Assembly (NCBI GenBank): GCA_003576845.1
Contig: QEVJ01000018.1
Location: 1-56,126 of the forward strand
Direction: 5' to 3'
DNA length: 56,126 nt
Source: Planctomycetota bacterium
GTDB taxonomy: Bacteria > Planctomycetota > Planctomycetia > Pirellulales > PLA5
A program made the position numbers and the translations under genes. The notes beneath the pieces were generated by a model. It was not told where the DNA came from, made no database searches, and saw nothing but the letters and a program-made list of their open reading frames with translations. Shown here piece by piece: positions 1-56,126 of the stretch (positions within the stretch are counted from its first letter, which is position 1; each line of letters opens with the position of its first letter).

Positions 1-2
1 TC

Positions 3-1340
3 GTTTCGCGACGGGCGGCGCTTCGACTCGGCACGGCGGGCATGGCAAGCGTCGCCACGTTTTGGAACAATGCCCTTCAGGCCGCCGGGCAAGGTAACCG
101 GCCCGCTCGCGGCAAGACGCGATCGGTCATCTTGATCTTCAATTGCGGCGCGCCGAGCCACATCGACCTGTGGGACCCGAAGCCGGACGCGCCGGACAAC
201 GTCCGCGGCACGTTCAAGCCGATCTCCACGAAGGTCGCCGGAATTCAGGTCTCCGAGTTGCTGCCGCGAATGGCCGAGCGCGCCGACAAGCTCGCGATCG
301 TGCGCAGCGTCCACCACGAGCACGGTTCGCACAACGCGGGCATGTACTGGTCCATCGTCGGCCGGCCCTATCGCATGGACAGCACGCTCATCAACCCGAG
401 CCGGTCCGATTATCCGAGCGTCGGCACGCTCGTCGGCTACCTTGCACAGCGCGACGGCTATGCAGGCGCGGCTCCGCCTTACGTCATTACGCCGCATCCG
501 CACTGCGACAGCTTTCAATACATCACGCCGGGGCAATACGGCGGTTTCTTGGGCGCGAAATACGACCCGCTGGTGGTGAAGTCCGACCCGAATGCCAAGG
601 ATTTCCGCGTGCAGGACTTGCGGATCGCCGAGGGCCTGTCGCCGGAGCGCGTAATGCGCCGCAGCGAGTTGCTCGGCCGGCTCGACGACCGGCGAAACGA
701 GAGCCTGAACGAGGTTTCGTTCGACTATGAGGTGAATCGCGCGAAGGCGATGTCGCTGGTCGCTTCGACCGACTTGAGCGGGGCCTTCGATTTGTCGAAG
801 GAGCCGGACGCGGTGCGCGAGCGTTACGGCCGGCACACTTGGGGCCAATCGCACTTGCTCGCGCGGCGCCTGGTGGAGGCCGGCGTGAAATTCGTCACGA
901 CGGTCAACGGTCCGAGCATTACTTGGGATACGCACGCCGACAATTTCAATGCCCTCAAGAACCGTTTGGTTCCGCCGATGGAGCAGGCGTATGCGGCGCT
1001 GCTCGACGATCTGGCCGAGCGGGGATTGCTCGACAGCACGCTCGTGGTCTGGATGGGCGATTTCGGCCGCACGCCGATCATCAACGGCAACGCGGGCCGC
1101 GATCATTGGCCGCAATGCTATTCGATGGTTCTCTCCGGCGGCGGGATTCGCGGCGGACAAGTAGTCGGCGAATCGGACAATACCGCGAGCGCCCCGCGAA
1201 GCCGACCGGTAACGCCGGCCGACGTGCACGCGACGATGTTCAAGGCCCTCGGCTACGATGCCCACGCCGAGGCGTACCGCGCCGCCGATGGCCGGCCAAC
1301 GCCGCTGTCCGAAGGACAGGTGATCGGCGAACTGCTATAG
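3..1340 (+). CDS. DUF1501 family secreted protein, 5' end missing
   Basis: The protein belongs to the DUF1501 family (related to the alkaline phosphatase/sulfatase superfamily), usually exported by the Tat pathway in planctomycetes and encoded next to Planctomycete-cytochrome/DUF1553 proteins. The reading frame is open to the window edge. The codons before the first ATG (position 42) read S-R-R-A-A-L-R-L-G, a twin-arginine signal, so the real start lies upstream of the window. Family motifs are the early CGAPSHIDLWDPKP block, a mid-protein HHEHGSHNAGM, WDTHADN and the late DFGRTPIINGNAGRDHWP block that carries likely metal ligands. The DUF1549/DUF1553 partner is probably just upstream, outside the window. 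The exact biochemical activity of the family is not established. The second DUF1501 gene at 53627 is a distant paralogue. Confidence 0.9.
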   Translation, partial: VSRRAALRLGTAGMASVATFWNNALQAAGQGNRPARGKTRSVILIFNCGAPSHIDLWDPKPDAPDNVRGTFKPISTKVAGIQVSELLPRMAERADKLAIVRSVHHEHGSHNAGMYWSIVGRPYRMDSTLINPSRSDYPSVGTLVGYLAQRDGYAGAAPPYVITPHPHCDSFQYITPGQYGGFLGAKYDPLVVKSDPNAKDFRVQDLRIAEGLSPERVMRRSELLGRLDDRRNESLNEVSFDYEVNRAKAMSLVASTDLSGAFDLSKEPDAVRERYGRHTWGQSHLLARRLVEAGVKFVTTVNGPSITWDTHADNFNALKNRLVPPMEQAYAALLDDLAERGLLDSTLVVWMGDFGRTPIINGNAGRDHWPQCYSMVLSGGGIRGGQVVGESDNTASAPRSRPVTPADVHATMFKALGYDAHAEAYRAADGRPTPLSEGQVIGELL

Positions 1341-1385
1341 CGGCCGTCGCGACTCGGGAGGCAACTCCGCGACAGCTTTGGCGCC

Positions 1386-3563
1386 TCACCGGTCCTCTTC
1401 CGCGGCGACCAGTTGCGGCGGTGTCATGCTCGACGAGCCGTTCGTTGGGAATGGGCTGCGCGACGACGCTTCTTCGAGCGTCAATTCGAGGAGTTTTTCC
1501 TGGCAGCGATAGGGCGATTGCGCCTTTTCCGGCGCGAGGCGCACGTAGCTGCCGTCGCTGCGCAAAAACCGGGCTCGGCAGTTGTCCTTGAGATACGCCG
1601 GGATGACCTCGTTGAGAATCCGCTTGCGGAGCGGCGACGACTCGATCGGGAACATCACCTCGACGCGGCGATAAAAGTTCCGCGGCATCCAGTCGGCGCT
1701 GGCCAGAAAGATCTTGCAGTCGTCGTCCGGGCCGAAGACGAAGATCCGGCTGTGTTCGAGGAACCGATCGACGATCGAGCGGACCTGGATCGTTTCCGAG
1801 ATGCCCGGCAAGCCCGGCTTCAAGCAGCAGATGCCGCGGACGATGAGTTCGATCGGCACGCCGGCTTGGCTTGCGCGGTAGAGCGCCTCGACGACGCGAT
1901 AATCGACGAGGGCGTTGAATTTGGCGATGATTCGCGAGAGTTGGCCTTTGCTCGCCCGCTTGGCCTGCTCTTCGATCAATTCGATCGTGCGGTTGTGCAG
2001 ATCGTTCGGCGCGACGATCAGCTTGCGCCACTTGTGACCCTGCGAATAACCGGTGAGCAGATTGAACAGCGCGGAAACGTCTTCGCCGATGTCGGGATCG
2101 GCGGTGAACAGGCCCAGGTCGGTGTAAACGAGCGCCGTGGCGGGGTTGTAGTTGCCGGTGCCGAGGTGCACGTATCGGCGGACGCTGTCGCCCTCTTGCC
2201 GCACGACGAGCGAGACCTTGCAGTGCGTTTTGAGGTCCATGAAGCCGTATACGACGTGCACGCCGGAGCGTTCGAGCTGCCGTGCCCACGTGACGTTCGC
2301 CGCTTCGTCGAATCGGGCTTGTAGCTCGACGAGGGCCGTGACGTGCTTGCCGTTTTCTGCGCCTTGCATCAAGGCGCGGATGATCGGCGAATCGCCGCTG
2401 GTGCGATAGAGCGTCTGCTTGATCGCGAGCACCTTAGGGTCGTCGGCCGCGCGGCTGACGAACTCGACCACGGGAGCGAACGAATCGTAGGGATGATGCA
2501 GCAGAATGTCCCGCCGGGCGATCGCGGCGAACAAGTCCTCGCCGTGCCGACGCAATCCTCGCGGGGTCTGGGGGACGAACGGCTTGTCGCGTAGCTCTTC
2601 TCGGTTCGGCAACTTCAACAGCGCCACGAGCGCCGTCAGATCGAGCGGACCGGGCATGCGATAGACTTCGCTATACGCCTGCGGGCCGCGGCCGGCGTCG
2701 GCTTGCAACTCTTCCTGCTCGACGATCCGCTCGACGATCGCGTCGTCCGCGCCGGCGGCGATTTCCAGCCGCACGGCGTCCGCCCGCCGCCGCGCTCGCA
2801 GCCGCTCTTCGATCAGCCGCAGCATGTCGTCGGATTCTTGCTCGATGATCTGCAAGTCGCTGTCGCGGGTCACACGAAATGTCGCCGACGCTTCGACGTC
2901 GAAGCCGCCGAACAATTCCGGCAGCCGCGCGGCGATCACATCTTCGAGCCAGACGAAGTGAATTTCGCTATCGTGCTCGACCGGCACGAGCCGCGGCAGC
3001 ACCTGCGGCAACTGCACGACGGCAAACAGCCGCTTCGGTCCCAAGCCGCTCCGCCGCCGCAGCAAGGCCGCGATGTAGAGCGCCCGGTTGTGATACCGCG
3101 GCCGCGGATGGCTCGGGTCGACGACCATCGGCGTGAGAATCGGAAACGCCTTTTCGCGGAAGAATGCGTCGAGGGCTTTGGCCTGCGGCTTGCTGAGGTC
3201 CTTGATCGGAACGATGCGGATGCCGTGTTTGGCGAGCGCGGGCAAGACGCTTTCGGCGAGGCATTTGTACTGGGCGGCGATGAGTTCGCGGGTCCGCACC
3301 CCGATCCGTTCGAGTTGCGTCACCGCCCGCATCCCGTCGGCGTTGTAATCCTGGGGCACGCTTTCCTCGAACGCCTGTTCGTTCAGTCCGGCGACGCGGA
3401 CCATGAAGAACTCGTCCAAGTTCGAGCTGAAGATGGCGAGGAACTTGAGCCGTTCCAAGAGAGGAGTGGACGCGTCCTCCGCCTCTTCGAGAACGCGGGC
3501 GTTGAACTCCAGCCAGCTCAATTCGCGGTTGAGGAACGTCTCGGCGGGGAAGGTTTGCGTCAT
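1386..3563 (-). CDS. ppk1: Polyphosphate kinase 1
   Basis: The enzyme reversibly polymerises the gamma-phosphate of ATP into inorganic polyphosphate. At 725 residues it has the usual PPK1 length. The N-terminus NRELSWLEFNARVLEEA and the block SNLDEFFMVRVAGL are family signatures. The phospho-accepting histidine is expected at about His466 in RYVHLGTGNYNP, and the later block GPDDDCKIFLASADWMPRN belongs to the C-terminal phospholipase-D-like half. The gene is transcribed alone, convergent with the DUF1501 gene and divergent from the CitG-type gene, with about 130 bp of shared promoter space. No exopolyphosphatase or pho regulator is adjacent. Confidence 0.97.
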   Translation of the reverse strand: MTQTFPAETFLNRELSWLEFNARVLEEAEDASTPLLERLKFLAIFSSNLDEFFMVRVAGLNEQAFEESVPQDYNADGMRAVTQLERIGVRTRELIAAQYKCLAESVLPALAKHGIRIVPIKDLSKPQAKALDAFFREKAFPILTPMVVDPSHPRPRYHNRALYIAALLRRRSGLGPKRLFAVVQLPQVLPRLVPVEHDSEIHFVWLEDVIAARLPELFGGFDVEASATFRVTRDSDLQIIEQESDDMLRLIEERLRARRRADAVRLEIAAGADDAIVERIVEQEELQADAGRGPQAYSEVYRMPGPLDLTALVALLKLPNREELRDKPFVPQTPRGLRRHGEDLFAAIARRDILLHHPYDSFAPVVEFVSRAADDPKVLAIKQTLYRTSGDSPIIRALMQGAENGKHVTALVELQARFDEAANVTWARQLERSGVHVVYGFMDLKTHCKVSLVVRQEGDSVRRYVHLGTGNYNPATALVYTDLGLFTADPDIGEDVSALFNLLTGYSQGHKWRKLIVAPNDLHNRTIELIEEQAKRASKGQLSRIIAKFNALVDYRVVEALYRASQAGVPIELIVRGICCLKPGLPGISETIQVRSIVDRFLEHSRIFVFGPDDDCKIFLASADWMPRNFYRRVEVMFPIESSPLRKRILNEVIPAYLKDNCRARFLRSDGSYVRLAPEKAQSPYRCQEKLLELTLEEASSRSPFPTNGSSSMTPPQLVAAEEDR

Positions 3564-3692
3564 GGCGGAAGCGTTTGCCGATGGCCGGGAACCGTGCGCA
3601 GCGTCGCGGTCGCGAATCGCCTGCTATATTCTACGTCTCGCCATCGTACCGGCGCGCGGCGGGTTGTCCAAACTGTCGGCGAGTATCTCGCG

Positions 3693-4586
3693 GTGAATTC
3701 ACACGACGCTAACAATTCGGCCGATATCGGTCTTTCGGCCGGACAAATGGCGACTTTGGCCTGTCTGCTCGAAGCGACCGCCCCCAAGTCGGGCAACGTC
3801 CACCGCGGGGCGGATTTTGAGGACCTGACCTTTGTCGACCTCGCCACGAGCGGGGTGGCAATCGGCGCGGCAATCGACCGCCTCCTTGCTGGCGACGAGA
3901 AGGGAAGGCGATTGGGCCGGCTTGTGCTGGCCGCGGTCGACGCGATGCGGGGTGCCTGCGGAAGCAATGCGTACTTGGGGACGATCTTGCTGATTGCCCC
4001 GCTGGCGCTCGCGCGCGACGGTGCGCCGCTCGGTACAGGCGTCGCGGAGGTGCTTCGCTCACTTACGGCGGCCGATGCACGCGACATCTATGAAGCGATC
4101 CGTCGCGCGGCTCCCGGTGGGCTTGGAAAAGCCGAAGAACACGATGTTTCGGGCGATGCGCCGAGCGATTTGCTCGTCGCCATGCGCGCGGCCGCGGATC
4201 GCGATTTGGTCGCGCGGCAATACGCGAACGGCTTTGCCGAAGTCGTCAACGAAGCCGCGCCGCTCGTCGAAGGGGTACGGGCCAGCGGAATGTCGCTCTC
4301 GGCAGCGATCGTCTTTGCTCACGTGTCGCTGATTGCCCGACACGGCGACAGTCTGATCGCGCGAAAGTGCGGCCAGGAGACGTCGCTGGCCGCGGCGGCG
4401 CGGGCTCAACGCGTACTCGATGCCGGCGCTGCAGGAACCGAGGACTACTTGACTGCAATGGCCGATTTCGATTTCTGGCTCCGTAGCGACGGGCATCGCC
4501 GTAACCCGGGCACGACGGCGGATATCATCGGCGCGGCGCTATTCGCACTGCTTCGCGAAGGGCGCTTGCCGCCGCCGTGGCGTTGA
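3693..4586 (+). CDS. Triphosphoribosyl-dephospho-CoA synthase (CitG/MdcB family)
   Basis: CitG and MdcB condense ATP with dephospho-CoA to make the precursor of the prosthetic group carried by the acyl carrier subunits of citrate lyase and malonate decarboxylase. Family hallmarks are CLLEATAPKSGNVHRG near the N-terminus (usually PKPGNV), the NAYLGTILLIAPLALA block and the C-terminal DFWLRSDGHRRNPGTTADI block. The frame is open far upstream, but that part is antisense to ppk1. I therefore place the start at GTG 3693, about nine bases after GGCGAG; ATG 3747 is an alternative. No citrate lyase or malonate decarboxylase gene is nearby, so the substrate role is uncertain. A small acyl carrier protein gene lies two genes downstream. 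Confidence 0.85.
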   Translation: MNSHDANNSADIGLSAGQMATLACLLEATAPKSGNVHRGADFEDLTFVDLATSGVAIGAAIDRLLAGDEKGRRLGRLVLAAVDAMRGACGSNAYLGTILLIAPLALARDGAPLGTGVAEVLRSLTAADARDIYEAIRRAAPGGLGKAEEHDVSGDAPSDLLVAMRAAADRDLVARQYANGFAEVVNEAAPLVEGVRASGMSLSAAIVFAHVSLIARHGDSLIARKCGQETSLAAAARAQRVLDAGAAGTEDYLTAMADFDFWLRSDGHRRNPGTTADIIGAALFALLREGRLPPPWR

Positions 4587-4747
4587 ACGCACCAGGGGGC
4601 CGTTAGACTTTTCCCAACCGGACCACTCCTACATTTTCTCGGTGGCCTTCTGCAGCGACGCTTTCGCCTCCGAAACTACCGGTCAGGAGCGTGTGGCGAT
4701 GCCGCTGGGGATTTTGGTCAATCAAAAATCAAGATTTGGACGATAAA

Positions 4748-4774
4748 AAACCGGCCATCGCCGTGCGCCGGTTT
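4748..4774 (+). terminator. Hairpin between the CitG-type and barrel-protein genes
   Basis: AAACCGGC (4748-4755) pairs perfectly with GCCGGTTT (4767-4774) across an 11-base loop. It follows the CitG-type gene by about 160 bp and sits just before the next start, so it may be a terminator or a 5' leader structure. There is no long T tract. Confidence 0.4.
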
Positions 4775-4811
4775 AGGACCTGCCTCCGATTGTGGGAAGG
4801 AAGCGTTCGAA

Positions 4812-5777
4812 ATGATCGTCAAGTCGGTTCCTGTCGCGCTCGTTCTGGTCGCTATTTGCCTCGTCTCCCCGGTGGCGTTCGGACAACCGCCGAGCGAAGT
4901 TGCTCCCGATGTCGGTACGATCGATCCGGGCGACGAACAACCGGCGGAAGAAGAAGGCGGGATTCAAGACAACTCCTTCTTCATCGAAGAAGCCTATAAC
5001 CAGGAACCGGGCGTCGTTCAGCACATCTTCAATTGGGTCCGCCAATGGGACGACGACGACGGCCGCGAGCGCACGTTCGATTTCGTTTTCACGGAGGAAA
5101 TGCCGATCGGGTCGCAAGACCACCAGTTTTCGTTCGCGATTCCGTTTTCGTCGATCTACGAGCAGGGGATCGGCGAGCCGCCGTTCAATGCCGACGGCCT
5201 GGGCGACATCATGCTCAATTACCGCTACCAACTGCTCGGCGGCGAGGACGCCACGTGGTGGTCCGCGCCGCGGTTCAGCGTGATTCTCGACACGGCCCAC
5301 GGCGACGAAGGTCTCGGCAACGGCACGACGGGCTACCAGTTCAACCTGCCCATCAGCCGCGAATTCGAGAATATTGCGTTTCATTTCAACGCGGGCTGCA
5401 CGATCTTCCCCAACGCGGAAGTCGGCCAGACCGACGGCAGCATCTCGCCGCCGACCAATTTGATGGGCTACAATCTCGGCGCGAGCTTGATCGATATTCG
5501 CAACAAGAAGGTTCAACCGATGTTGGAAGTCGTCCTTAATTGGGACGACGAAGTGGACGGACTCGGCGCGCGGTCGCACGAGTTCGAGGCCCTGATCTCG
5601 CCCGGCTTCCGTTGGGCGCCTTACACGCAAGGCAGCACGCAGTGGGTTCTCGGCGCCGCCGTGCCGGTCGGGTTGACGCGAGACTCGCCGGACGTGGGCG
5701 TGTTCTTGTACATGAGCTTCGAGCACGCCGTGCCGCGGCGGTGCTGTAGGGCCTGTGCTTGCGACGGTAATTACTGA
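4812..5777 (+). CDS. Secreted protein, probable outer-membrane barrel
   Basis: A 321-residue protein with a clear N-terminal signal peptide (hydrophobic stretch VALVLVAICLVSPVAFG, cleavage near residue 22). The body has alternating hydrophobic and polar strands, as in IMLNYRYQLLG, FSVILDTAHGD and YQFNLPISREF. This resembles the planctomycete transporter-annotated proteins related to the MetA phenol-degradation (PF13557) barrel family. That assignment comes from pattern only. The C-terminus CCRACACDGNY is cysteine-rich, which is unusual for a barrel. The stop TGA (5775-5777) overlaps the ATG of the acyl carrier protein by one base, so the two are probably translated together. Confidence 0.65.
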   Translation: MIVKSVPVALVLVAICLVSPVAFGQPPSEVAPDVGTIDPGDEQPAEEEGGIQDNSFFIEEAYNQEPGVVQHIFNWVRQWDDDDGRERTFDFVFTEEMPIGSQDHQFSFAIPFSSIYEQGIGEPPFNADGLGDIMLNYRYQLLGGEDATWWSAPRFSVILDTAHGDEGLGNGTTGYQFNLPISREFENIAFHFNAGCTIFPNAEVGQTDGSISPPTNLMGYNLGASLIDIRNKKVQPMLEVVLNWDDEVDGLGARSHEFEALISPGFRWAPYTQGSTQWVLGAAVPVGLTRDSPDVGVFLYMSFEHAVPRRCCRACACDGNY

Positions 5778-6070
5778 TGGCCAGCGACGCGCGACAACTC
5801 GGCCGCGAAGGAACGATCGACGCCGTCCGACGGTTGCTCTCCGCGCGGTTCGAATTGCAGCCGACGGCCGCGGCGATTCCTGACGACGTGCCGCTCTTTT
5901 CGGTCGGCGTGGGCCTTTCCTCGATGGAAGGCATGGAGCTGCTCGTCGAACTCGAAAAAGAATTCGGCGTCGAGATCAAAGACGTCGAGTCGTGGGTTTA
6001 CGATTCGCCGACGCTCGCCAACGTCGCGGATCGGCTCATCGAGCTGAGCGAGAAACGCTCGCCCACGTAG
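5777..6070 (+). CDS. Acyl carrier protein-like protein
   Basis: A 97-residue protein with the length and helical layout of an acyl carrier protein. The phosphopantetheine attachment region reads GLSSMEGMELLVELEKEFGV, against the canonical GLDSLDxVEL. The modified serine aligns with the second serine of LSSM, so the usual aspartate before it is replaced by serine. The C-terminal part (VYDSPTLANVADRLIEL) matches helix IV of the family. It is coupled by a one-base TGATG overlap to the barrel-like gene and lies in the same direction as the CitG-type gene. No fatty acid or polyketide synthase gene is adjacent, so the acyl group is unknown. Confidence 0.8.
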   Translation: MASDARQLGREGTIDAVRRLLSARFELQPTAAAIPDDVPLFSVGVGLSSMEGMELLVELEKEFGVEIKDVESWVYDSPTLANVADRLIELSEKRSPT

Positions 6071-6090
6071 GACGGACTTTAATTCCGTCC
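6070..6090. terminator. Hairpin between convergent genes
   Basis: GGACGGA (6070-6076) pairs with TCCGTCC (6084-6090) across a 7-base loop. It lies in the 31-bp gap between the converging acyl carrier protein and cyclic-nucleotide-binding genes and could end transcription from both sides. Confidence 0.5.
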
Positions 6091-6101
6091 CACGAGAATC
6101 C

Positions 6102-6635
6102 TCACAGATTCCAAGCGTCGAACATCTTCGACCGAAACGTGCTCCATTCGCTCGGCGGCTTGGCGTTTGCAGCGGAATCGAGATCGGCCAGCCGGTCGCT
6201 GGCCCTTCGTAACCGCTCGGCCAGGCCGCCGATCGTGTTGAACGCCAGCTTATAGGCCGCCGGACACTGGCCATCGACCAGCCGGTGGTATGCCTCGCGG
6301 TCGATGCGGAGGAGTTTCACGGCCGTCTTCGCCCGCACGCTCGCCGAATGCGGCGCGGGATGGAAGAACGACATTTCGCCGAAGTGCTGATGCGGCTGGA
6401 CTTCGGCCAGCACCACCTTGTGGCCCGTCTGGTCGGACTGTTTGACGATCTCGCACGTCCCTTCGAGCACGATCCACAAGTTGCAGCTTTCCTCGTCTTC
6501 GGCGAGCACCGTCGCGCCGGGCTGAAACTGAACCGTCTCGGCGATGGAGAACAGGTCTTCCGCTTCGCGCGCGGTGAAGTTCGCCAGCAGCGGGATTTGG
6601 CTGAGCCGTTCGCGCGGCAGTGCGGTGCTCGTCAT
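6102..6635 (-). CDS. Cyclic nucleotide-binding domain protein
   Basis: A 177-residue protein made mostly of one cNMP-binding (CRP-type) beta-roll. Visible features are [18 protein letters not shown], the glycine turn [26 protein letters not shown] and the phosphate-binding-cassette region [19 protein letters not shown]. There is no helix-turn-helix after the sensor, so it is unlikely to be a DNA-binding regulator on its own. The start at 6635 has a strong GGGAGGAA ribosome site. Its ATG overlaps the TGA of the glutamate dehydrogenase gene in an ATGA (6632-6635), so the pair is an operon with coupled translation. Whether it actually binds cAMP cannot be told from the sequence. Confidence 0.85.
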
Positions 6636-7867
6636 CGAATTCCTCCCAACACGGTTGCCCGGCCGACGCGGCCGATGCCAATGAAGTACGCGGCGGTCCG
6701 CAGACTCACCTTGCGCTGGTTCGACATATCCCATACCCGCTCGAACCCGTCGGACAGCGCCTTGTCGAGTTCCTGGCGGACGCGGCTTAAGCCCCAATTA
6801 TAGTGCTGGCGGTTCTGGGCCCACTCGAAATAGCTCACCGTCACGCCGCCGGCGTTGGCGAGAATGTCCGGCAGGATCACCGCGCCCCGGTCGTGCAACA
6901 GCGCATCGGCGTCGGGCGTCGTGGGGGCATTCGCCGCTTCGATGATGATCGGCGCTTTGATCCGCGGGGCATTTTCCGCCGTAATCACGCCGCCCAGCGC
7001 CGCCGGAATCAGCAACTCAACGTCCAATTCGAGAAGTTCCGCGTTCGTCAGCTTCTCCGTGCCCGAAAAACCTTCGAGGCTTCCGCGGTTGTGCCGCGCA
7101 TGGCGGAGCGCCGCGGAGACGTCGATGCCATCCGGGCGGAAATACGCGCCGCTTAAGTCGCTCAGCGCCACGATCTTGAAGTCGGCCTCGGCCAAGAACG
7201 CCGCACAATACGAGCCGACGTTGCCGAAGCCTTGCAGCGCGACGCGGGTGTTGGCCGGCTTGCGGCCCAGCCGCGACATGAGCTTGAACGCCAGGATGCC
7301 GACGCCGCGGCCCGTCGCCTCTTCGCGTCCTTCCGCGCCGTGTAGCTCGACCGGCTTGCCCGTCACGCACGCCGGGCTATAGCCGTGGTACTTTTCGTAC
7401 TGGTTCAGAAACCAGGCCATCTCCTGCGCGCCGGTGCCCATGTCGGGTGCGGGGATGTCGGTGTCGGGTCCGATCAGGTCGTGAATCTGGTCGACGAACT
7501 TGCGGGTGATCAGCTCCATCTCTCGAACGCTGTGCTTGCGCGGATCGATGGCGATTCCGCCCTTGGCGCCGCCGTAAGGAATGTTGACGACGGCCGTTTT
7601 CCAGGTCATCAAGCTGGCGAGCGCCCGAATTTCGTCGAGGTCGACCGCCGGGTGGTAGCGGAGTCCGCCCTTCATTGGCCCGCGGGCGTCGTCGTGCTGG
7701 ACGCGATAGCCGACGAACGTGGCGATTTCGCCGTTGTCGAGTTCGACGGGAATCTGGACCTGGACTTCGCGCTTGGGAATCGACAGCAACCGGCGCATAT
7801 TGTCCGACAGATCCATCAAATCGGCCGCGCGATTGAAATAGAGTTGCGCCGCTTCGTGAGCCTTCAT
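6632..7867 (-). CDS. Glutamate dehydrogenase (Glu/Leu/Phe/Val family)
   Basis: The enzyme oxidatively deaminates glutamate, or runs in reverse to assimilate ammonium. The 411-residue length matches the hexameric bacterial/archaeal class. Expected active-site residues are present: Lys66 in [11 protein letters not shown], Lys90 in TWKTAV, Lys102 in GGAKGGI and the catalytic Asp142 in PAPDMGT. The Rossmann nucleotide site is at [13 protein letters not shown]. The gene is first in a two-gene operon with a cNMP-sensor protein. A branched-chain or phenylalanine dehydrogenase of the same family is less likely given the GPMKGG context. Confidence 0.93.
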
Positions 7868-8229
7868 GCCCCTTCTCCGCCGAGTGGTTCGCTTACCTGA
7901 ATCATATCTCGTTGACCCAAATGGTCGAAGGCGGGTCTTTCAGCGGCCACCTGCGGCTTACGCGCGTGCCGCAAAGCCTGTCCCTGTCGCGGCTTGCGAC
8001 CATTAGCGTAATCGGCCTGCGGTGGCATGTCCAAGGCTGCGAGCGGGGCGACAGGCAGCCGAATCGCTCGGTTGGTGAATTGACTTTCTTGCCTGGCTTG
8101 CCTAGAGTCGTGTCTTTCCCATCCCAAAATCCTGCCCCGTTCGCGACCGGCCCGTCCCGTTCACCGCCGGTCGTTCGATTCCTGCCGTTCGAGTTCTTCC
8201 CCAATTCACCCGAAGTCGGAGCCTTCGCG
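7868..8229. other. Divergent intergenic region, gdh / glutathione peroxidase
   Basis: A 362-bp non-coding stretch between two divergent genes. Apart from one candidate promoter facing the peroxidase gene I see no gene, RNA or repeat in it. Confidence 0.6.
8080..8108 (+). promoter_or_regulatory. Candidate sigma70 promoter for glutathione peroxidase
   Basis: TTGACT (8080-8085) and TAGAGT (8103-8108) are separated by 17 bases, the ideal spacing, and lie about 120 bp before the peroxidase start. This is a pattern match only. Confidence 0.35.
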
Positions 8230-8817
8230 ATGAGCGGTCACCGTCCGTTTGGCTGGCCCCTGGCTATGGCGTTTTTCGCCCTGCTGTTTCCTGGCATCGT
8301 TCGAGCGGACAACGCGACAAAGCCGGCCGGGCCGCTCGCCTACAAGATGCAAAGCCTCGACGGCAAGGAGGTCGACCTCGCCAAGTACAAGGGCAAGGTG
8401 GTGATGATCGTGAACGTGGCGAGCGAATGCGGCCTCACGCCACAGTACGAGCAACTGCAAGCCCTGCACAAGAAATACGCCGACAAGGACCTCGCGATTC
8501 TCGGCTTCCCGGCCAACGAATTCGGCAAGCAAGAGCCGGGCACGAACGCGGAGATCTCCGAGTTCTGCAAGGAGAATTATGGCGTCGAATTCGATATGTT
8601 CGCCAAGGTCGTCGTCAAGGGCGAAGGCCAGTGCGACCTCTACAAGTTCCTCACGTCGAGGGACACGAACGCGAAGTTCGCCGGCGACATCACGTGGAAC
8701 TTCGAGAAATTCCTGGTTGGCCGCGACGGCCAGGTCAAGGCCCGTTTCAGCCCCCGCACCAAGCCCGATGCCGACGAAGTCGTCAAGGCGCTCGAGGCCG
8801 AGCTTGCGAAGAAGTAA
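8230..8817 (+). CDS. Glutathione peroxidase family protein, secreted
   Basis: A thiol peroxidase of the GPx family that reduces peroxides, probably with thioredoxin in bacteria. The start at ATG 8230 gives a signal peptide (FGWPLAMAFFALLFPGIVRA), so the enzyme acts outside the cytoplasm. The catalytic residue is Cys67 in VASECGLTPQY, with partners Gln101 in FGKQEPGTN and Trp156-Asn157 in ITWNFEKF. The frame is open upstream but that part shows no protein features. The catalytic position is cysteine, not selenocysteine, which matters given the likely selenoprotein at 40-48 kb. A thioredoxin-like gene follows 180 bp downstream. Confidence 0.93.
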   Translation: MSGHRPFGWPLAMAFFALLFPGIVRADNATKPAGPLAYKMQSLDGKEVDLAKYKGKVVMIVNVASECGLTPQYEQLQALHKKYADKDLAILGFPANEFGKQEPGTNAEISEFCKENYGVEFDMFAKVVVKGEGQCDLYKFLTSRDTNAKFAGDITWNFEKFLVGRDGQVKARFSPRTKPDADEVVKALEAELAKK

Positions 8818-8997
8818 GAGAAGAGTGGGCAGCGGACGGTGGACAGAAAAGAAGTCGCGCAGCGACTTCTGCCCACTGCCCCCGAATCCCGAATCCGGAA
8901 TCCTGCCCCCCGAATCCCGTTTTCGTTCCGCAAGACGCGCGCAACTTAGGACCGCTTGGAGGCACACTAGGCAATGACCTGCTGAGGAGCTACCGAG

Positions 8998-9429
8998 ATG
9001 ACTGGATTGTTGATGTGTGTGATGTTGCAAGTGGCCGGGGCGGGCGACGCTCCGGCGACCTACGAGCAAGCCTATCGCGAAGCCCAAACCAACGGCCGGC
9101 CCATCATGGTGCTGGTCGGGGCAGATTGGTGCCCGGGCTGTCAGACGATGAAGGGCGGCGTCCTCGCCCGAATGATGCGTTCGGGCAAGCTCGCGCGCGT
9201 CAACTACGCCGTGGTCAACACCGACCGCGAACGCGCGCTGGCAAGCCGGCTGATGCAAGGCAACTCGATTCCGCAGTTGATCGTGTTCAGCAAGTCCGGC
9301 AAAGACACGTGGAGCCGCGAGCAGATCACCGGCGCGGCGGGCGAAGACAGCGTCGCCGCCCTGATCGACAAAGCCGCGGCGGCAACGGCCAGTACGGAAT
9401 CGTCGTCCGCCGATACGGCCAAGAATTAG
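8998..9429 (+). CDS. Thioredoxin-like protein
   Basis: A 143-residue protein with a short hydrophobic N-terminus (a probable export signal) and a thioredoxin-fold active site C45-P-G-C48 in LVGADWCPGCQTMK. The cis-proline loop is SIPQLIVF. The C-terminus is Ala/Ser/Thr-rich. The dipeptide between the cysteines, PG, differs from the classical GP, so the redox potential may differ. A GAGGAG ribosome site precedes the ATG. Its location suggests it may recycle the peroxidase upstream; that is an inference. Confidence 0.85.
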   Translation: MTGLLMCVMLQVAGAGDAPATYEQAYREAQTNGRPIMVLVGADWCPGCQTMKGGVLARMMRSGKLARVNYAVVNTDRERALASRLMQGNSIPQLIVFSKSGKDTWSREQITGAAGEDSVAALIDKAAAATASTESSSADTAKN

Positions 9430-9478
9430 CCGGCAGGGGCAGCGGCCCGCTACGATCCGTCCCGCAGACTCCACAACG

Positions 9479-9509
9479 CCCACCGGTTTCGCCACGCGAA
9501 ACCGGTGGG
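9479..9509. terminator. Strong bidirectional hairpin
   Basis: A perfect 14-bp stem (9479-9492 with 9496-9509) with a 3-base loop lies between the convergent thioredoxin-like and glycosyltransferase genes. It lacks a T tract but is very stable. Confidence 0.7.
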
Positions 9510-9523
9510 TGTTCGCGTTCTGC

Positions 9524-10591
9524 TCATGCCGCTCGGCCAATTGTCTGCGACGCCGGCGAACTGCCGACATTCTCGTGAGGTGGCACCGGCTTCGCCAGTG
9601 CAGAGCCGCGTGCCGACTCTTCATCGCATCGCGCCGAAGTTGCTGCGTCGAAATTCACCAATTCCCGCACGGCGTAGTTCCGCCGGTTCGCCTGGCCGAA
9701 GTAGATGCGGGCGGCGACTTCGCCCAAGATCCCCAGGCTCAAGAACTGAATCGCCGCCAGGCCGCTCGTCACCGCCGCCAAAAGCAGCGGGTTGCCGGTC
9801 ATGTCGACGCCTTGGACGAGCTTCATCGCCACGGTCGCCGCGCCGCTCGCCGCCGACAGCCCGCCGCACCACAACCCGATCCGCCCGAACAGCTTCATTG
9901 GGCTGGCGAAGTATTGGAGCATGAACTTGACCGTGACCAGGTCGAGCACGACGCGCGTGGTGCGGCCGATGCCGTATTTCGTTTGCCCGAAGCGCCGCGG
10001 ATGGTGCCGCGTCTCGATTTCGACGCATCGCGCCCCGCGCCAATGCGCGAGAATCGGAATGAAGCGGTGCATCTCGCCGTAGAGTTCGAGTTCCTGGGCA
10101 ATCTCGCGCCGCATGGCCTTGAGCGTGCAACCCAGATCGTGAATCTGGAACCCGGTCACGCGCGAAATGACCCAATTGGCGATCTTCGAGGGCAGCTTGC
10201 GATTGAGCCAGGCGTCTTGCCGTTGCCGCCGCCAGCCGTGGACGACGTCGTAACCTTCGTCGAGCTTGGCGAGCATCGCGGGAATGTCGCCCGGATCGTT
10301 TTGCAGATCGCCGTCGAGTGTGACGACGACGTCGCCGCCTGCAAATTGTAGCCCGGCGTGCATGGCGGCGGTCTGGCCGAAGTTGCGGCGAAACCGCACG
10401 AGGCGCACGCGCGGATCCTGCGCCGCGAGTTCCACCGCTCGCTCCACAGTCCCATCCGTCGAGCCGTCGTCGACGACGAGCAACTCGAACGACCGCCCCG
10501 TCGTCGCCATGACGCGGGTCACGGCATCGTAGAGCGGGCCGATGTTCTCGACCTCGTTATACACGGGCACGACAACGGAAACGTCCACCAC
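9524..10591 (-). CDS. GT2 family glycosyltransferase (polyprenol-phosphate type)
   Basis: A membrane-associated transferase of the dolichyl/undecaprenyl-phosphate sugar synthase group. The N-terminal GT-A domain shows [32 protein letters not shown] and the metal-binding [10 protein letters not shown]. Two membrane segments follow (about residues 230-290: [19 protein letters not shown] and [21 protein letters not shown]), an arrangement typical of ArnC/GtrB-like enzymes. The C-terminal 50 residues are low-complexity and probably extend past the conserved domain. It stands alone, facing away from the exporter operon. The sugar and acceptor are unknown. Confidence 0.9.
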
Positions 10592-10618
10592 GACAGCCTC
10601 CTTGCTGACGGGAACCTG

Positions 10619-10739
10619 CGTAGGTCAGGCACTCCCGTGCCTGACGGAACCGCCAATCGACCCGAATACGCACTTGTGTCGCCTTCGATCGCGCGTCCAT
10701 CGCGGCCGCATGTCAGGCACGGGGGTGCCTGACCTACGG
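10619..10739. repeat. Inverted pair of TAGGTCAGGCAC palindromes
   Basis: Copy one (10619-10646) and copy two (10711-10739) are the same roughly 27-bp sequence in opposite orientation with about two differences. Each copy is itself a palindrome (GTCAGGCAC...GTGCCTGAC). It lies in the gap between the glycosyltransferase start and the adaptor stop. Confidence 0.85.
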
Positions 10740-10806
10740 TTTTGCCAATCTACGCCGAGCTGGCATTGGGCGACAATCTCAATCGCCGCGTGCTAGCGTT
10801 GCCAGC

Positions 10807-11922
10807 TTAGCGCTGTGCGGTCATTTTCGCTCTTTCGGCCGCGACGCGCTCCGCCTCGCCCGGGGCGGGCTGCTCGATGAACACGTCGACTTGTTGCCCG
10901 ACGAAAAGGTCCTTTCGCGGCGGGTCGACTTCGTAGATCACCTGCAATACGCGGGTGTCGATCCGCTCGGTGTTGTCGCCGGTGAGCGACCGCTTGGCGA
11001 TCACGTACGGCTCGACGCGGACGAACCGCAGCGGAAACGTCTCGCCGGCGTTCCCGCGGACGGCAGCGACCGCCGGAGCGCGGAAGTCGAGCCGGGCGAT
11101 GTCGTTCTCGTCCACGTCGGCCCGCACGTGCATCCGGCCCAGGTTGCCGAGCATCACGTAGGTCTGGTTCGACTGGGCCGACACGTACTCGCCGACGCGG
11201 ATGTTCACTTGCAGCACTTCGCCGTCAACCGGGGCGCGAACCAGCGTCCGCTCGATCTCGACTTTCACGTCGTCGCGTTCCGCTTCGGCTTGCACGACCG
11301 CCGCGCGGGCGATCGCTTTGTCCGGCTCCCACGCGCCGGCCTCGAGCAAGCGATGCTCCGCGGCGGCCTGCTCGATCTCGTGCTTAGCCGCTTCGTATTT
11401 CAGTTTTGCCGTGATGAACTCCTGATCGTTCACGACCGCGCGATCGTGCAGCTTTTCGAGCCGGCGGAACTCGTCCTCGACACGAGCGGCGTTCGCCTTG
11501 GCCGTTGCCACACGGGCCAAACTCGCAGGGAGTTCTTCGGGCCGCGGCATCGATTCGAGCTTCGCGACCTGTGCCTTGGCGGCGGCGAGCTTGGCTTCGG
11601 CCATCGCCAATTGCGCCTTGAGCCGCCGATCGTCTACGCGGAACAGCGGGTCGCCCTGCTTTACGGCCGTGCCGACTTTCTCGTCGCTTACGAACACGTC
11701 GAGCACGATGCCAGAGAGCGCGGACCCGACGGAGATGTTCTCGGTTTGGGCTTCGGTGATTCCCGTGGCGGCGATGGCGGCGTTGAACGGAGCACGAGCC
11801 GGCGTAATCGGCGGCGCCAAAGGCGGCGACGGCCGATCAGCGCTTACCACGTGATGAATCGCCAGGCCCAACATCGCGACTGCGACCAGCGGAACGAGGA
11901 ATGTAGTCACGCGGCGTTTCAT
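10807..11922 (-). CDS. HlyD-family periplasmic adaptor of an ABC exporter
   Basis: Membrane-fusion protein linking an ABC exporter to the outer membrane or periplasm. One N-terminal membrane anchor (TTFLVPLVAVAMLGLAI) is followed by a biotinyl-lipoyl half motif (SGIVLDVFVSDEKVGTAVKQGDPLF), a long alpha-helical hairpin rich in Ala/Lys/Glu (about residues 110-230), the second lipoyl half (VRAPVDGEVLQVNIRVGEYV) and a C-terminal barrel. The start at 11922 has AAGGTG eight bases upstream. It is the last gene of the tetR-permease-ATPase-adaptor operon. The layout recalls DevBCA of cyanobacteria. The substrate is unknown. Confidence 0.88.
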   Translation of the reverse strand: MKRRVTTFLVPLVAVAMLGLAIHHVVSADRPSPPLAPPITPARAPFNAAIAATGITEAQTENISVGSALSGIVLDVFVSDEKVGTAVKQGDPLFRVDDRRLKAQLAMAEAKLAAAKAQVAKLESMPRPEELPASLARVATAKANAARVEDEFRRLEKLHDRAVVNDQEFITAKLKYEAAKHEIEQAAAEHRLLEAGAWEPDKAIARAAVVQAEAERDDVKVEIERTLVRAPVDGEVLQVNIRVGEYVSAQSNQTYVMLGNLGRMHVRADVDENDIARLDFRAPAVAAVRGNAGETFPLRFVRVEPYVIAKRSLTGDNTERIDTRVLQVIYEVDPPRKDLFVGQQVDVFIEQPAPGEAERVAAERAKMTAQR

Positions 11923-11989
11923 GGCAGCACCTTTAGCCTTGTTGTTCGTTGATCTTTCCGTGGCGATTCTTGGCTCTCGCACGTGTAGC

Positions 11990-12124
11990 TGAGTTGGTTA
12001 GTTTCTTAACGCAGAGGGCGCAGAGGGCGCGGAGTAATACGAAGAGCTAAGTTTGTCGAAGCCATTGAAAACTTCTCTGCGCCCTCTGCGAAACCTCTGC
12101 GCCCTCGGCGTTAAAAAACGAACC
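11990..12124. repeat. Inverted pair, AACGCAGAGGGCGCAGAG family
   Basis: The left arm (about 11990-12034) and right arm (about 12074-12124) are reverse complements with a few differences. The same family occurs again at 53261-53580. It lies between the adaptor and ATPase genes of one operon, so it would be transcribed as a long hairpin. Confidence 0.8.
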
Positions 12125-12165
12125 GACGTATTTCTTATTGAAGCTAATGATCGCGAAATCACGCG

Positions 12166-12933
12166 CTATCGGATGTCTTCCCCACTTCTCGCGCCCCGCT
12201 CCCCGCGCCCCTCGACCCGCTCGATCCGTCCGTCGCTCATGTGAAAAATCCGCTCGCCGAAGTGAAATACACGATTGTCGTGGGTCACGATGATCACGGC
12301 GCGGTCGTTCTGCACGGCGACGCGCGAAAACAACTCCATCACGTTCTGCCCGCTCTTGGCGTCGAGCGCCGCGGTCGGTTCGTCGCACACTAGCAATCGT
12401 GGGTCGTGAACGAGCGCCCGGGCGATGGCGACGCGCTGCTGCTGGCCGCCGGAAAGCTGCGACGGCAAGGCATTCGCCCGGTCCGCAAGCCCGACGGCGT
12501 CGAGCACTTCGCGGGCCTTGCGAACGGCCTTTCCCCGTCGCCAACCGGCCACGAGCAGCGGAACCGCCGCGTTTTCCGCCGCCGTCAGTGCCGGCAGCAA
12601 GTTGTATTGCTGGAACACGAAGCCGATGTTTTCGCCCCGAAACGGCACGAGATGCCGCGACTTCATCGCGTCGATGCGGTGGCCGAGGACGTGGACCTCG
12701 CCGTCCGTCGGGTCCAACAGGCCCGCGACGATCGAAATGAGCGTCGTCTTGCCGCAACCCGACGGACCGACGAGCAGCGAGATCGCGCCCGGCAGGACTT
12801 CGATATCAACGCCGCGGAGCGCGTGAACCTTCGAGTCGCCGTCGCCGAACGTCTTGCTGACGCCGCGGCAGACGACGGCCGGTTCGATTGCCGTCGCGGT
12901 GGTATTCGGTTCCATCATTGTTGCCGTAGTCAC
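12166..12933 (-). CDS. ABC transporter ATP-binding protein (MacB/LolD/DevA type)
   Basis: The ATPase of the exporter. Walker A is GPSGCGKT (residues 56-63), the signature is LSGGQQQRVAIARAL, and Walker B is LLVCDEPTAALD. The Q-loop is FVFQQYNLLPALTAAEN and the H-loop VTHDNRV. I chose GTG 12933 because AAGGGA sits six bases upstream; ATG 12918 has no usable site. The gene begins 17 bp after the permease stop. Its closest relatives by pattern pair with FtsX/MacB-type permeases, as here. Confidence 0.93.
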   Translation of the reverse strand: MTTATMMEPNTTATAIEPAVVCRGVSKTFGDGDSKVHALRGVDIEVLPGAISLLVGPSGCGKTTLISIVAGLLDPTDGEVHVLGHRIDAMKSRHLVPFRGENIGFVFQQYNLLPALTAAENAAVPLLVAGWRRGKAVRKAREVLDAVGLADRANALPSQLSGGQQQRVAIARALVHDPRLLVCDEPTAALDAKSGQNVMELFSRVAVQNDRAVIIVTHDNRVFHFGERIFHMSDGRIERVEGRGERGARSGEDIR

Positions 12934-12950
12934 CGCAATTCCCTTCCCAC

Positions 12951-14090
12951 TTAGCCGCGAAATACGACGGCCGGTTCGAGCACCCACACGCGGCGCATAC
13001 TGAGCATTCCGGCGAGGGCGACGATCATACCGACGGCCAGGCCGACGCCCGTCATCGCTTGCCAGCCCATGAAGATTCCGGCCAGATGCGGGATGTTCGC
13101 CGTGGCTTCGAAGAACAACGCCGACAGCCCGATCCCAATGCCGTAGCCCAACAGCCCGACGAACCAGGCTTGCAGCAGAATCATCCCGGCGATGCGCAGG
13201 TTGCTCACGCCCATTGCCTTGAGCGAGCCGAACTGCTTGAGGTTCTCGATCGTGAACAGATAAAACGTCTGTCCCGCCACGGCCGCGCCGACGATGAAGC
13301 CGAGCGAAATCGTGATGCCGAAATTCACGGGAATGCCGGTCGAGCTGAGGAAGTACTTGATCGTCTTGACGACGAAACCTTCTTTGGACAATGCCATCAG
13401 TCCGGTCGATGCCTCGATCTTCTCGGCGACTTGATCGGCCGTGAAACCCTCTGCCGGCTTGGCGAGGACGAAGTTCATCAGGTTCCGCTCGCGCGGGACA
13501 TAGTGCCGGGCTTCGTTGTACCGGGTATACAGCACGGGCAGCGTCGTAAACGGCGCGGACACTTTGCAGACGCCAACGAGCACGGCCCGGCGGTCGTTCA
13601 TCTCAAACTCGCGGCCGATCTGGATCGGCTCGCCGGGCCACATGTAGTGGTAGCCGTTCTCGTCGACGATCACGGCATTCGGCCGGCGAAGATCGGCGAG
13701 CGAGCCGGCGACGAAATCGACCGGCGCGCCGACGAGGCTCGCATCGTCGAGTCCGTGCAGCATCACGTTGCGGAAGTTGCCGTCTTCGAGTCGGGCGCGG
13801 ACCTGGCCTTTGTATAGCTTCACCGCCCAATCGACGCCTTCGACGCCGCGGACGCGAAGCAGGTCGGAGTCCGGCAGGCCTGGGGCCTCGTCGATGAAGC
13901 GGACCTTGTTGTCCATCACCCAGATGTCTGCGTCGCGGACGTCGTAAATCTGACTGGCCGAGCGTTTGACGATGCCAATGAAGACCGACACTTGCTGCGC
14001 CATGAGCAGCGTCGAAAAGGCGACGCCGAAGATCAGGCCCACGAACTTGGCCCGGTCGCCGGTGAGCATTTTGAGTGCGAGCCAACTCAT
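12951..14090 (-). CDS. ABC transporter permease (FtsX/MacB/DevC type)
   Basis: A 379-residue permease with one N-terminal membrane segment (KFVGLIFGVAFSTLLMAQQ), a large periplasmic domain (about residues 40-250) and three C-terminal segments near residues 265-370. This is the four-segment layout of FtsX-like permeases. It works with the ATPase and adaptor encoded immediately downstream. A candidate TetR operator lies 44-57 bp before its start, downstream of the tetR stop, which suggests an extra internal promoter. Confidence 0.9.
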   Translation of the reverse strand: MSWLALKMLTGDRAKFVGLIFGVAFSTLLMAQQVSVFIGIVKRSASQIYDVRDADIWVMDNKVRFIDEAPGLPDSDLLRVRGVEGVDWAVKLYKGQVRARLEDGNFRNVMLHGLDDASLVGAPVDFVAGSLADLRRPNAVIVDENGYHYMWPGEPIQIGREFEMNDRRAVLVGVCKVSAPFTTLPVLYTRYNEARHYVPRERNLMNFVLAKPAEGFTADQVAEKIEASTGLMALSKEGFVVKTIKYFLSSTGIPVNFGITISLGFIVGAAVAGQTFYLFTIENLKQFGSLKAMGVSNLRIAGMILLQAWFVGLLGYGIGIGLSALFFEATANIPHLAGIFMGWQAMTGVGLAVGMIVALAGMLSMRRVWVLEPAVVFRG

Positions 14091-14133
14091 GGTTTGGGCG
14101 GAGACTGAGGGCTGGGTTACATTCTGTCAAAAG

Positions 14134-14147
14134 TCGACGTGTCGTCA
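14134..14147. promoter_or_regulatory. Candidate TetR operator before the exporter permease
   Basis: TCGACGTGTCGTCA matches the site before tetR (14959-14972) at 11 of 14 positions and shares its GAC-NN-GTC palindromic core. It lies 44-57 bp upstream of the permease start. Confidence 0.5.
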
Positions 14148-14171
14148 CCTGGGGCGAAAAAAAGAGACGGC

Positions 14172-14930
14172 CTATGCGCTGTTGCGGTTTGCTTTTTGGG
14201 CCAGTTTCATCGCTTGTTCCGTTTCTTTCGCAAAGTATTCGCGGGCAATCCGCTCCGACAGCGCTTCGTAGTCGAACTCGCTCGAAAGCGGTCGCCATCC
14301 GTAGCCGTCGAGCAGCCGGGCCTGGTTTTGAGCGAGCGCCCGGTGCGGGTCGCCGATGCCGATATCGACCAGTGATGTGCTGCTCGCCAGGATCGTTTGG
14401 GCGCCGAAGCTCATCGACCACAGGCCGAATACGAGTTGTTCGGGTGTAACACCCTCGGGCAAGGTAAGGTCGCCTTGGGCGATCGCGTCGCGGACGATGC
14501 CGGACACGCAGCCGACGCATTGCGACTCGCAATGGTGCATGAATTGCCGGCGTTCGGGTGACGTTTTCTCCCAAACGGACGACAAACGCAACACTTGTTC
14601 GAGCTTGAAATGGTGCGGGTATAAGCGGACAAACAACTCGACGCCGACGCCGACGGCCGCAATGCGTTCGCGCGGCCTACTTGGATACGACGCCGCCTTG
14701 CGGAAGATCACGAGCCGGTCGGTGAGCGAAGCGTTCACCAGCGCCAGGATGATCTCCTCCTTGCAGGAGAAGTGCTGGTACATCGTGCCCTTGGAATACT
14801 CCAGCGCCTCGGCGATCCGGTCCATGCTCAGACCGTGATAGCCCTGTTCCAGGAGCATGTTCCGAGCGACCTCCAGAATCTGGGCCTCGCGGTCGCGGAC
14901 TTCACGTTGTTTGCGGGTGAGCGTAGTCAT
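14172..14930 (-). CDS. TetR/AcrR family regulator
   Basis: Repressor with an N-terminal helix-turn-helix (about residues 15-62: ILEVARNMLLEQGYHGLSMD, EYSKGTMYQHFSCKEEII) and a larger ligand domain. At 252 residues it is somewhat longer than typical members. The ligand domain contains CESQCVGC (about residues 133-140), so thiol or metal sensing is possible. It is the first gene of the exporter cluster. The matching sites upstream of its own start and of the permease start suggest that it controls both. Confidence 0.9.
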   Translation of the reverse strand: MTTLTRKQREVRDREAQILEVARNMLLEQGYHGLSMDRIAEALEYSKGTMYQHFSCKEEIILALVNASLTDRLVIFRKAASYPSRPRERIAAVGVGVELFVRLYPHHFKLEQVLRLSSVWEKTSPERRQFMHHCESQCVGCVSGIVRDAIAQGDLTLPEGVTPEQLVFGLWSMSFGAQTILASSTSLVDIGIGDPHRALAQNQARLLDGYGWRPLSSEFDYEALSERIAREYFAKETEQAMKLAQKANRNSA

Positions 14931-14958
14931 ATTGGAATAGTAGCCGACGCGCCGTATT

Positions 14959-14972
14959 TTGACAAGTCGTCA
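14959..14972. promoter_or_regulatory. Candidate TetR operator before tetR
   Basis: TTGACAAGTCGTCA lies 29-42 bp before the tetR start and matches the site at 14134-14147 (consensus TYGACRWGTCGTCA). Confidence 0.5.
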
Positions 14973-15141
14973 TTTTTCAATATCGGCGATTTTCCTGGAC
15001 GAGCCACCGGAAAAACCGAAATCCGACCCATCGTAGCGGGAATCGGGCGTGCAGAGCTGCTTGGGATGGGACGAAACGACCGCGGCAGAATAGAACGGTC
15101 AGGAATCGGCAGGCTCAGCCGTCATCGCGTCGAGCACTAGA

Positions 15142-17865
15142 TTACGACTCGACCTTGGCCACATCGCGCTTAACCGTCTTCTTGCGAGGGGCCGCTTTCT
15201 TGGCGGCCTTCTTCGCCGGCGCCTTCTTCGCAGCCTTGGTTTTCGGCGCCGCTTTCGCGCGCCGCGCCGGGCGCTTCTTGGCCGGCCCGCGCGAGGCTCG
15301 GTCGGCGAGTAGTTCGAGCGCCTGCTGGAACGTGACTTCGTCGACCTTCATGTCCTTGGGCAGCGAAGCGTTTGTCTCGCCGTCGGCGAAGTACGGCCCG
15401 TAGCGGCCTTCGAGCAGTTGCACCGGCTTGCCCGTCACGGGTGAAGCGTCGAACGTGCGGAGCGGCTCGCGCTTCGCCGCCGCGCCGCGACCACGGCGCT
15501 TTGGCTCGGCCAACAGCGCCAGCGCTTCGTCGAGCGTGATTTCCAACAGCGAAACGCCTTGCGGCAGCGACCGCGTCTCGTCGCCGCATTTGATGTACGG
15601 TCCAAACCGGCCGTTGTGGGCGACGATTGGCTCGTTGTTCGCCGGGTGATGGCCGACCGTGCGCGGCAGCGTGAGTAATCGCAGCGCCGTCGCCAGGTCG
15701 ACGTCCTCCGGCTTCATGCCCGGCAGCAGCGAGGCGTTTTTCGGCTTCTCGTCGTCGTCGGGCGTGCCGCGCTGGACATACGGACCAAACCGCCCTACGC
15801 GGATGTAAATCGGCCGGTGCGTTTCCGGGCAAATGCCGAGCGGCTGCTCGGCGATCGCGGCGCGTTCGAGCAATGCGAGGGCGCCTTCGATCGTGAGTTC
15901 GTCCGGCGGCGTTTCGTCGGAAATGCTCGCCCGGCGCTCGCCCTGTTCGAGGTACGGTCCATACCGGCCGACGCGGACGAAGATTTCGTCGGTATACGGC
16001 CCGGTGGTCGGCTTGCCGAGCGAAATGCTGCACACCGTCCGCGCGTCGATCTCTTCGATCTTGTTCGATAGTTGCTGCTTGAGTCCCGGCGTGCCATTGC
16101 CGAAGTAGAATCGCTTCAAATAGTCCAGGTGCGTCGATTCGCCGCGGCTGATCGCGTCGAGATCGTCTTCCATCTGGGCGGTGAACTCGTAATCGACGAG
16201 CTTCGGCAAGTGCGCTTCGAGTAACTGCGACACCGAGAACGCCACCCACGTCGGCACGAGCGCCCCGCTCTTCTTGAACACGTAGTTGCGGGCGAGGATC
16301 GTGTCGATGATCGAGGCATACGTGCTGGGCCGTCCGATGCCGCGCTCTTCGAGCGCCTTGGTAAGCGACGCTTCCGTGAATCGCGCCGGCGGCTGCGTCG
16401 TGTGGCTCTTTGGTTCGATCGCCCGGCAACCGAGCGCGTCGCCGGTCGCCATCGCGGGCAAGATCGTTTCGCGATTCGCCAAATCGCCTTGCGGATCGTC
16501 GGAGCCTTCGACATACGCTCGCAGGTAGCCAGGGAAGTCGATCGTGCTGCCCGTCGCTTGGAAGCGGGCGTCGTCGAGATCGACCTGGACGGTCATCCGC
16601 CGGCCGCGAGCGTCGGTCATCTGGCTGGCGATGGTCCGCTTCCAGATCAAGTCATAGAGCCGGAAACCGTCGTCGGACAGTTTGTGCCGCAAATCTTCGG
16701 GAAACGCGAACGGATGCCCCGCCGGACGGATCGCTTCGTGCGCCTCTTGAGCATTCTTGACCTTCGACTTGTAGATTCGCGGTTCGGCGGGCAGATACTC
16801 GCGGCCGTACTGCGACGCCACCAGATCGCGGGCCGCTTCGATGGCGACCTGCGCGAGATTCGTCGAGTCGGTACGCATGTACGTGATGTGCCCGTTTTCG
16901 TACAGGTTCTGCGCGACCTGCATCGTCCGCCGAGCCGTGAAGCCGAGCTTGCGATTGGCTTCTTGTTGCAGCGTGCTCGTCGTAAACGGCGGGTAGGGCC
17001 GCGTGATGTATGGCTTTTCCTCGACCGACGTGACTTTTGCCTGGCCGCGGGCGAGGCGGTCGGCAAGTTGCGTGGCGGCGGGACCGTCGAGCAGCAGCAG
17101 GGCCGTGTTCTTGATCGCACCCGTGTCGGGATCGAAGTCCTTGCCTGCCGGCAGATCGCGCTTGCCGACCGACACGAGCTTGGCGACGAATTCCTCGCCG
17201 CTCTTGGACGCAAACGTGGCTTCGAGGTCCCAATACGTCGCCGCCTTGAACGCGATCCGCTTCTTCTCGCGCTCGACGATCAGCCGCACCGCGACGCTCT
17301 GCACGCGGCCGGCGGACAGTTTCGGCCGCACTTTGCGCCACAAAAGCGGCGAAACCTCGTAGCCGTAGAGCCGGTCGATGATCCGCCGGGCTTCCTGGGC
17401 CTGAACGAGGTCTGCGTCGATCGACCGCGGTTTTTCGAGGGCTTCGTCGATCGCTTCCTTGGTGATCTCGTGAAACACGAGGCGGTGGACCGGCACTTTG
17501 GGCTTGAGAATTTCGGAGAGGTGCCAGCTAATCGCCTCCCCTTCGCGGTCTTCGTCCGTCGCCAGGTACAAATCGCTCGCCCCGTCGAGCAGGTCCTTGA
17601 GCTTCTTGACCTGCTTCGATTTGTCCGGCGGGACAATATAAATAGGGTCGAAGTTCTCGTTGACGTTGACGCCGAGGTGGGCCCACTCCTCTTTCTTATA
17701 TTTGGCCGGAACTTCCTTAGCGCCGCGCGGCAAGTCGCGCACGTGCCCAATGCTCGCCTCGACCACGAACCGCGGCCCGAGGAACTTGCCGATCGTGCGG
17801 GCCTTGGCAGGCGACTCGACGATTACCAGCGATTTCGCGTTGTGGGTCGCTTGGCGTTTGGCCAT
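15142..17865 (-). CDS. topA: DNA topoisomerase I
   Basis: Relaxes negative supercoils by a type IA mechanism. The Toprim domain is at the N-terminus (LVIVESPAKARTIGKFL; metal-binding ATDEDREGEAISWH). The catalytic tyrosine is Tyr329 in YMRTDSTNL. Instead of zinc fingers the C-terminal half carries several topoisomerase C-terminal repeats with the pattern RxGPYxxxG (for example VGRYGPYLEQG, VGRFGPYVQRG, NGRFGPYIKCG, EGRYGPYFADG). The last 45 residues are a Lys/Ala/Pro-rich, histone-H1-like tail. The 907-residue length is normal for this subtype. Confidence 0.97.
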   Translation of the reverse strand: MAKRQATHNAKSLVIVESPAKARTIGKFLGPRFVVEASIGHVRDLPRGAKEVPAKYKKEEWAHLGVNVNENFDPIYIVPPDKSKQVKKLKDLLDGASDLYLATDEDREGEAISWHLSEILKPKVPVHRLVFHEITKEAIDEALEKPRSIDADLVQAQEARRIIDRLYGYEVSPLLWRKVRPKLSAGRVQSVAVRLIVEREKKRIAFKAATYWDLEATFASKSGEEFVAKLVSVGKRDLPAGKDFDPDTGAIKNTALLLLDGPAATQLADRLARGQAKVTSVEEKPYITRPYPPFTTSTLQQEANRKLGFTARRTMQVAQNLYENGHITYMRTDSTNLAQVAIEAARDLVASQYGREYLPAEPRIYKSKVKNAQEAHEAIRPAGHPFAFPEDLRHKLSDDGFRLYDLIWKRTIASQMTDARGRRMTVQVDLDDARFQATGSTIDFPGYLRAYVEGSDDPQGDLANRETILPAMATGDALGCRAIEPKSHTTQPPARFTEASLTKALEERGIGRPSTYASIIDTILARNYVFKKSGALVPTWVAFSVSQLLEAHLPKLVDYEFTAQMEDDLDAISRGESTHLDYLKRFYFGNGTPGLKQQLSNKIEEIDARTVCSISLGKPTTGPYTDEIFVRVGRYGPYLEQGERRASISDETPPDELTIEGALALLERAAIAEQPLGICPETHRPIYIRVGRFGPYVQRGTPDDDEKPKNASLLPGMKPEDVDLATALRLLTLPRTVGHHPANNEPIVAHNGRFGPYIKCGDETRSLPQGVSLLEITLDEALALLAEPKRRGRGAAAKREPLRTFDASPVTGKPVQLLEGRYGPYFADGETNASLPKDMKVDEVTFQQALELLADRASRGPAKKRPARRAKAAPKTKAAKKAPAKKAAKKAAPRKKTVKRDVAKVES

Positions 17866-18355
17866 GGTCGAGCAGGGGCTGGGGGTCGGGGATTGAGGGC
17901 GGGGGAAGGATTCGGGGGGGCGGGATTCGGGATTCGGGGAAAAGCCGGGATGCAGTCCCGCAATCCTCAGTCCTCGGTCCTCGATCCTTCATCCTCGATT
18001 CGCTGTCTACCGTCTATCTGTCCGCGTGGCGTTCATTTTTGAGCGGCGTTCGCTGGCCCGCTGCGACCGGCGTAAGCGATTATGGCGGCAGTGGACTGAA
18101 AGCCTAGTTGGGATTGCATTTACGTCGTGCGGTCCTAAAATTCAGCACATCCCGCGCCCGCGGCGGAGGGTCAGCTTGCAGCGGTTGTGTCGGCGGCGGA
18201 TTGCACCGCGACGCTGGCAACCTCGGGCGGCTTTTCTGGCGCCGCGCCCGCCGAACGTGCGGCCAAGGGTGCGCCATGAATAATACCCGCGTGTGGCGGT
18301 TGTCAAGCCGTATCCGGCGCCCGCCGCATTTCGCCTTGCGCTAAGGTACCCGAAC
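17866..18355. other. Divergent intergenic region, topA / SurA-N protein
   Basis: A 490-bp stretch. It holds a G-rich low-complexity segment (about 17878-17945) and a TCCTCGATCC-type repeat run (about 17960-18003) related to the repeats at 24140, 28981 and 29438. I see no gene or RNA in the rest. Confidence 0.6.
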
Positions 18356-20578
18356 ATGTCGAGTCCGTTTTCGGTTTTTCGCAAGCACCAAAAGGGCCTG
18401 ATGGCCGGTCTGGTAATCGTCGCGATGATCTCGTTCATCGTGCTCGGCACGGCCGACCAGTTCTTGAAGTTCCATTCGGGCGACGGCACGCAAGAAGCCC
18501 GCGTCGTCGCCACGTGGAACGGCGGCGAATTCACGCAGGGCGAGTTGAACCGGCTGGTCTACAACCGCGTGACGCTCAATGCGTTCATCCGCGGTGTCAA
18601 GGAGATCGAAGCCCAAAACCGCGGACAGGCCGAGCCCGATCCGTTCATTCCGTTCAACACGAGCAACGAACGCGAAGTGATTCGCACCGCCCTGTTGGTC
18701 GAGGAGGCGAAGAAGCTGGGCATCGTGGTTACCGACGAACAGGTGATGCAACGGATCAAGGTGCTGTCGCAAGACTCGGTGACCGATTCGCAGCTCAACT
18801 CGGTGCTCCATAAAATTACGAGCCGCGAACGTCCCGTAACATTTGGGCAAGTGATCGAGGCGTATCGGCACGAGCTGATCGCGACCCAGGCGAAGCTGAT
18901 GTATGCCTCGCCGGACCGCGACTACGACGGTTTGGCGACGCCGGCCCAGCGCTGGGACTACTTTTGCCGGCTCAACCGCCGCGTGAAGCTCGAGGTCTAC
19001 CCGTTTCCCGTCGATCAATTCATCAACGACGGCCGCATTCCCGAGCCCAGCGATAGCGACCTGCGGGCGTTTTACGAGGAGTACAAGGACAACGTCCCTT
19101 CGCCCACGTCGCCGGAACCGGGCTTTCGCGATCCCGAGGGCGTAAAGCTCGAATACCTCAAGGCCGACTACCTCAAGTTTTACAACGACGCAAAGGCCAA
19201 GCTCACCGACGAGGAGATCCGCAAGGATTTCGAGAAATACAAAACGGCGATGCGGTCGAATCTCGAAGCGATCGAAGGCATGAGTAGCCTCGACGACTTG
19301 CTCAAGGACGACAAACAAGACGAAAAGAAAGACGACGGCAAACCGGTGGTCAGGGCTCCCGAACCCGACCCGACGGCTTACGAGCAAGCGACCGGCCGAT
19401 TCGCCAAACGCGCGCCCAAAGCCACCGAGCCGCGATTCACCGACGACGAGGTGCTCAATCGCAATCGTGAGGCGATCGTCAAGCGGCTCGCCGAGCAACG
19501 CGCTCGCGATGAGATGCGCAAGACGCTCGACAACACCTACATGAAAATGCTGCGGTTCTACGAGGGAGCCTATCGCAAGTGGGCCCTGGCCAATACGGCC
19601 AAGAACGGCGACAAAAAGCAGGAAGGCGAGCGGACTTCGCCGCCGACCTTCGATCTCGCCAAGCTCGCCAATCCCGAAGCCGGACTCACCTACCATCAAA
19701 CGGCGATGGTGTCTTTCGAGGAACTCCGCCGCGACAAGTACCTGGGCCAAACATTCGTCGACCGCCGTTGGCAAATCAGCAAGAATCCGCAAACGGACAT
19801 CGAAGAACCCCGCATCGCCAACCCGGGCACGCAACTACCTCAATACGTCTTCCAAACCAAAACGAAATTCAGCCCGTTCCGCGGCGAGGATCAGGTGACC
19901 GGTTCCGCCGAGGAGTTCTACCGCAATCAGTATGTGTTTTGGAGAACCGAGGATCGCAAGGAGAACACGCCTGCCTTCGAGGACAGCAAAGACCGCGTGA
20001 AGCGGGCGTGGAAGATCGCCAACAAGACCGGCAAATCGGCCCGCGATCTGGCCCGGGAAGCCGCCAAGCGGCTCTCCGACGAGCTCAACGGCAACAAGAC
20101 CACGCTCAAAGACCGCTTTCCCGATAGCTCGCTGGTAAAGGAAACGCCGGAGTTTACGTGGTACGAAGATCGGCTCATGCCGACGGGGCACAGCCAGTTG
20201 CCCATCGTTCGCACATACCCCGTGCCGACGCGGCTCGAAGAAGTCGAAGTCGGCGAAAATCGGTTCTATCGCGAAGTCTTCCGGCTCTCCGACAAGCAAG
20301 CCGGCACGGCGATGAACGATTCCGGCGCGATCGTATACGTCGTGCAAGTTTTCGACGCGACCGGGTCGGACCGCGACACGCTGCGGCAAGAGTTCCTGCG
20401 CTCGCCGTTCTCGCGCTACATCCCCGGCCTGTCGCAAAACCTGCCGGACATTCCCGACGAGCAGGGCTACGCCGTCGCGTCGTACTACGACATGTACCGC
20501 GCGTCGAACGCGTGGTACGAGCAGCTTGAACGCGACTACGGCGTCAAGTGGCAGCCGCGTGAGGCGGAGGAGAACTGA
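18356..20578 (+). CDS. Membrane-anchored SurA-N/PpiD-like protein
   Basis: A 740-residue protein with a short cytoplasmic N-terminus, one membrane segment (LMAGLVIVAMISFIVLGTA) and a large periplasmic region. The first 200 residues fit a SurA/PpiD N-terminal chaperone domain: the VARVNGxxIT-like strand is VVATWNGGEFTQGELNRL, followed by LLVEEAKKLGIVVTDEQVMQRI. I see no clear parvulin domain, so isomerase activity is doubtful. The middle (about residues 320-430) is charged and helical. The start at ATG 18356 is chosen because the membrane anchor follows it directly. It probably helps fold or escort exported proteins. Confidence 0.7.
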   Translation: MSSPFSVFRKHQKGLMAGLVIVAMISFIVLGTADQFLKFHSGDGTQEARVVATWNGGEFTQGELNRLVYNRVTLNAFIRGVKEIEAQNRGQAEPDPFIPFNTSNEREVIRTALLVEEAKKLGIVVTDEQVMQRIKVLSQDSVTDSQLNSVLHKITSRERPVTFGQVIEAYRHELIATQAKLMYASPDRDYDGLATPAQRWDYFCRLNRRVKLEVYPFPVDQFINDGRIPEPSDSDLRAFYEEYKDNVPSPTSPEPGFRDPEGVKLEYLKADYLKFYNDAKAKLTDEEIRKDFEKYKTAMRSNLEAIEGMSSLDDLLKDDKQDEKKDDGKPVVRAPEPDPTAYEQATGRFAKRAPKATEPRFTDDEVLNRNREAIVKRLAEQRARDEMRKTLDNTYMKMLRFYEGAYRKWALANTAKNGDKKQEGERTSPPTFDLAKLANPEAGLTYHQTAMVSFEELRRDKYLGQTFVDRRWQISKNPQTDIEEPRIANPGTQLPQYVFQTKTKFSPFRGEDQVTGSAEEFYRNQYVFWRTEDRKENTPAFEDSKDRVKRAWKIANKTGKSARDLAREAAKRLSDELNGNKTTLKDRFPDSSLVKETPEFTWYEDRLMPTGHSQLPIVRTYPVPTRLEEVEVGENRFYREVFRLSDKQAGTAMNDSGAIVYVVQVFDATGSDRDTLRQEFLRSPFSRYIPGLSQNLPDIPDEQGYAVASYYDMYRASNAWYEQLERDYGVKWQPREAEEN

Positions 20579-20579
20579 T

Positions 20580-20681
20580 AAATGAAGAATGAAGGAATGC
20601 AAAATGCAATGAAAAAAGAAGACTTCGTTATGGCTTCGAAGCCGCATTTCATTCTGCATTCTTCATTTTGCATTCTTCATT
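20580..20681. repeat. Inverted pair, AATGAAGAATGCAAAATG family
   Basis: The left arm 20580-20612 and right arm 20645-20681 are imperfect reverse complements, AT-rich against the GC-rich background. A diverged piece recurs at about 33570-33605. Confidence 0.7.
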
Positions 20682-20690
20682 CCCTCCGCT

Positions 20691-21632
20691 GTGGTTAAGA
20701 GACCATCGTGGGGACCTGTCGTGTGGCGGCGGTTGCGGCTGATCTTGGAGATGATTCGGTTCAGCCACACGCTGTTCGCGTTGCCGTTTGCGCTCTTGGC
20801 GGCGGCGATGGCGTGGGCGGCCGACGCGGCTAGCGACCCGCCGCGTCCCTGGCGATGGCAAGATTTGCTCGGGATCGTGCTGTGCATGGTCGCTGCCCGC
20901 AGCGCGGCGATGGCGATCAATCGCCTCGCCGACCGCCGGACCGACGCCGCGAATCCGCGAACCGCCGGCAGGCACCTTCCCGCGGGCCTGTTGAGCGCGG
21001 CCAGCGTGGCGACGTTCGCGGTCGCGTGCGGTGCGGCGTTCGTCGCGGCGACGCTGTTGTTTCTGCCGAACCGCCTGCCGCTATATCTGTCCATTCCCGT
21101 GCTGACCGTGCTGGCCGCCTACAGCTACACCAAGCGATTTACGTCGCTATCGCACTTTTGGCTCGGCCTGTCGCTCATGCTCGCGCCGGTTTCGGCGTGG
21201 ATCGCAATTCGCGGCGAGATCATGCTCGGATACCCGACGGACGTGCTGCCGGCCGTCGTCTTGGGCGGCGCGGTGCTGTTTTGGGTCGCCGGGTTCGACA
21301 TTATCTACGCCTGTCAGGACGTCGACTTCGACCGCGCGGCCGGACTCAACAGCGTGCCGGCCAGATTGGGCGTCAGGCGCTCCCTGCGCCTCGCCGCGCT
21401 CTGCCACGCCGCGATGATCGGTCTGCTCGCGGCGCTCCCCGCGGTCGCGACGCAGATTTCGCTCGGCTGGATCTACGGCGCCGGCATCGCCGCGGTCGCG
21501 GTCTTGCTCATCTACGAGCATGCCCTCGTCCGGCCCGACGACCTCTCGCGCGTCAACCGGGCATTTTTTCACGTCAACGCGGTCATCAGCCTCGGACTGC
21601 TCATCATCGGCGTGCTCGACCTGTGGCTCTAA
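20691..21632 (+). CDS. UbiA-family prenyltransferase (MqnP/UbiA-like)
   Basis: Membrane enzyme that attaches a polyprenyl chain to an aromatic ring, here most likely in quinone synthesis. The two aspartate-rich motifs are NRLADRRTD and DIIYACQDVDFD, and about eight hydrophobic segments are visible. EMIRFSHTLFALPFALL is the typical N-terminal block of the group annotated as 4-hydroxybenzoate polyprenyltransferase or MqnP of the futalosine menaquinone pathway. The start is uncertain: GTG 20691 and GTG 20721 are both possible. No other quinone genes are adjacent, so the substrate is not decided. Confidence 0.9.
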   Translation: MVKRPSWGPVVWRRLRLILEMIRFSHTLFALPFALLAAAMAWAADAASDPPRPWRWQDLLGIVLCMVAARSAAMAINRLADRRTDAANPRTAGRHLPAGLLSAASVATFAVACGAAFVAATLLFLPNRLPLYLSIPVLTVLAAYSYTKRFTSLSHFWLGLSLMLAPVSAWIAIRGEIMLGYPTDVLPAVVLGGAVLFWVAGFDIIYACQDVDFDRAAGLNSVPARLGVRRSLRLAALCHAAMIGLLAALPAVATQISLGWIYGAGIAAVAVLLIYEHALVRPDDLSRVNRAFFHVNAVISLGLLIIGVLDLWL

Positions 21633-21666
21633 TCGACGCGGGGCGGATCGCGTTCGCACGACGAAA

Positions 21667-21699
21667 AAACCCCGCGCGACATCGTGCCGCGCGGGGTTT
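21667..21699. terminator. Strong bidirectional terminator
   Basis: A perfect 12-bp stem (AAACCCCGCGCG at 21667-21678 with 21688-21699) and a 9-base loop. A-rich and T-rich ends serve both directions. It lies between the convergent UbiA-type and BON-domain genes. Confidence 0.85.
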
Positions 21700-21784
21700 G
21701 GTGCTAGCTAGCAGGTGCTTCGCCTGGCATGTCGCGAGCCGAGGCTCGTTGCTTCCAAGGCGAAGCGGCACAACGACGTTTCGT

Positions 21785-22528
21785 TTAGTGGCGGCGAGCT
21801 TTGAAGTCCAGCATCCACCAGCCGTCGTCCCATTCGAGCGTGACTTTACGCCACCCCAGCGGAACTTGCGGATAGGGATAGAACGGACCGATGTAGGGCC
21901 ATGCCGTCGGACTGTATTGCTTCGGATAGGTCACGGCGCCGTAGTTCGGGTAAACCGCATAAGCCGGCCACGCATGGCGGGGCAGGTGCGGCTGATCGAA
22001 CTTGGCCGGAGCAACGCCGCCGCCCGTGCCCGGAACGTAGGCCGGAATCGGGGCGCCGCCTTGCTGATACGCGGCCGGCGAGGCCATGCCCTGCCGAGCC
22101 GCAATGCTCGTCGCCGGAGCGACGCCGACCGGCATGGCCATCGAACGAGCGGCCGCTTTGGCCGCTGCCGGATTCATCGCCGCCGGCGCCGGTGCAGGCG
22201 CGATAGCGGGCTGGCCCTGAGCGGCCGTTTGCTGAATCGCCGGCGCCGCGGGTTGCGGCACGCCGATTTCGAGCTGGTCGACGACCTGGCTTACGCCGTC
22301 CGTGTTCTGAGCGATGGCGAGCGCCAAAGCGCGTTGCTGTTCGCTCGCCACGTTCCCCTTCAGCGTGATGACGCCGCCGCGGCTGCCCACGCCCACGTTG
22401 TAGTGCTTCATGCCGCCACTACGCAGGTTTTGAGCGATCTGATTGGCCGTCGAAACGTCGTCGGCCAATGCGGACGGACCCCACGCGCCAACGGCGGCGA
22501 GGGCCAGTCCTAGAATGAACCGTCGCAT
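21785..22528 (-). CDS. Exported BON-domain protein
   Basis: A 247-residue protein with a signal peptide (FILGLALAAVGAWGPSALA) and one BON domain at about residues 25-90 (ANQIAQNLRS, GVITLKGNVASEQQRALALAI). BON domains are thought to bind membranes or carry lipids. The middle is Ala/Pro-rich and disordered. The C-terminus is rich in Tyr, Trp and Pro (YPNYGAVTYPKQYSP, EWDDGWWMLDFKARRH), a tail common on planctomycete envelope proteins. The start at 22528 has a strong GAGGAGGGAG ribosome site. Confidence 0.85.
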   Translation of the reverse strand: MRRFILGLALAAVGAWGPSALADDVSTANQIAQNLRSGGMKHYNVGVGSRGGVITLKGNVASEQQRALALAIAQNTDGVSQVVDQLEIGVPQPAAPAIQQTAAQGQPAIAPAPAPAAMNPAAAKAAARSMAMPVGVAPATSIAARQGMASPAAYQQGGAPIPAYVPGTGGGVAPAKFDQPHLPRHAWPAYAVYPNYGAVTYPKQYSPTAWPYIGPFYPYPQVPLGWRKVTLEWDDGWWMLDFKARRH

Positions 22529-22944
22529 GTCTCCCTCCTCCTCAAGTGAAACAAAACGCGTCGTTGTGCCCAACGAGCGAACCTACCGGCTCTTGGCCGC
22601 CTTGGCGCGACGCGCGGTCGCGGCAAAGCGAGAATTGCGGGAATGCCAAGAACGAGCCGGTCGTCGCCGAGTGGGTATCGTGCTTGCGAACGCGATTCGC
22701 CGGTAGCAGCCGGGGTTTACACGCACCCGGCGCGGGCGATTCGCGCGTGCCTGCAGATAGATTTCGGTTGCCGGTTGTTCCAAAGGGGAGTTTTTTTTGG
22801 ATTTTGCCGGTCCTACGCGAAGTGCCGGAGATGCCGATTGACAGCCGGGTAAATCGGGCAAACTTTGCGGCCGCAAGGGGAGAGCGGACAGTGGGCAGAA
22901 GAGAGTGAACGGTGGGTAGTGGGCCGCGGACCGCGAAATGCCCG
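22529..22944. other. Intergenic region, BON gene / larC
   Basis: A 416-bp non-coding stretch upstream of the BON-domain gene and downstream of larC. There is a short A/T run near 22790-22805 and an isolated TTGACA at 22838. I see no supported gene or RNA. Confidence 0.55.
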
Positions 22945-24135
22945 CTATTGCTTCAGTGATTTGTATACTTCCGCGAGCGAAACGCCGTGCTCGGCGGCGG
23001 CTTTGCGGCAGCTTTCGTATTCCGGCGAGAATTTTTCGCCGCCGCCCGGCAAGTCCGCCACAACGCCGTCGATCTCGCCGTACGGCGATGAGACCTGCAC
23101 CTTGCGGCGCGCGAGCACGCGGCGCCGCACGTCCGTTCGCCGCACACCGAGCGTCGTCGTTTCGCGGAACAGCAGCGTTTCGATTCTTTCCGCGTCGGAT
23201 GGGTGGCACATTACCGCCAGCGCCACGCCGGGCCGATTCTTCTTCATGCCGATCGGCGTTGTCGTCACGTCGAGAGCGCCGGCTTGCCAAAGCTGCTCCA
23301 AGCAATATCCGATTGCTTCGCCGGTCATGTCATCGACGTTCGTCTCGATTAACGTCACGGTGTCGCACTGCACGGCGCTATCCGCCGTCTGCCCACCGTC
23401 CACTGCCCCCTGCCCGCTCTCCACTTCTCCCACGATCAAGCGCAGCACGTTCGCCTGTTCGGCCAACTCGCGCGTGCCCGCGCCGAGGCCGACGCGTTCG
23501 ATCTTCATCGCCGGCAATGGGCCGAACGACTCGGCCAGCGTGGCGACGATGGCCGCGCCCGTTGGCGTGGTCAGTTCCGCTTGCACGCTCGACTCGGCCA
23601 GCGGAATGCCCGTGAGCAGTTCGGCGGTGGCGGGGGCGGGCACGCTCACCTTGCCGTGGGCAATTTCGATCGTCCCGCCGCCGGTCGGAATCGCCGACGC
23701 CACGATCCGGTCGACCCCGAGCAAGTCCCAGCCGATGGCGGAACCGACGATGTCGGCAATCGAATCGACCGCCCCCACCTCGTGAAAGTGCACCTTGCGA
23801 ATCGTCGTGCCGTGAACCTTCGCTTCCGCTTCGCCAAGCCGCGTGAAGATCCGTTTGGCAAGGTCCTTCTGCCGCTCCGTGAGTGCGCTGGCGTCGATCT
23901 TGTCCGTGATGTGGTGCAAATGCCGATGCGCGTGTTCCGGTTCGTGCTCGACGGTGATGTGCGTCGCCCGAAAGCCGTGCCGCTTGACTTCATTCGCCAC
24001 GAGGCGACAACTCGGCAAGCCGAGCGAGTCGATGCCGGCCTGAATCGCGGCCAAATCGACGCCGGCGTCCACGAGCGCCCCGAGCATCATGTCGCCGCTA
24101 ATGCCGCTGATACAGTCGAGATAAGCGATGTGCAT
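22945..24135 (-). CDS. larC: Nickel pincer cofactor insertion protein LarC
   Basis: LarC is a CTP-dependent cyclometallase that inserts nickel into the pyridinium-dithiocarboxylate cofactor of lactate racemase-type enzymes. Family markers are MHIAYLDCISGISGDMMLGA at the start, a His-rich loop HEPEHAHRHLHHI, VHFHEVGAVDSIADIVG and VETNVDDMTGE-like IETNVDDMTGEAIGYCLEQ. The gene is one unbroken 396-residue frame, unlike the frameshifted LarC1/LarC2 of Lactobacillus plantarum. A charge-neutral insertion (EVESGQGAVDGGQTADSAVQ) separates the two halves. No larA, larB or larE gene is in the window. Confidence 0.93.
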   Translation of the reverse strand: MHIAYLDCISGISGDMMLGALVDAGVDLAAIQAGIDSLGLPSCRLVANEVKRHGFRATHITVEHEPEHAHRHLHHITDKIDASALTERQKDLAKRIFTRLGEAEAKVHGTTIRKVHFHEVGAVDSIADIVGSAIGWDLLGVDRIVASAIPTGGGTIEIAHGKVSVPAPATAELLTGIPLAESSVQAELTTPTGAAIVATLAESFGPLPAMKIERVGLGAGTRELAEQANVLRLIVGEVESGQGAVDGGQTADSAVQCDTVTLIETNVDDMTGEAIGYCLEQLWQAGALDVTTTPIGMKKNRPGVALAVMCHPSDAERIETLLFRETTTLGVRRTDVRRRVLARRKVQVSSPYGEIDGVVADLPGGGEKFSPEYESCRKAAAEHGVSLAEVYKSLKQ

Positions 24136-24139
24136 GGGT

Positions 24140-24325
24140 AGGATCGAGGATCGAGGGAAGAGGGATCATTTAGCCCCCGGTGAATACACCGGGGGCAAAG
24201 CGCTCGGCATCGCGAAAACGGCCTAACGCGAATAGAACTGCGATCAGAATAGCCGATCGCCAAGCGAGAGCGTAAGAGACTACCCTCGCAACGCGCGCCC
24301 CTCGATCCTCATTCGTCGATCCTCA
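24140..24325. repeat. GGATCGAGGATCGAGG inverted pair with inner palindrome
   Basis: 24140-24157 and 24298-24325 are related inverted copies of a GGATCGAGG repeat. Between them, GCCCCCGGTG (24173-24182) and CACCGGGGGC (24187-24196) form a perfect 10-bp hairpin with an AATA loop. The right copy runs into the 3' end of the next gene. Confidence 0.75.
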
Positions 24326-25170
24326 AAACTCGGGTTACCCGCTAACGTGGCATCCCGGTTCCGCAGAAACTGCTTGTACTCCCGCGGCCCGCCTTCGACG
24401 ACCAGCACATAAATCACGCCCCGATGTTTCCACGCCGCGGCACAAACGCCTTGCGTCGTCGGGGTCGCCGGTACCTGCGGCGGCGCATCCGGCAACCCGG
24501 TCACCTCGGCGAGCGGCGAAAAGGCATACAGCGTTCCCCGCGAGCCCCCGGGAAACAACTCGATGTCGTAGGCGACGGCATCGCTGCCGGCGAGCGCATC
24601 TTCGATCCGCCGCCACACCGTGTTCTGCGGCAGGTTTACGAGTTCATCGCTCGGCGGCAGATCGGCGGGCCGCTCCGCCAAAGGTCGCCCGGCGGTCCGC
24701 ACGTCGCGGGTGTAGAGCGCAATCGCCGCGTCGAGCACTTCGTCCGCCGACCACGGCTCGAGCGGCTTGGGCCAGAAATGAATCGCCAGCATCACCGCTC
24801 CGGCAATCGCCGCCACGCCGCCGGCCAGAAACGCCCGTCGACGCCAACGACGGCCTGAACCCGAACGCGGGGCAATCTGGACCGCGTCTGCTGACGCATC
24901 GGCCGCGGCCGAATCGCTCGCTACCGGTTTGGTTTCACATTCCATCGCTGGCAGACCCGCTAGCAACCGCTCGGCCAAACCCGCGGGAACGTCGACGGCT
25001 TGCATTGCGGCTCCGATCCGCCGGTCCGCGCGTTCCACCCGCTCGCGAAGCCGCCGCGCCGCTGCGTCGTTTTCCAGCGCCCGCGCAACGTCCACGAGCG
25101 CCGGGTCGTCCGCAAGGGACTCGCCGGGATGATGGGCGTCGAGGGCGGTGAGGAGGTCGCGCGGGGACAT
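24280..25170 (-). CDS. Single-pass membrane protein, probable anti-sigma partner
   Basis: A 296-residue protein with a cytoplasmic N-terminus (about 110 residues), one membrane segment (RAFLAGGVAAIAGAVMLAIHFW) and a periplasmic domain of about 160 residues. It begins 50 bp after the ECF sigma factor gene, in the position of an anti-sigma factor. No zinc-binding HxxxCxxC motif is visible, so it is not a classical ZAS protein. The last residues (FEDRRMRIEGRALRG) are encoded by the GGATCGAGG repeat. The anti-sigma role is inferred from topology and position only. Confidence 0.65.
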   Translation of the reverse strand: MSPRDLLTALDAHHPGESLADDPALVDVARALENDAAARRLRERVERADRRIGAAMQAVDVPAGLAERLLAGLPAMECETKPVASDSAAADASADAVQIAPRSGSGRRWRRRAFLAGGVAAIAGAVMLAIHFWPKPLEPWSADEVLDAAIALYTRDVRTAGRPLAERPADLPPSDELVNLPQNTVWRRIEDALAGSDAVAYDIELFPGGSRGTLYAFSPLAEVTGLPDAPPQVPATPTTQGVCAAAWKHRGVIYVLVVEGGPREYKQFLRNRDATLAGNPSFEDRRMRIEGRALRG

Positions 25171-25220
25171 CTAGCGAAAGCTTAAGGTTTAAGTTTCAAG
25201 GCTCAAATAAGGTCGAAGGT

Positions 25221-25898
25221 TTAAGGTTTAACGGTGGAACTGCGGTGCGACGGAGTGCTATGAGCGCTTTGCTGTTTGTCGATTCTCGTCGTCTCGGAGC
25301 GTTCCACGGCGAGCAACCGCCGGCGGAGGTGGCTTTTGGCTCGGGAGAGCCGGCTCATCACCGTGCCCGGCGGCAGGTCGAGTTGTTCGGCGATATCGCG
25401 GTACGACGCTTCTTCGAAATAAAACATCAACACCGGAATGCGAAATTCGTCCGGCAACTCGTCGAGCGCCGTTTGCAACCGCTGGGGGTCGATCTCCTCG
25501 TTGTCGTCCCCGCCGGTCGCGTCGAGCGAAGCCGGGTCGGGCACGCTGTTTACGTCGATCTCCAGGCCGCCAACGGGCGCCGGCGTCCGGCGGCGGCGCA
25601 TCTTCAAAAACACGTTGCGGGCAACGGCCAGCAGCCAATGCCCCACGCGCTCGGCGTCGCGAACCTGATCGAGCTTTTCCTGCGCGATCAAGAACGTCTG
25701 CTGCGCCACGTCCTCGGCATCCGCCGCCGTACCGGCCAGCCGAAAGGCATACCGGTACACGGCCGCATGATGCTCGGCCACGAGGGCGACCATCGCCGCG
25801 CGAACGCCGCCGTGCTCGGCCCGACAGTCCGCCGGCTCGGCAGAGCCAGCGGGCGGCTGCGGGACGGCATCCGGATGCTGTTGCGCGTGGTCCGACAT
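25221..25898 (-). CDS. ECF RNA polymerase sigma factor
   Basis: Sigma-70 family factor with region 2 (YRYAFRLAGTAADAEDVAQQTFLIA, HWLLAVARNVFLKMRRRR) and region 4 (ALDELPDEFRIPVLMFYFEEASYRDIAEQLDLPPGTVMSRLSRAK) joined by an acidic linker. The 225 residues include a Pro/Ala-rich N-terminal extension and a Ser/Thr-rich tail. It is followed by the membrane protein gene at 24280, forming a likely sigma/anti-sigma pair. The regulon cannot be seen from the window. Confidence 0.92.
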   Translation of the reverse strand: MSDHAQQHPDAVPQPPAGSAEPADCRAEHGGVRAAMVALVAEHHAAVYRYAFRLAGTAADAEDVAQQTFLIAQEKLDQVRDAERVGHWLLAVARNVFLKMRRRRTPAPVGGLEIDVNSVPDPASLDATGGDDNEEIDPQRLQTALDELPDEFRIPVLMFYFEEASYRDIAEQLDLPPGTVMSRLSRAKSHLRRRLLAVERSETTRIDKQQSAHSTPSHRSSTVKP

Positions 25899-26374
25899 CT
25901 TCCGCCTGCGCCCTAACCGTTAGAGACCTGCCGTCGACCAATTATTCCCGCGGTTTCCCCCAAAATTGTCGCCCCGCCGGGGATATTCAATGCCGGGGAG
26001 CACTGCTATCATTTCGGGCTATGTTGTCCGAGCGCCCCCGCATCGTATGGGGTTTTGGACCCGTCGGCAACGCGCCAGACCACGGCGATTTGAGGATTTC
26101 GCGGCTTCCCGGTGAGAACTTCGGGAATAAACGGCCAGTCTTGGGGATCAAACCTCCCAGACGCCGACATTCCCGGATCGTTTTCGGGCCCCTAGTGCTG
26201 CGTGAACACGGAAAATGGGGATGCCACTGCTGGCTTGTCCAGCAGTGCGATTCGCGAGACGACGTCCATCGGCTACTCTCACTGCTGGACAAGCCAGCAG
26301 TGGCACCCGACGTAATTCACACGGATGGCAAATCGACCACGTAAGGTTCTTCCACACACAGAAAGGACAAGACC
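25899..26374. other. Intergenic region, sigma factor / lipoprotein
   Basis: A 476-bp divergent region. It contains the inverted repeat at 26221-26306. I see no other feature; several frames are open, but none looks like protein. Confidence 0.6.
26221..26306. repeat. Inverted pair of CCACTGCTGGCTTGTCCAGC
   Basis: Left copy 26221-26247 and right copy 26280-26306 match at 26 of 27 bases in opposite orientation. Each copy also contains a short internal palindrome around CTGCTGG. Confidence 0.9.
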
Positions 26375-26719
26375 ATGAGGAAGTTGTTAGCTTTGCTGGT
26401 TCTGGCCAGCTTTGGCTTGGCGACCGTCGGACTGACGGGCTGCAGCGACACGAAGAAGGAAGGCGACAAGAAGGACACCAAGAAAGACGCCAAAAAGGAC
26501 GCGAAGCCAGCCGATAAGCCGGCGGACAAGCCCGCTGATGCTCCCGCCGACAAGCCTGCGGACGCGCCAGCCGATAAGCCGGCCGACGCACCCGCAGATA
26601 AGCCGGCGGATGCTCCGGCCGATGCCCCCGCGGACAAGCCGGCTGATGCTCCGGCCGACGCCCCAGCGGATAAGCCGGCCGATGCTCCGGCCGACGCCCC
26701 GGCTGACGCTCCTAAGTAG
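26375..26719 (+). CDS. Small repetitive lipoprotein (Lys-rich, then ADKP/ADAP repeats)
   Basis: A 114-residue protein with a lipoprotein signal peptide (LLALLVLASFGLATVGLTGC; lipobox LTGC). After the lipidated cysteine comes a charged DTKKEGDKKDTKKDAKKD stretch, then about 14 tandem PADK/PADA units to the end. It is almost certainly disordered. AAAGGAC precedes the ATG. The repeat DNA uses varied codons, so the protein pattern rather than the DNA seems to be maintained. The function is unknown. A similar, shorter lipoprotein gene follows at 26853. Confidence 0.8.
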   Translation: MRKLLALLVLASFGLATVGLTGCSDTKKEGDKKDTKKDAKKDAKPADKPADKPADAPADKPADAPADKPADAPADKPADAPADAPADKPADAPADAPADKPADAPADAPADAPK

Positions 26720-26852
26720 TGCCGAAAGCTCGAACTGTTCAAGGCCGTCGGGGGCGTGGCCCGTGCCGGCGGCGATGTGTATGTGATTTGTTACGTCGTC
26801 AGCCTGTCGGCTGTCGAGACCCCATGTTTCTTTCTCAGGAAGGGTAAGTCAG

Positions 26853-27005
26853 ATGAAGAAGTTCCTGGCCTTGTTGCTCATGTTCACGTTCGCGGTCGCC
26901 CCGGTCGTCGGTTGCGGCGATAGCGGCAAGAAGGACGAGAAGAAGACCGAAGAGAAGAAGGACGAGAAGAAGCCCGAAGAGAAGAAGGACGAAGCTGCCA
27001 AGTAG
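26853..27005 (+). CDS. Tiny Lys/Glu-rich lipoprotein (50 aa)
   Basis: A 50-residue gene. The signal peptide is MKKFLALLLMFTFAVAPVVG with the lipidated cysteine at residue 21 (VVGC). The mature part is about 30 residues of alternating KKDEKK/PEEKKDE charge. A GGAAGGG ribosome site lies upstream and a strong terminator directly follows. It shares the design of the preceding lipoprotein (short signal, lipobox, charged repeat tail) and probably arose from the same family. The function is unknown. Confidence 0.8.
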   Translation: MKKFLALLLMFTFAVAPVVGCGDSGKKDEKKTEEKKDEKKPEEKKDEAAK

Positions 27006-27025
27006 TCCGATTCCGTCGACAAATC

Positions 27026-27062
27026 AAGAAGGACGCTCGAACCTCGGGCGTCCTTCTTTTTT
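27026..27062 (+). terminator. Rho-independent terminator
   Basis: AAGAAGGACGC (27026-27036) pairs with GCGTCCTTCTT (27048-27058) across an 11-base loop, followed by T residues to 27062. It ends the tiny lipoprotein transcript. Confidence 0.9.
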
Positions 27063-27262
27063 CATGCGCGAATCGTTCCGGTTATAGCGAGATTGCGCCC
27101 GCCCCCGCTCGGCCATCTTTGCAATGCCGCCGCGATACAGCCCGCAAAGCCCGCCGCCGTGACATAGAATTGCGTTACAGAGCGCTCGGATGCGTTGAAG
27201 TCTGACGCGCATCCGGCCGACCGCCTCGCAGGAAGTCCCGCCGATAGTCCCTTGGACCCGCT

Positions 27263-27640
27263 ATGACGCAGATACTGGTCGTCGACGACTCGCGTTACAG
27301 CCGCCGCGTGATCGGCGAGACGCTGCGGACGGCCGGTTATGAAGTCATCGAAGCCGCCGACGGCGAGCGGGGTCTGGAACTTGCCGCCGAGTGTCATCCC
27401 GACTGCGTCCTCGTCGACCTCCGCTTGCCCGGCGTCGACGGCCAGAGCTTCTTGCGGCAAAAGAACCGGCTGGGTCTCGACGTGCCGGTCATCGTCACGG
27501 CCGCCGACGCCGAGCCGCAAGTCCGCCACGATTGCGAGACGCTCGGCGCGTTCGACGTGCTCGCCAAGCCGATCGACCCCGACGCCCTCATCGCCAGCGT
27601 CGAGCAGTCGCTATTGTTTCTCGAAGAAACTTTCGAGTAG
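27263..27640 (+). CDS. Single-domain response regulator (CheY-like receiver)
   Basis: A 125-residue receiver domain without an output domain. The acidic pair is Asp8-Asp9, the phosphorylation site Asp52 in VLVDLRLPGVDG, the switch threonine Thr79 in IVTAADAE and the lysine Lys102 in LAKPID. No histidine kinase is encoded nearby, so its partner is elsewhere. It would act by binding another protein. Confidence 0.92.
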   Translation: MTQILVVDDSRYSRRVIGETLRTAGYEVIEAADGERGLELAAECHPDCVLVDLRLPGVDGQSFLRQKNRLGLDVPVIVTAADAEPQVRHDCETLGAFDVLAKPIDPDALIASVEQSLLFLEETFE

Positions 27641-27654
27641 GCAGGCCGGAGGCG

Positions 27655-27743
27655 GCAGGCGCTAGGCTGTAGGCGCTAGGCTGTAGGCGCTAGGCTGTAG
27701 GCGCTAGGCTGTAGGGTGTAGGCTGAAGGCTGTAGGCTGTAGG
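27655..27743. repeat. Tandem repeat, 14-bp unit
   Basis: About four copies of GGCGCTAGGCTGTA followed by decaying GGCTGTAGG units fill the gap between the receiver gene and the PLP-enzyme gene. Confidence 0.9.
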
Positions 27744-27801
27744 ATACGATGCGACACGTCGTGCCTACTTCCGCCTCTCTCGACCGACCGTCTCGCTTGC
27801 C

Positions 27802-28995
27802 ATGTCGACGCCCTCGGACGAAACTCCCGAAGACATTTGCCCGCGCCCTAGCGAGCCGCCCTCGCTTGCGACCGCGCCGCTTTCGCCGCCGATTCATCTG
27901 GCGTCGGTCTATCGCTGCGAATCGCCCGCGCAGGCGGATCGGATTCTCGGCGGCGATGGCGATGGCTACGTCTACGCCCGCGACGGGCATCCCAATGCCG
28001 ATCTGCTGGCCGCCAAATGCCGCGAGTTGCACGCCGCCGACCACGCCGCGATCGCCGCCTCGGGCATGGCTGCCCTGGCGCTCGCTGTGCTTGCTCACCT
28101 GCAAACGGGCGACCATGTCGTCGCCAGCCGGCAGCTTTATGGCAAGAGCCTCGCGCTTCTCGAAGGCGAATCGGGTCGGCTCGGCATCATGTCGACGCGC
28201 GTCGACACGTGCAACCTCAACGCAGTCCGCGCCGCGCTTACCGAGCGCACGCGACTCATCGTCGTGGAAACGATTACGAACCCGATTCTTCGCGTGTCCG
28301 ATCTCGGCGCGCTCGCGGACATGGCGCACGAGCGCGGCGCAGCCCTGCTCGTCGACAACACGCTCGCCGGACCGGTCGTGTGCCGCCCACACGAGTTCGG
28401 CGCCGACTTCGTGCTCGAAAGCCTCACCAAGAGCATGAACGGCCACAGCGACGTCGTTCTTGGTCTACTCACCGGCAAAGGAGACGTTTGGCGGCGCGTG
28501 CCGGGCGTTTTGTCCGCCTGGGGCCTGGCGAGCAGTCCGTTCGATTGTTGGCTCGCGCTGCGCGGCTTGAGCACGCACGCGATACGCGCCGAAAAGGCTT
28601 GCCACAACGCGCTCGCGATCGCCCGATGGCTCGCCAAACAGCCGCAGGTGGAAACGGTGCATTATGCGGGTCTCATAGGGCATCCCGACTACGCGCTGGC
28701 CCGGCGGCAATTCGGCGAGCGCTTCGGCTCGATGGTGACAATTACACTCCGCCACGGTCGCGCGGCGGCCGAGAGCTTTATCGCGTCGGCGAGGGACGTC
28801 CCGTTCTGCCCGTCGCTCGGCGAACTCTCGACGACGCTCAGTCATCCCCAGTCGACGAGTCACCGCGGTCTCACCGAATCCGACCGCGTCGCCCTCGGCA
28901 TCTTCGGCGGCACGATCCGCCTGTCGATCGGCATCGAGTCGGTGGAGCACATCCAAGCATCGCTAGCAGCAGGACTGGCAAGGATCGAGGATTGA
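27802..28995 (+). CDS. Trans-sulfuration family PLP enzyme
   Basis: PLP-dependent enzyme of the cystathionine gamma-lyase / gamma-synthase / methionine gamma-lyase family. The PLP lysine is Lys210 in ESLTKSMNGHSDVVLG. The neighbouring-subunit phosphate motif is YVYARDGHPN (residues 56-65), slightly different from the usual YSRxxNPT. The SGMAA motif and VVETITNPILRVSDL are also present. The exact reaction cannot be assigned from sequence alone. The last residues (LARIED) and the stop lie inside the GGATCGAGGATTGA repeat at 28981, so that repeat has replaced or fixed the 3' end. Confidence 0.9.
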   Translation: MSTPSDETPEDICPRPSEPPSLATAPLSPPIHLASVYRCESPAQADRILGGDGDGYVYARDGHPNADLLAAKCRELHAADHAAIAASGMAALALAVLAHLQTGDHVVASRQLYGKSLALLEGESGRLGIMSTRVDTCNLNAVRAALTERTRLIVVETITNPILRVSDLGALADMAHERGAALLVDNTLAGPVVCRPHEFGADFVLESLTKSMNGHSDVVLGLLTGKGDVWRRVPGVLSAWGLASSPFDCWLALRGLSTHAIRAEKACHNALAIARWLAKQPQVETVHYAGLIGHPDYALARRQFGERFGSMVTITLRHGRAAAESFIASARDVPFCPSLGELSTTLSHPQSTSHRGLTESDRVALGIFGGTIRLSIGIESVEHIQASLAAGLARIED

Positions 28996-29012
28996 GGATC
29001 GAGGATTGAGGG
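28981..29012 (+). repeat. GGATCGAGGATTGAGG repeat, left flank of four-helix gene
   Basis: A 32-bp run with the two-unit pattern GGATCGAGGATTGA. It is an inverted relative of 29438-29472. It contains the stop codon of the upstream PLP-enzyme gene. Confidence 0.9.
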
Positions 29013-29051
29013 AAGTCGAATCGTCGACTTGGTTGGTTGTGCGAGGACTTG

Positions 29052-29423
29052 ATGAACAGTTACAAGGAATTGATCGTTTGGCAAAAAGCGATGGCTCTCG
29101 CCGAGGCCACCTATCGATGGGCAAGTTCGTTGCCGAAACATGAGCTTTACGGACTGACGAGCCAACTTCAGCGTTCCGCCGTTTCCGTCCCAGCGAACAT
29201 CGCCGAGGGGCACGGGCGAGGCTCAACGAAAGAGTATCTGCGATTTCTGTCGGTTGCGCGTGGTTCCTTGTCCGAACTTGAGACCGAGTTCCTGCTTGCC
29301 ACGCGCATCGGCTACGGCGATACAAGCGCGGCGACGACAATCGCCAAGCAGATCGAAGAGGTTAGCCGCCTGTTGCGCGGCCTGCAGAAAGCGCTGCGGC
29401 AAAAGCTCGATAGGCAAGAATGA
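29052..29423 (+). CDS. Four-helix bundle protein (S23 / 23S rRNA intervening-sequence family)
   Basis: A 123-residue protein of the family found inside 23S rRNA intervening sequences in some bacteria and as free genes in many others. Markers are YKELIVWQKAMALAEATYRW, LYGLTSQLQRSAVSVPANIAEG, STKEYLRFLSVARGSLSELET and a C-terminal helix with LLRGLQKAL. It is flanked by inverted copies of one repeat (28981-29012 and 29438-29472), so the gene and its flanks look like a movable cassette. The molecular function is not known. The start at ATG 29052 follows GAGG. Confidence 0.92.
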   Translation: MNSYKELIVWQKAMALAEATYRWASSLPKHELYGLTSQLQRSAVSVPANIAEGHGRGSTKEYLRFLSVARGSLSELETEFLLATRIGYGDTSAATTIAKQIEEVSRLLRGLQKALRQKLDRQE

Positions 29424-29437
29424 CAGCAACGCTACCG

Positions 29438-29472
29438 CCCTCGATCCTCAATCCTCGATCCTCAATCCTCAA
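29438..29472 (-). repeat. GGATCGAGGATTGAGG repeat, right flank of four-helix gene
   Basis: Reverse-complement relative of 28981-29012; the shared core is about 23 bases. Confidence 0.9.
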
Positions 29473-29636
29473 ACTTCCCCTAAATTCTGGCCTTTACGCG
29501 ACCGATTCAAGTGGGCACAATACCGCCTCGACTTGGACCATCGCGCTTGTCTGCGAGTCCCGGTTGCGGCGCGGGCGGCCGACCAACGGCCGTGCGTGTG
29601 TCATGGACGACCTGCCGTAAGCAAGGAGTGCATACC

Positions 29637-30284
29637 GTGAAGATTTCTCTCGTGTCGGCCACCGCCGTGGCCTGTCTGTCGGCCCTGTGCGCGTTTGCCG
29701 GCCCCGCCCTTGCTCAGACCGGCGTCAAGCCGATCGACCCGGGCGTCCGCGTCATCGACATCGAACGCGCCTTCAAGCAACACGCCCGCTACAACGCCGA
29801 AATCGAACAGCTCAAGGAGCTGGCCAAGTCGATGGAAGCGGAAACGAACAAGGAAAAGCAATCCATCATCGACATGGAAAAGGACTTGCCGAACCTCGCC
29901 GCCGGTTCGAGCGAGCGCAAAGCGCTCGAAGAGCAAATCCTTCGCCGCAAGACCGACCTCGCCGCCCGCACCCGCATCAAGCAGCAGGAACTGCTCGAAA
30001 AGGAAGCCAAGGTCTACTACTTCACGTACAAGGAAATCCAGGACGAAGTCGCCGAGTTCTGTCGCCAGACGGGCGTGAGCCTCGTGTTGCAATACTCCAG
30101 CGACAAGGTCGATCCGAACAACCGCATGTCGATCATGAAGGCGATGGGAAACCCGGTCGTCCATCACGCCAACATCGACATCACCGACAAGATTCTGTTC
30201 TATCTGAACAAGGGCGCGGCCCCGGCCGGCAACGGCGCGCCGGCGGTCTCGGGCCGTCCGACGACCGGCGTGCCGCGCAAATAA
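29637..30284 (+). CDS. OmpH/Skp family periplasmic chaperone
   Basis: A 215-residue exported protein. GTG 29637 is chosen because AAGGAG lies eight bases upstream and the signal peptide (TAVACLSALCAFAGPALAQ) follows. The body begins VRVIDIERAFKQHARYNAEI, the standard OmpH start, and continues as long charged helices (about residues 45-130) typical of the Skp tentacles. The C-terminal NRMSIMKAMGNPVVHHANIDITDKI segment is the conserved base. OmpH often precedes lpx genes in bacteria, as it does here. Confidence 0.9.
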   Translation: MKISLVSATAVACLSALCAFAGPALAQTGVKPIDPGVRVIDIERAFKQHARYNAEIEQLKELAKSMEAETNKEKQSIIDMEKDLPNLAAGSSERKALEEQILRRKTDLAARTRIKQQELLEKEAKVYYFTYKEIQDEVAEFCRQTGVSLVLQYSSDKVDPNNRMSIMKAMGNPVVHHANIDITDKILFYLNKGAAPAGNGAPAVSGRPTTGVPRK

Positions 30285-30288
30285 GCTT

Positions 30289-30368
30289 GTAGGGTGGGTC
30301 GAACTAAGTGAGGCCCCCGCGACTTGATGCACGAACCGGTGGGCCTCACTTCGTTCGACCCACCCTAC
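30289..30368. repeat. Long hairpin between ompH and lpxC
   Basis: 30289-30316 and 30341-30368 are reverse complements at 27 of 28 positions, separated by 24 bases. The unit (GTAGGGTGGGTCGAA...) would fold into a very stable stem in the ompH-lpxC transcript. Confidence 0.95.
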
Positions 30369-30434
30369 GGCAAATCCGCGCTACTGCTTGCCGCTCCGCG
30401 ATCTCCCGCCCCGCTTGACCCGCGATCTGCATCG

Positions 30435-31352
30435 ATGAAATCCCGCCCGCGCACTGCTGCGTCTACCCCGCTCGTCCAGCCCCAACCTCGCTTTCAACAC
30501 ACGATCGCGCGTGCCGCGGTCGTCGAAGGCTTCGGCTTTTGGAGCAGCCGCGACGTGCGGGTCGAGTTTCGCCCGGCGCAGCCGAACACGGGCGTGGTCT
30601 TCGTTCGCGGCGATCTGAACCCGGCGGTTCGCATTCCGGCGGCGGTCGAGCGGCGCATCGAAACGCCGCGCCGCACCGCGCTGGTCCACGGCGCGGGCCG
30701 GGTCGAAATGGTCGAGCACATTCTCGCTTCGCTTGCCGGGTTGCAAATCGACAACTGCGAAGTCTGGGTGAACGAGTCCGAAATGCCCGGCTGCGACGGT
30801 TCGAGCCTGGCGTTCGTCGAAGCGCTGGAAGCGGCCGGCATCGTTCGCCAACAAGCCATCCGCGCCACGCTCGTCGTCCGCGAGACGGTCCGCCTGGGCA
30901 ACGAAGAAAGCTGGATTCTTGCCAATCCGCCGGAGCAGCCCGGCCTTGCCCTGCAATTCCGAATCGAGTATCCGCATTGCCCTTCGATCGGCCGGCAAAC
31001 GTACAAGCTCGCAATCACGCCGAACTCGTTTCGCAAACAACTGGCTTCCTGCCGCACGTTCCTCACGCGGCAGGAAGCGGAATGGCTGCGGTCGCAGAAG
31101 CTCGCGTCCCGCGCCACGACCAAGGAAGCGCTGGTATTCGACGCCGACGGACCGGTGGACAACGAGTTGCGGTTCGACGACGAGTGCGTGCGGCACAAGA
31201 TGCTCGACCTGGTCGGCGACCTGGCGCTGGCCGGTTGCGACATCGTCGGGCAAGTCGCGGCCCATTGCAGCGGTCACCGGCTCAACGCCGAGCTGGTCCG
31301 CGTGCTGTTGGCCGAAGGAGAGAAGCTGCAACCCTGGCTGCGCTGCGCCTGA
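30435..31352 (+). CDS. lpxC: UDP-3-O-acyl-N-acetylglucosamine deacetylase LpxC
   Basis: Zinc enzyme for the committed step of lipid A synthesis. The zinc ligands are His95 (MVEHILASL), His254 and Asp258 (RHKMLDLVGDL), and the catalytic His281 lies in CSGHRLNAEL. The 305-residue length matches E. coli LpxC. ATG 30435 is chosen because the upstream part of the frame runs through the inverted repeat. It lies between ompH and lpxA in one direction. Its presence shows that the organism can make a lipid A-type outer membrane. Confidence 0.96.
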   Translation: MKSRPRTAASTPLVQPQPRFQHTIARAAVVEGFGFWSSRDVRVEFRPAQPNTGVVFVRGDLNPAVRIPAAVERRIETPRRTALVHGAGRVEMVEHILASLAGLQIDNCEVWVNESEMPGCDGSSLAFVEALEAAGIVRQQAIRATLVVRETVRLGNEESWILANPPEQPGLALQFRIEYPHCPSIGRQTYKLAITPNSFRKQLASCRTFLTRQEAEWLRSQKLASRATTKEALVFDADGPVDNELRFDDECVRHKMLDLVGDLALAGCDIVGQVAAHCSGHRLNAELVRVLLAEGEKLQPWLRCA

Positions 31353-31358
31353 CGAAAC

Positions 31359-31510
31359 CGTAGGGTGGGCTGCGCCCACCGGACTCGCCAGGCAAAAGCC
31401 ACCTAGAACCGCTATGCACGCCGCCGTCGCGATGCGATCGACGCAGAACACCGCCTCGCTCGCAAACGTGGGTTGAAATGGAAACGACGGTGGGCACAGC
31501 CCACCCTACG
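31359..31510. repeat. Inverted pair GTAGGGTGGGCTGCGCCCACC
   Basis: 31359-31382 and 31486-31510 are inverted copies with two or three differences; each also contains a GTGGGC/GCCCAC palindrome. It lies between lpxC and lpxA. Confidence 0.85.
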
Positions 31511-31558
31511 CAGAAAATACGCCGGCACGTAATTGCCCCAAGAAGGAGCTGCGGGGGA

Positions 31559-32365
31559 ATGGCGACTCACATTGCCGAACATGTGTCGATTGACCCGCGC
31601 GCCGAAATCGACGACGACGTCGAGATCGGCCCGTTCTGCGTCATCGGTCCCCAGGCGCGCATCGGCCGCGGGACGAAACTCGAGAACAACGTCACGATCA
31701 CCGGCCGCACCACCATTGGCGAGTACAACCACATCTTTCCCGGCGTCGTGATCGGCGCCGCGCCGCAAGATATCAGCTATCGCGGCGGCGACACGGAAGT
31801 CGTTATCGGCGATCGCAACGTCTTCCGCGAGTGCGTGACGATCAATCGTGCTACCGAAAAAGAGGACGGCATCACGTCCGTAGGCGACCACAACTTCCTG
31901 ATGGCCGGCGCGCACGTCGCCCACGATTGCCGTTTGGGCAGCCACATCGTCATCGCCAACGCCACGCTGCTCGGCGGGCACACGCAGATTCAGGACTACG
32001 CGGCCCTAAGCGGCGGCGTCGCCGTGCATCACTACACCACGATCGGCCGCTTCAGCTTCATCGGCGGACTCGCCCGCGTGATCCACGACGTGCCGCCGTA
32101 TATGCTCGTCGAAGGCCACCCGGCCCGCCCGCGATGCATCAACATCGTCGGTCTCAAGCGGAACAACCTCACCGCCGAGTCGATCCACTGCCTCAACGAG
32201 GCGTTTCGTCTGATCTACCGCAACAAGGTTGGCCTCGACCGGGCCCGCGAAATGCTTCGCGGCAACGACCAACTCGTGCCGGCCGTGAACGAATTGCTGA
32301 GCTTCATCCAGTGCCAGCAGGAAGGCCGGCACGGACGAGGCCGCGAACGGAGGCGGGCCGCGTGA
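31559..32365 (+). CDS. lpxA: UDP-GlcNAc-type O/N-acyltransferase LpxA
   Basis: First enzyme of lipid A synthesis, a trimeric left-handed beta-helix. Hexapeptide repeats run through residues 5-190 and the catalytic base is His122 in GAHVAHDCRLG, equivalent to E. coli His125. The 268-residue length is normal. AGAAGGAGC precedes ATG 31559. The stop TGA overlaps the GTG of the Gfo/Idh gene in a GTGA (32362-32365). That coupling suggests a linked substrate: some LpxA proteins use a 3-amino sugar made by GnnA/GnnB. Confidence 0.95.
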   Translation: MATHIAEHVSIDPRAEIDDDVEIGPFCVIGPQARIGRGTKLENNVTITGRTTIGEYNHIFPGVVIGAAPQDISYRGGDTEVVIGDRNVFRECVTINRATEKEDGITSVGDHNFLMAGAHVAHDCRLGSHIVIANATLLGGHTQIQDYAALSGGVAVHHYTTIGRFSFIGGLARVIHDVPPYMLVEGHPARPRCINIVGLKRNNLTAESIHCLNEAFRLIYRNKVGLDRAREMLRGNDQLVPAVNELLSFIQCQQEGRHGRGRERRRAA

Positions 32366-33432
32366 AACCGCTACGCATCGCCGTCATCGGCGGCGGCCAC
32401 TTGGGCCGCATTCACGCTCGGCTGTTGGCCGATACGCCCGGTGTACAGCTCGTCGCGGTGGCCGATCCGGTTCTCCGCTCGCGGGAAGAAGCCGCCGCGG
32501 CCGCCCGCACCGAGCCGGTCGCCGACTATCGCGAACTTTTCGACCGCATCGACGCCGCAGTAATCGCCACGCCGACCGCCACGCATCGCGACGTCGCCCT
32601 CGACTGCATCGAACGCGGCATTCACGTTCTCGTCGAGAAGCCGATCGCGTCCACGACGCTCGAAGGCGAGGAACTCGTCGCCACCGCGCGCCGCCGCGGC
32701 GTCGTGTTGCAGGTAGGCCACGTCGAACGGTTCAATCCGGCCTGGAAACCGCTCGCCGGCGAAATCGGCCGCCCGCGGTTCATCGAATCGCTCCGCTGCG
32801 GACCCTACACGTTCCGCTCGACCGACGTGAGCGTCGTGCTCGACCTGATGGTTCACGACGTCGACCTCGTTCTGTCGCTGGTCTCTTCGCCCGTCGAACG
32901 GATCGACGCGATCGGCCATGCGGTGATCGGTCCGCACGAAGACCTGGCCAACGCCCGGCTCCAATTCGCCGACGGCACGGTCGCGAACCTCAGTGCGTCG
33001 CGCGTCAGCTACGAAGCCGAACGCTGGATGCGCGTCTTTTCGACCGCCGGTTTCGCGAGCATCGACTTCAACAAGCGGACGTCGACGCTCGTCAACGTCT
33101 CGCCGCGGCTATCCGAGCCGGGCTTTGACGCCGCCGCGCTGCCGCCGGAAGCCAAGAACCTGTTCAAAGAGCGGCTCTTCGCCGACGTCCTGCCGATGCG
33201 GCGTTTGCCGACCGTCGACGGCAACGCCATCGCCGAAGAACTCCTCGATTTCGCGGCCAGCATCCGCGAGGGCCGCGACCCGCGAGTCACCGGCGAGCAG
33301 GGCCTCGCCGCACTCGCCGTCTGCGAAACGATCAACGACCAGATCGCCCGCCAAAACGCCCGCGAAGCCGCCGTCCGAACGCTAGCCCACCCGGCGATCA
33401 TCCCGCCCGCGGAACGCCGCGCAGCCGGCTGA
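32362..33432 (+). CDS. Gfo/Idh/MocA family oxidoreductase, lpxA-coupled
   Basis: NAD(P)-dependent sugar oxidoreductase. The Rossmann motif is VIGGGHLGRIHARLL (residues 8-22), the EKP motif is at residues 92-94 (VEKPIAST) and the Gfo C-terminal domain includes VGHVERFNPAW and HDVDLVLSLV. GTG 32362 overlaps the lpxA stop by four bases and is preceded by GGAGGCGGG; the long open frame upstream is a shadow of lpxA. GnnA of Acidithiobacillus, which oxidises the 3-position of UDP-GlcNAc for amide-linked lipid A, belongs to this family and sits near lpxA. I infer a GnnA-like role, but no GnnB aminotransferase is adjacent. Confidence 0.88.
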   Translation: MKPLRIAVIGGGHLGRIHARLLADTPGVQLVAVADPVLRSREEAAAAARTEPVADYRELFDRIDAAVIATPTATHRDVALDCIERGIHVLVEKPIASTTLEGEELVATARRRGVVLQVGHVERFNPAWKPLAGEIGRPRFIESLRCGPYTFRSTDVSVVLDLMVHDVDLVLSLVSSPVERIDAIGHAVIGPHEDLANARLQFADGTVANLSASRVSYEAERWMRVFSTAGFASIDFNKRTSTLVNVSPRLSEPGFDAAALPPEAKNLFKERLFADVLPMRRLPTVDGNAIAEELLDFAASIREGRDPRVTGEQGLAALAVCETINDQIARQNAREAAVRTLAHPAIIPPAERRAAG

Positions 33433-33453
33433 CGAGCCTGCGCGTTGCCCTTT

Positions 33454-33542
33454 CACCGCAAAGAAGCAAAGGCGCAACGAGACGAATCGGGGCGCGTCAA
33501 AGCCCTATGCTGGCATTCTTTGCCGCTTTGCGCCTTGGCGGT
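33454..33542. repeat. Inverted pair, CCGCAAAG / CTTTGCGCCTTGGCGG family
   Basis: Imperfect inverted copies (33454-33477 and 33515-33542) lie between the Gfo/Idh stop and the DapA-family stop. They are followed by a short AT-rich piece (33570-33605) of the family seen at 20580. Confidence 0.6.
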
Positions 33543-33612
33543 TCAGGCAACGTCCTTGTTCCCGGCAGGTCCATTTCTCATTCTTCATTTTGCCTTTTGC
33601 ATTCTCTTCGCC

Positions 33613-34638
33613 CTACGCCATCCCGCGGCGCTTAAGCTCGGCGAGGACGCCTTGGACGATCGCATCGACGTTCCCGTGCACCGTGCCGGTGCTTGGGTCA
33701 GCGTCACACCCGCCGACCGGCTCGTCGGCAAAGCCTTCTTCCGCCAGCAAGCACGCCAGCGTATCGCGCAGCGCGCCGAGCTGAACTTGCTGCTTATCCG
33801 ACATCGGTTGCCGCCCCGCGCCGACGCGAAACCCGCGCAGGCCGAGCGCTTGCCGAAAACCTTCGGGGAAATCGGCCGAGTAGAGCGCCGCGTCGAACAG
33901 CCGCAGAATCTTGTATTGCAGCGTCCGCGCTTCGTCGAGCCGTCCGCCGACGGTCAGATCGTATAACTTCCGCGTCAACTCGGGCACGATGCCGCTCGTC
34001 GCGTTCGTGCCTCCGTCGCAGCCGATGAGCAGCATCGGCATTACCGCCGCGTCCCAACCCGTCAGAAACGCGAAATCCGGCCGATGCGGCCGCACCGCCG
34101 CGATCATTCGCATCATGTGCGGAATGTCGCCCGACGAATCCTTGATCGCCGCGATCCGCGGGCATTCAAGCGCCAATCGCGTCATCGTCGGCACGTCGAT
34201 CGGCGACGCGAACATCGGAATGTTGTACAGCGTCACATCGACCGGGCTGTTATCGCCGATCGCCTTGAAATAGGCGTACACGCTCTCCGGGCTGAGCTTG
34301 TAGTAGAACGGCGACACGATCGCCACCGCCCGCACGCCGAGGCGATGATAATGCTCGCAGGCATCAAGCGTTTCGTTGACGTTCGCTTCGGCCGCTCCGG
34401 CGAGAATCGGCACGCGGCCGCGCGTCTCGTCGACCATGATCTCGATGATCCGCCGCCGCTCTTCGACGGTGAACCGCGTGAATTCGCCGGTCGAGCCGTT
34501 GGGATACAAGCCGTGCACGCCGCGGTCGATGAGCCAACTCGTGTACCGCCGCAGTTCCGGCTCGTTGATCCGCCCCCGATCGTCGAGCGGCACGATGTTG
34601 GGCGTGAAAATGCCATGAAGTCGGGTCGTAGCGGTCAT
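33613..34638 (-). CDS. DapA (dihydrodipicolinate synthase) family aldolase/lyase
   Basis: Class I aldolase of the DHDPS/NAL superfamily that uses pyruvate as a Schiff base. The lysine is Lys166 in AAIKDSSGD and the tyrosine is Tyr138 in TLYNIPMF. The pyruvate-binding GSTGEF motif is at residues 48-53. At 341 residues it is about 45 longer than E. coli DapA because of a C-terminal extension. No other lysine-pathway genes are adjacent, so it may be a sugar-acid or sialic-acid-type lyase rather than DapA itself. Confidence 0.88.
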
Positions 34639-34710
34639 GTTAGGCGGCAGGCTTTAGGCGAGAGGCCGGAGGAGCGCACGTTGCGTTTCATCAACATGGT
34701 AGCACGCGGA

Positions 34711-34757
34711 TAAGCCCCCGGTGACCCATTTAGCCGCCGGTGAATACACCGGGGGCA
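34711..34757. repeat. Second copy of the CCCCCGGTG...CACCGGGGG palindrome
   Basis: A partial copy (TAAGCCCCCGGTGA) is followed by a near-complete palindrome GCCGCCGGTG-AATA-CACCGGGGGC, the same element as 24171-24196 with one change. It sits in the divergent promoter region of the DapA-family and methyltransferase genes. Confidence 0.85.
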
Positions 34758-34876
34758 ATGCGGCCGTCGTTCTGATGCGGCCGTAACCCCGCCAAGTCAC
34801 CCAACCAAGTTTGACCCTCGACCGATGCAACATACGCTTTTGCGGCCCCATTCCCATCACCGCGAAGGCACGTTCC

Positions 34877-35875
34877 ATGCCCTCTGCCACACTCCAATCG
34901 CCGCCAGATGTAATCGCCCGCGACGCGCCGGCGCGCACCGTCACGCTTGCCGATGGCACGCAAGTCGATCTCACCGCGCTTTCGCCCGCCGAGCTGCTCG
35001 GTCTGCAGTTCGACCAGGAGCAAGCCTTCGCCCGCAAGTTCGTCGCCCATCCCAAGCGGAGCGCCGAGCGTGCCGCCGCGTTTGCCCAGGGCTACGATAC
35101 GGTCACCGCGATCTACGCCGCCGCCAACGGCATCTCCGGGCCGGTCGTGATGGGCCTCGATCGGCGTTACGAGCAGCTTGTGGTAAGCGTCTTGCGTGGC
35201 CAACGACGCGCCGGCATGAACCCGCGGCTGTTCGAAGTCGGTTACGGCTCTGGCTTGCTTCTAGAGCGCATCCGACGTCACGGATTCGCCGTCGGGGGAA
35301 TCGAAGTTTCCGCCGCGATGCACGCTCAAGCTTGCGCGGCGCTGCCCGAAGCGCGCGAAAGCTTGCTGCTGGGCAACTTCATGGCGCTCGATTGGTCTGG
35401 CGCCAGCAGCGCATCGCGCGGCGCAACGCAAACCGGCAAGCTGCAACGCGGCGGCTATTCGCTGTGCTACTGGAACGACGTCTTCGAGCACATTCCGCCG
35501 GACGAAATCGCCGACTATCTCGCCCGCATTCACGATCTGCTCGCTCCCGGCGGAGTGCTCGTGACGATCACGCCCAACTGGCATATTCGCCCCAACGACG
35601 TGACGGGCGACTTTTGCCCGCCGCGGACCGAAGCGCGCGGCGTGCACCTCAAGGAATACACGCTCCGCGAGGTCACGGCTCTGTTGCGAGGGGCCGGGTT
35701 TCGCCGGGTGGCCACGCCGCTATTCGTCACGCGCCGCCACATTTATCGCTGCGGCAATGGGTTCTCCAGCGTCAAGCGGTGGTTCGAGCCGGCGGTCGAG
35801 GTTCTGCCGTTCCGCCTGGCCAAGCTGCTCGTTAGGGGCTTTGGCCTCTCCTGCACGATCGCCCGCCGCGACTAG
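34877..35875 (+). CDS. Class I SAM-dependent methyltransferase
   Basis: A 332-residue protein with an N-terminal extension of about 115 residues, then a Rossmann methyltransferase core. Motif I is LFEVGYGSGLLLERI (about residues 118-132), followed by GGIEVS (motif II) and CYWNDVFEHIPPDEIADYLA (motif IV). HDLLAPGGVLVTITPNWH completes the fold. ATG 34877 has GAAGG eight bases upstream. The pattern resembles methyltransferases of surface polysaccharide clusters, and a GT2 gene follows. The substrate is unknown. Confidence 0.87.
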   Translation: MPSATLQSPPDVIARDAPARTVTLADGTQVDLTALSPAELLGLQFDQEQAFARKFVAHPKRSAERAAAFAQGYDTVTAIYAAANGISGPVVMGLDRRYEQLVVSVLRGQRRAGMNPRLFEVGYGSGLLLERIRRHGFAVGGIEVSAAMHAQACAALPEARESLLLGNFMALDWSGASSASRGATQTGKLQRGGYSLCYWNDVFEHIPPDEIADYLARIHDLLAPGGVLVTITPNWHIRPNDVTGDFCPPRTEARGVHLKEYTLREVTALLRGAGFRRVATPLFVTRRHIYRCGNGFSSVKRWFEPAVEVLPFRLAKLLVRGFGLSCTIARRD

Positions 35876-36047
35876 GCCGCGGAAAGCTGTCCGCCGTCGT
35901 TACGGCTTGCGCAAGGCGTTGCCGCGTTGCAACTTGCCGCATTGCCCGAGCGGCCGCCACTCGCCCGGCGCGACTTGCCTGCGTACACTATAAGGCGTTG
36001 TTTTCGCCGGCTTCGGCGTCGCCAACCCGACCCTTTCGACGTGCCCC

Positions 36048-36863
36048 ATGTCGCAAACTTTCCTCACGGCGCTGCCGGTGTACAACGAAGCCCGCCACAT
36101 AAACGGCGTGCTCGACCAGGTTCGCCGCTACGGCGAGAACATACTGGTCGTGGACGACGGATCGTCCGACGACACGCCGAACCTGCTCGCGGCGCGGAGC
36201 GACGTGCGCGTCGTCCGCCATGCGAAGAACCGCGGGTACGGCGCGGCGCTGCGGACGGCGTTCGACTACGCTGCCCGAGAGGGCTTCGAGACGATCGTCA
36301 CGATCGACTGCGACGGCCAGCACGAACCGTGCCGCATTCCGCAGTTCGTGGCTGCTTGCCGCGGCGTCGACATCGTTTCGGGCAGCCGCTATCTCCGCAA
36401 GTTCGACTCCGACTCGGCCCCGCCCGAACAGCGCCGCCGCATCAACGCGATGCTGACGGAAGAGATCAACCGCCGCCTGCATCTGGAGCTGACCGACGCC
36501 TTTTGCGGCTTCAAGGCGTATCGCGTGGCGGCGCTCGCGCGGCTTGCGCTTACCGAAGACGGCTATGCGATGCCGCTGGAACTTTGGGTGCAAGCGGCCG
36601 CGGCAAAGCTGCGGATCGTCGAGTTGCCCGTGCCGCTCATTTATCTCGACGAGCGGCGTTCGTTCGGCGGCGCGCTCGACGATGCCGAGCGGCGCCTGGC
36701 GTATTACCGCGAAGTGCTCGACCGGGCAATGGTTGCCGCGAATTTGACCTCGCCACTGTCCGGGGCGCGAACGTCGCGGCCTGCTTGCGTGCCGCCTCCC
36801 AATGCCGCGTCCGTGCTCTGTTCCGCATCGACCTCCGAGGCGCCGTCCCGCTGCCATGACTGA
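36048..36863 (+). CDS. GT2 family glycosyltransferase, soluble
   Basis: A 271-residue GT-A fold enzyme: FLTALPVYNEARHINGVLDQ, ILVVDDGSSDDT, RGYGAALRTAFDYA and the metal-binding TIDCDGQHEP. AFCGFKAYR is the acceptor-side motif of the DPM1-like branch. No membrane segment follows. The last 35 residues are Ser/Pro/Ala-rich and overlap the start of the next gene by eight bases. Next to a methyltransferase gene, it probably helps build a surface glycan. Confidence 0.88.
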   Translation: MSQTFLTALPVYNEARHINGVLDQVRRYGENILVVDDGSSDDTPNLLAARSDVRVVRHAKNRGYGAALRTAFDYAAREGFETIVTIDCDGQHEPCRIPQFVAACRGVDIVSGSRYLRKFDSDSAPPEQRRRINAMLTEEINRRLHLELTDAFCGFKAYRVAALARLALTEDGYAMPLELWVQAAAAKLRIVELPVPLIYLDERRSFGGALDDAERRLAYYREVLDRAMVAANLTSPLSGARTSRPACVPPPNAASVLCSASTSEAPSRCHD

Positions 36864-38469
36864 GCCGCGTGCCGTGCGCGCGTTGAAGGCCCCACGTGTC
36901 AGCGGCACAGCGCTCGTCGAGCCGCCGCTCGACTCGGTTGCGCGGTTGCTCGACGCGAACGCCGCGCTGCCGCTCGATCGCGTCGACCTCTTCGGCCGCT
37001 CGCTCGCCGATGTGGCGCGAATCGCGCGAGCCCAGTTGCTCGCCGACGCCATTCGCTACAGCCGGCAGTATCGCGACGTGTCGGCGATTCCCAGCGCGTC
37101 GCCGCCGCGCGTGATCCTTGCCGGGCATCAACCGGAACTGTTTCATCCCGGCGTGTGGTTCAAGAACTTCGTGCTCGATCGCCTCGCCCGGCGGCACGGC
37201 GCGGTGGCGGTCAACCTGGTGATCGACAACGACGTGTGCCGGTCGGCTTCGATTCGCGTGCCCGCTGGGGACGTCGACAAACCGCGTGCGGAACTCGTCG
37301 CGTTCGACGCGCCGGGCATTGCCGTGCCGTGGGAAGAGCGGGTGATCGTCGACGGCGCGCGCTTTCGTTCGTTTGCGGATCGCGTCGTCAGCGCCGTGCA
37401 TTCACTCGTGGCCGAGCCGCTCGTGCGCGACCTATGGCCGCACGCCGTCGCGGCCGCGGAGCGCGGAGCCGCTCTCGGCACGGCGCTCGCGCAAGCCCGC
37501 CACGCCTACGAAGGCGATCTCGGGCTTTCGACCCTCGAAGTGCCGCTGAGCAGCGTCTGCCGCGGCGAGGCGTTTGCGTGGTTCGTCGCGTGGCTACTCG
37601 TCGAAGCCCCGCGCGTCCGCGGCGTCTACAACGTGGCCGTGCAAGCGTATCGCGCTGCGAACCGCATTCGCAGCGCCGCGCATCCCGTCCCCGACCTGGC
37701 GTTCGATGGCGAATTCTGCGAGGCGCCGCTGTGGATCTGGTCTCGGGACGACCCGCGTCGCCGCCGGCTGTTCGTTGCCGGGAAGCCCGACCGGATCGTG
37801 CTGACGGATCGCGAAGGCTTTCGCCGCGAGATCGCCGCCCGTCTCGACGCCCCGCACCACGTCGCGGAACAGATATCGCATCTCGCGGCGCAAGGCGTTC
37901 GCCTTCGCCCGCGCGCGCTAACCAACACGTGGTTCGCCCGTCTCGCGCTCGGCCATTTGTTCGTCCACGGCATTGGCGGGGCGAAGTACGACGAGGTCAC
38001 CGATCAGATCATCGCCGGCCTGTTCGGCATCGAGCCGCCGGCGTATCTCACGGCGACGGCCACGCTGCGATTGCCGATCGCGCACGCGAGCGGCGCCGCG
38101 GCTGCCCTGGAGACGCTCGCTCGCCGCCGCCGCGACCTCGCGTATCGCGCGGAAGCGGCAATCGCCCGCGACGATCCGGCGTGGCGCGCGGTCGTGGCGC
38201 AAAAGCAAGCCTGCATTCAAGAATTCCGCGCCGCCAATGGTCGACCTTGGAACCGCGACATGGCCCGTCGCCTACACAGCGCCGTTGCCGCCGCCAACGC
38301 CGCCCTTTCGCCCTGGACCGCCGACGATCTTCGCGCGCTAGACGCCGAAGAAGCGCGCCTTAAAGAACGGGTCCGCGCCGAGCAGCTTCTCGAATCGCGA
38401 GAGTACGCTTTCTGCCTGTTTCCGCGCGATGCGATCGTGCCCGTACTCGGCTCGTTGGCGGACGGCTGA
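36856..38469 (+). CDS. Conserved protein of unknown function, weak BshC resemblance
   Basis: A 537-residue protein with no signal peptide. The strongest motif is ILAGHQPELFHPGVWFKNF (about residues 87-105), which recalls the GQQPGL...GPLYT-type motif near the N-terminus of BshC, the cysteine-adding enzyme of bacillithiol synthesis. Other conserved-looking blocks are NLVIDNDVCR, FVHGIGGAKYDEVTDQII and a C-terminal Arg/Glu-rich helix ending in YAFCLFPRD. It overlaps the GT2 gene by eight bases, so the two are co-expressed. The BshC link is a pattern impression only. Confidence 0.5.
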   Translation: MTEPRAVRALKAPRVSGTALVEPPLDSVARLLDANAALPLDRVDLFGRSLADVARIARAQLLADAIRYSRQYRDVSAIPSASPPRVILAGHQPELFHPGVWFKNFVLDRLARRHGAVAVNLVIDNDVCRSASIRVPAGDVDKPRAELVAFDAPGIAVPWEERVIVDGARFRSFADRVVSAVHSLVAEPLVRDLWPHAVAAAERGAALGTALAQARHAYEGDLGLSTLEVPLSSVCRGEAFAWFVAWLLVEAPRVRGVYNVAVQAYRAANRIRSAAHPVPDLAFDGEFCEAPLWIWSRDDPRRRRLFVAGKPDRIVLTDREGFRREIAARLDAPHHVAEQISHLAAQGVRLRPRALTNTWFARLALGHLFVHGIGGAKYDEVTDQIIAGLFGIEPPAYLTATATLRLPIAHASGAAAALETLARRRRDLAYRAEAAIARDDPAWRAVVAQKQACIQEFRAANGRPWNRDMARRLHSAVAAANAALSPWTADDLRALDAEEARLKERVRAEQLLESREYAFCLFPRDAIVPVLGSLADG

Positions 38470-38682
38470 GCGGCGCGCGTGAATGTCCTTCCACAAGCGA
38501 TCTGCCTGACTCTGCGGAGCATTCGGCACAATCGCGACGATTCGCGCACCTGCTCGAAGAGCCGTTTGCCGCAGCGCTGCGTCGACGTATGTTTCCCAAG
38601 CGATCTCCGCTCGCGGACCGCCGCACCTTGCTTGCCAGAGTTCTCCGCCATGCTTGGATCGAACGCCGTTGGGAACACCGTC

Positions 38683-39732
38683 ATGAACTACGTTGTCCGC
38701 ACGCTATTGCCTGTCTTTATTGCACTGACGGTCAGCGCACCTGCGGCCGCTCAGACGTGGGCCGAACGCCTCGGCTACGGGGCCGGGAAGCGGGTTGTGA
38801 TCCTCCACGCCTCCGGCGCGGGGCTGTGCTACGAAACGAACGCCGCGGTCGAGAAGGCGCTCGCGGACGGCTCGGCGTCGAGCGCCGCGGTCATGGCCGC
38901 GTGCCCTTGGTTCGAAGATTTCGTCGCCGGCGCGAAGCTTCCCGCCGATGCGGACGTCGGCCTGACGATTACGCTCATTTCCGATCTCGCGCGGTACCGC
39001 TGGACGAGCGTGTCGCCGCGCGGCGACGTGCCCGGCTTGATCGACACCGACGGCTACCTGCGCCGCGGCGCCGCGGAGTTTGCGTTCAACACGACGCCGC
39101 AGGAAGTCGGCCGCGAGATCGACGCGCAGCTCGCGAAAGCCCGGGCTAGCGGCCTCCGGCCGAGCCACTTCACGTGTCACCAAGGCGTGGTGTTCGCGCG
39201 GGCGGATCTGGCGGCGATTTATCTCGAAGCGGCGCGGCGGCATTGGATTCCAGCGGTCGTGATCGAGCTTACGCCCGAGCGGCTGCGGGAGTTTCAGGAT
39301 CAGGGCCTGCCCGTCGACGACGAGATGCTGCACCTGGTCGCCAACTACCCGCTGCCGAAGATCGACGACATCCGGCTCGTTCCCCGGGCCGACAGCTACG
39401 AGGCAAAGCGGGATCTGTTCCTGAAGCAACTCGCCGAACTCCCGCCCGGGATCACGCAGTTCGTTTCGCGCCCGGCCGTCGACTCGCCGGCTTTGCGGCG
39501 GCTTTCGGCCGACGCCCAGCAGCAAGCCTGGGACGCGCAACTCCTCGGCGACGCGGATGTCAAGAAGCAACTCGCCGACGCGGGCATCGCGCTCACCAAT
39601 TGGCGGGAGATCATGCGGCGGTTCGAGGGCGAGAACCCGGGCGCGCGCCCGCGCGAGACGGAACGCCCCAAGGAATCGCAACCGCGCCCCGGTGAAGAAA
39701 AGCCGCTCGACGCGCCGCGCGGCAATCCGTAA
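38683..39732 (+). CDS. Exported ChbG/YdjC-like protein with altered metal site
   Basis: A 349-residue protein with a signal peptide (LLPVFIALTVSAPAAAQ). The fold resembles the YdjC/ChbG carbohydrate deacetylase family: an ILHASGAGL start, a DVGLTITLISD block and SHFTCHQGVV. In active members the first motif is HADDxG and the second is GLHLTL. Here the aspartates are replaced (HASGAG, residues 42-47) and the histidine is replaced by threonine (GLTITL, residues 93-98). His162 and His166 remain. The protein may be catalytically inactive or use a different site. ATG 38650 is an alternative start. Confidence 0.7.
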   Translation: MNYVVRTLLPVFIALTVSAPAAAQTWAERLGYGAGKRVVILHASGAGLCYETNAAVEKALADGSASSAAVMAACPWFEDFVAGAKLPADADVGLTITLISDLARYRWTSVSPRGDVPGLIDTDGYLRRGAAEFAFNTTPQEVGREIDAQLAKARASGLRPSHFTCHQGVVFARADLAAIYLEAARRHWIPAVVIELTPERLREFQDQGLPVDDEMLHLVANYPLPKIDDIRLVPRADSYEAKRDLFLKQLAELPPGITQFVSRPAVDSPALRRLSADAQQQAWDAQLLGDADVKKQLADAGIALTNWREIMRRFEGENPGARPRETERPKESQPRPGEEKPLDAPRGNP

Positions 39733-39760
39733 CGACGGACGTCAACGTTTCGACACGCTC

Positions 39761-40213
39761 ATGCCCTCACGTCCGCTTCGCATCGTCGCGTATGCCCTGC
39801 TTGCCGTGCTCGCGGCCGGCGACGAGGGCGCTGCGCAACAGACGCCCGCGCAGGTCTACGACGAGCGTTACGGTCGCCCGACGTACAGCAAGCCGTATAC
39901 CTACGACAACCTGACGCGGGCGATCGTCGACACGCAGTTTTATCACCGGCCGAGCGTGAGTCCCTACTTGAACCTGTTCCGCCCGACCGACGGCGGCGCG
40001 GCGTCGAACTATTACACGTTCGTCCAACCGGAACAGAATCGCCGTGCGGCGGTCGCCGAGCAGCAGTTGCAACGGCAACTTCAGCCGTTCACGCCGGGCG
40101 GCGGCGGCTTGTCGACCGCCGTGCCGACCGCGGGGAACGCGCCGGTGATTCGCCCGCCGCGTCAGGGCATTACGAACAGCGCCCACTACAAGCAGTTCTA
40201 CGGCATTCAATAA
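39761..40213 (+). CDS. Small exported hypothetical protein
   Basis: A 150-residue protein with a short signal peptide (LRIVAYALLAVLAAGDEGAAQQ). The mature part is rich in Tyr, Pro, Gln and Asn (YDERYGRPTYSKPYTYDNL, FYHRPSVSPYLNLFRP) and ends NSAHYKQFYGIQ. It resembles the small Tyr/Pro-rich exported proteins common in planctomycetes, but I do not recognise a family. It ends three bases before the stop of the giant convergent gene. Confidence 0.65.
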   Translation: MPSRPLRIVAYALLAVLAAGDEGAAQQTPAQVYDERYGRPTYSKPYTYDNLTRAIVDTQFYHRPSVSPYLNLFRPTDGGAASNYYTFVQPEQNRRAAVAEQQLQRQLQPFTPGGGGLSTAVPTAGNAPVIRPPRQGITNSAHYKQFYGIQ

Positions 40214-40216
40214 CGG

Positions 40217-43200
40217 TCACTTCGCGCGCGGCGAGCGTTTGCGCGAGCGCACCATCGTAACGAGCATCGGGGCGAACGCGCTGGCCGACGACATGGCTGC
40301 GGCAGCCGCGAACGCCTTGCGCAGCTCGCTCGGCTGCGGTGCTTCGGCTGCCGCGGCGCCGTCCGCCGTTGTGACGGGCGCAACGGATTCCGCGATCGGC
40401 GAAGCTTGGGACTTGCCAACGCCCGTCCCACGAACCGCTTGTGCGACGGCCGCGCGCTCCGCCACGACGCGGGCCAGGCTCGCAAGTTCGTCGGCCGAAA
40501 GCCGCTCGGCCATGCGTCCGCGGCGCGTCGCCACGAAGTCTTCGCTCGAGCGCGATTCGCGGGGTGCGTGCCGCGCCATTTCGTGAACGAATCGCTGCAC
40601 GACCCGATCGCCCGTGGAAACGTCGAGCGCAGCCAGTGTTTCATCGGCCGCGGGCGCCGCATCGCGCGCTGCGCCGGTGTCGTTGTCGCTGGGCTTCCGC
40701 GCAGACGTATCGCCGCTGCCTTCCGCGGGCGCCGCACCGCCGCTGGGCTTGTTCTCTTCCGTGCCGCCGGCCGGCGTAACGCCTTTGGACTCGATGCTCT
40801 GATTGGATGGGCTGCCCTGCGAGCCGCCTCGGGAAATCGCCCGGCCGCCGCTCTGCAACCGCGACAGCGACGTCTGCGGAATCGTCAGCGTGCCGTTGCC
40901 GCCCTTGGGCAGGCCGCCGCCGTTCCGCGGCCGCTCCGGCGTCATTCCGCGGAGCGGTCGGGTGGCCGGCGGCAGCGCCAGCACGCGCCGCGGCGTCGAG
41001 ATCGCGTCGGCAATCAATCCGCCCAAGGGCGAAACGTCGACCGCGAAGTCGATCGTCGACGATAGCGCGTCGCTCGTGCTCTTCGTCGCGCGGACGGAGA
41101 ACGCCTGCCGGCCGGTGAAGTCGCTCGGCGCGGTCCAGTTGACGATGCCGGTCGCCGGATCGATCGTCGCGCCCTCCGGGCCGGTGACGAGGACGTAGGC
41201 CATCGTCGCGTTCGTGCCGTCGATGTCCGTGGCGTTCACGTCGACGACGATCGTCCCGCCGCTGAAGATCGTGCGACCGGCGATCGGCGAGATCACCGGT
41301 GGATCGGCGATCGGCCGGACCGTAATCGACACGGTCGTCGCGGCCGACGAAAGCTGGCCGTCCAACGCGCGATAGGTGAACGAATCGGAACCGAAATAGT
41401 TGCTCGACGGCGTGTAGGTAAACGAGCCGTCGGCGTTGAGGGCCAGCGTGCCGTGGGTCGGGCCGGATATCAGCACCGCCGACAGCGATGAATTCTCCAT
41501 ATCGTAATCGTTCGCCAGCAAGCCCTCCGAAGGATCGACGGCGAGCGTCGCGTCTTCGTCGACTTCGTAGGCGTCGGGCATTGCGACCGGCGCGTCGTTT
41601 GCGCCGGCCACGTTGATCGTCACCGTGGCGAGAGACGACGAAGCGTTCCCGTCGCTGGCCCGATAGGTGAACGTGTCGGTCCCGCTGAAGTCGGCGGCGG
41701 GCGTATACGTGAACGAGCCGTTCGGATTGAGCGTCAACGTGCCGTTGGCCGGGCCGTCGACGAGCACCGCCGTCATCGGATCGCCCTCGGCGTCCGCATC
41801 GTTCGCCAGCACGCCGGTCGAAGCCATCACGACGAGCGCGACGTCTTCGGTGGCCGAGTACGTGTCGTTCGCGGCCGTCGGCGGACCGTTGACCGAAATC
41901 GTCACCGTCGCCGGCGCCGACAAATCGTCGCCGTCTTCGGCCCGATACGTGAACGTATCCGTGCCCGAAAAGCCGGTCGCCGGCGTGTACGTGAACGATC
42001 CGTCGGCATTGAGCGTGAGCGCGCCGTGCGCGGGCTGCGACGCGATGACCGCCGAGAGCGGCGAGTTTTCGACGTCCGTGTCGTTGGCGAGCACGCCGCC
42101 AGCCGCGTCGACCGTGAGCACTGCGCCGACGTTGACGCTGTACTGATTGGCGGACGCCGTGGGGGCGTCGTTGACCGAATTGACCGTGAGCGAAACCGCG
42201 ACCGGCGCGGAGTTCTGGCCGCCGGCTTTCGCGCGATACGTGAACGAATCGCCGCCGAAGTAGTTTTCCTCCGGAGTATACGTGAACGAGCCGTTGGCGT
42301 TGAGCGTCAGCGTGCCGTGGGCGGGCAGGGTCACGACTTCCGCCGTGAGCGGGTCGTTCTCGGGATCGTCGTCGTTGGCCAGGACGCCCGTCGCCGCGCT
42401 GACCGTGAGCGTCTGGTCCTCGTCGACCGAGTAGGCATCCTCCGCGGCGACCGGCGCGGCGTTCACGGCGATCGTCACCGTCGCCGAGTTCGAGCTTGCC
42501 TCGCCGTCGTTCGCGCGATAGGTGAACGTATCGTTTCCGCTGAAACCGGCCGCGGACGTGTACGTGAACGAGCCGTCGGCGTTGAGCGTCAACGTGCCGT
42601 GGGCCGGGCCTTCGACGAGCTGCGCGGTCAGCGCCGTGTCGTCGACGTCAGTGTCGTTCTTTAAGATGCCGTTGGCCGCATTGACGGTCAGCGCCACGCC
42701 GGCCGCGGTCGCGAAGCTATCCGACGCGGCGTTCGGCGCGTCGTTTACCGCCGCGACGTTGATCGTCACGGTAACGGCCGCCGTCGTCCGTACGCCGTCG
42801 CTGGCGCGATACGTGAAGTTGTCCGGGCCGAAGTAGTTCGACGCCGGCGTGTAGCTGAACGAGCCGTTGGCGTTGAGCGTCAGCGTGCCGTGGGCGACGT
42901 TCGTAACGAGCGTCGCGGTGAGCGTGCCCGATTGGGCGTCGCCGTCGTTGGCGAGCACGCCGGTCGTGGCATTGACGTCGAGCGATGTGTCTTCGGTCGC
43001 GGCGAACGTATCGGCCACGCCGGGCAGCGCGCCGAGCACCGTAAGCGCGACGTTCAACGTGCGGACGTTGCCGGCCGCGTCGGTCGCGCGGATGTCGAAC
43101 GATCGGGCGCCTGCCTGTGCCGCCGTCGGCGTCCAGGAGACGACGCCGGTTTGCTCGTCGATCGTCGCTCCGTTGGGAGCGCCCGCGAGCGAATACCGAA

Positions 43201-46200
43201 ATCCGGTCTGGCCTTCTTCGGCATTCTGTGCGTTATACGTGAACGCGGCGCCGACCATCGCGGTCGCTGGCGGCGTGGGCGTGATCGCGGCCGGCGGCGT
43301 CGCGTCGATCGTGACGGCCATCGCGATCGTCTTGTCGCTTTCGGTTCCGCTTACGACCTGCGACGCGGAGATGTTGTGTACTCCCTCGGCGAGCGGCGTG
43401 CTCGGCGTAAAGTTGGCCGTCGCTCCCGTCGCGGCGACCGTGCCCAGGAGCGTCGTGCCGTCGTACACCCGCACCGTCGCGCCGGCGGTCAGTCCGGAAA
43501 TGACGAATTGCGGCTGCGTGACGTTCGTGATGTTGTCGGAGTTGCTGAAACCGGAGTCGGAAGCGGCGACCAAGTCGACGCCAGTGGGCGCGCCGGAGAG
43601 CACCGTGATCGGCGCGTTGACCGTTCGCGTATTGCCGGCGGCGTCGGTGGCTCGAACTTGATACTGATGCGCTCCGGCTTGCGCGGCGGTCGGCGTCCAG
43701 GTGATTACGCCGGTCGTGTCGTTGATCGTCATGCCCGTCGGGGGGCCGATGAGCGAGTATCGGAACCCGGTCGTGCCCTCTTCGCCGTTTTGCATATCGA
43801 ACGTGTAGAGCACGCCGACGTTCGCCTGGCCCGAGGGACTCGACACGAAGAACGCGGGCGCGGCCGTGTCGATCGTGATGGACAGGGCCGGCGACTTCGC
43901 GCTTTCGGCGCCGTTGATCGTCTGCGACGCGGAGATGCTGTGCGTGCCATGCGCGAGCGCCGTGGTCGCGGTGACCGACACGGTGTTGCCCGTCGCGGTC
44001 GCCTGGCCGATGACGGTCGTGCCGTTGTAGAGCTTGACCAGCGCGCCGGCCGTCACGCCGGAGACGAGAAACTCCGGCATCGTGACGTTGGTTAGATTGT
44101 CGGTATTGCTGAACCCGGCGTCCGACGCGGCGACGAGATCGACCGCCGTGGGCGCGATGCCGGTCACGGCGTCGGTGGCGGAGAGCGTCCGCACGTTGCC
44201 GGCGGCGTCGGTCGCCTGGATATTGAAGTTGTGCGCGCCGGCCTGGCCGCTGGTGGGCGTCCACGAGACGGCGCCGGTCGTTTCGTTGATCGTCATGCCG
44301 GCCGGAGCGCCCGCGAGCGAATACCGGAAGCCGGTCGTGCCTTCTTCCGCGTTCTGAGCGTTGTAGGTGAGCGCGGCGCCGGCTGTGGCCGACGCGGGAA
44401 ACGTGGGAGAAATCGTCGGTGGGGCCTGCGTGTCGATCGTCGCGGTCAGCGCCGCCGAGGCGGGGCTCACGTCGCCGCCGACTTCCTGCGTGGCGGTGAA
44501 GCTCGCCGCGCCGTCGGCCAACGTCGTCGAGCCGTTCGTCGTAATGTCGATGGTCGTGCCCGTCGCGGTGCCTTGGCCGACGAGCGCGCTATTGTAGTAC
44601 AGCTTGACGACCGCGCCCGATTGCACACCGCTGATGCGGAATTGCAGCGAGTTGGCCGGCAGGTTGTTGTTGCGCTGGGTGATGTTGTCGGAGTTGCTGA
44701 AGCCCGTGTCCGACGCCGGGAGCAAATCGACGCCGGTGGGCGCTTCCACGACCGAGGCGCTTGCCGCCGCGATCAGCATTTGCTTAAGCGCTTCGTAATT
44801 GTCTTCCTTCCGGAGGTCTTGCTGCGTAAGGTTGAAAGTTGCAAAACGGCGGTTCGTCGAATCGAGAATGACGACGTCGCGCCACACGCCGTTCCACGCG
44901 ACCCACGTATCGGAACCGGCCTGACCGTCGTTATTCACATCTTGCAGCAGCGGCAATGTGTTACCGGCAGACGCGGTCGCGTTACCCGACTCCTGTCCAA
45001 CCTCGTTGATCGCCGCGATCGTGATGTTGAGCTGCGGGTGCGAGAGTTTTAGTTCGCTCTGCAACTTGTTGAGGAACCCATACTGGGTTCGGCAGTACCC
45101 TCACGTCGAATGCGTCAAGTACCACGCCGAGACGTGGCCCGACTGATCGCGCGGCGACACGCTTTGCCCACTGGTCGGCGAGTTCGGGTTGACGTCGGCG
45201 AGATGGAAGTCCGGCATTGGGCTGAGCGTTTGCGGGGCGACGTTGATCGTCGCGCTCTGTGTGCGGACATTGCCGGCCGCATCCGCCGCTCGAATCGTGA
45301 ACGTGTGAGCTCCGTTCGACGTGGGCACCCAGGCGATGACGCCGGAAGTGCCTGTAATCGTCATGCCGGCCGGCGCGTTCTCGAGGCTATAGGTCACGCC
45401 GCCCGACGCTTCGTCGCCGCTCTGCATGTCGAACACGTAGCCGCGGCCGAAGATCGCCGTGTCGGTGGGAATCGTCGTGAAGTTGGCCGGAATCGTGTTG
45501 TCGAACGTGACGAACAGCGACGGCGATTTGCCGCTTTCCTGCCCGGCGGCGGGCTGCTGCGTGGCGGTGATGTTGTTCGAGCCGCTCGCGAGGGCCGTCG
45601 TGGCGGTGATCGTGACGGTCGAGCCGCTCGCGGTCGCCTGGCCGATGACGTTGTTGCCGTTGTAGAGCCGCACGAGCGCGCCCGACGTCACGCCGGAGAC
45701 GACGAACTGCGGCGACGCGGCGTTCGTGATGTTGTCGGAGTTGCTGCTGCCGGTGTCGGAACTGTCGCTCAGGTCGACGCTCGTGGGCACGGTCGCCGAG
45801 CCGGGGACGGTGACGGAAAACTGCATGGTCCGACTGGGCGCCGCGGAGTTGCCAGCCGTGTTCGTCGCGCGAACCTCGAAGTTGTACGTTCCGGCCTGAT
45901 TCGCCGCGGGGGTCCAAGAAATCTGGCCGGTCGTGGCGTTGATCGACATGCCTTGCGGCTGGTTGGCCAACGAATAGGCAAATCCAGTTGGCTTCGTAGC
46001 GAAGAGCTCTTCGGGAACCTGGATGTCGACGGAATACGCCTGGGCGACCGTCGCCTGGGCCGGCGGTAGCACCGTGAACAGGATCTCTTCGATGTCGAAA
46101 TCGGTGCCCTGCCCCGTGTTCGACGGGGTCGTCGGCCGCACGCCGACGAGTTGGCTGAAAATGCCGGCGTAGCCAAGTTGCGGCGTGAACGTCCACGAAC

Positions 46201-47713
46201 CGTTGGTGCTGGTGATGTCGAACGCCCAGCCGCCGTTTTCCGGAAGGGGCGCTTTGTCGTAGAAAACCGGATCGTTCTCGACGTCGACGGAGGTCAATTG
46301 CCCGGTGGCGGCGGTCGCATACGGCGTCGTGACGTTCGTGTTGAAGTCGTTGAGAAACGGACCGCCGTTTTGCGTATCGGCCGTGACGTTGACGGTGAAC
46401 GTGCGGACCGTCGTATTGCCGCTGCTGTCGCGGGCCGTGACGGCGATCGTCGCCTGGCCGGTGAACCCCGCCGCGGCCTTGAGCATCAGCACACCGTTCT
46501 CGGTGTCGGTAAACACCTCGACGGTCTCCATGATGACGTCGCTCGTCGGCTTGTCGCTGGCATTCGTCGCGACGCGGTTGATCTCGTCGCGAATGAAATC
46601 GCCCTCGGTCAATAGCCCGAAAACCGTGTGGTTAAAGTCCAAAAAGCGAGTCGCGACGTCGGTAATGAAGAACTGCGAATCGTTCGTGTCGTCGTTGCTC
46701 TTGGCCATCGACAGCAAACCGGTGCGGTTGTGCTGGAGGTCGACGTGGAACTGGTCGTCGAAGTCGCCCAAGTCCGAACCGCCGGAGCCGGTTCCGGTCG
46801 GGTCGCCGCCCTGGATGACGAAGTTGTCGATGACGCGGTGGAAGATGATGCCGTTGTAGAAACCGTCTTCGGCCAACTGGGCGATGTGATTCGTCGCCCG
46901 CGGCGCGCGGTCGTCGAACAACTGGAACGTCAGCGTGCCGAACTTGTTGACGTTGATCCGCATGCTCCGATTGCCCTGCGGGATGTACGTCGAGATGCTC
47001 GGGCTGCCGCTGGTGACCGTGTAAGTGATCGGCTGGCCGTCGGGATCGTAGCCGTCGAGGGGCAGATAGAGCGGCGAACCGGCGAGCAAGTCGACGCGAT
47101 CGGCGCGGCCCCAAGCCTGCGTCGCGCCGCTGCCCGTCGTCGTGTAGTAGTTGTCGATCGGCATCAACACGGGGCCGTTGGGGTTCGCGCCGGCTTGCAC
47201 GGTGTCGTAGAGGATCGTGATTTCGTCGTTGTTGCGGAGGACGTAGTTCTCGTACTCCGTGTTCGCCTCGCCGTTGACGAACATCCGAATGACGTGCGTC
47301 GCGTCGGTCTGGTTGCCGAGCAGGTTGGTCGACGAGAAGATTGCGCTTGGATTGTTGCCCGCATTGCCGGCGTTGGTTCGCCAGACTTCGAAGAAATCGG
47401 AGAGCTTGGCGGCGCGTCCGCCGGGAAGCTGCTGGGTCGCTTCGCTCGGGTTGAAGTGCAGTTCGCCGGAAACGTCGTGCGTATGCACCGGCGCCACCAG
47501 CCCCGTTGCGATGCCCACGTCCTTGGGAATCACCTGGCGGACGCCGTTGACGAACAGATTGAGCCGGGCGTCGAGCAAGATGCGGTCTTCGAGCGCCTCG
47601 TGCAGCAGGCGGTCGCGAAGGGCTCGCTTTTTCGTGCTGGGCGAGGGCCAGTCGGCGAGCGAAGACAAGCGGCGACGCACGCGGCGAGCGCCGCGGGAAT
47701 TGGCATTTGGCAT
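40217..47713 (-). CDS. Giant cyclophilin / redoxin / Ig-cadherin selenoprotein, TGA recoded as Sec
   Basis: One gene of about 2,498 codons, read through an in-frame TGA at 45101-45103 (Sec871). The frame is identical on both sides and open apart from that codon. Domains in order: LEPR-XLL-like ALEDRILLDA (40-49); cyclophilin isomerase (about 248-395: IIFHRVIDNFVIQGGDP, SQFFITD, NHTVFG); Ig-like modules (PAGMTI...GVISWTP type); thioredoxin-like domain (about 832-985: DFHLADVNPNSPTSGQSVSP, then T-U-G-Y-C at 870-874); more Ig modules; six cadherin-like Big_9 repeats (about 1561-2138); a Gly/Ser/Pro linker; and a C-terminal hydrophobic-then-basic anchor. ATG 47713 is chosen because LEPR-XLL is normally near the start. 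The gene's own terminal stop is also TGA. Alternatives are a sequencing error (TGC to TGA) or recent pseudogenisation. Confidence 0.8.
41300..43030 (-). repeat. Six tandem cadherin-like (Big_9/VCBS-type) repeats inside the giant gene
   Basis: Six units of about 95 residues share GVLANDxD, HGTLTLNxDGSFTYTP and FSGxDTFTYRAxDG. The DNA is similar enough between units to cross-match, so recombination or misassembly is possible here. Confidence 0.9.
45074..45090 (-). promoter_or_regulatory. Candidate bacterial SECIS hairpin
   Basis: In the mRNA the TGA is followed by ten bases, then GAACCC-AGUAU-GGGUUC: a perfect 6-bp stem and a 5-base loop. The loop begins 17 bases after the TGA and has G as its second base. 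This fits the published bacterial SECIS rule of a G among the first two loop bases and a loop 16-37 bases from the UGA. Confidence 0.7.
45101..45103 (-). other. In-frame TGA, probable selenocysteine codon
   Basis: The codon lies between T-H-S-T and G-Y-C-R. The expected residue at this place in a thioredoxin-type active site is cysteine, and UxxC is the classic selenoprotein form of CxxC. Confidence 0.75.
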
Positions 47714-48243
47714 AAACTCAGAGCCTCGAAAGCCGCCGACGGAGGTGGGCCCGCCCAACCGGCGATTTCGCGAAAGGATTCGAAGCAGCCTGTTGAAAAA
47801 GGGGACAGACCCTCGGGGAAGTGATTTTTTTCGCCGCAGATTGCGACGTGCCTGAGAGGATCAGTCCCCTTTTTCAACAGGCTTTTACGCGACAAGACCG
47901 CCCCTGACCGTGCGGGCCAGTAACCTCGGCATTCTCTTAGTAGAACGAACCAACGCACCTATTGCAAACAAATTCACACGAACGAACACCCAAACGAAGG
48001 ATCTCTTCCCGACCGTTTCTGCCGGCGGCGAAAACCGTGCGGATTGGCGCGATCTTGACGGCAGCGGCGCGAGCAAACCACGGTGCCGCGAGCGGTCCTT
48101 CATTTGCAAACCTCGTTCCGACGCCGCTAGCCAATGGTTTGGCGGCGACCCGGCAACGGCAAGTGGCAAAATGACCACGCCGCGTGGCAAACCGACAGCG
48201 CGGGTGCTAACTTGAGAGAGGGGATAGCGAAGCCGCGCGCAAC
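47714..48243. other. Upstream region of the giant gene
   Basis: A 530-bp non-coding stretch holding the perfect 20-bp inverted pair at 47787-47883. The rest shows no gene, RNA or clear promoter. Confidence 0.6.
47787..47883. repeat. Perfect 20-bp inverted pair AGCCTGTTGAAAAAGGGGAC
   Basis: 47787-47806 and 47864-47883 are exact reverse complements 57 bases apart, located 74-170 bp before the giant gene's ATG. Confidence 0.95.
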
Positions 48244-48744
48244 TCATGCGCCCAACTTTGCCCGAAGCTGCGGTACGACGCCTGCATACGCGCGCCCGAT
48301 TGCTCGAACCGCAAACGCTCGCTCGTTTGCGCCCGTCACGTCGACGCGGACCTCGACATACTCCGCCGGCAAACACCGTTCGACTCGATCGGCCCATTCG
48401 ACCAGCGTGACGCCCGGACCGTCGAAATACTCCTCCGGTCCCAAGGCGAGGAACTCGTCGTCGTCCTTGAGGCGATATGCGTCGAAATGGTATACGGGCC
48501 GCCGGCCGGAGTATTCGTGAACCAGGACGAAGGTCGGACTGACCACGGTTGCGGGATCGACGCCGGAAGCCTTGGCGATCGCTTGGACCAGGCGGGTTTT
48601 GCCGGCCCCGAGGGTGCCGATGAGGGCGACGACCGCGCCGCTGGGAAGCGAGTCGGCCAGGGCGACGCCCAACCGCTCGGTGTCGGCTTCGCTCCGGGAA
48701 TCGAATCGAAAGGTCGGGTCGGACAAGGCAGCCGTTCCAGTCAA
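48244..48744 (-). CDS. tsaE: tRNA threonylcarbamoyladenosine ATPase TsaE
   Basis: Essential P-loop ATPase that works with TsaB and TsaD in making t6A37 on ANN-decoding tRNAs. Walker A is GTLGAGKTRLVQAI, followed by SPTFVLVHEYSGRRPVYHFDAYRL and the C-terminal VTLVEWADRVERCLP. A frame from ATG 48819 would overlap thiL by 59 bp and its first 25 residues only mirror thiL coding DNA. I therefore favour TTG 48744, which gives the usual short N-terminus; this choice is uncertain. It is co-directional with thiL. Confidence 0.9.
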   Translation of the reverse strand: MTGTAALSDPTFRFDSRSEADTERLGVALADSLPSGAVVALIGTLGAGKTRLVQAIAKASGVDPATVVSPTFVLVHEYSGRRPVYHFDAYRLKDDDEFLALGPEEYFDGPGVTLVEWADRVERCLPAEYVEVRVDVTGANERAFAVRAIGRAYAGVVPQLRAKLGA

Positions 48745-48760
48745 AACAAAGTTCAGGCGG

Positions 48761-49702
48761 TCAATCGAACTCGTGCAGAAAACCCCGTGGCGCGAGCGGC
48801 GAAATGGCACCCGCGGCATCGCGCTGCCATAGTCCCTGCTCGGCGACGAACTGGCCGATCACCGTGAGCGGCACGCCAAGCGGCTGCTCGGCGATCAGCT
48901 TCGCGGCCGTATTCGCCTCGACCGCGAGGAGCAGCTCGAAATCTTCCCCATCGCCAAGGGCATGGTCAAGCGGCGACGAGCCGTCGGCAGACCTGTGCGC
49001 AAGCTCCTCGGCCGCACGCGAAATCGGAACCGAAGCCAGATCGAGCCGCGCGCCGCAGCCGCTTTCGGCGAGCATTCGGCCGAGGTCGATCGCCAGCCCG
49101 TCGCTCACGTCGATGGCCGCGCGAATGTCGTACTGCTCGCCGAGCAATCGCGCCTCTCGGACCCGCGGCGTGAAGTCGAGGTGCTTGCCCAGAATGCTTC
49201 CGCCGAACTCGCCGGTGGCGACGAGGACGTCGCCGGGTCGCGCGCCCGATCGCCGCCAGTACGTCGGCGAACCGTCGGCGCTGGTCGGCGTGCGGCCGAT
49301 GGCGGTGATCGACACGACGAGCGGCCCGTCCCAACTGTTCGTGTCTCCGCCGGCGATCGCTACATCGAACTCGGCGGCTAGCGGCAAGATGCCTTCATAC
49401 AGTGCCTTGGCCAGTGCCATTCCACCGCGTTTCGGAAGCGCGACGGCAACGACGGCGGCCACCGGCTCGACTGCCATCGCCGCCAGATCGCTGAGGTTCA
49501 CGGCCAGGGACTTTCGCCCGACGCGGAGCGGATCGACCTCCTCCAGGCGAAAATCGACGCCGTCCATCAGCATATCGACGGTCACCACGGCGTCGGCCGC
49601 GTCGCCCAGCGACAGGACGGCGGCATCGTCGCCGGCGCCGAGCCGCAAGCAAGGATGCGGTGGCAAACGCTGGCGGAGATAGTCGATTAGTTCGGATTCC
49701 AT
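48761..49702 (-). CDS. thiL: Thiamine-monophosphate kinase ThiL
   Basis: Phosphorylates thiamine monophosphate to thiamine diphosphate, the last step of cofactor synthesis. The N-terminus LRLGAGDDAAVL is the nucleotide and metal site of the PurM/ThiL superfamily. VTVDMLMDGVDF, AVNLSDLAAM, IAGGDTNSWDGPL and AIDVSDGLAIDLGRM are further family blocks, and the late GDGEDFELL completes the active site. The 313-residue length is normal. It is upstream of and in one direction with tsaE. No other thi genes are in the window. Confidence 0.95.
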   Translation of the reverse strand: MESELIDYLRQRLPPHPCLRLGAGDDAAVLSLGDAADAVVTVDMLMDGVDFRLEEVDPLRVGRKSLAVNLSDLAAMAVEPVAAVVAVALPKRGGMALAKALYEGILPLAAEFDVAIAGGDTNSWDGPLVVSITAIGRTPTSADGSPTYWRRSGARPGDVLVATGEFGGSILGKHLDFTPRVREARLLGEQYDIRAAIDVSDGLAIDLGRMLAESGCGARLDLASVPISRAAEELAHRSADGSSPLDHALGDGEDFELLLAVEANTAAKLIAEQPLGVPLTVIGQFVAEQGLWQRDAAGAISPLAPRGFLHEFD

Positions 49703-49778
49703 GCGGCCGGAGGCAATGCTGAGGTGCGAATTGCGAATGGAAAGTCGTGAATGGTGAATCGTAAATGGTATACCGGCA

Positions 49779-50654
49779 TTACACGTGGCTGGCGTGTTCC
49801 GAAGGAGACCAACCCATGCAGCGTTTGAACACGGTCGAGAACACTAACGGGTTCTCGTAGCCGACTTCCGCGGCCACGGCCGACACCTTGCGTCCCTCGC
49901 CGGCGAGCAGTTCCGCCGCCCGCCGCATCCGTAGCCAGATCAACTGCTGCCGCGGGGTCCGCCCCAGCTCGCGCCGGCAGAGCCGTTCGAGTTGCTTTTC
50001 GCTCAGGTGCACCTCGCGGGCCATTTCGGCGTTGGTCCAGGGCCGCCGCAAGTCTTCGCCGACCTTGTCCCAGAGGCGGTAGATCCGATCGTCGATCCGC
50101 CGCGGTTCCGCGAATCGGAGCACGTAACCGTGGATGAGCTTGACCCAGTTGTCGATCGCCGAGGCGCCGCGGTCGTGACAACATTCGTGATAAAGGCCCA
50201 GGATCGCCAGGCGAAGCGGTTCGGCGTCGAAGTCGGCCAGCACGGGCGAGTTCGTATTCGCGACCGGTTGCTGTCCCGGGTTCTCCTGGAACCGAACCCA
50301 GCAGAATTCCCAGCTTTTGCCCTTGGGCGTGTGAAAGGCGTGCCGCGACTGTGGGGGCAGCAAGAATGCCTGGCCTGCGCGGCAGCGTTTCAGCCTTCCG
50401 TCGACGACAACGCGGCCCTCCCCGCCGAAGCAGGCCAGAAAGTAGCTCCCGGCGAGCTTCGTGCGGACAATCTCGAACGGGGCGGGCATGGCGGCTGTCC
50501 CCAGGTGGACGATCTGATACTCTTTAAGCAGCGGGCAGACGGGCGAACCGGCGATCCACGCCCTGCGGTCCTTCGCCGTCGAGCGCACCGTCCAGGTCTT
50601 TGCCTGGGGGCTGCGGATGTCGGTTTCGGATAGGGAATCGTCGGTTCGGGCCAT
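49779..50654 (-). CDS. AraC family transcriptional regulator
   Basis: A 291-residue regulator with an N-terminal cupin-like sensor (about residues 50-130: GSYFLACFGGEGRVVVDG, FLLPPQSRHAFHTP) and two C-terminal helix-turn-helix motifs (EMAREVHLSEKQLERLCRR and VSAVAAEVGYENPLVFSTVFKRCMGWSPSE in two pieces). ATG 50654 is chosen because the frame upstream runs into the neighbouring promoter. It is divergent from the Planctomycete-cytochrome gene with about 150 bp between, so it may control that operon. Carbohydrate sensing is typical of the family. Confidence 0.9.
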   Translation of the reverse strand: MARTDDSLSETDIRSPQAKTWTVRSTAKDRRAWIAGSPVCPLLKEYQIVHLGTAAMPAPFEIVRTKLAGSYFLACFGGEGRVVVDGRLKRCRAGQAFLLPPQSRHAFHTPKGKSWEFCWVRFQENPGQQPVANTNSPVLADFDAEPLRLAILGLYHECCHDRGASAIDNWVKLIHGYVLRFAEPRRIDDRIYRLWDKVGEDLRRPWTNAEMAREVHLSEKQLERLCRRELGRTPRQQLIWLRMRRAAELLAGEGRKVSAVAAEVGYENPLVFSTVFKRCMGWSPSEHASHV

Positions 50655-50805
50655 GTATCGAGGCGGCGGTTCGAGTACACTCAAAGTATTCCTGCTACAC
50701 GATTTGCCGCCGTGTGCGAGACGCTTCGCGAAACGCAAGTCGCGCGACGGTCGGCTCCCACCGAGAATCGGACCATTCTTCCAGACTAGCCCGCCGGGGA
50801 AGAAC

Positions 50806-53244
50806 ATGGAACGCTTGCGCGTCGCAATTGCCCTCGCCTGGTTGGTGGCGTGCATCTCGGCGGTGGCCGCATCGCATGTCGTCGCCGCCGATGCGGCAGC
50901 AGCCTCGGGCGCGCCGGACGCGTTGGTCGACTTCGCCCACGAGGTTCAACCCATCTTCGCTCGGCGGTGCTACAAGTGCCACGGTCCCGGCGAGGCGGAA
51001 GGAGGACTGCGACTCGATCAGCGCGACGCTGCTATCGCCGAGCTCGAATCTGGCGAGTTCGCCATTGTGCCCGGCAAGGCGGATGCGAGCGCGCTTCTCG
51101 GCCGCGTGACGGAAACGGACGAAAGCCTGCGGATGCCGCCGGAGGGGAAACCGCTAAGCGAAAAGGAAGTCGCCGCGATCCGTCGCTGGATCGACCAAGG
51201 CGCGACGTGGGGCCAGCATTGGGCGTTCTCGAAACCGGTTCGCCCCGCGGAACCGAAGCCGAAGAACGCCGAATGGGTGCGCAGTCCAATCGACGCCTTC
51301 GTGCTCGCAAGACTCGAAGCGGCCGGACTTTCTCCCGCGCCGCCGGCCGAAAGGCTGGCCCTTTTGCGTCGGGCGTATTACGACTTGATCGGCCTGCCGC
51401 CGACGCCGGAAGAGGTCGATGCGTTCCTGGCCGACGATTCGCCGGGCGCCTTCGAGAAAGTCGTGGACCGCCTGCTCGATTCGCCGCATTACGGCGAAAA
51501 ATGGGCGCGGCATTGGCTGGACCTCGTTCGCTATGCCGAAACGAACGGCTACGAGCGCGACAACCCGAAGGAGAACGTCTGGAAGTATCGCGATTACGTC
51601 ATCGGGGCGTTCAACGAGGACAAGCCCTACGACCGGTTCGTCGTCGAGCAACTCGCCGGCGACGAAATCGAGCAGCCGACGGCCGAGTCGATCACCGCGA
51701 CGGGCATCTATCGCCTCGGCGTGTGGGACGACGAGCCGGTCGACCGGGAGCAGGCGTTCTTCGACGGCCTCGACGACATCATGGTCACGACGGGCGAGGC
51801 TTTTCTAGGCATGACGATCGGCTGTGCCCGGTGCCACGATCACAAGCTCGACCCGGTGCCGCAAACGGATTATTACCGGATGCTCGCGGTGTTCCGGAAT
51901 CTCGAACACGGCAACACGCAGCGCGACATCGGCAACGACGAGGACCGCCGCAAGCACGCAGAACTGGCGAAGAAGTACGGCGAGGAGCTTCAGCAGCTTC
52001 GCGACAAGATTGCGGCGTTCGAGAACCGCATTTACGACTCGTTCTCGAACCCCGAGAAGGAAGACGCGAAGGACGCCCGCGTGCGGCAGCGGATGATCGC
52101 CCGGCGGCGTGCGTCCGTGCTTTCCAAAGACGAGTTGCGCGAATACTTGGCGCTCCGCGACGAAGTGCGCCGCACAGCCCGGACGAAATCCGCGCCGATC
52201 GACCGCGCTCTCGCGGCGGTTGAACGCGGCGATCGCGCTCCGGACACGTTCGTGCTGCTGCGCGGCAATGCGCACGCTCAAGGGGACAAAGTCGAGCCGG
52301 GCGTACCGCAGGTCATCGCCGCCGGCAAGCTTGAAATCCCGGACGTCGGCGCGAACGGCACGTCGCGGCGGCGGCTGGCGCTGGCAAAGTGGATCGCGTC
52401 GCCGGAAAACCCGGTAACGGCCCGCGTGATGGTCAATCGGCTTTGGCAGTACCACTTCGGCCGCGGAATCGTGCGTTCGTCGAGCGATTTCGGGTTTCAA
52501 GGCACGCCGCCGACGCATCCCGACCTGCTCGACTGGCTGGCTGCGGAGTTCATCGCCCGCGGGTGGAGCATGAAGTCGATGCACAAGCTGATGATGCTTT
52601 CGAGCACGTACCAGATGTCGTCGGCCGCGAACGAGAAGGCGCTCGCCAAGGATCCGCTCAACGACTTGTTCTGGCGGTTCGATATGCGGCGGCTCACGGC
52701 GGAAGAAATCCGCGACTCGATTCTGACGGCGACTGGCGAATTGAATCCCAAGATGTTCGGCCCGAGCGTCTATCCGCCGCTGCCTGCGGAAGTGCTCGCG
52801 ACCGCGTCGAATCCCGGCGCGGGCTGGGGCCAATCCTCGCCCGAGGAAGCCGCCCGGCGCAGCATTTACGTCCACCTGAAGCGCTCGCTGCGGCATCCGC
52901 TGTTGTCGAGCTTCGACGCCCCGGACACCGACACGGGCTGTGCCGTCCGCGTCACGACGACCGTGCCGACGCAAGCCTTGGGAATGCTCAACAGCAAGTT
53001 CATGAGCGAACAGGCCGAGTTGCTCGCCCGGCGGCTCGAAGAAGAGCGGCCCGAGGGCTTGAAGGCCCAGATAGCCCACGCGATTCGCCTGACGACCGGC
53101 CGCGCGGCGGACGCCAAGGAAATCGACGGCGACGCAGCGTTCGTCGAAGCGCAGGCGGCAGAGGAAAATATCTCGCCGCAACAAGCTTTGCGGCATTACT
53201 GCTTGATGATGCTGAACACGAACGAGTTTGTCTATTTGGATTGA
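50806..53244 (+). CDS. Planctomycete-cytochrome, DUF1549/DUF1553 protein
   Basis: An 812-residue exported protein. A signal peptide (VAIALAWLVACISAVAASHVVAA) is followed by a PSCyt1 heme domain with CYKCH (about residues 50-120: RRCYKCHGPGEAEGGLRLD, RMPPEGKPLSEKEVAAIRRW). DUF1549 follows (SPIDAFVLARLEAAGL, RRAYYDLIGLPPTPEEV, GEKWARHWLDLVRYAE), with a second CxxCH in GCARCHDHK, then DUF1553 (VNRLWQYHFGRGIV, MHKLMMLSSTYQMSS). It is shorter than many relatives because no lectin-type insert is present. GGGGAAG precedes ATG 50806. It works with the DUF1501 protein downstream. Confidence 0.93.
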   Translation: MERLRVAIALAWLVACISAVAASHVVAADAAAASGAPDALVDFAHEVQPIFARRCYKCHGPGEAEGGLRLDQRDAAIAELESGEFAIVPGKADASALLGRVTETDESLRMPPEGKPLSEKEVAAIRRWIDQGATWGQHWAFSKPVRPAEPKPKNAEWVRSPIDAFVLARLEAAGLSPAPPAERLALLRRAYYDLIGLPPTPEEVDAFLADDSPGAFEKVVDRLLDSPHYGEKWARHWLDLVRYAETNGYERDNPKENVWKYRDYVIGAFNEDKPYDRFVVEQLAGDEIEQPTAESITATGIYRLGVWDDEPVDREQAFFDGLDDIMVTTGEAFLGMTIGCARCHDHKLDPVPQTDYYRMLAVFRNLEHGNTQRDIGNDEDRRKHAELAKKYGEELQQLRDKIAAFENRIYDSFSNPEKEDAKDARVRQRMIARRRASVLSKDELREYLALRDEVRRTARTKSAPIDRALAAVERGDRAPDTFVLLRGNAHAQGDKVEPGVPQVIAAGKLEIPDVGANGTSRRRLALAKWIASPENPVTARVMVNRLWQYHFGRGIVRSSSDFGFQGTPPTHPDLLDWLAAEFIARGWSMKSMHKLMMLSSTYQMSSAANEKALAKDPLNDLFWRFDMRRLTAEEIRDSILTATGELNPKMFGPSVYPPLPAEVLATASNPGAGWGQSSPEEAARRSIYVHLKRSLRHPLLSSFDAPDTDTGCAVRVTTTVPTQALGMLNSKFMSEQAELLARRLEEERPEGLKAQIAHAIRLTTGRAADAKEIDGDAAFVEAQAAEENISPQQALRHYCLMMLNTNEFVYLD

Positions 53245-53626
53245 GCTTGGCCGGATGGAGAGTTGGTTCGTTTTTTAACGCAGAGGGCGCAGAGGTCTCG
53301 CAGAGGACGCAGAGCGGCTAATTGGGCACGATCAAACATGTTGGTGAAACACGGAGACACGGAGAAATGCAAGTGATGAGCGATGATTGATGAGTGATGA
53401 ACGATGGACAACCACCGGCCAAGCGCATGTGCGCATCGGCGGGTTAGTTTTCGCTGGACATCCTTTGTCAAACATCAGTTTTCTCCGTGCCTCCGTGTCT
53501 CGATGCTTAAGAAATCGTTGGCGCCGAATCCTCTGCGCCCTCTGCGAGACCTCCGCGACCTCTGCGTTAAAAAACCAACCACGCCGAACTGCAAAAAAGA
53601 GCCTGGAAACGTACAAGGAACTGGTT
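53245..53626. repeat. Nested inverted repeats between the DUF1553 and DUF1501 genes
   Basis: The 382-bp gap is almost wholly repeat. Outer arms 53261-53314 and 53530-53580 belong to the AACGCAGAGGGCGCAGAG family seen at 11990. Inner arms at about 53346-53366 and 53480-53502 (ACACGGAGACACGGAGAAA type) nest inside them. Between lies a TGATGAGTGATGA low-complexity run. Confidence 0.85.
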
Positions 53627-55096
53627 ATGAGCGAATCTTCGCGGGATTGTTTTTGCCGGCGGACGCGGCGCGAGTTTTTTTGGCAGGCCGGCGGCGGGTT
53701 CGCGGCGCTGCCGCTCGTGTCGATGTTGTCGAGCGATGGGTTTCTCGCGCGGCAATCGGTCGCGGCCGATGGCGTTTCGAGCTACCAGAATCCGCTCGCG
53801 CCGAAGCCGCCGCACTTCGCGCCCAAGGCCAAGAGCGTCATCTTCCTGTTCATGTACGGCGGGCCGAGCCACATCGACACGTTCGACTACAAGCCGACGA
53901 TGTACGGCATGGACGGCAAGACGATCAGCGTCAAGACGTTCGGACGCGGCGGGCACAAGAACCAGGGCCGCATCGTCGAGCCGAAATGGAAGTTCAAGCA
54001 GTACGGCCAGTGCGGCAAGTGGGTCAGCGACCTGTTTCCGAACATCGCCACGTGCGTCGACGACATCGCCTTCCTGCACTCGATGACCGCCGACTCGCCG
54101 ATTCACGGCTCGGCCATGCTGATGATGAACTCGGGCAAGATCATCAGCGGTTCGCCGGCGCTCGGCTCGTGGGTAAACTACGGCTTGGGCAGCGTGAATG
54201 AGAACCTGCCCGGCTTCGTCGTGATGCTCGACAAGACGGGCGGTCCGATCAGCGGGGCGAAGAACTGGTCGAGCGGGTACATGCCCGCGTCGTATCAGGG
54301 CGTCGTCGTGCGGTCGCAGGGCGCGCCGATTCTGGATCTCGCGCCTCCCGAGGGCATGTCGCAATCGGCGCAGCGGCGGATGCTCGATCGGCTTCAGGAA
54401 AAGAACCGCGCGCATCAAACGCTGCGGATCGACAACACGGACCTCGCCGCGCGGATCGCCAGCTACGAGCTGGCCTATAAGATGCAGCAATACGCGCCCG
54501 AAGCGGTCGACTTCAACGACGAGACGGCGGACACGCAGAAGCTTTACGGTCTCGATCAGCCGCGGACGCAGGATTTTGCCCGCAAGTGCATTCTTGCGCG
54601 GCGGCTGGTCGAACGCGGCGTGCGGTTCATTCAGGTGTACTCGGGCGGAAACCACAACGACGCCAATTGGGACGCCCACGGCGACCTGGAGAACAACCAC
54701 AACTATCACGCCGGCAACACCGATAAGCCGATCGCCGGGCTACTCAAGGATCTCAAGCGCCGCGGGCTATTGGACAGCACGCTCGTCGTCTGGGGCGGCG
54801 AATTCGGCCGCCAACCGACCGCCGAGTACGAGAAAGGCACCGGCCGCGATCACAACGCCTATGGCTTCACGATGTGGATGGCCGGCGGCGGCATCAAGGG
54901 CGGCGTTTCGGTCGGCACGACGGACGAGCTCGGTTCGACCGCGGTCGAAAAGCCGTTCCACGTCAAGCATCTGCATGCCACGATCCTCAATCAACTCGGC
55001 GTCGACCCGAACCGCCTGTCGTACTTCCACGGCGGACTCGATCAAAAACTCGTCGGCGTCGAGCACGTCGAGCCGATCAAGGACGTCATTGCGTGA
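53627..55096 (+). CDS. DUF1501 family Tat-exported protein
   Basis: A 489-residue partner of the upstream DUF1549/DUF1553 protein. The Tat signal is RRTRREFFWQAGGGFAALP. Family blocks are IFLFMYGGPSHIDTFDYKP, FLHSMTADSPIHGSAMLMM, VYSGGNHNDANWDAHGDLE and GGEFGRQPTAEYEKGTGRDH, the last carrying likely metal ligands. AAGGAA precedes ATG 53627; the frame upstream lies in repeats. It is separated from its partner by 382 bp of repeats, an unusually large gap for this usually tight pair. Confidence 0.93.
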   Translation: MSESSRDCFCRRTRREFFWQAGGGFAALPLVSMLSSDGFLARQSVAADGVSSYQNPLAPKPPHFAPKAKSVIFLFMYGGPSHIDTFDYKPTMYGMDGKTISVKTFGRGGHKNQGRIVEPKWKFKQYGQCGKWVSDLFPNIATCVDDIAFLHSMTADSPIHGSAMLMMNSGKIISGSPALGSWVNYGLGSVNENLPGFVVMLDKTGGPISGAKNWSSGYMPASYQGVVVRSQGAPILDLAPPEGMSQSAQRRMLDRLQEKNRAHQTLRIDNTDLAARIASYELAYKMQQYAPEAVDFNDETADTQKLYGLDQPRTQDFARKCILARRLVERGVRFIQVYSGGNHNDANWDAHGDLENNHNYHAGNTDKPIAGLLKDLKRRGLLDSTLVVWGGEFGRQPTAEYEKGTGRDHNAYGFTMWMAGGGIKGGVSVGTTDELGSTAVEKPFHVKHLHATILNQLGVDPNRLSYFHGGLDQKLVGVEHVEPIKDVIA

Positions 55097-55116
55097 TCGC
55101 CATCGGCCGCGCGAAT

Positions 55117-55194
55117 CGAACCGCCGAGGCGCGGAGAAAACGCTTGGATTCGCCGCACGACCTGCTCTCAGCCACTCTGCGCCTCGGCGGTTCG
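55117..55194. repeat. Inverted pair CGAACCGCCGAGGCGC
   Basis: 55117-55136 and 55175-55194 are reverse complements at 19 of 20 positions, 38 bases apart, between convergent genes. This may act as a bidirectional terminator. Confidence 0.9.
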
Positions 55195-55211
55195 TCGCCT
55201 AAGCGCGGCGA

Positions 55212-56126
55212 CTATAGCTCCAGCGGGAAGTCGCTGAGCAATTCGACGCCCGTTTCGGTCACGAGATAGTCGTTTTCGAGCCGGATGCCCGCGCGGAGGT
55301 GCTCGGCGTACAAGCCCGGCTCGGCGGTGAACACGTCGCCGACTTCGAACGTGTCGTCCCAATTCGGGTTGAGGTGCGGGGCTTCGTGCGGGAACAGGCC
55401 GATGCCGTGGCCAAGATGGTGGTCGAACTTCGCTTCTTTGAATTCGCCGAGCCAGCGGTTGCATTCGTCGAACAGCGCCTGGCAGCTTTCGCCCGGCTTG
55501 ACCGTGTTCTCGACGATGTCGAACACTTCGGCCACGTGCCGGCACGCGCGGCGCTGATCTTCGGTCGCGTTGCGGTTCACGGCGATCGCCCGGCAGGTGT
55601 CGGCGTTGTAGCCGCGAAACGCCGGGCCGAGGTCGAGGATGTACAGCTCGCCGTCTTCGATCTTCCGATTCCGCGGCGGTCCGCCCCGCGCGCCCGAGGC
55701 GTAGTCGTTTCCGGTCCAGGTGAGCATTTCGCCCAAGTAGCCCACGGCGATGGCTTGCAGCTCGTTGAACATGTCGAGCTCGTTCAGGCCGGGGCGGATG
55801 ATCTCGCGGGCGTGGGCATACATGGCCCCCGTCGCGGCGATGGCGTGTTTGAGCCGGGCGAGCTCGTCGGGGTCCTTGCGCCGCCGCAAGCGATAGAGCG
55901 TCGGATCGAGATCGACCCATTCGACGCCGCTCCACGCCGACGACAGCGCGGCGGCCGTGTGCATGTCGAACGTCGCAAACTCGACCCCGACGCGCCGCGC
56001 GGGTCCGCGCTCCTTGAGCGCTTCGACGAGCACGGCCGAGCACGCGTGGCGTTGATCGTTGCGGAGCGTCGAGTGCAACTGGGCCTTGTATTCGCGGACG
56101 TCGTCGGCCACGGCGCCGGCGGCCTT
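55212..56126 (-). CDS. M24 metallopeptidase (Xaa-Pro aminopeptidase-like), N-terminus outside window
   Basis: Cuts N-terminal residues before proline in family members. The frame is open to the window edge, so the N-terminal creatinase-type domain is incomplete. The pita-bread core has ligands Asp in LDLGPAF and NADTCR, His in HHLGHGIGLFPHE, Glu in FTAEPGLY and Glu in IRLENDYLV, so both metals can be bound. It is convergent with the DUF1501 gene. Prolidase-like dipeptidase activity is also possible. Confidence 0.9.
   Translation of the reverse strand, partial: KAAGAVADDVREYKAQLHSTLRNDQRHACSAVLVEALKERGPARRVGVEFATFDMHTAAALSSAWSGVEWVDLDPTLYRLRRRKDPDELARLKHAIAATGAMYAHAREIIRPGLNELDMFNELQAIAVGYLGEMLTWTGNDYASGARGGPPRNRKIEDGELYILDLGPAFRGYNADTCRAIAVNRNATEDQRRACRHVAEVFDIVENTVKPGESCQALFDECNRWLGEFKEAKFDHHLGHGIGLFPHEAPHLNPNWDDTFEVGDVFTAEPGLYAEHLRAGIRLENDYLVTETGVELLSDFPLEL

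Follow-up and report, generated by a model that had tools for sequence, protein, structure and literature searches.

The planctomycete genome from which the stretch analysed here was taken (56,126 nucleotides in all, hereafter the window) has a conserved arrangement in which lpxC and lpxA are followed by a gene of the Gfo/Idh/MocA family whose product very probably belongs to the GnnA type of UDP-N-acetylglucosamine (UDP-GlcNAc) 3-dehydrogenase. We propose that this organism makes amide-linked lipid A by means of GnnA, an unlinked DegT aminotransferase and LpxA, and we regard the proposal as a whole as a plausible prediction, towards which we lean slightly. In the proposed pathway, the GnnA-type dehydrogenase would be translated together with LpxA from an lpxC-lpxA-gnnA operon, and the Gfo/Idh protein encoded at 32362-33432 would oxidise the 3-hydroxyl of UDP-GlcNAc. 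The product of a stand-alone DegT gene located elsewhere in the genome (G000:C247:31269-32366) would then aminate the 3-keto sugar, giving UDP-GlcNAc3N, and LpxA would put a 3-hydroxyacyl chain on the 3-amine, so that one or both sugars would carry an amide in place of the ester at position 3. The dehydrogenase would belong to a known enzyme kind, GnnA, with the unlinked GnnB candidate as a possible variant of the known system.

Gene organisation around lpxA

On the plus strand of the window, an OmpH/Skp-like gene (29511-30284; Pfam PF03938, 54.9 bits) lies upstream of lpxC (30324-31352), which encodes UDP-3-acyl-GlcNAc deacetylase and is recognised by TIGR00325 (222.5 against a cutoff of 187.25) and by Pfam PF03331, with the homology to LpxC beginning only at residue 58 of the open reading frame. 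The lpxA gene follows on the same strand at 31559-32365. Its product, LpxA1, scores 305.8 bits with NCBIfam TIGR01852 (cutoff 231.05) and also exceeds the NCBIfam equivalog cutoff of NF003657; the frame stays open upstream as far as an ATG at 31478. The gnnA-like gene for the probable UDP-GlcNAc 3-dehydrogenase (32362-33432, plus strand; NAD-binding domain, Pfam PF01408) comes next. As the initial annotation of this DNA had pointed out, lpxA and the oxidoreductase gene overlap in the letters GTGA (32362-32365, plus strand), in which the GTG start of the latter takes up 32362-32364 and the TGA stop of the former 32363-32365. A Shine-Dalgarno-like GGAGG is found inside lpxA at 32349-32353 (plus strand), 8 nt ahead of the GTG. 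Both elements were read from the sequence, and the overlapping gene ends seem suited to translational coupling of lpxA and the Gfo/Idh gene. The same annotation had spoken of a fusion, a term that does not describe this junction: we rejected an lpxA-oxidoreductase fusion protein, since lpxA ends in a stop of its own, the oxidoreductase gene begins with its own start in another frame, and two proteins are encoded in reading frames that overlap at their ends. No gnnB adjoins the Gfo/Idh gene in the window, where the downstream neighbour is a DapA-like gene on the opposite strand.

A small, free-standing ORF, KELIVWQKAMALAEATYRWASSLPKHELYGLTSQLQRSAVSVPANIAEG (29037-29423, plus strand), was also observed upstream of the OmpH-like gene; its product appears to resemble the four-helix-bundle proteins of 23S rRNA intervening sequences.

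The oxidoreductase as a probable GnnA-type dehydrogenase

The best match of the Gfo/Idh protein among PDB sequences is 7bvj (E 1.9e-45; next 5.4e-22), and both 7bvj and 7bvk are entitled UDP-N-acetylglucosamine 3-dehydrogenase GnnA from Acidithiobacillus ferrooxidans. The AlphaFold model of the protein (pLDDT 92.3) places these two entries at Foldseek ranks 1-5, with TM scores to target of 0.92-0.96. Residues E92, K93 and P94, which include the catalytic EKP lysine, and D161, H165 and D166 of the D...HD motif do not vary; in an alignment of Acidithiobacillus GnnA with the proteins of Bdellovibrionota, Omnitrophota and the phylum of the window, K93, D161, H165 and D166 are the same throughout, as are several other positions.

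A genome scan with a fragment of 7bvj returned 80 loci in total, those of Acidithiobacillus reaching up to 99% identity. In one type of locus GnnA stands beside GnnB (Acidithiobacillus, Geobacter and many Gammaproteobacteria), and in another it lies in an lpx region that lacks gnnB (Magnetococcales, Bdellovibrionota, Desulfobacterota and Omnitrophota). The phylum's Gfo/Idh proteins and both types of GnnA locus form one family, with the types interleaved, in a quick tree that has many weak forks. Because the closest PDB sequence and fold match, the family tree and the invariant catalytic residues agree, we assign the product of 32362-33432 to the GnnA type with good confidence, its activity being predicted from sequence and model. 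The view of the initial annotation that this gene belongs with GnnA, and not with generic Gfo/Idh proteins, is thus upheld by its sequence and predicted fold, by the family tree and by the linkage of the gene.

The likeness to A. ferrooxidans GnnA (7bvj, 7bvk) extends to the fold (TM to target about 0.95), the catalytic motifs and the position of the gene directly after lpxA, at an identity of about 32% in the structural alignment. The gene order of Acidithiobacillus is lpxA-gnnA-gnnB-lpxB, whereas in the window lpxC precedes lpxA, no gnnB follows and the gene overlaps lpxA by 4 nt. A layout like that of the window, with a member of the GnnA family in an lpx region and gnnB not next door, occurs in other phyla, namely Bdellovibrionota, Desulfobacterota, Magnetococcales and Omnitrophota.

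Conservation of the linkage to lpxA

A strong ortholog of the Gfo/Idh protein is present in 117 of the 149 genomes that make up our phylum sample. Among these 117, 66 have lpxA immediately ahead on the same strand, no more than 300 bp away, and 74 have it no further than about 3.1 kb upstream, the other 43 being unlinked. Twenty loci of the window's order were examined for gene order and overlap. Every one of them has lpxA directly before the Gfo/Idh gene, lpxC was detected ahead of the pair in 19, and 12 have the exact 4-nt NTGA overlap, the start codon being GTG, ATG or TTG; GGAG-type sites occur at the equivalent position in many of these relatives. Since the linkage recurs across both the phylum sample and the order loci, the arrangement of lpxA and the Gfo/Idh gene is not due to chance.

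In one genome of the window's order (G121), an LpxC-like gene adjoins the Gfo/Idh gene and the sole lpxA detected lies elsewhere. In the f48 genomes (L180, L181, L182, L183), 2-3 kb of other genes separate lpxA from the Gfo/Idh gene, and a conserved protein of 159 aa is encoded directly 5' of the latter. A GnnB concealed in this gap was considered for the f48 genomes G056, G141, G110 and G076, and no GnnB-like gene is found there.

A candidate GnnB encoded elsewhere in the genome

Five near-full-length DegT aminotransferase matches were found in the window genome. The stand-alone gene named above, whose product we refer to as the C247 DegT, is the closest to Acidithiobacillus GnnB, with 45% identity over 368 aa and 305 bits, the other four reaching 205 at most. 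It matches PF01041 at 2e-118 and keeps the PLP lysine of SFYPTKNLG. With a GnnB profile built from nine gnnA-adjacent GnnBs, full-length gnnA-adjacent GnnBs score 552-677 bits and the C247 DegT 446, the comparison proteins WbpE, QdtB and 7b0d giving 436, 427 and 502 bits. The clade of gnnA-adjacent GnnBs (99% support) leaves the C247 DegT outside, and the latter further differs from those of Acidithiobacillus, Geobacter and many Gammaproteobacteria in being unlinked to gnnA. On the other hand, it keeps 74 of the 89 near-invariant GnnB columns; at 12 such columns that differ in WbpE, which were chosen from sequence alone, it shows the GnnB state in nine and the WbpE state in none, lacking WbpE states such as H136S, N191P and H284S. 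The search suggested by the initial annotation, for a DegT-family GnnB elsewhere in the genome, yields a protein of 45% identity that lies outside the gnnA-adjacent clade.

The low profile score was rejected as proof that GnnB is missing, in view of candidates from Granulibacter, a survey of Bdellovibrionota and the gene pair of one of its genomes, G186. Granulibacter bethesdensis has GlcN3N in its lipid A, with GnnB candidates that share only 37-39% identity with Acidithiobacillus GnnB (PMC8036547), and for this reason neither exclusion from the clade nor a low score excludes GnnB function. Across 59 Bdellovibrionota genomes DegT scores stay at or below 497 bits, and a DegT of at least 380 bits occurs in 28 of the 37 genomes with GnnA against 4 of the 22 without (p 3e-5, relatedness uncorrected). 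The pair in G186 (G186:C10:133438-135515; L262) consists of GnnA and an adjoining DegT of 405 bits that nevertheless lies outside the GnnB clade. GnnB thus need not be orthologous from one lineage to another, and membership in the clade may not be required; the pair points to more than one origin of GnnB among DegT proteins. Bacteriovorax stolpii belongs among the bdellovibrios. This species has been listed as containing GlcN3N (PMC8036547). By its sequence, the C247 DegT is a candidate for an unlinked, non-orthologous GnnB, and we infer its pairing with the GnnA-type enzyme.

The distribution of such proteins was followed in the order and in the phylum. In the window's order, 73 of 77 genomes carry the Gfo/Idh protein and 74 of 77 a DegT that matches the GnnB profile at E <= 1e-100, and among the 63 high-quality genomes 62 have the former and 62 the latter; one genome of the order (G266) has the Gfo/Idh protein and no such DegT. 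A tree of 21 sampled DegTs of the order groups 13, that of the window genome included, in one clade (98% SH-aLRT) and places the other 8 elsewhere, and orthology across the order is therefore partial. In the 149 phylum genomes no DegT attains the score level of gnnA-adjacent GnnBs (best 489 bits), and the phylum sample lists contain no adjacent gnnB; 6 of the 117 genomes carry the Gfo/Idh protein without such a DegT. The phylum-wide association of the two proteins is significant per genome (1e-5), with p 0.05-1 when each family is counted once, and co-occurrence was accordingly rejected as proof because it fades in the latter count.

Two loci of the same order, L282 (G283:C651) and L283 (G292:C462), encode DegTs that reach 533 and 519 bits with the GnnB profile, not far below the scores of gnnA-adjacent GnnBs. 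They form one small clade, and in L282 a hexapeptide-repeat gene immediately precedes that of the DegT.

LpxA proteins and the choice of acceptor

LpxA1 has the LpxA fold and shares the catalytic residues of E. coli LpxA (1lxa), keeping those that match Q73, D74, H122, H125, D126, G143, H144, N198 and R204. It differs from the E. coli protein by H99N, Q161H and the replacement of GNHATPFG by GHPARPRC, features that LpxAs of the order commonly show. A comparison of acceptor-site residues had been put forward as a way of recognising an LpxA that uses the 3-amine. It yielded an N99 common to LpxA1 and Acidithiobacillus LpxA, but the gnnAB-linked LpxAs of Geobacter keep H99; position 99 thus gives no readout of the acceptor, and H99/N99 was rejected as a marker of amine use for its inconsistency with gnnAB linkage. 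The choice between a hydroxyl and an amine acceptor could not be read from the LpxA sequence comparison, and Leptospira LpxA (3hsq) is not among the best five PDB alignment matches. That LpxA1 uses the amine is a step we infer.

A second LpxA homologue is encoded in the window genome (G000:C148:48626-49276; L184:1444-2607) and has a histidine where the E. coli protein has D74 (LPQHLRVPEH), as does the sole LpxA detected in G121 (L187). The acceptor of the C148 LpxA may differ from UDP-GlcNAc. In Capnocytophaga, a hybrid backbone arising from two LpxAs has been proposed (PMC3342949), and by analogy a hybrid amide/ester backbone from the two LpxAs of the window genome is conceivable. A wider reading holds that the whole phylum, or at least the order, makes amide-linked primary chains through a GnnA translationally coupled to lpxA and a GnnB that is encoded apart from it and stems from another DegT lineage, with the C148 LpxA perhaps giving a hybrid amide/ester backbone; we put this forward tentatively and think it somewhat doubtful.

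Alternative explanations

The GnnA-type protein might be a real UDP-GlcNAc 3-dehydrogenase that works without a dedicated transaminase, its 3-keto sugar being used otherwise (re-reduction, regulation or another nucleotide sugar) and LpxA making an ester. This idea is in keeping with the GnnA-like genes of Magnetococcales, Bdellovibrionota, Desulfobacterota and Omnitrophota that are linked to lpxA or lpxB and have no gnnB beside them, some of these genomes having no DegT at the WbpE level, and with G002, G034 and G095, which are 99-100% complete and have the Gfo/Idh protein with no DegT at 1e-90. However, a DegT of the GnnB/WbpE class is as universal as the Gfo/Idh protein in the window's order, several of the counter-examples are MAGs, and the Gfo/Idh proteins of G002, G034 and G095 are more distant and unlinked to lpxA. 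We consider this explanation unlikely. It is quite unlikely, in our judgement, that GnnA and the DegT supply UDP-GlcNAc3N or a derivative to O-antigen or another surface glycan while the 3-acyl chains of lipid A stay ester-linked. The WbpB/WbpE (WlbA/WlbC) pair of UDP-GlcNAc3NAcA synthesis carries out the same types of reaction, 3-oxidation and 3-transamination, with proteins of the same superfamilies, and with the GnnB profile WbpE comes close to the score of the C247 DegT. Elsewhere in the phylum, related DegTs occur in WbpB/WbpE-like pairs and clusters (L149, L211), with WbpA/WbpB/WbpD-like surroundings in L149 (assigned by eye from sequences), or next to other Gfo/Idh genes, and the C247 DegT may therefore serve another glycan. 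Against this, the window's Gfo/Idh protein differs from WbpB in being lpx-linked and closest to GnnA, the order loci couple it to lpxA and lpxC and to no glycan cluster, no glycan-cluster genes were recognised beside the C247 DegT in the window genome, and the remaining Gfo/Idh proteins of that genome are far more distant (best 1.3e-25).

That the oxidoreductase acts on some other substrate, as a mere passenger of the lpx operon in an organism with ordinary lipid A, is improbable. The Gfo/Idh superfamily is broad, and the archaeal UDP-GlcNAc 3-dehydrogenase model NF040723 gives the protein 190.6, below its cutoff of 450; as no bacterial GnnA model is among the matches, this shortfall weighs little. 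Yet GnnA is by far the closest of the solved structures, the active-site motif is conserved, and so, within the order, is the 4-nt coupling to lpxA. The reading that we favour, amide-linked lipid A, has to be set beside chemical data from other bacteria. Spiribacter salinus has a lipid A with a glucosamine backbone (PMC5923411), while its congener Spiribacter salilacus has an lpxA-gnnA-gnnB locus (L088) and a further lpxA; genes alone consequently cannot settle the linkage, although it is two different species that are compared here, and gnnAB genes may be silent or strain-specific. The literature searched yielded no structure of a planctomycete lipid A backbone.

Implications for lipid A structure

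The conserved lpxC-lpxA-gnnA operon makes the question of ester or amide directly testable by mass spectrometry. If the proposal is true, the amide linkage would be expected to alter how chemically stable the outer membrane is, and an lpxA-linked gnnA could mark a 3-amino pathway even without gnnB, which would be relevant to the several phyla that have the same layout. Loci from Ectothiorhodospiraceae and their relatives (L072, L079, L088 and L099) contain two lpxA genes per region, one by gnnA-gnnB and one by lpxB, and these paired genes offer a natural comparison of amine- and hydroxyl-using LpxAs.
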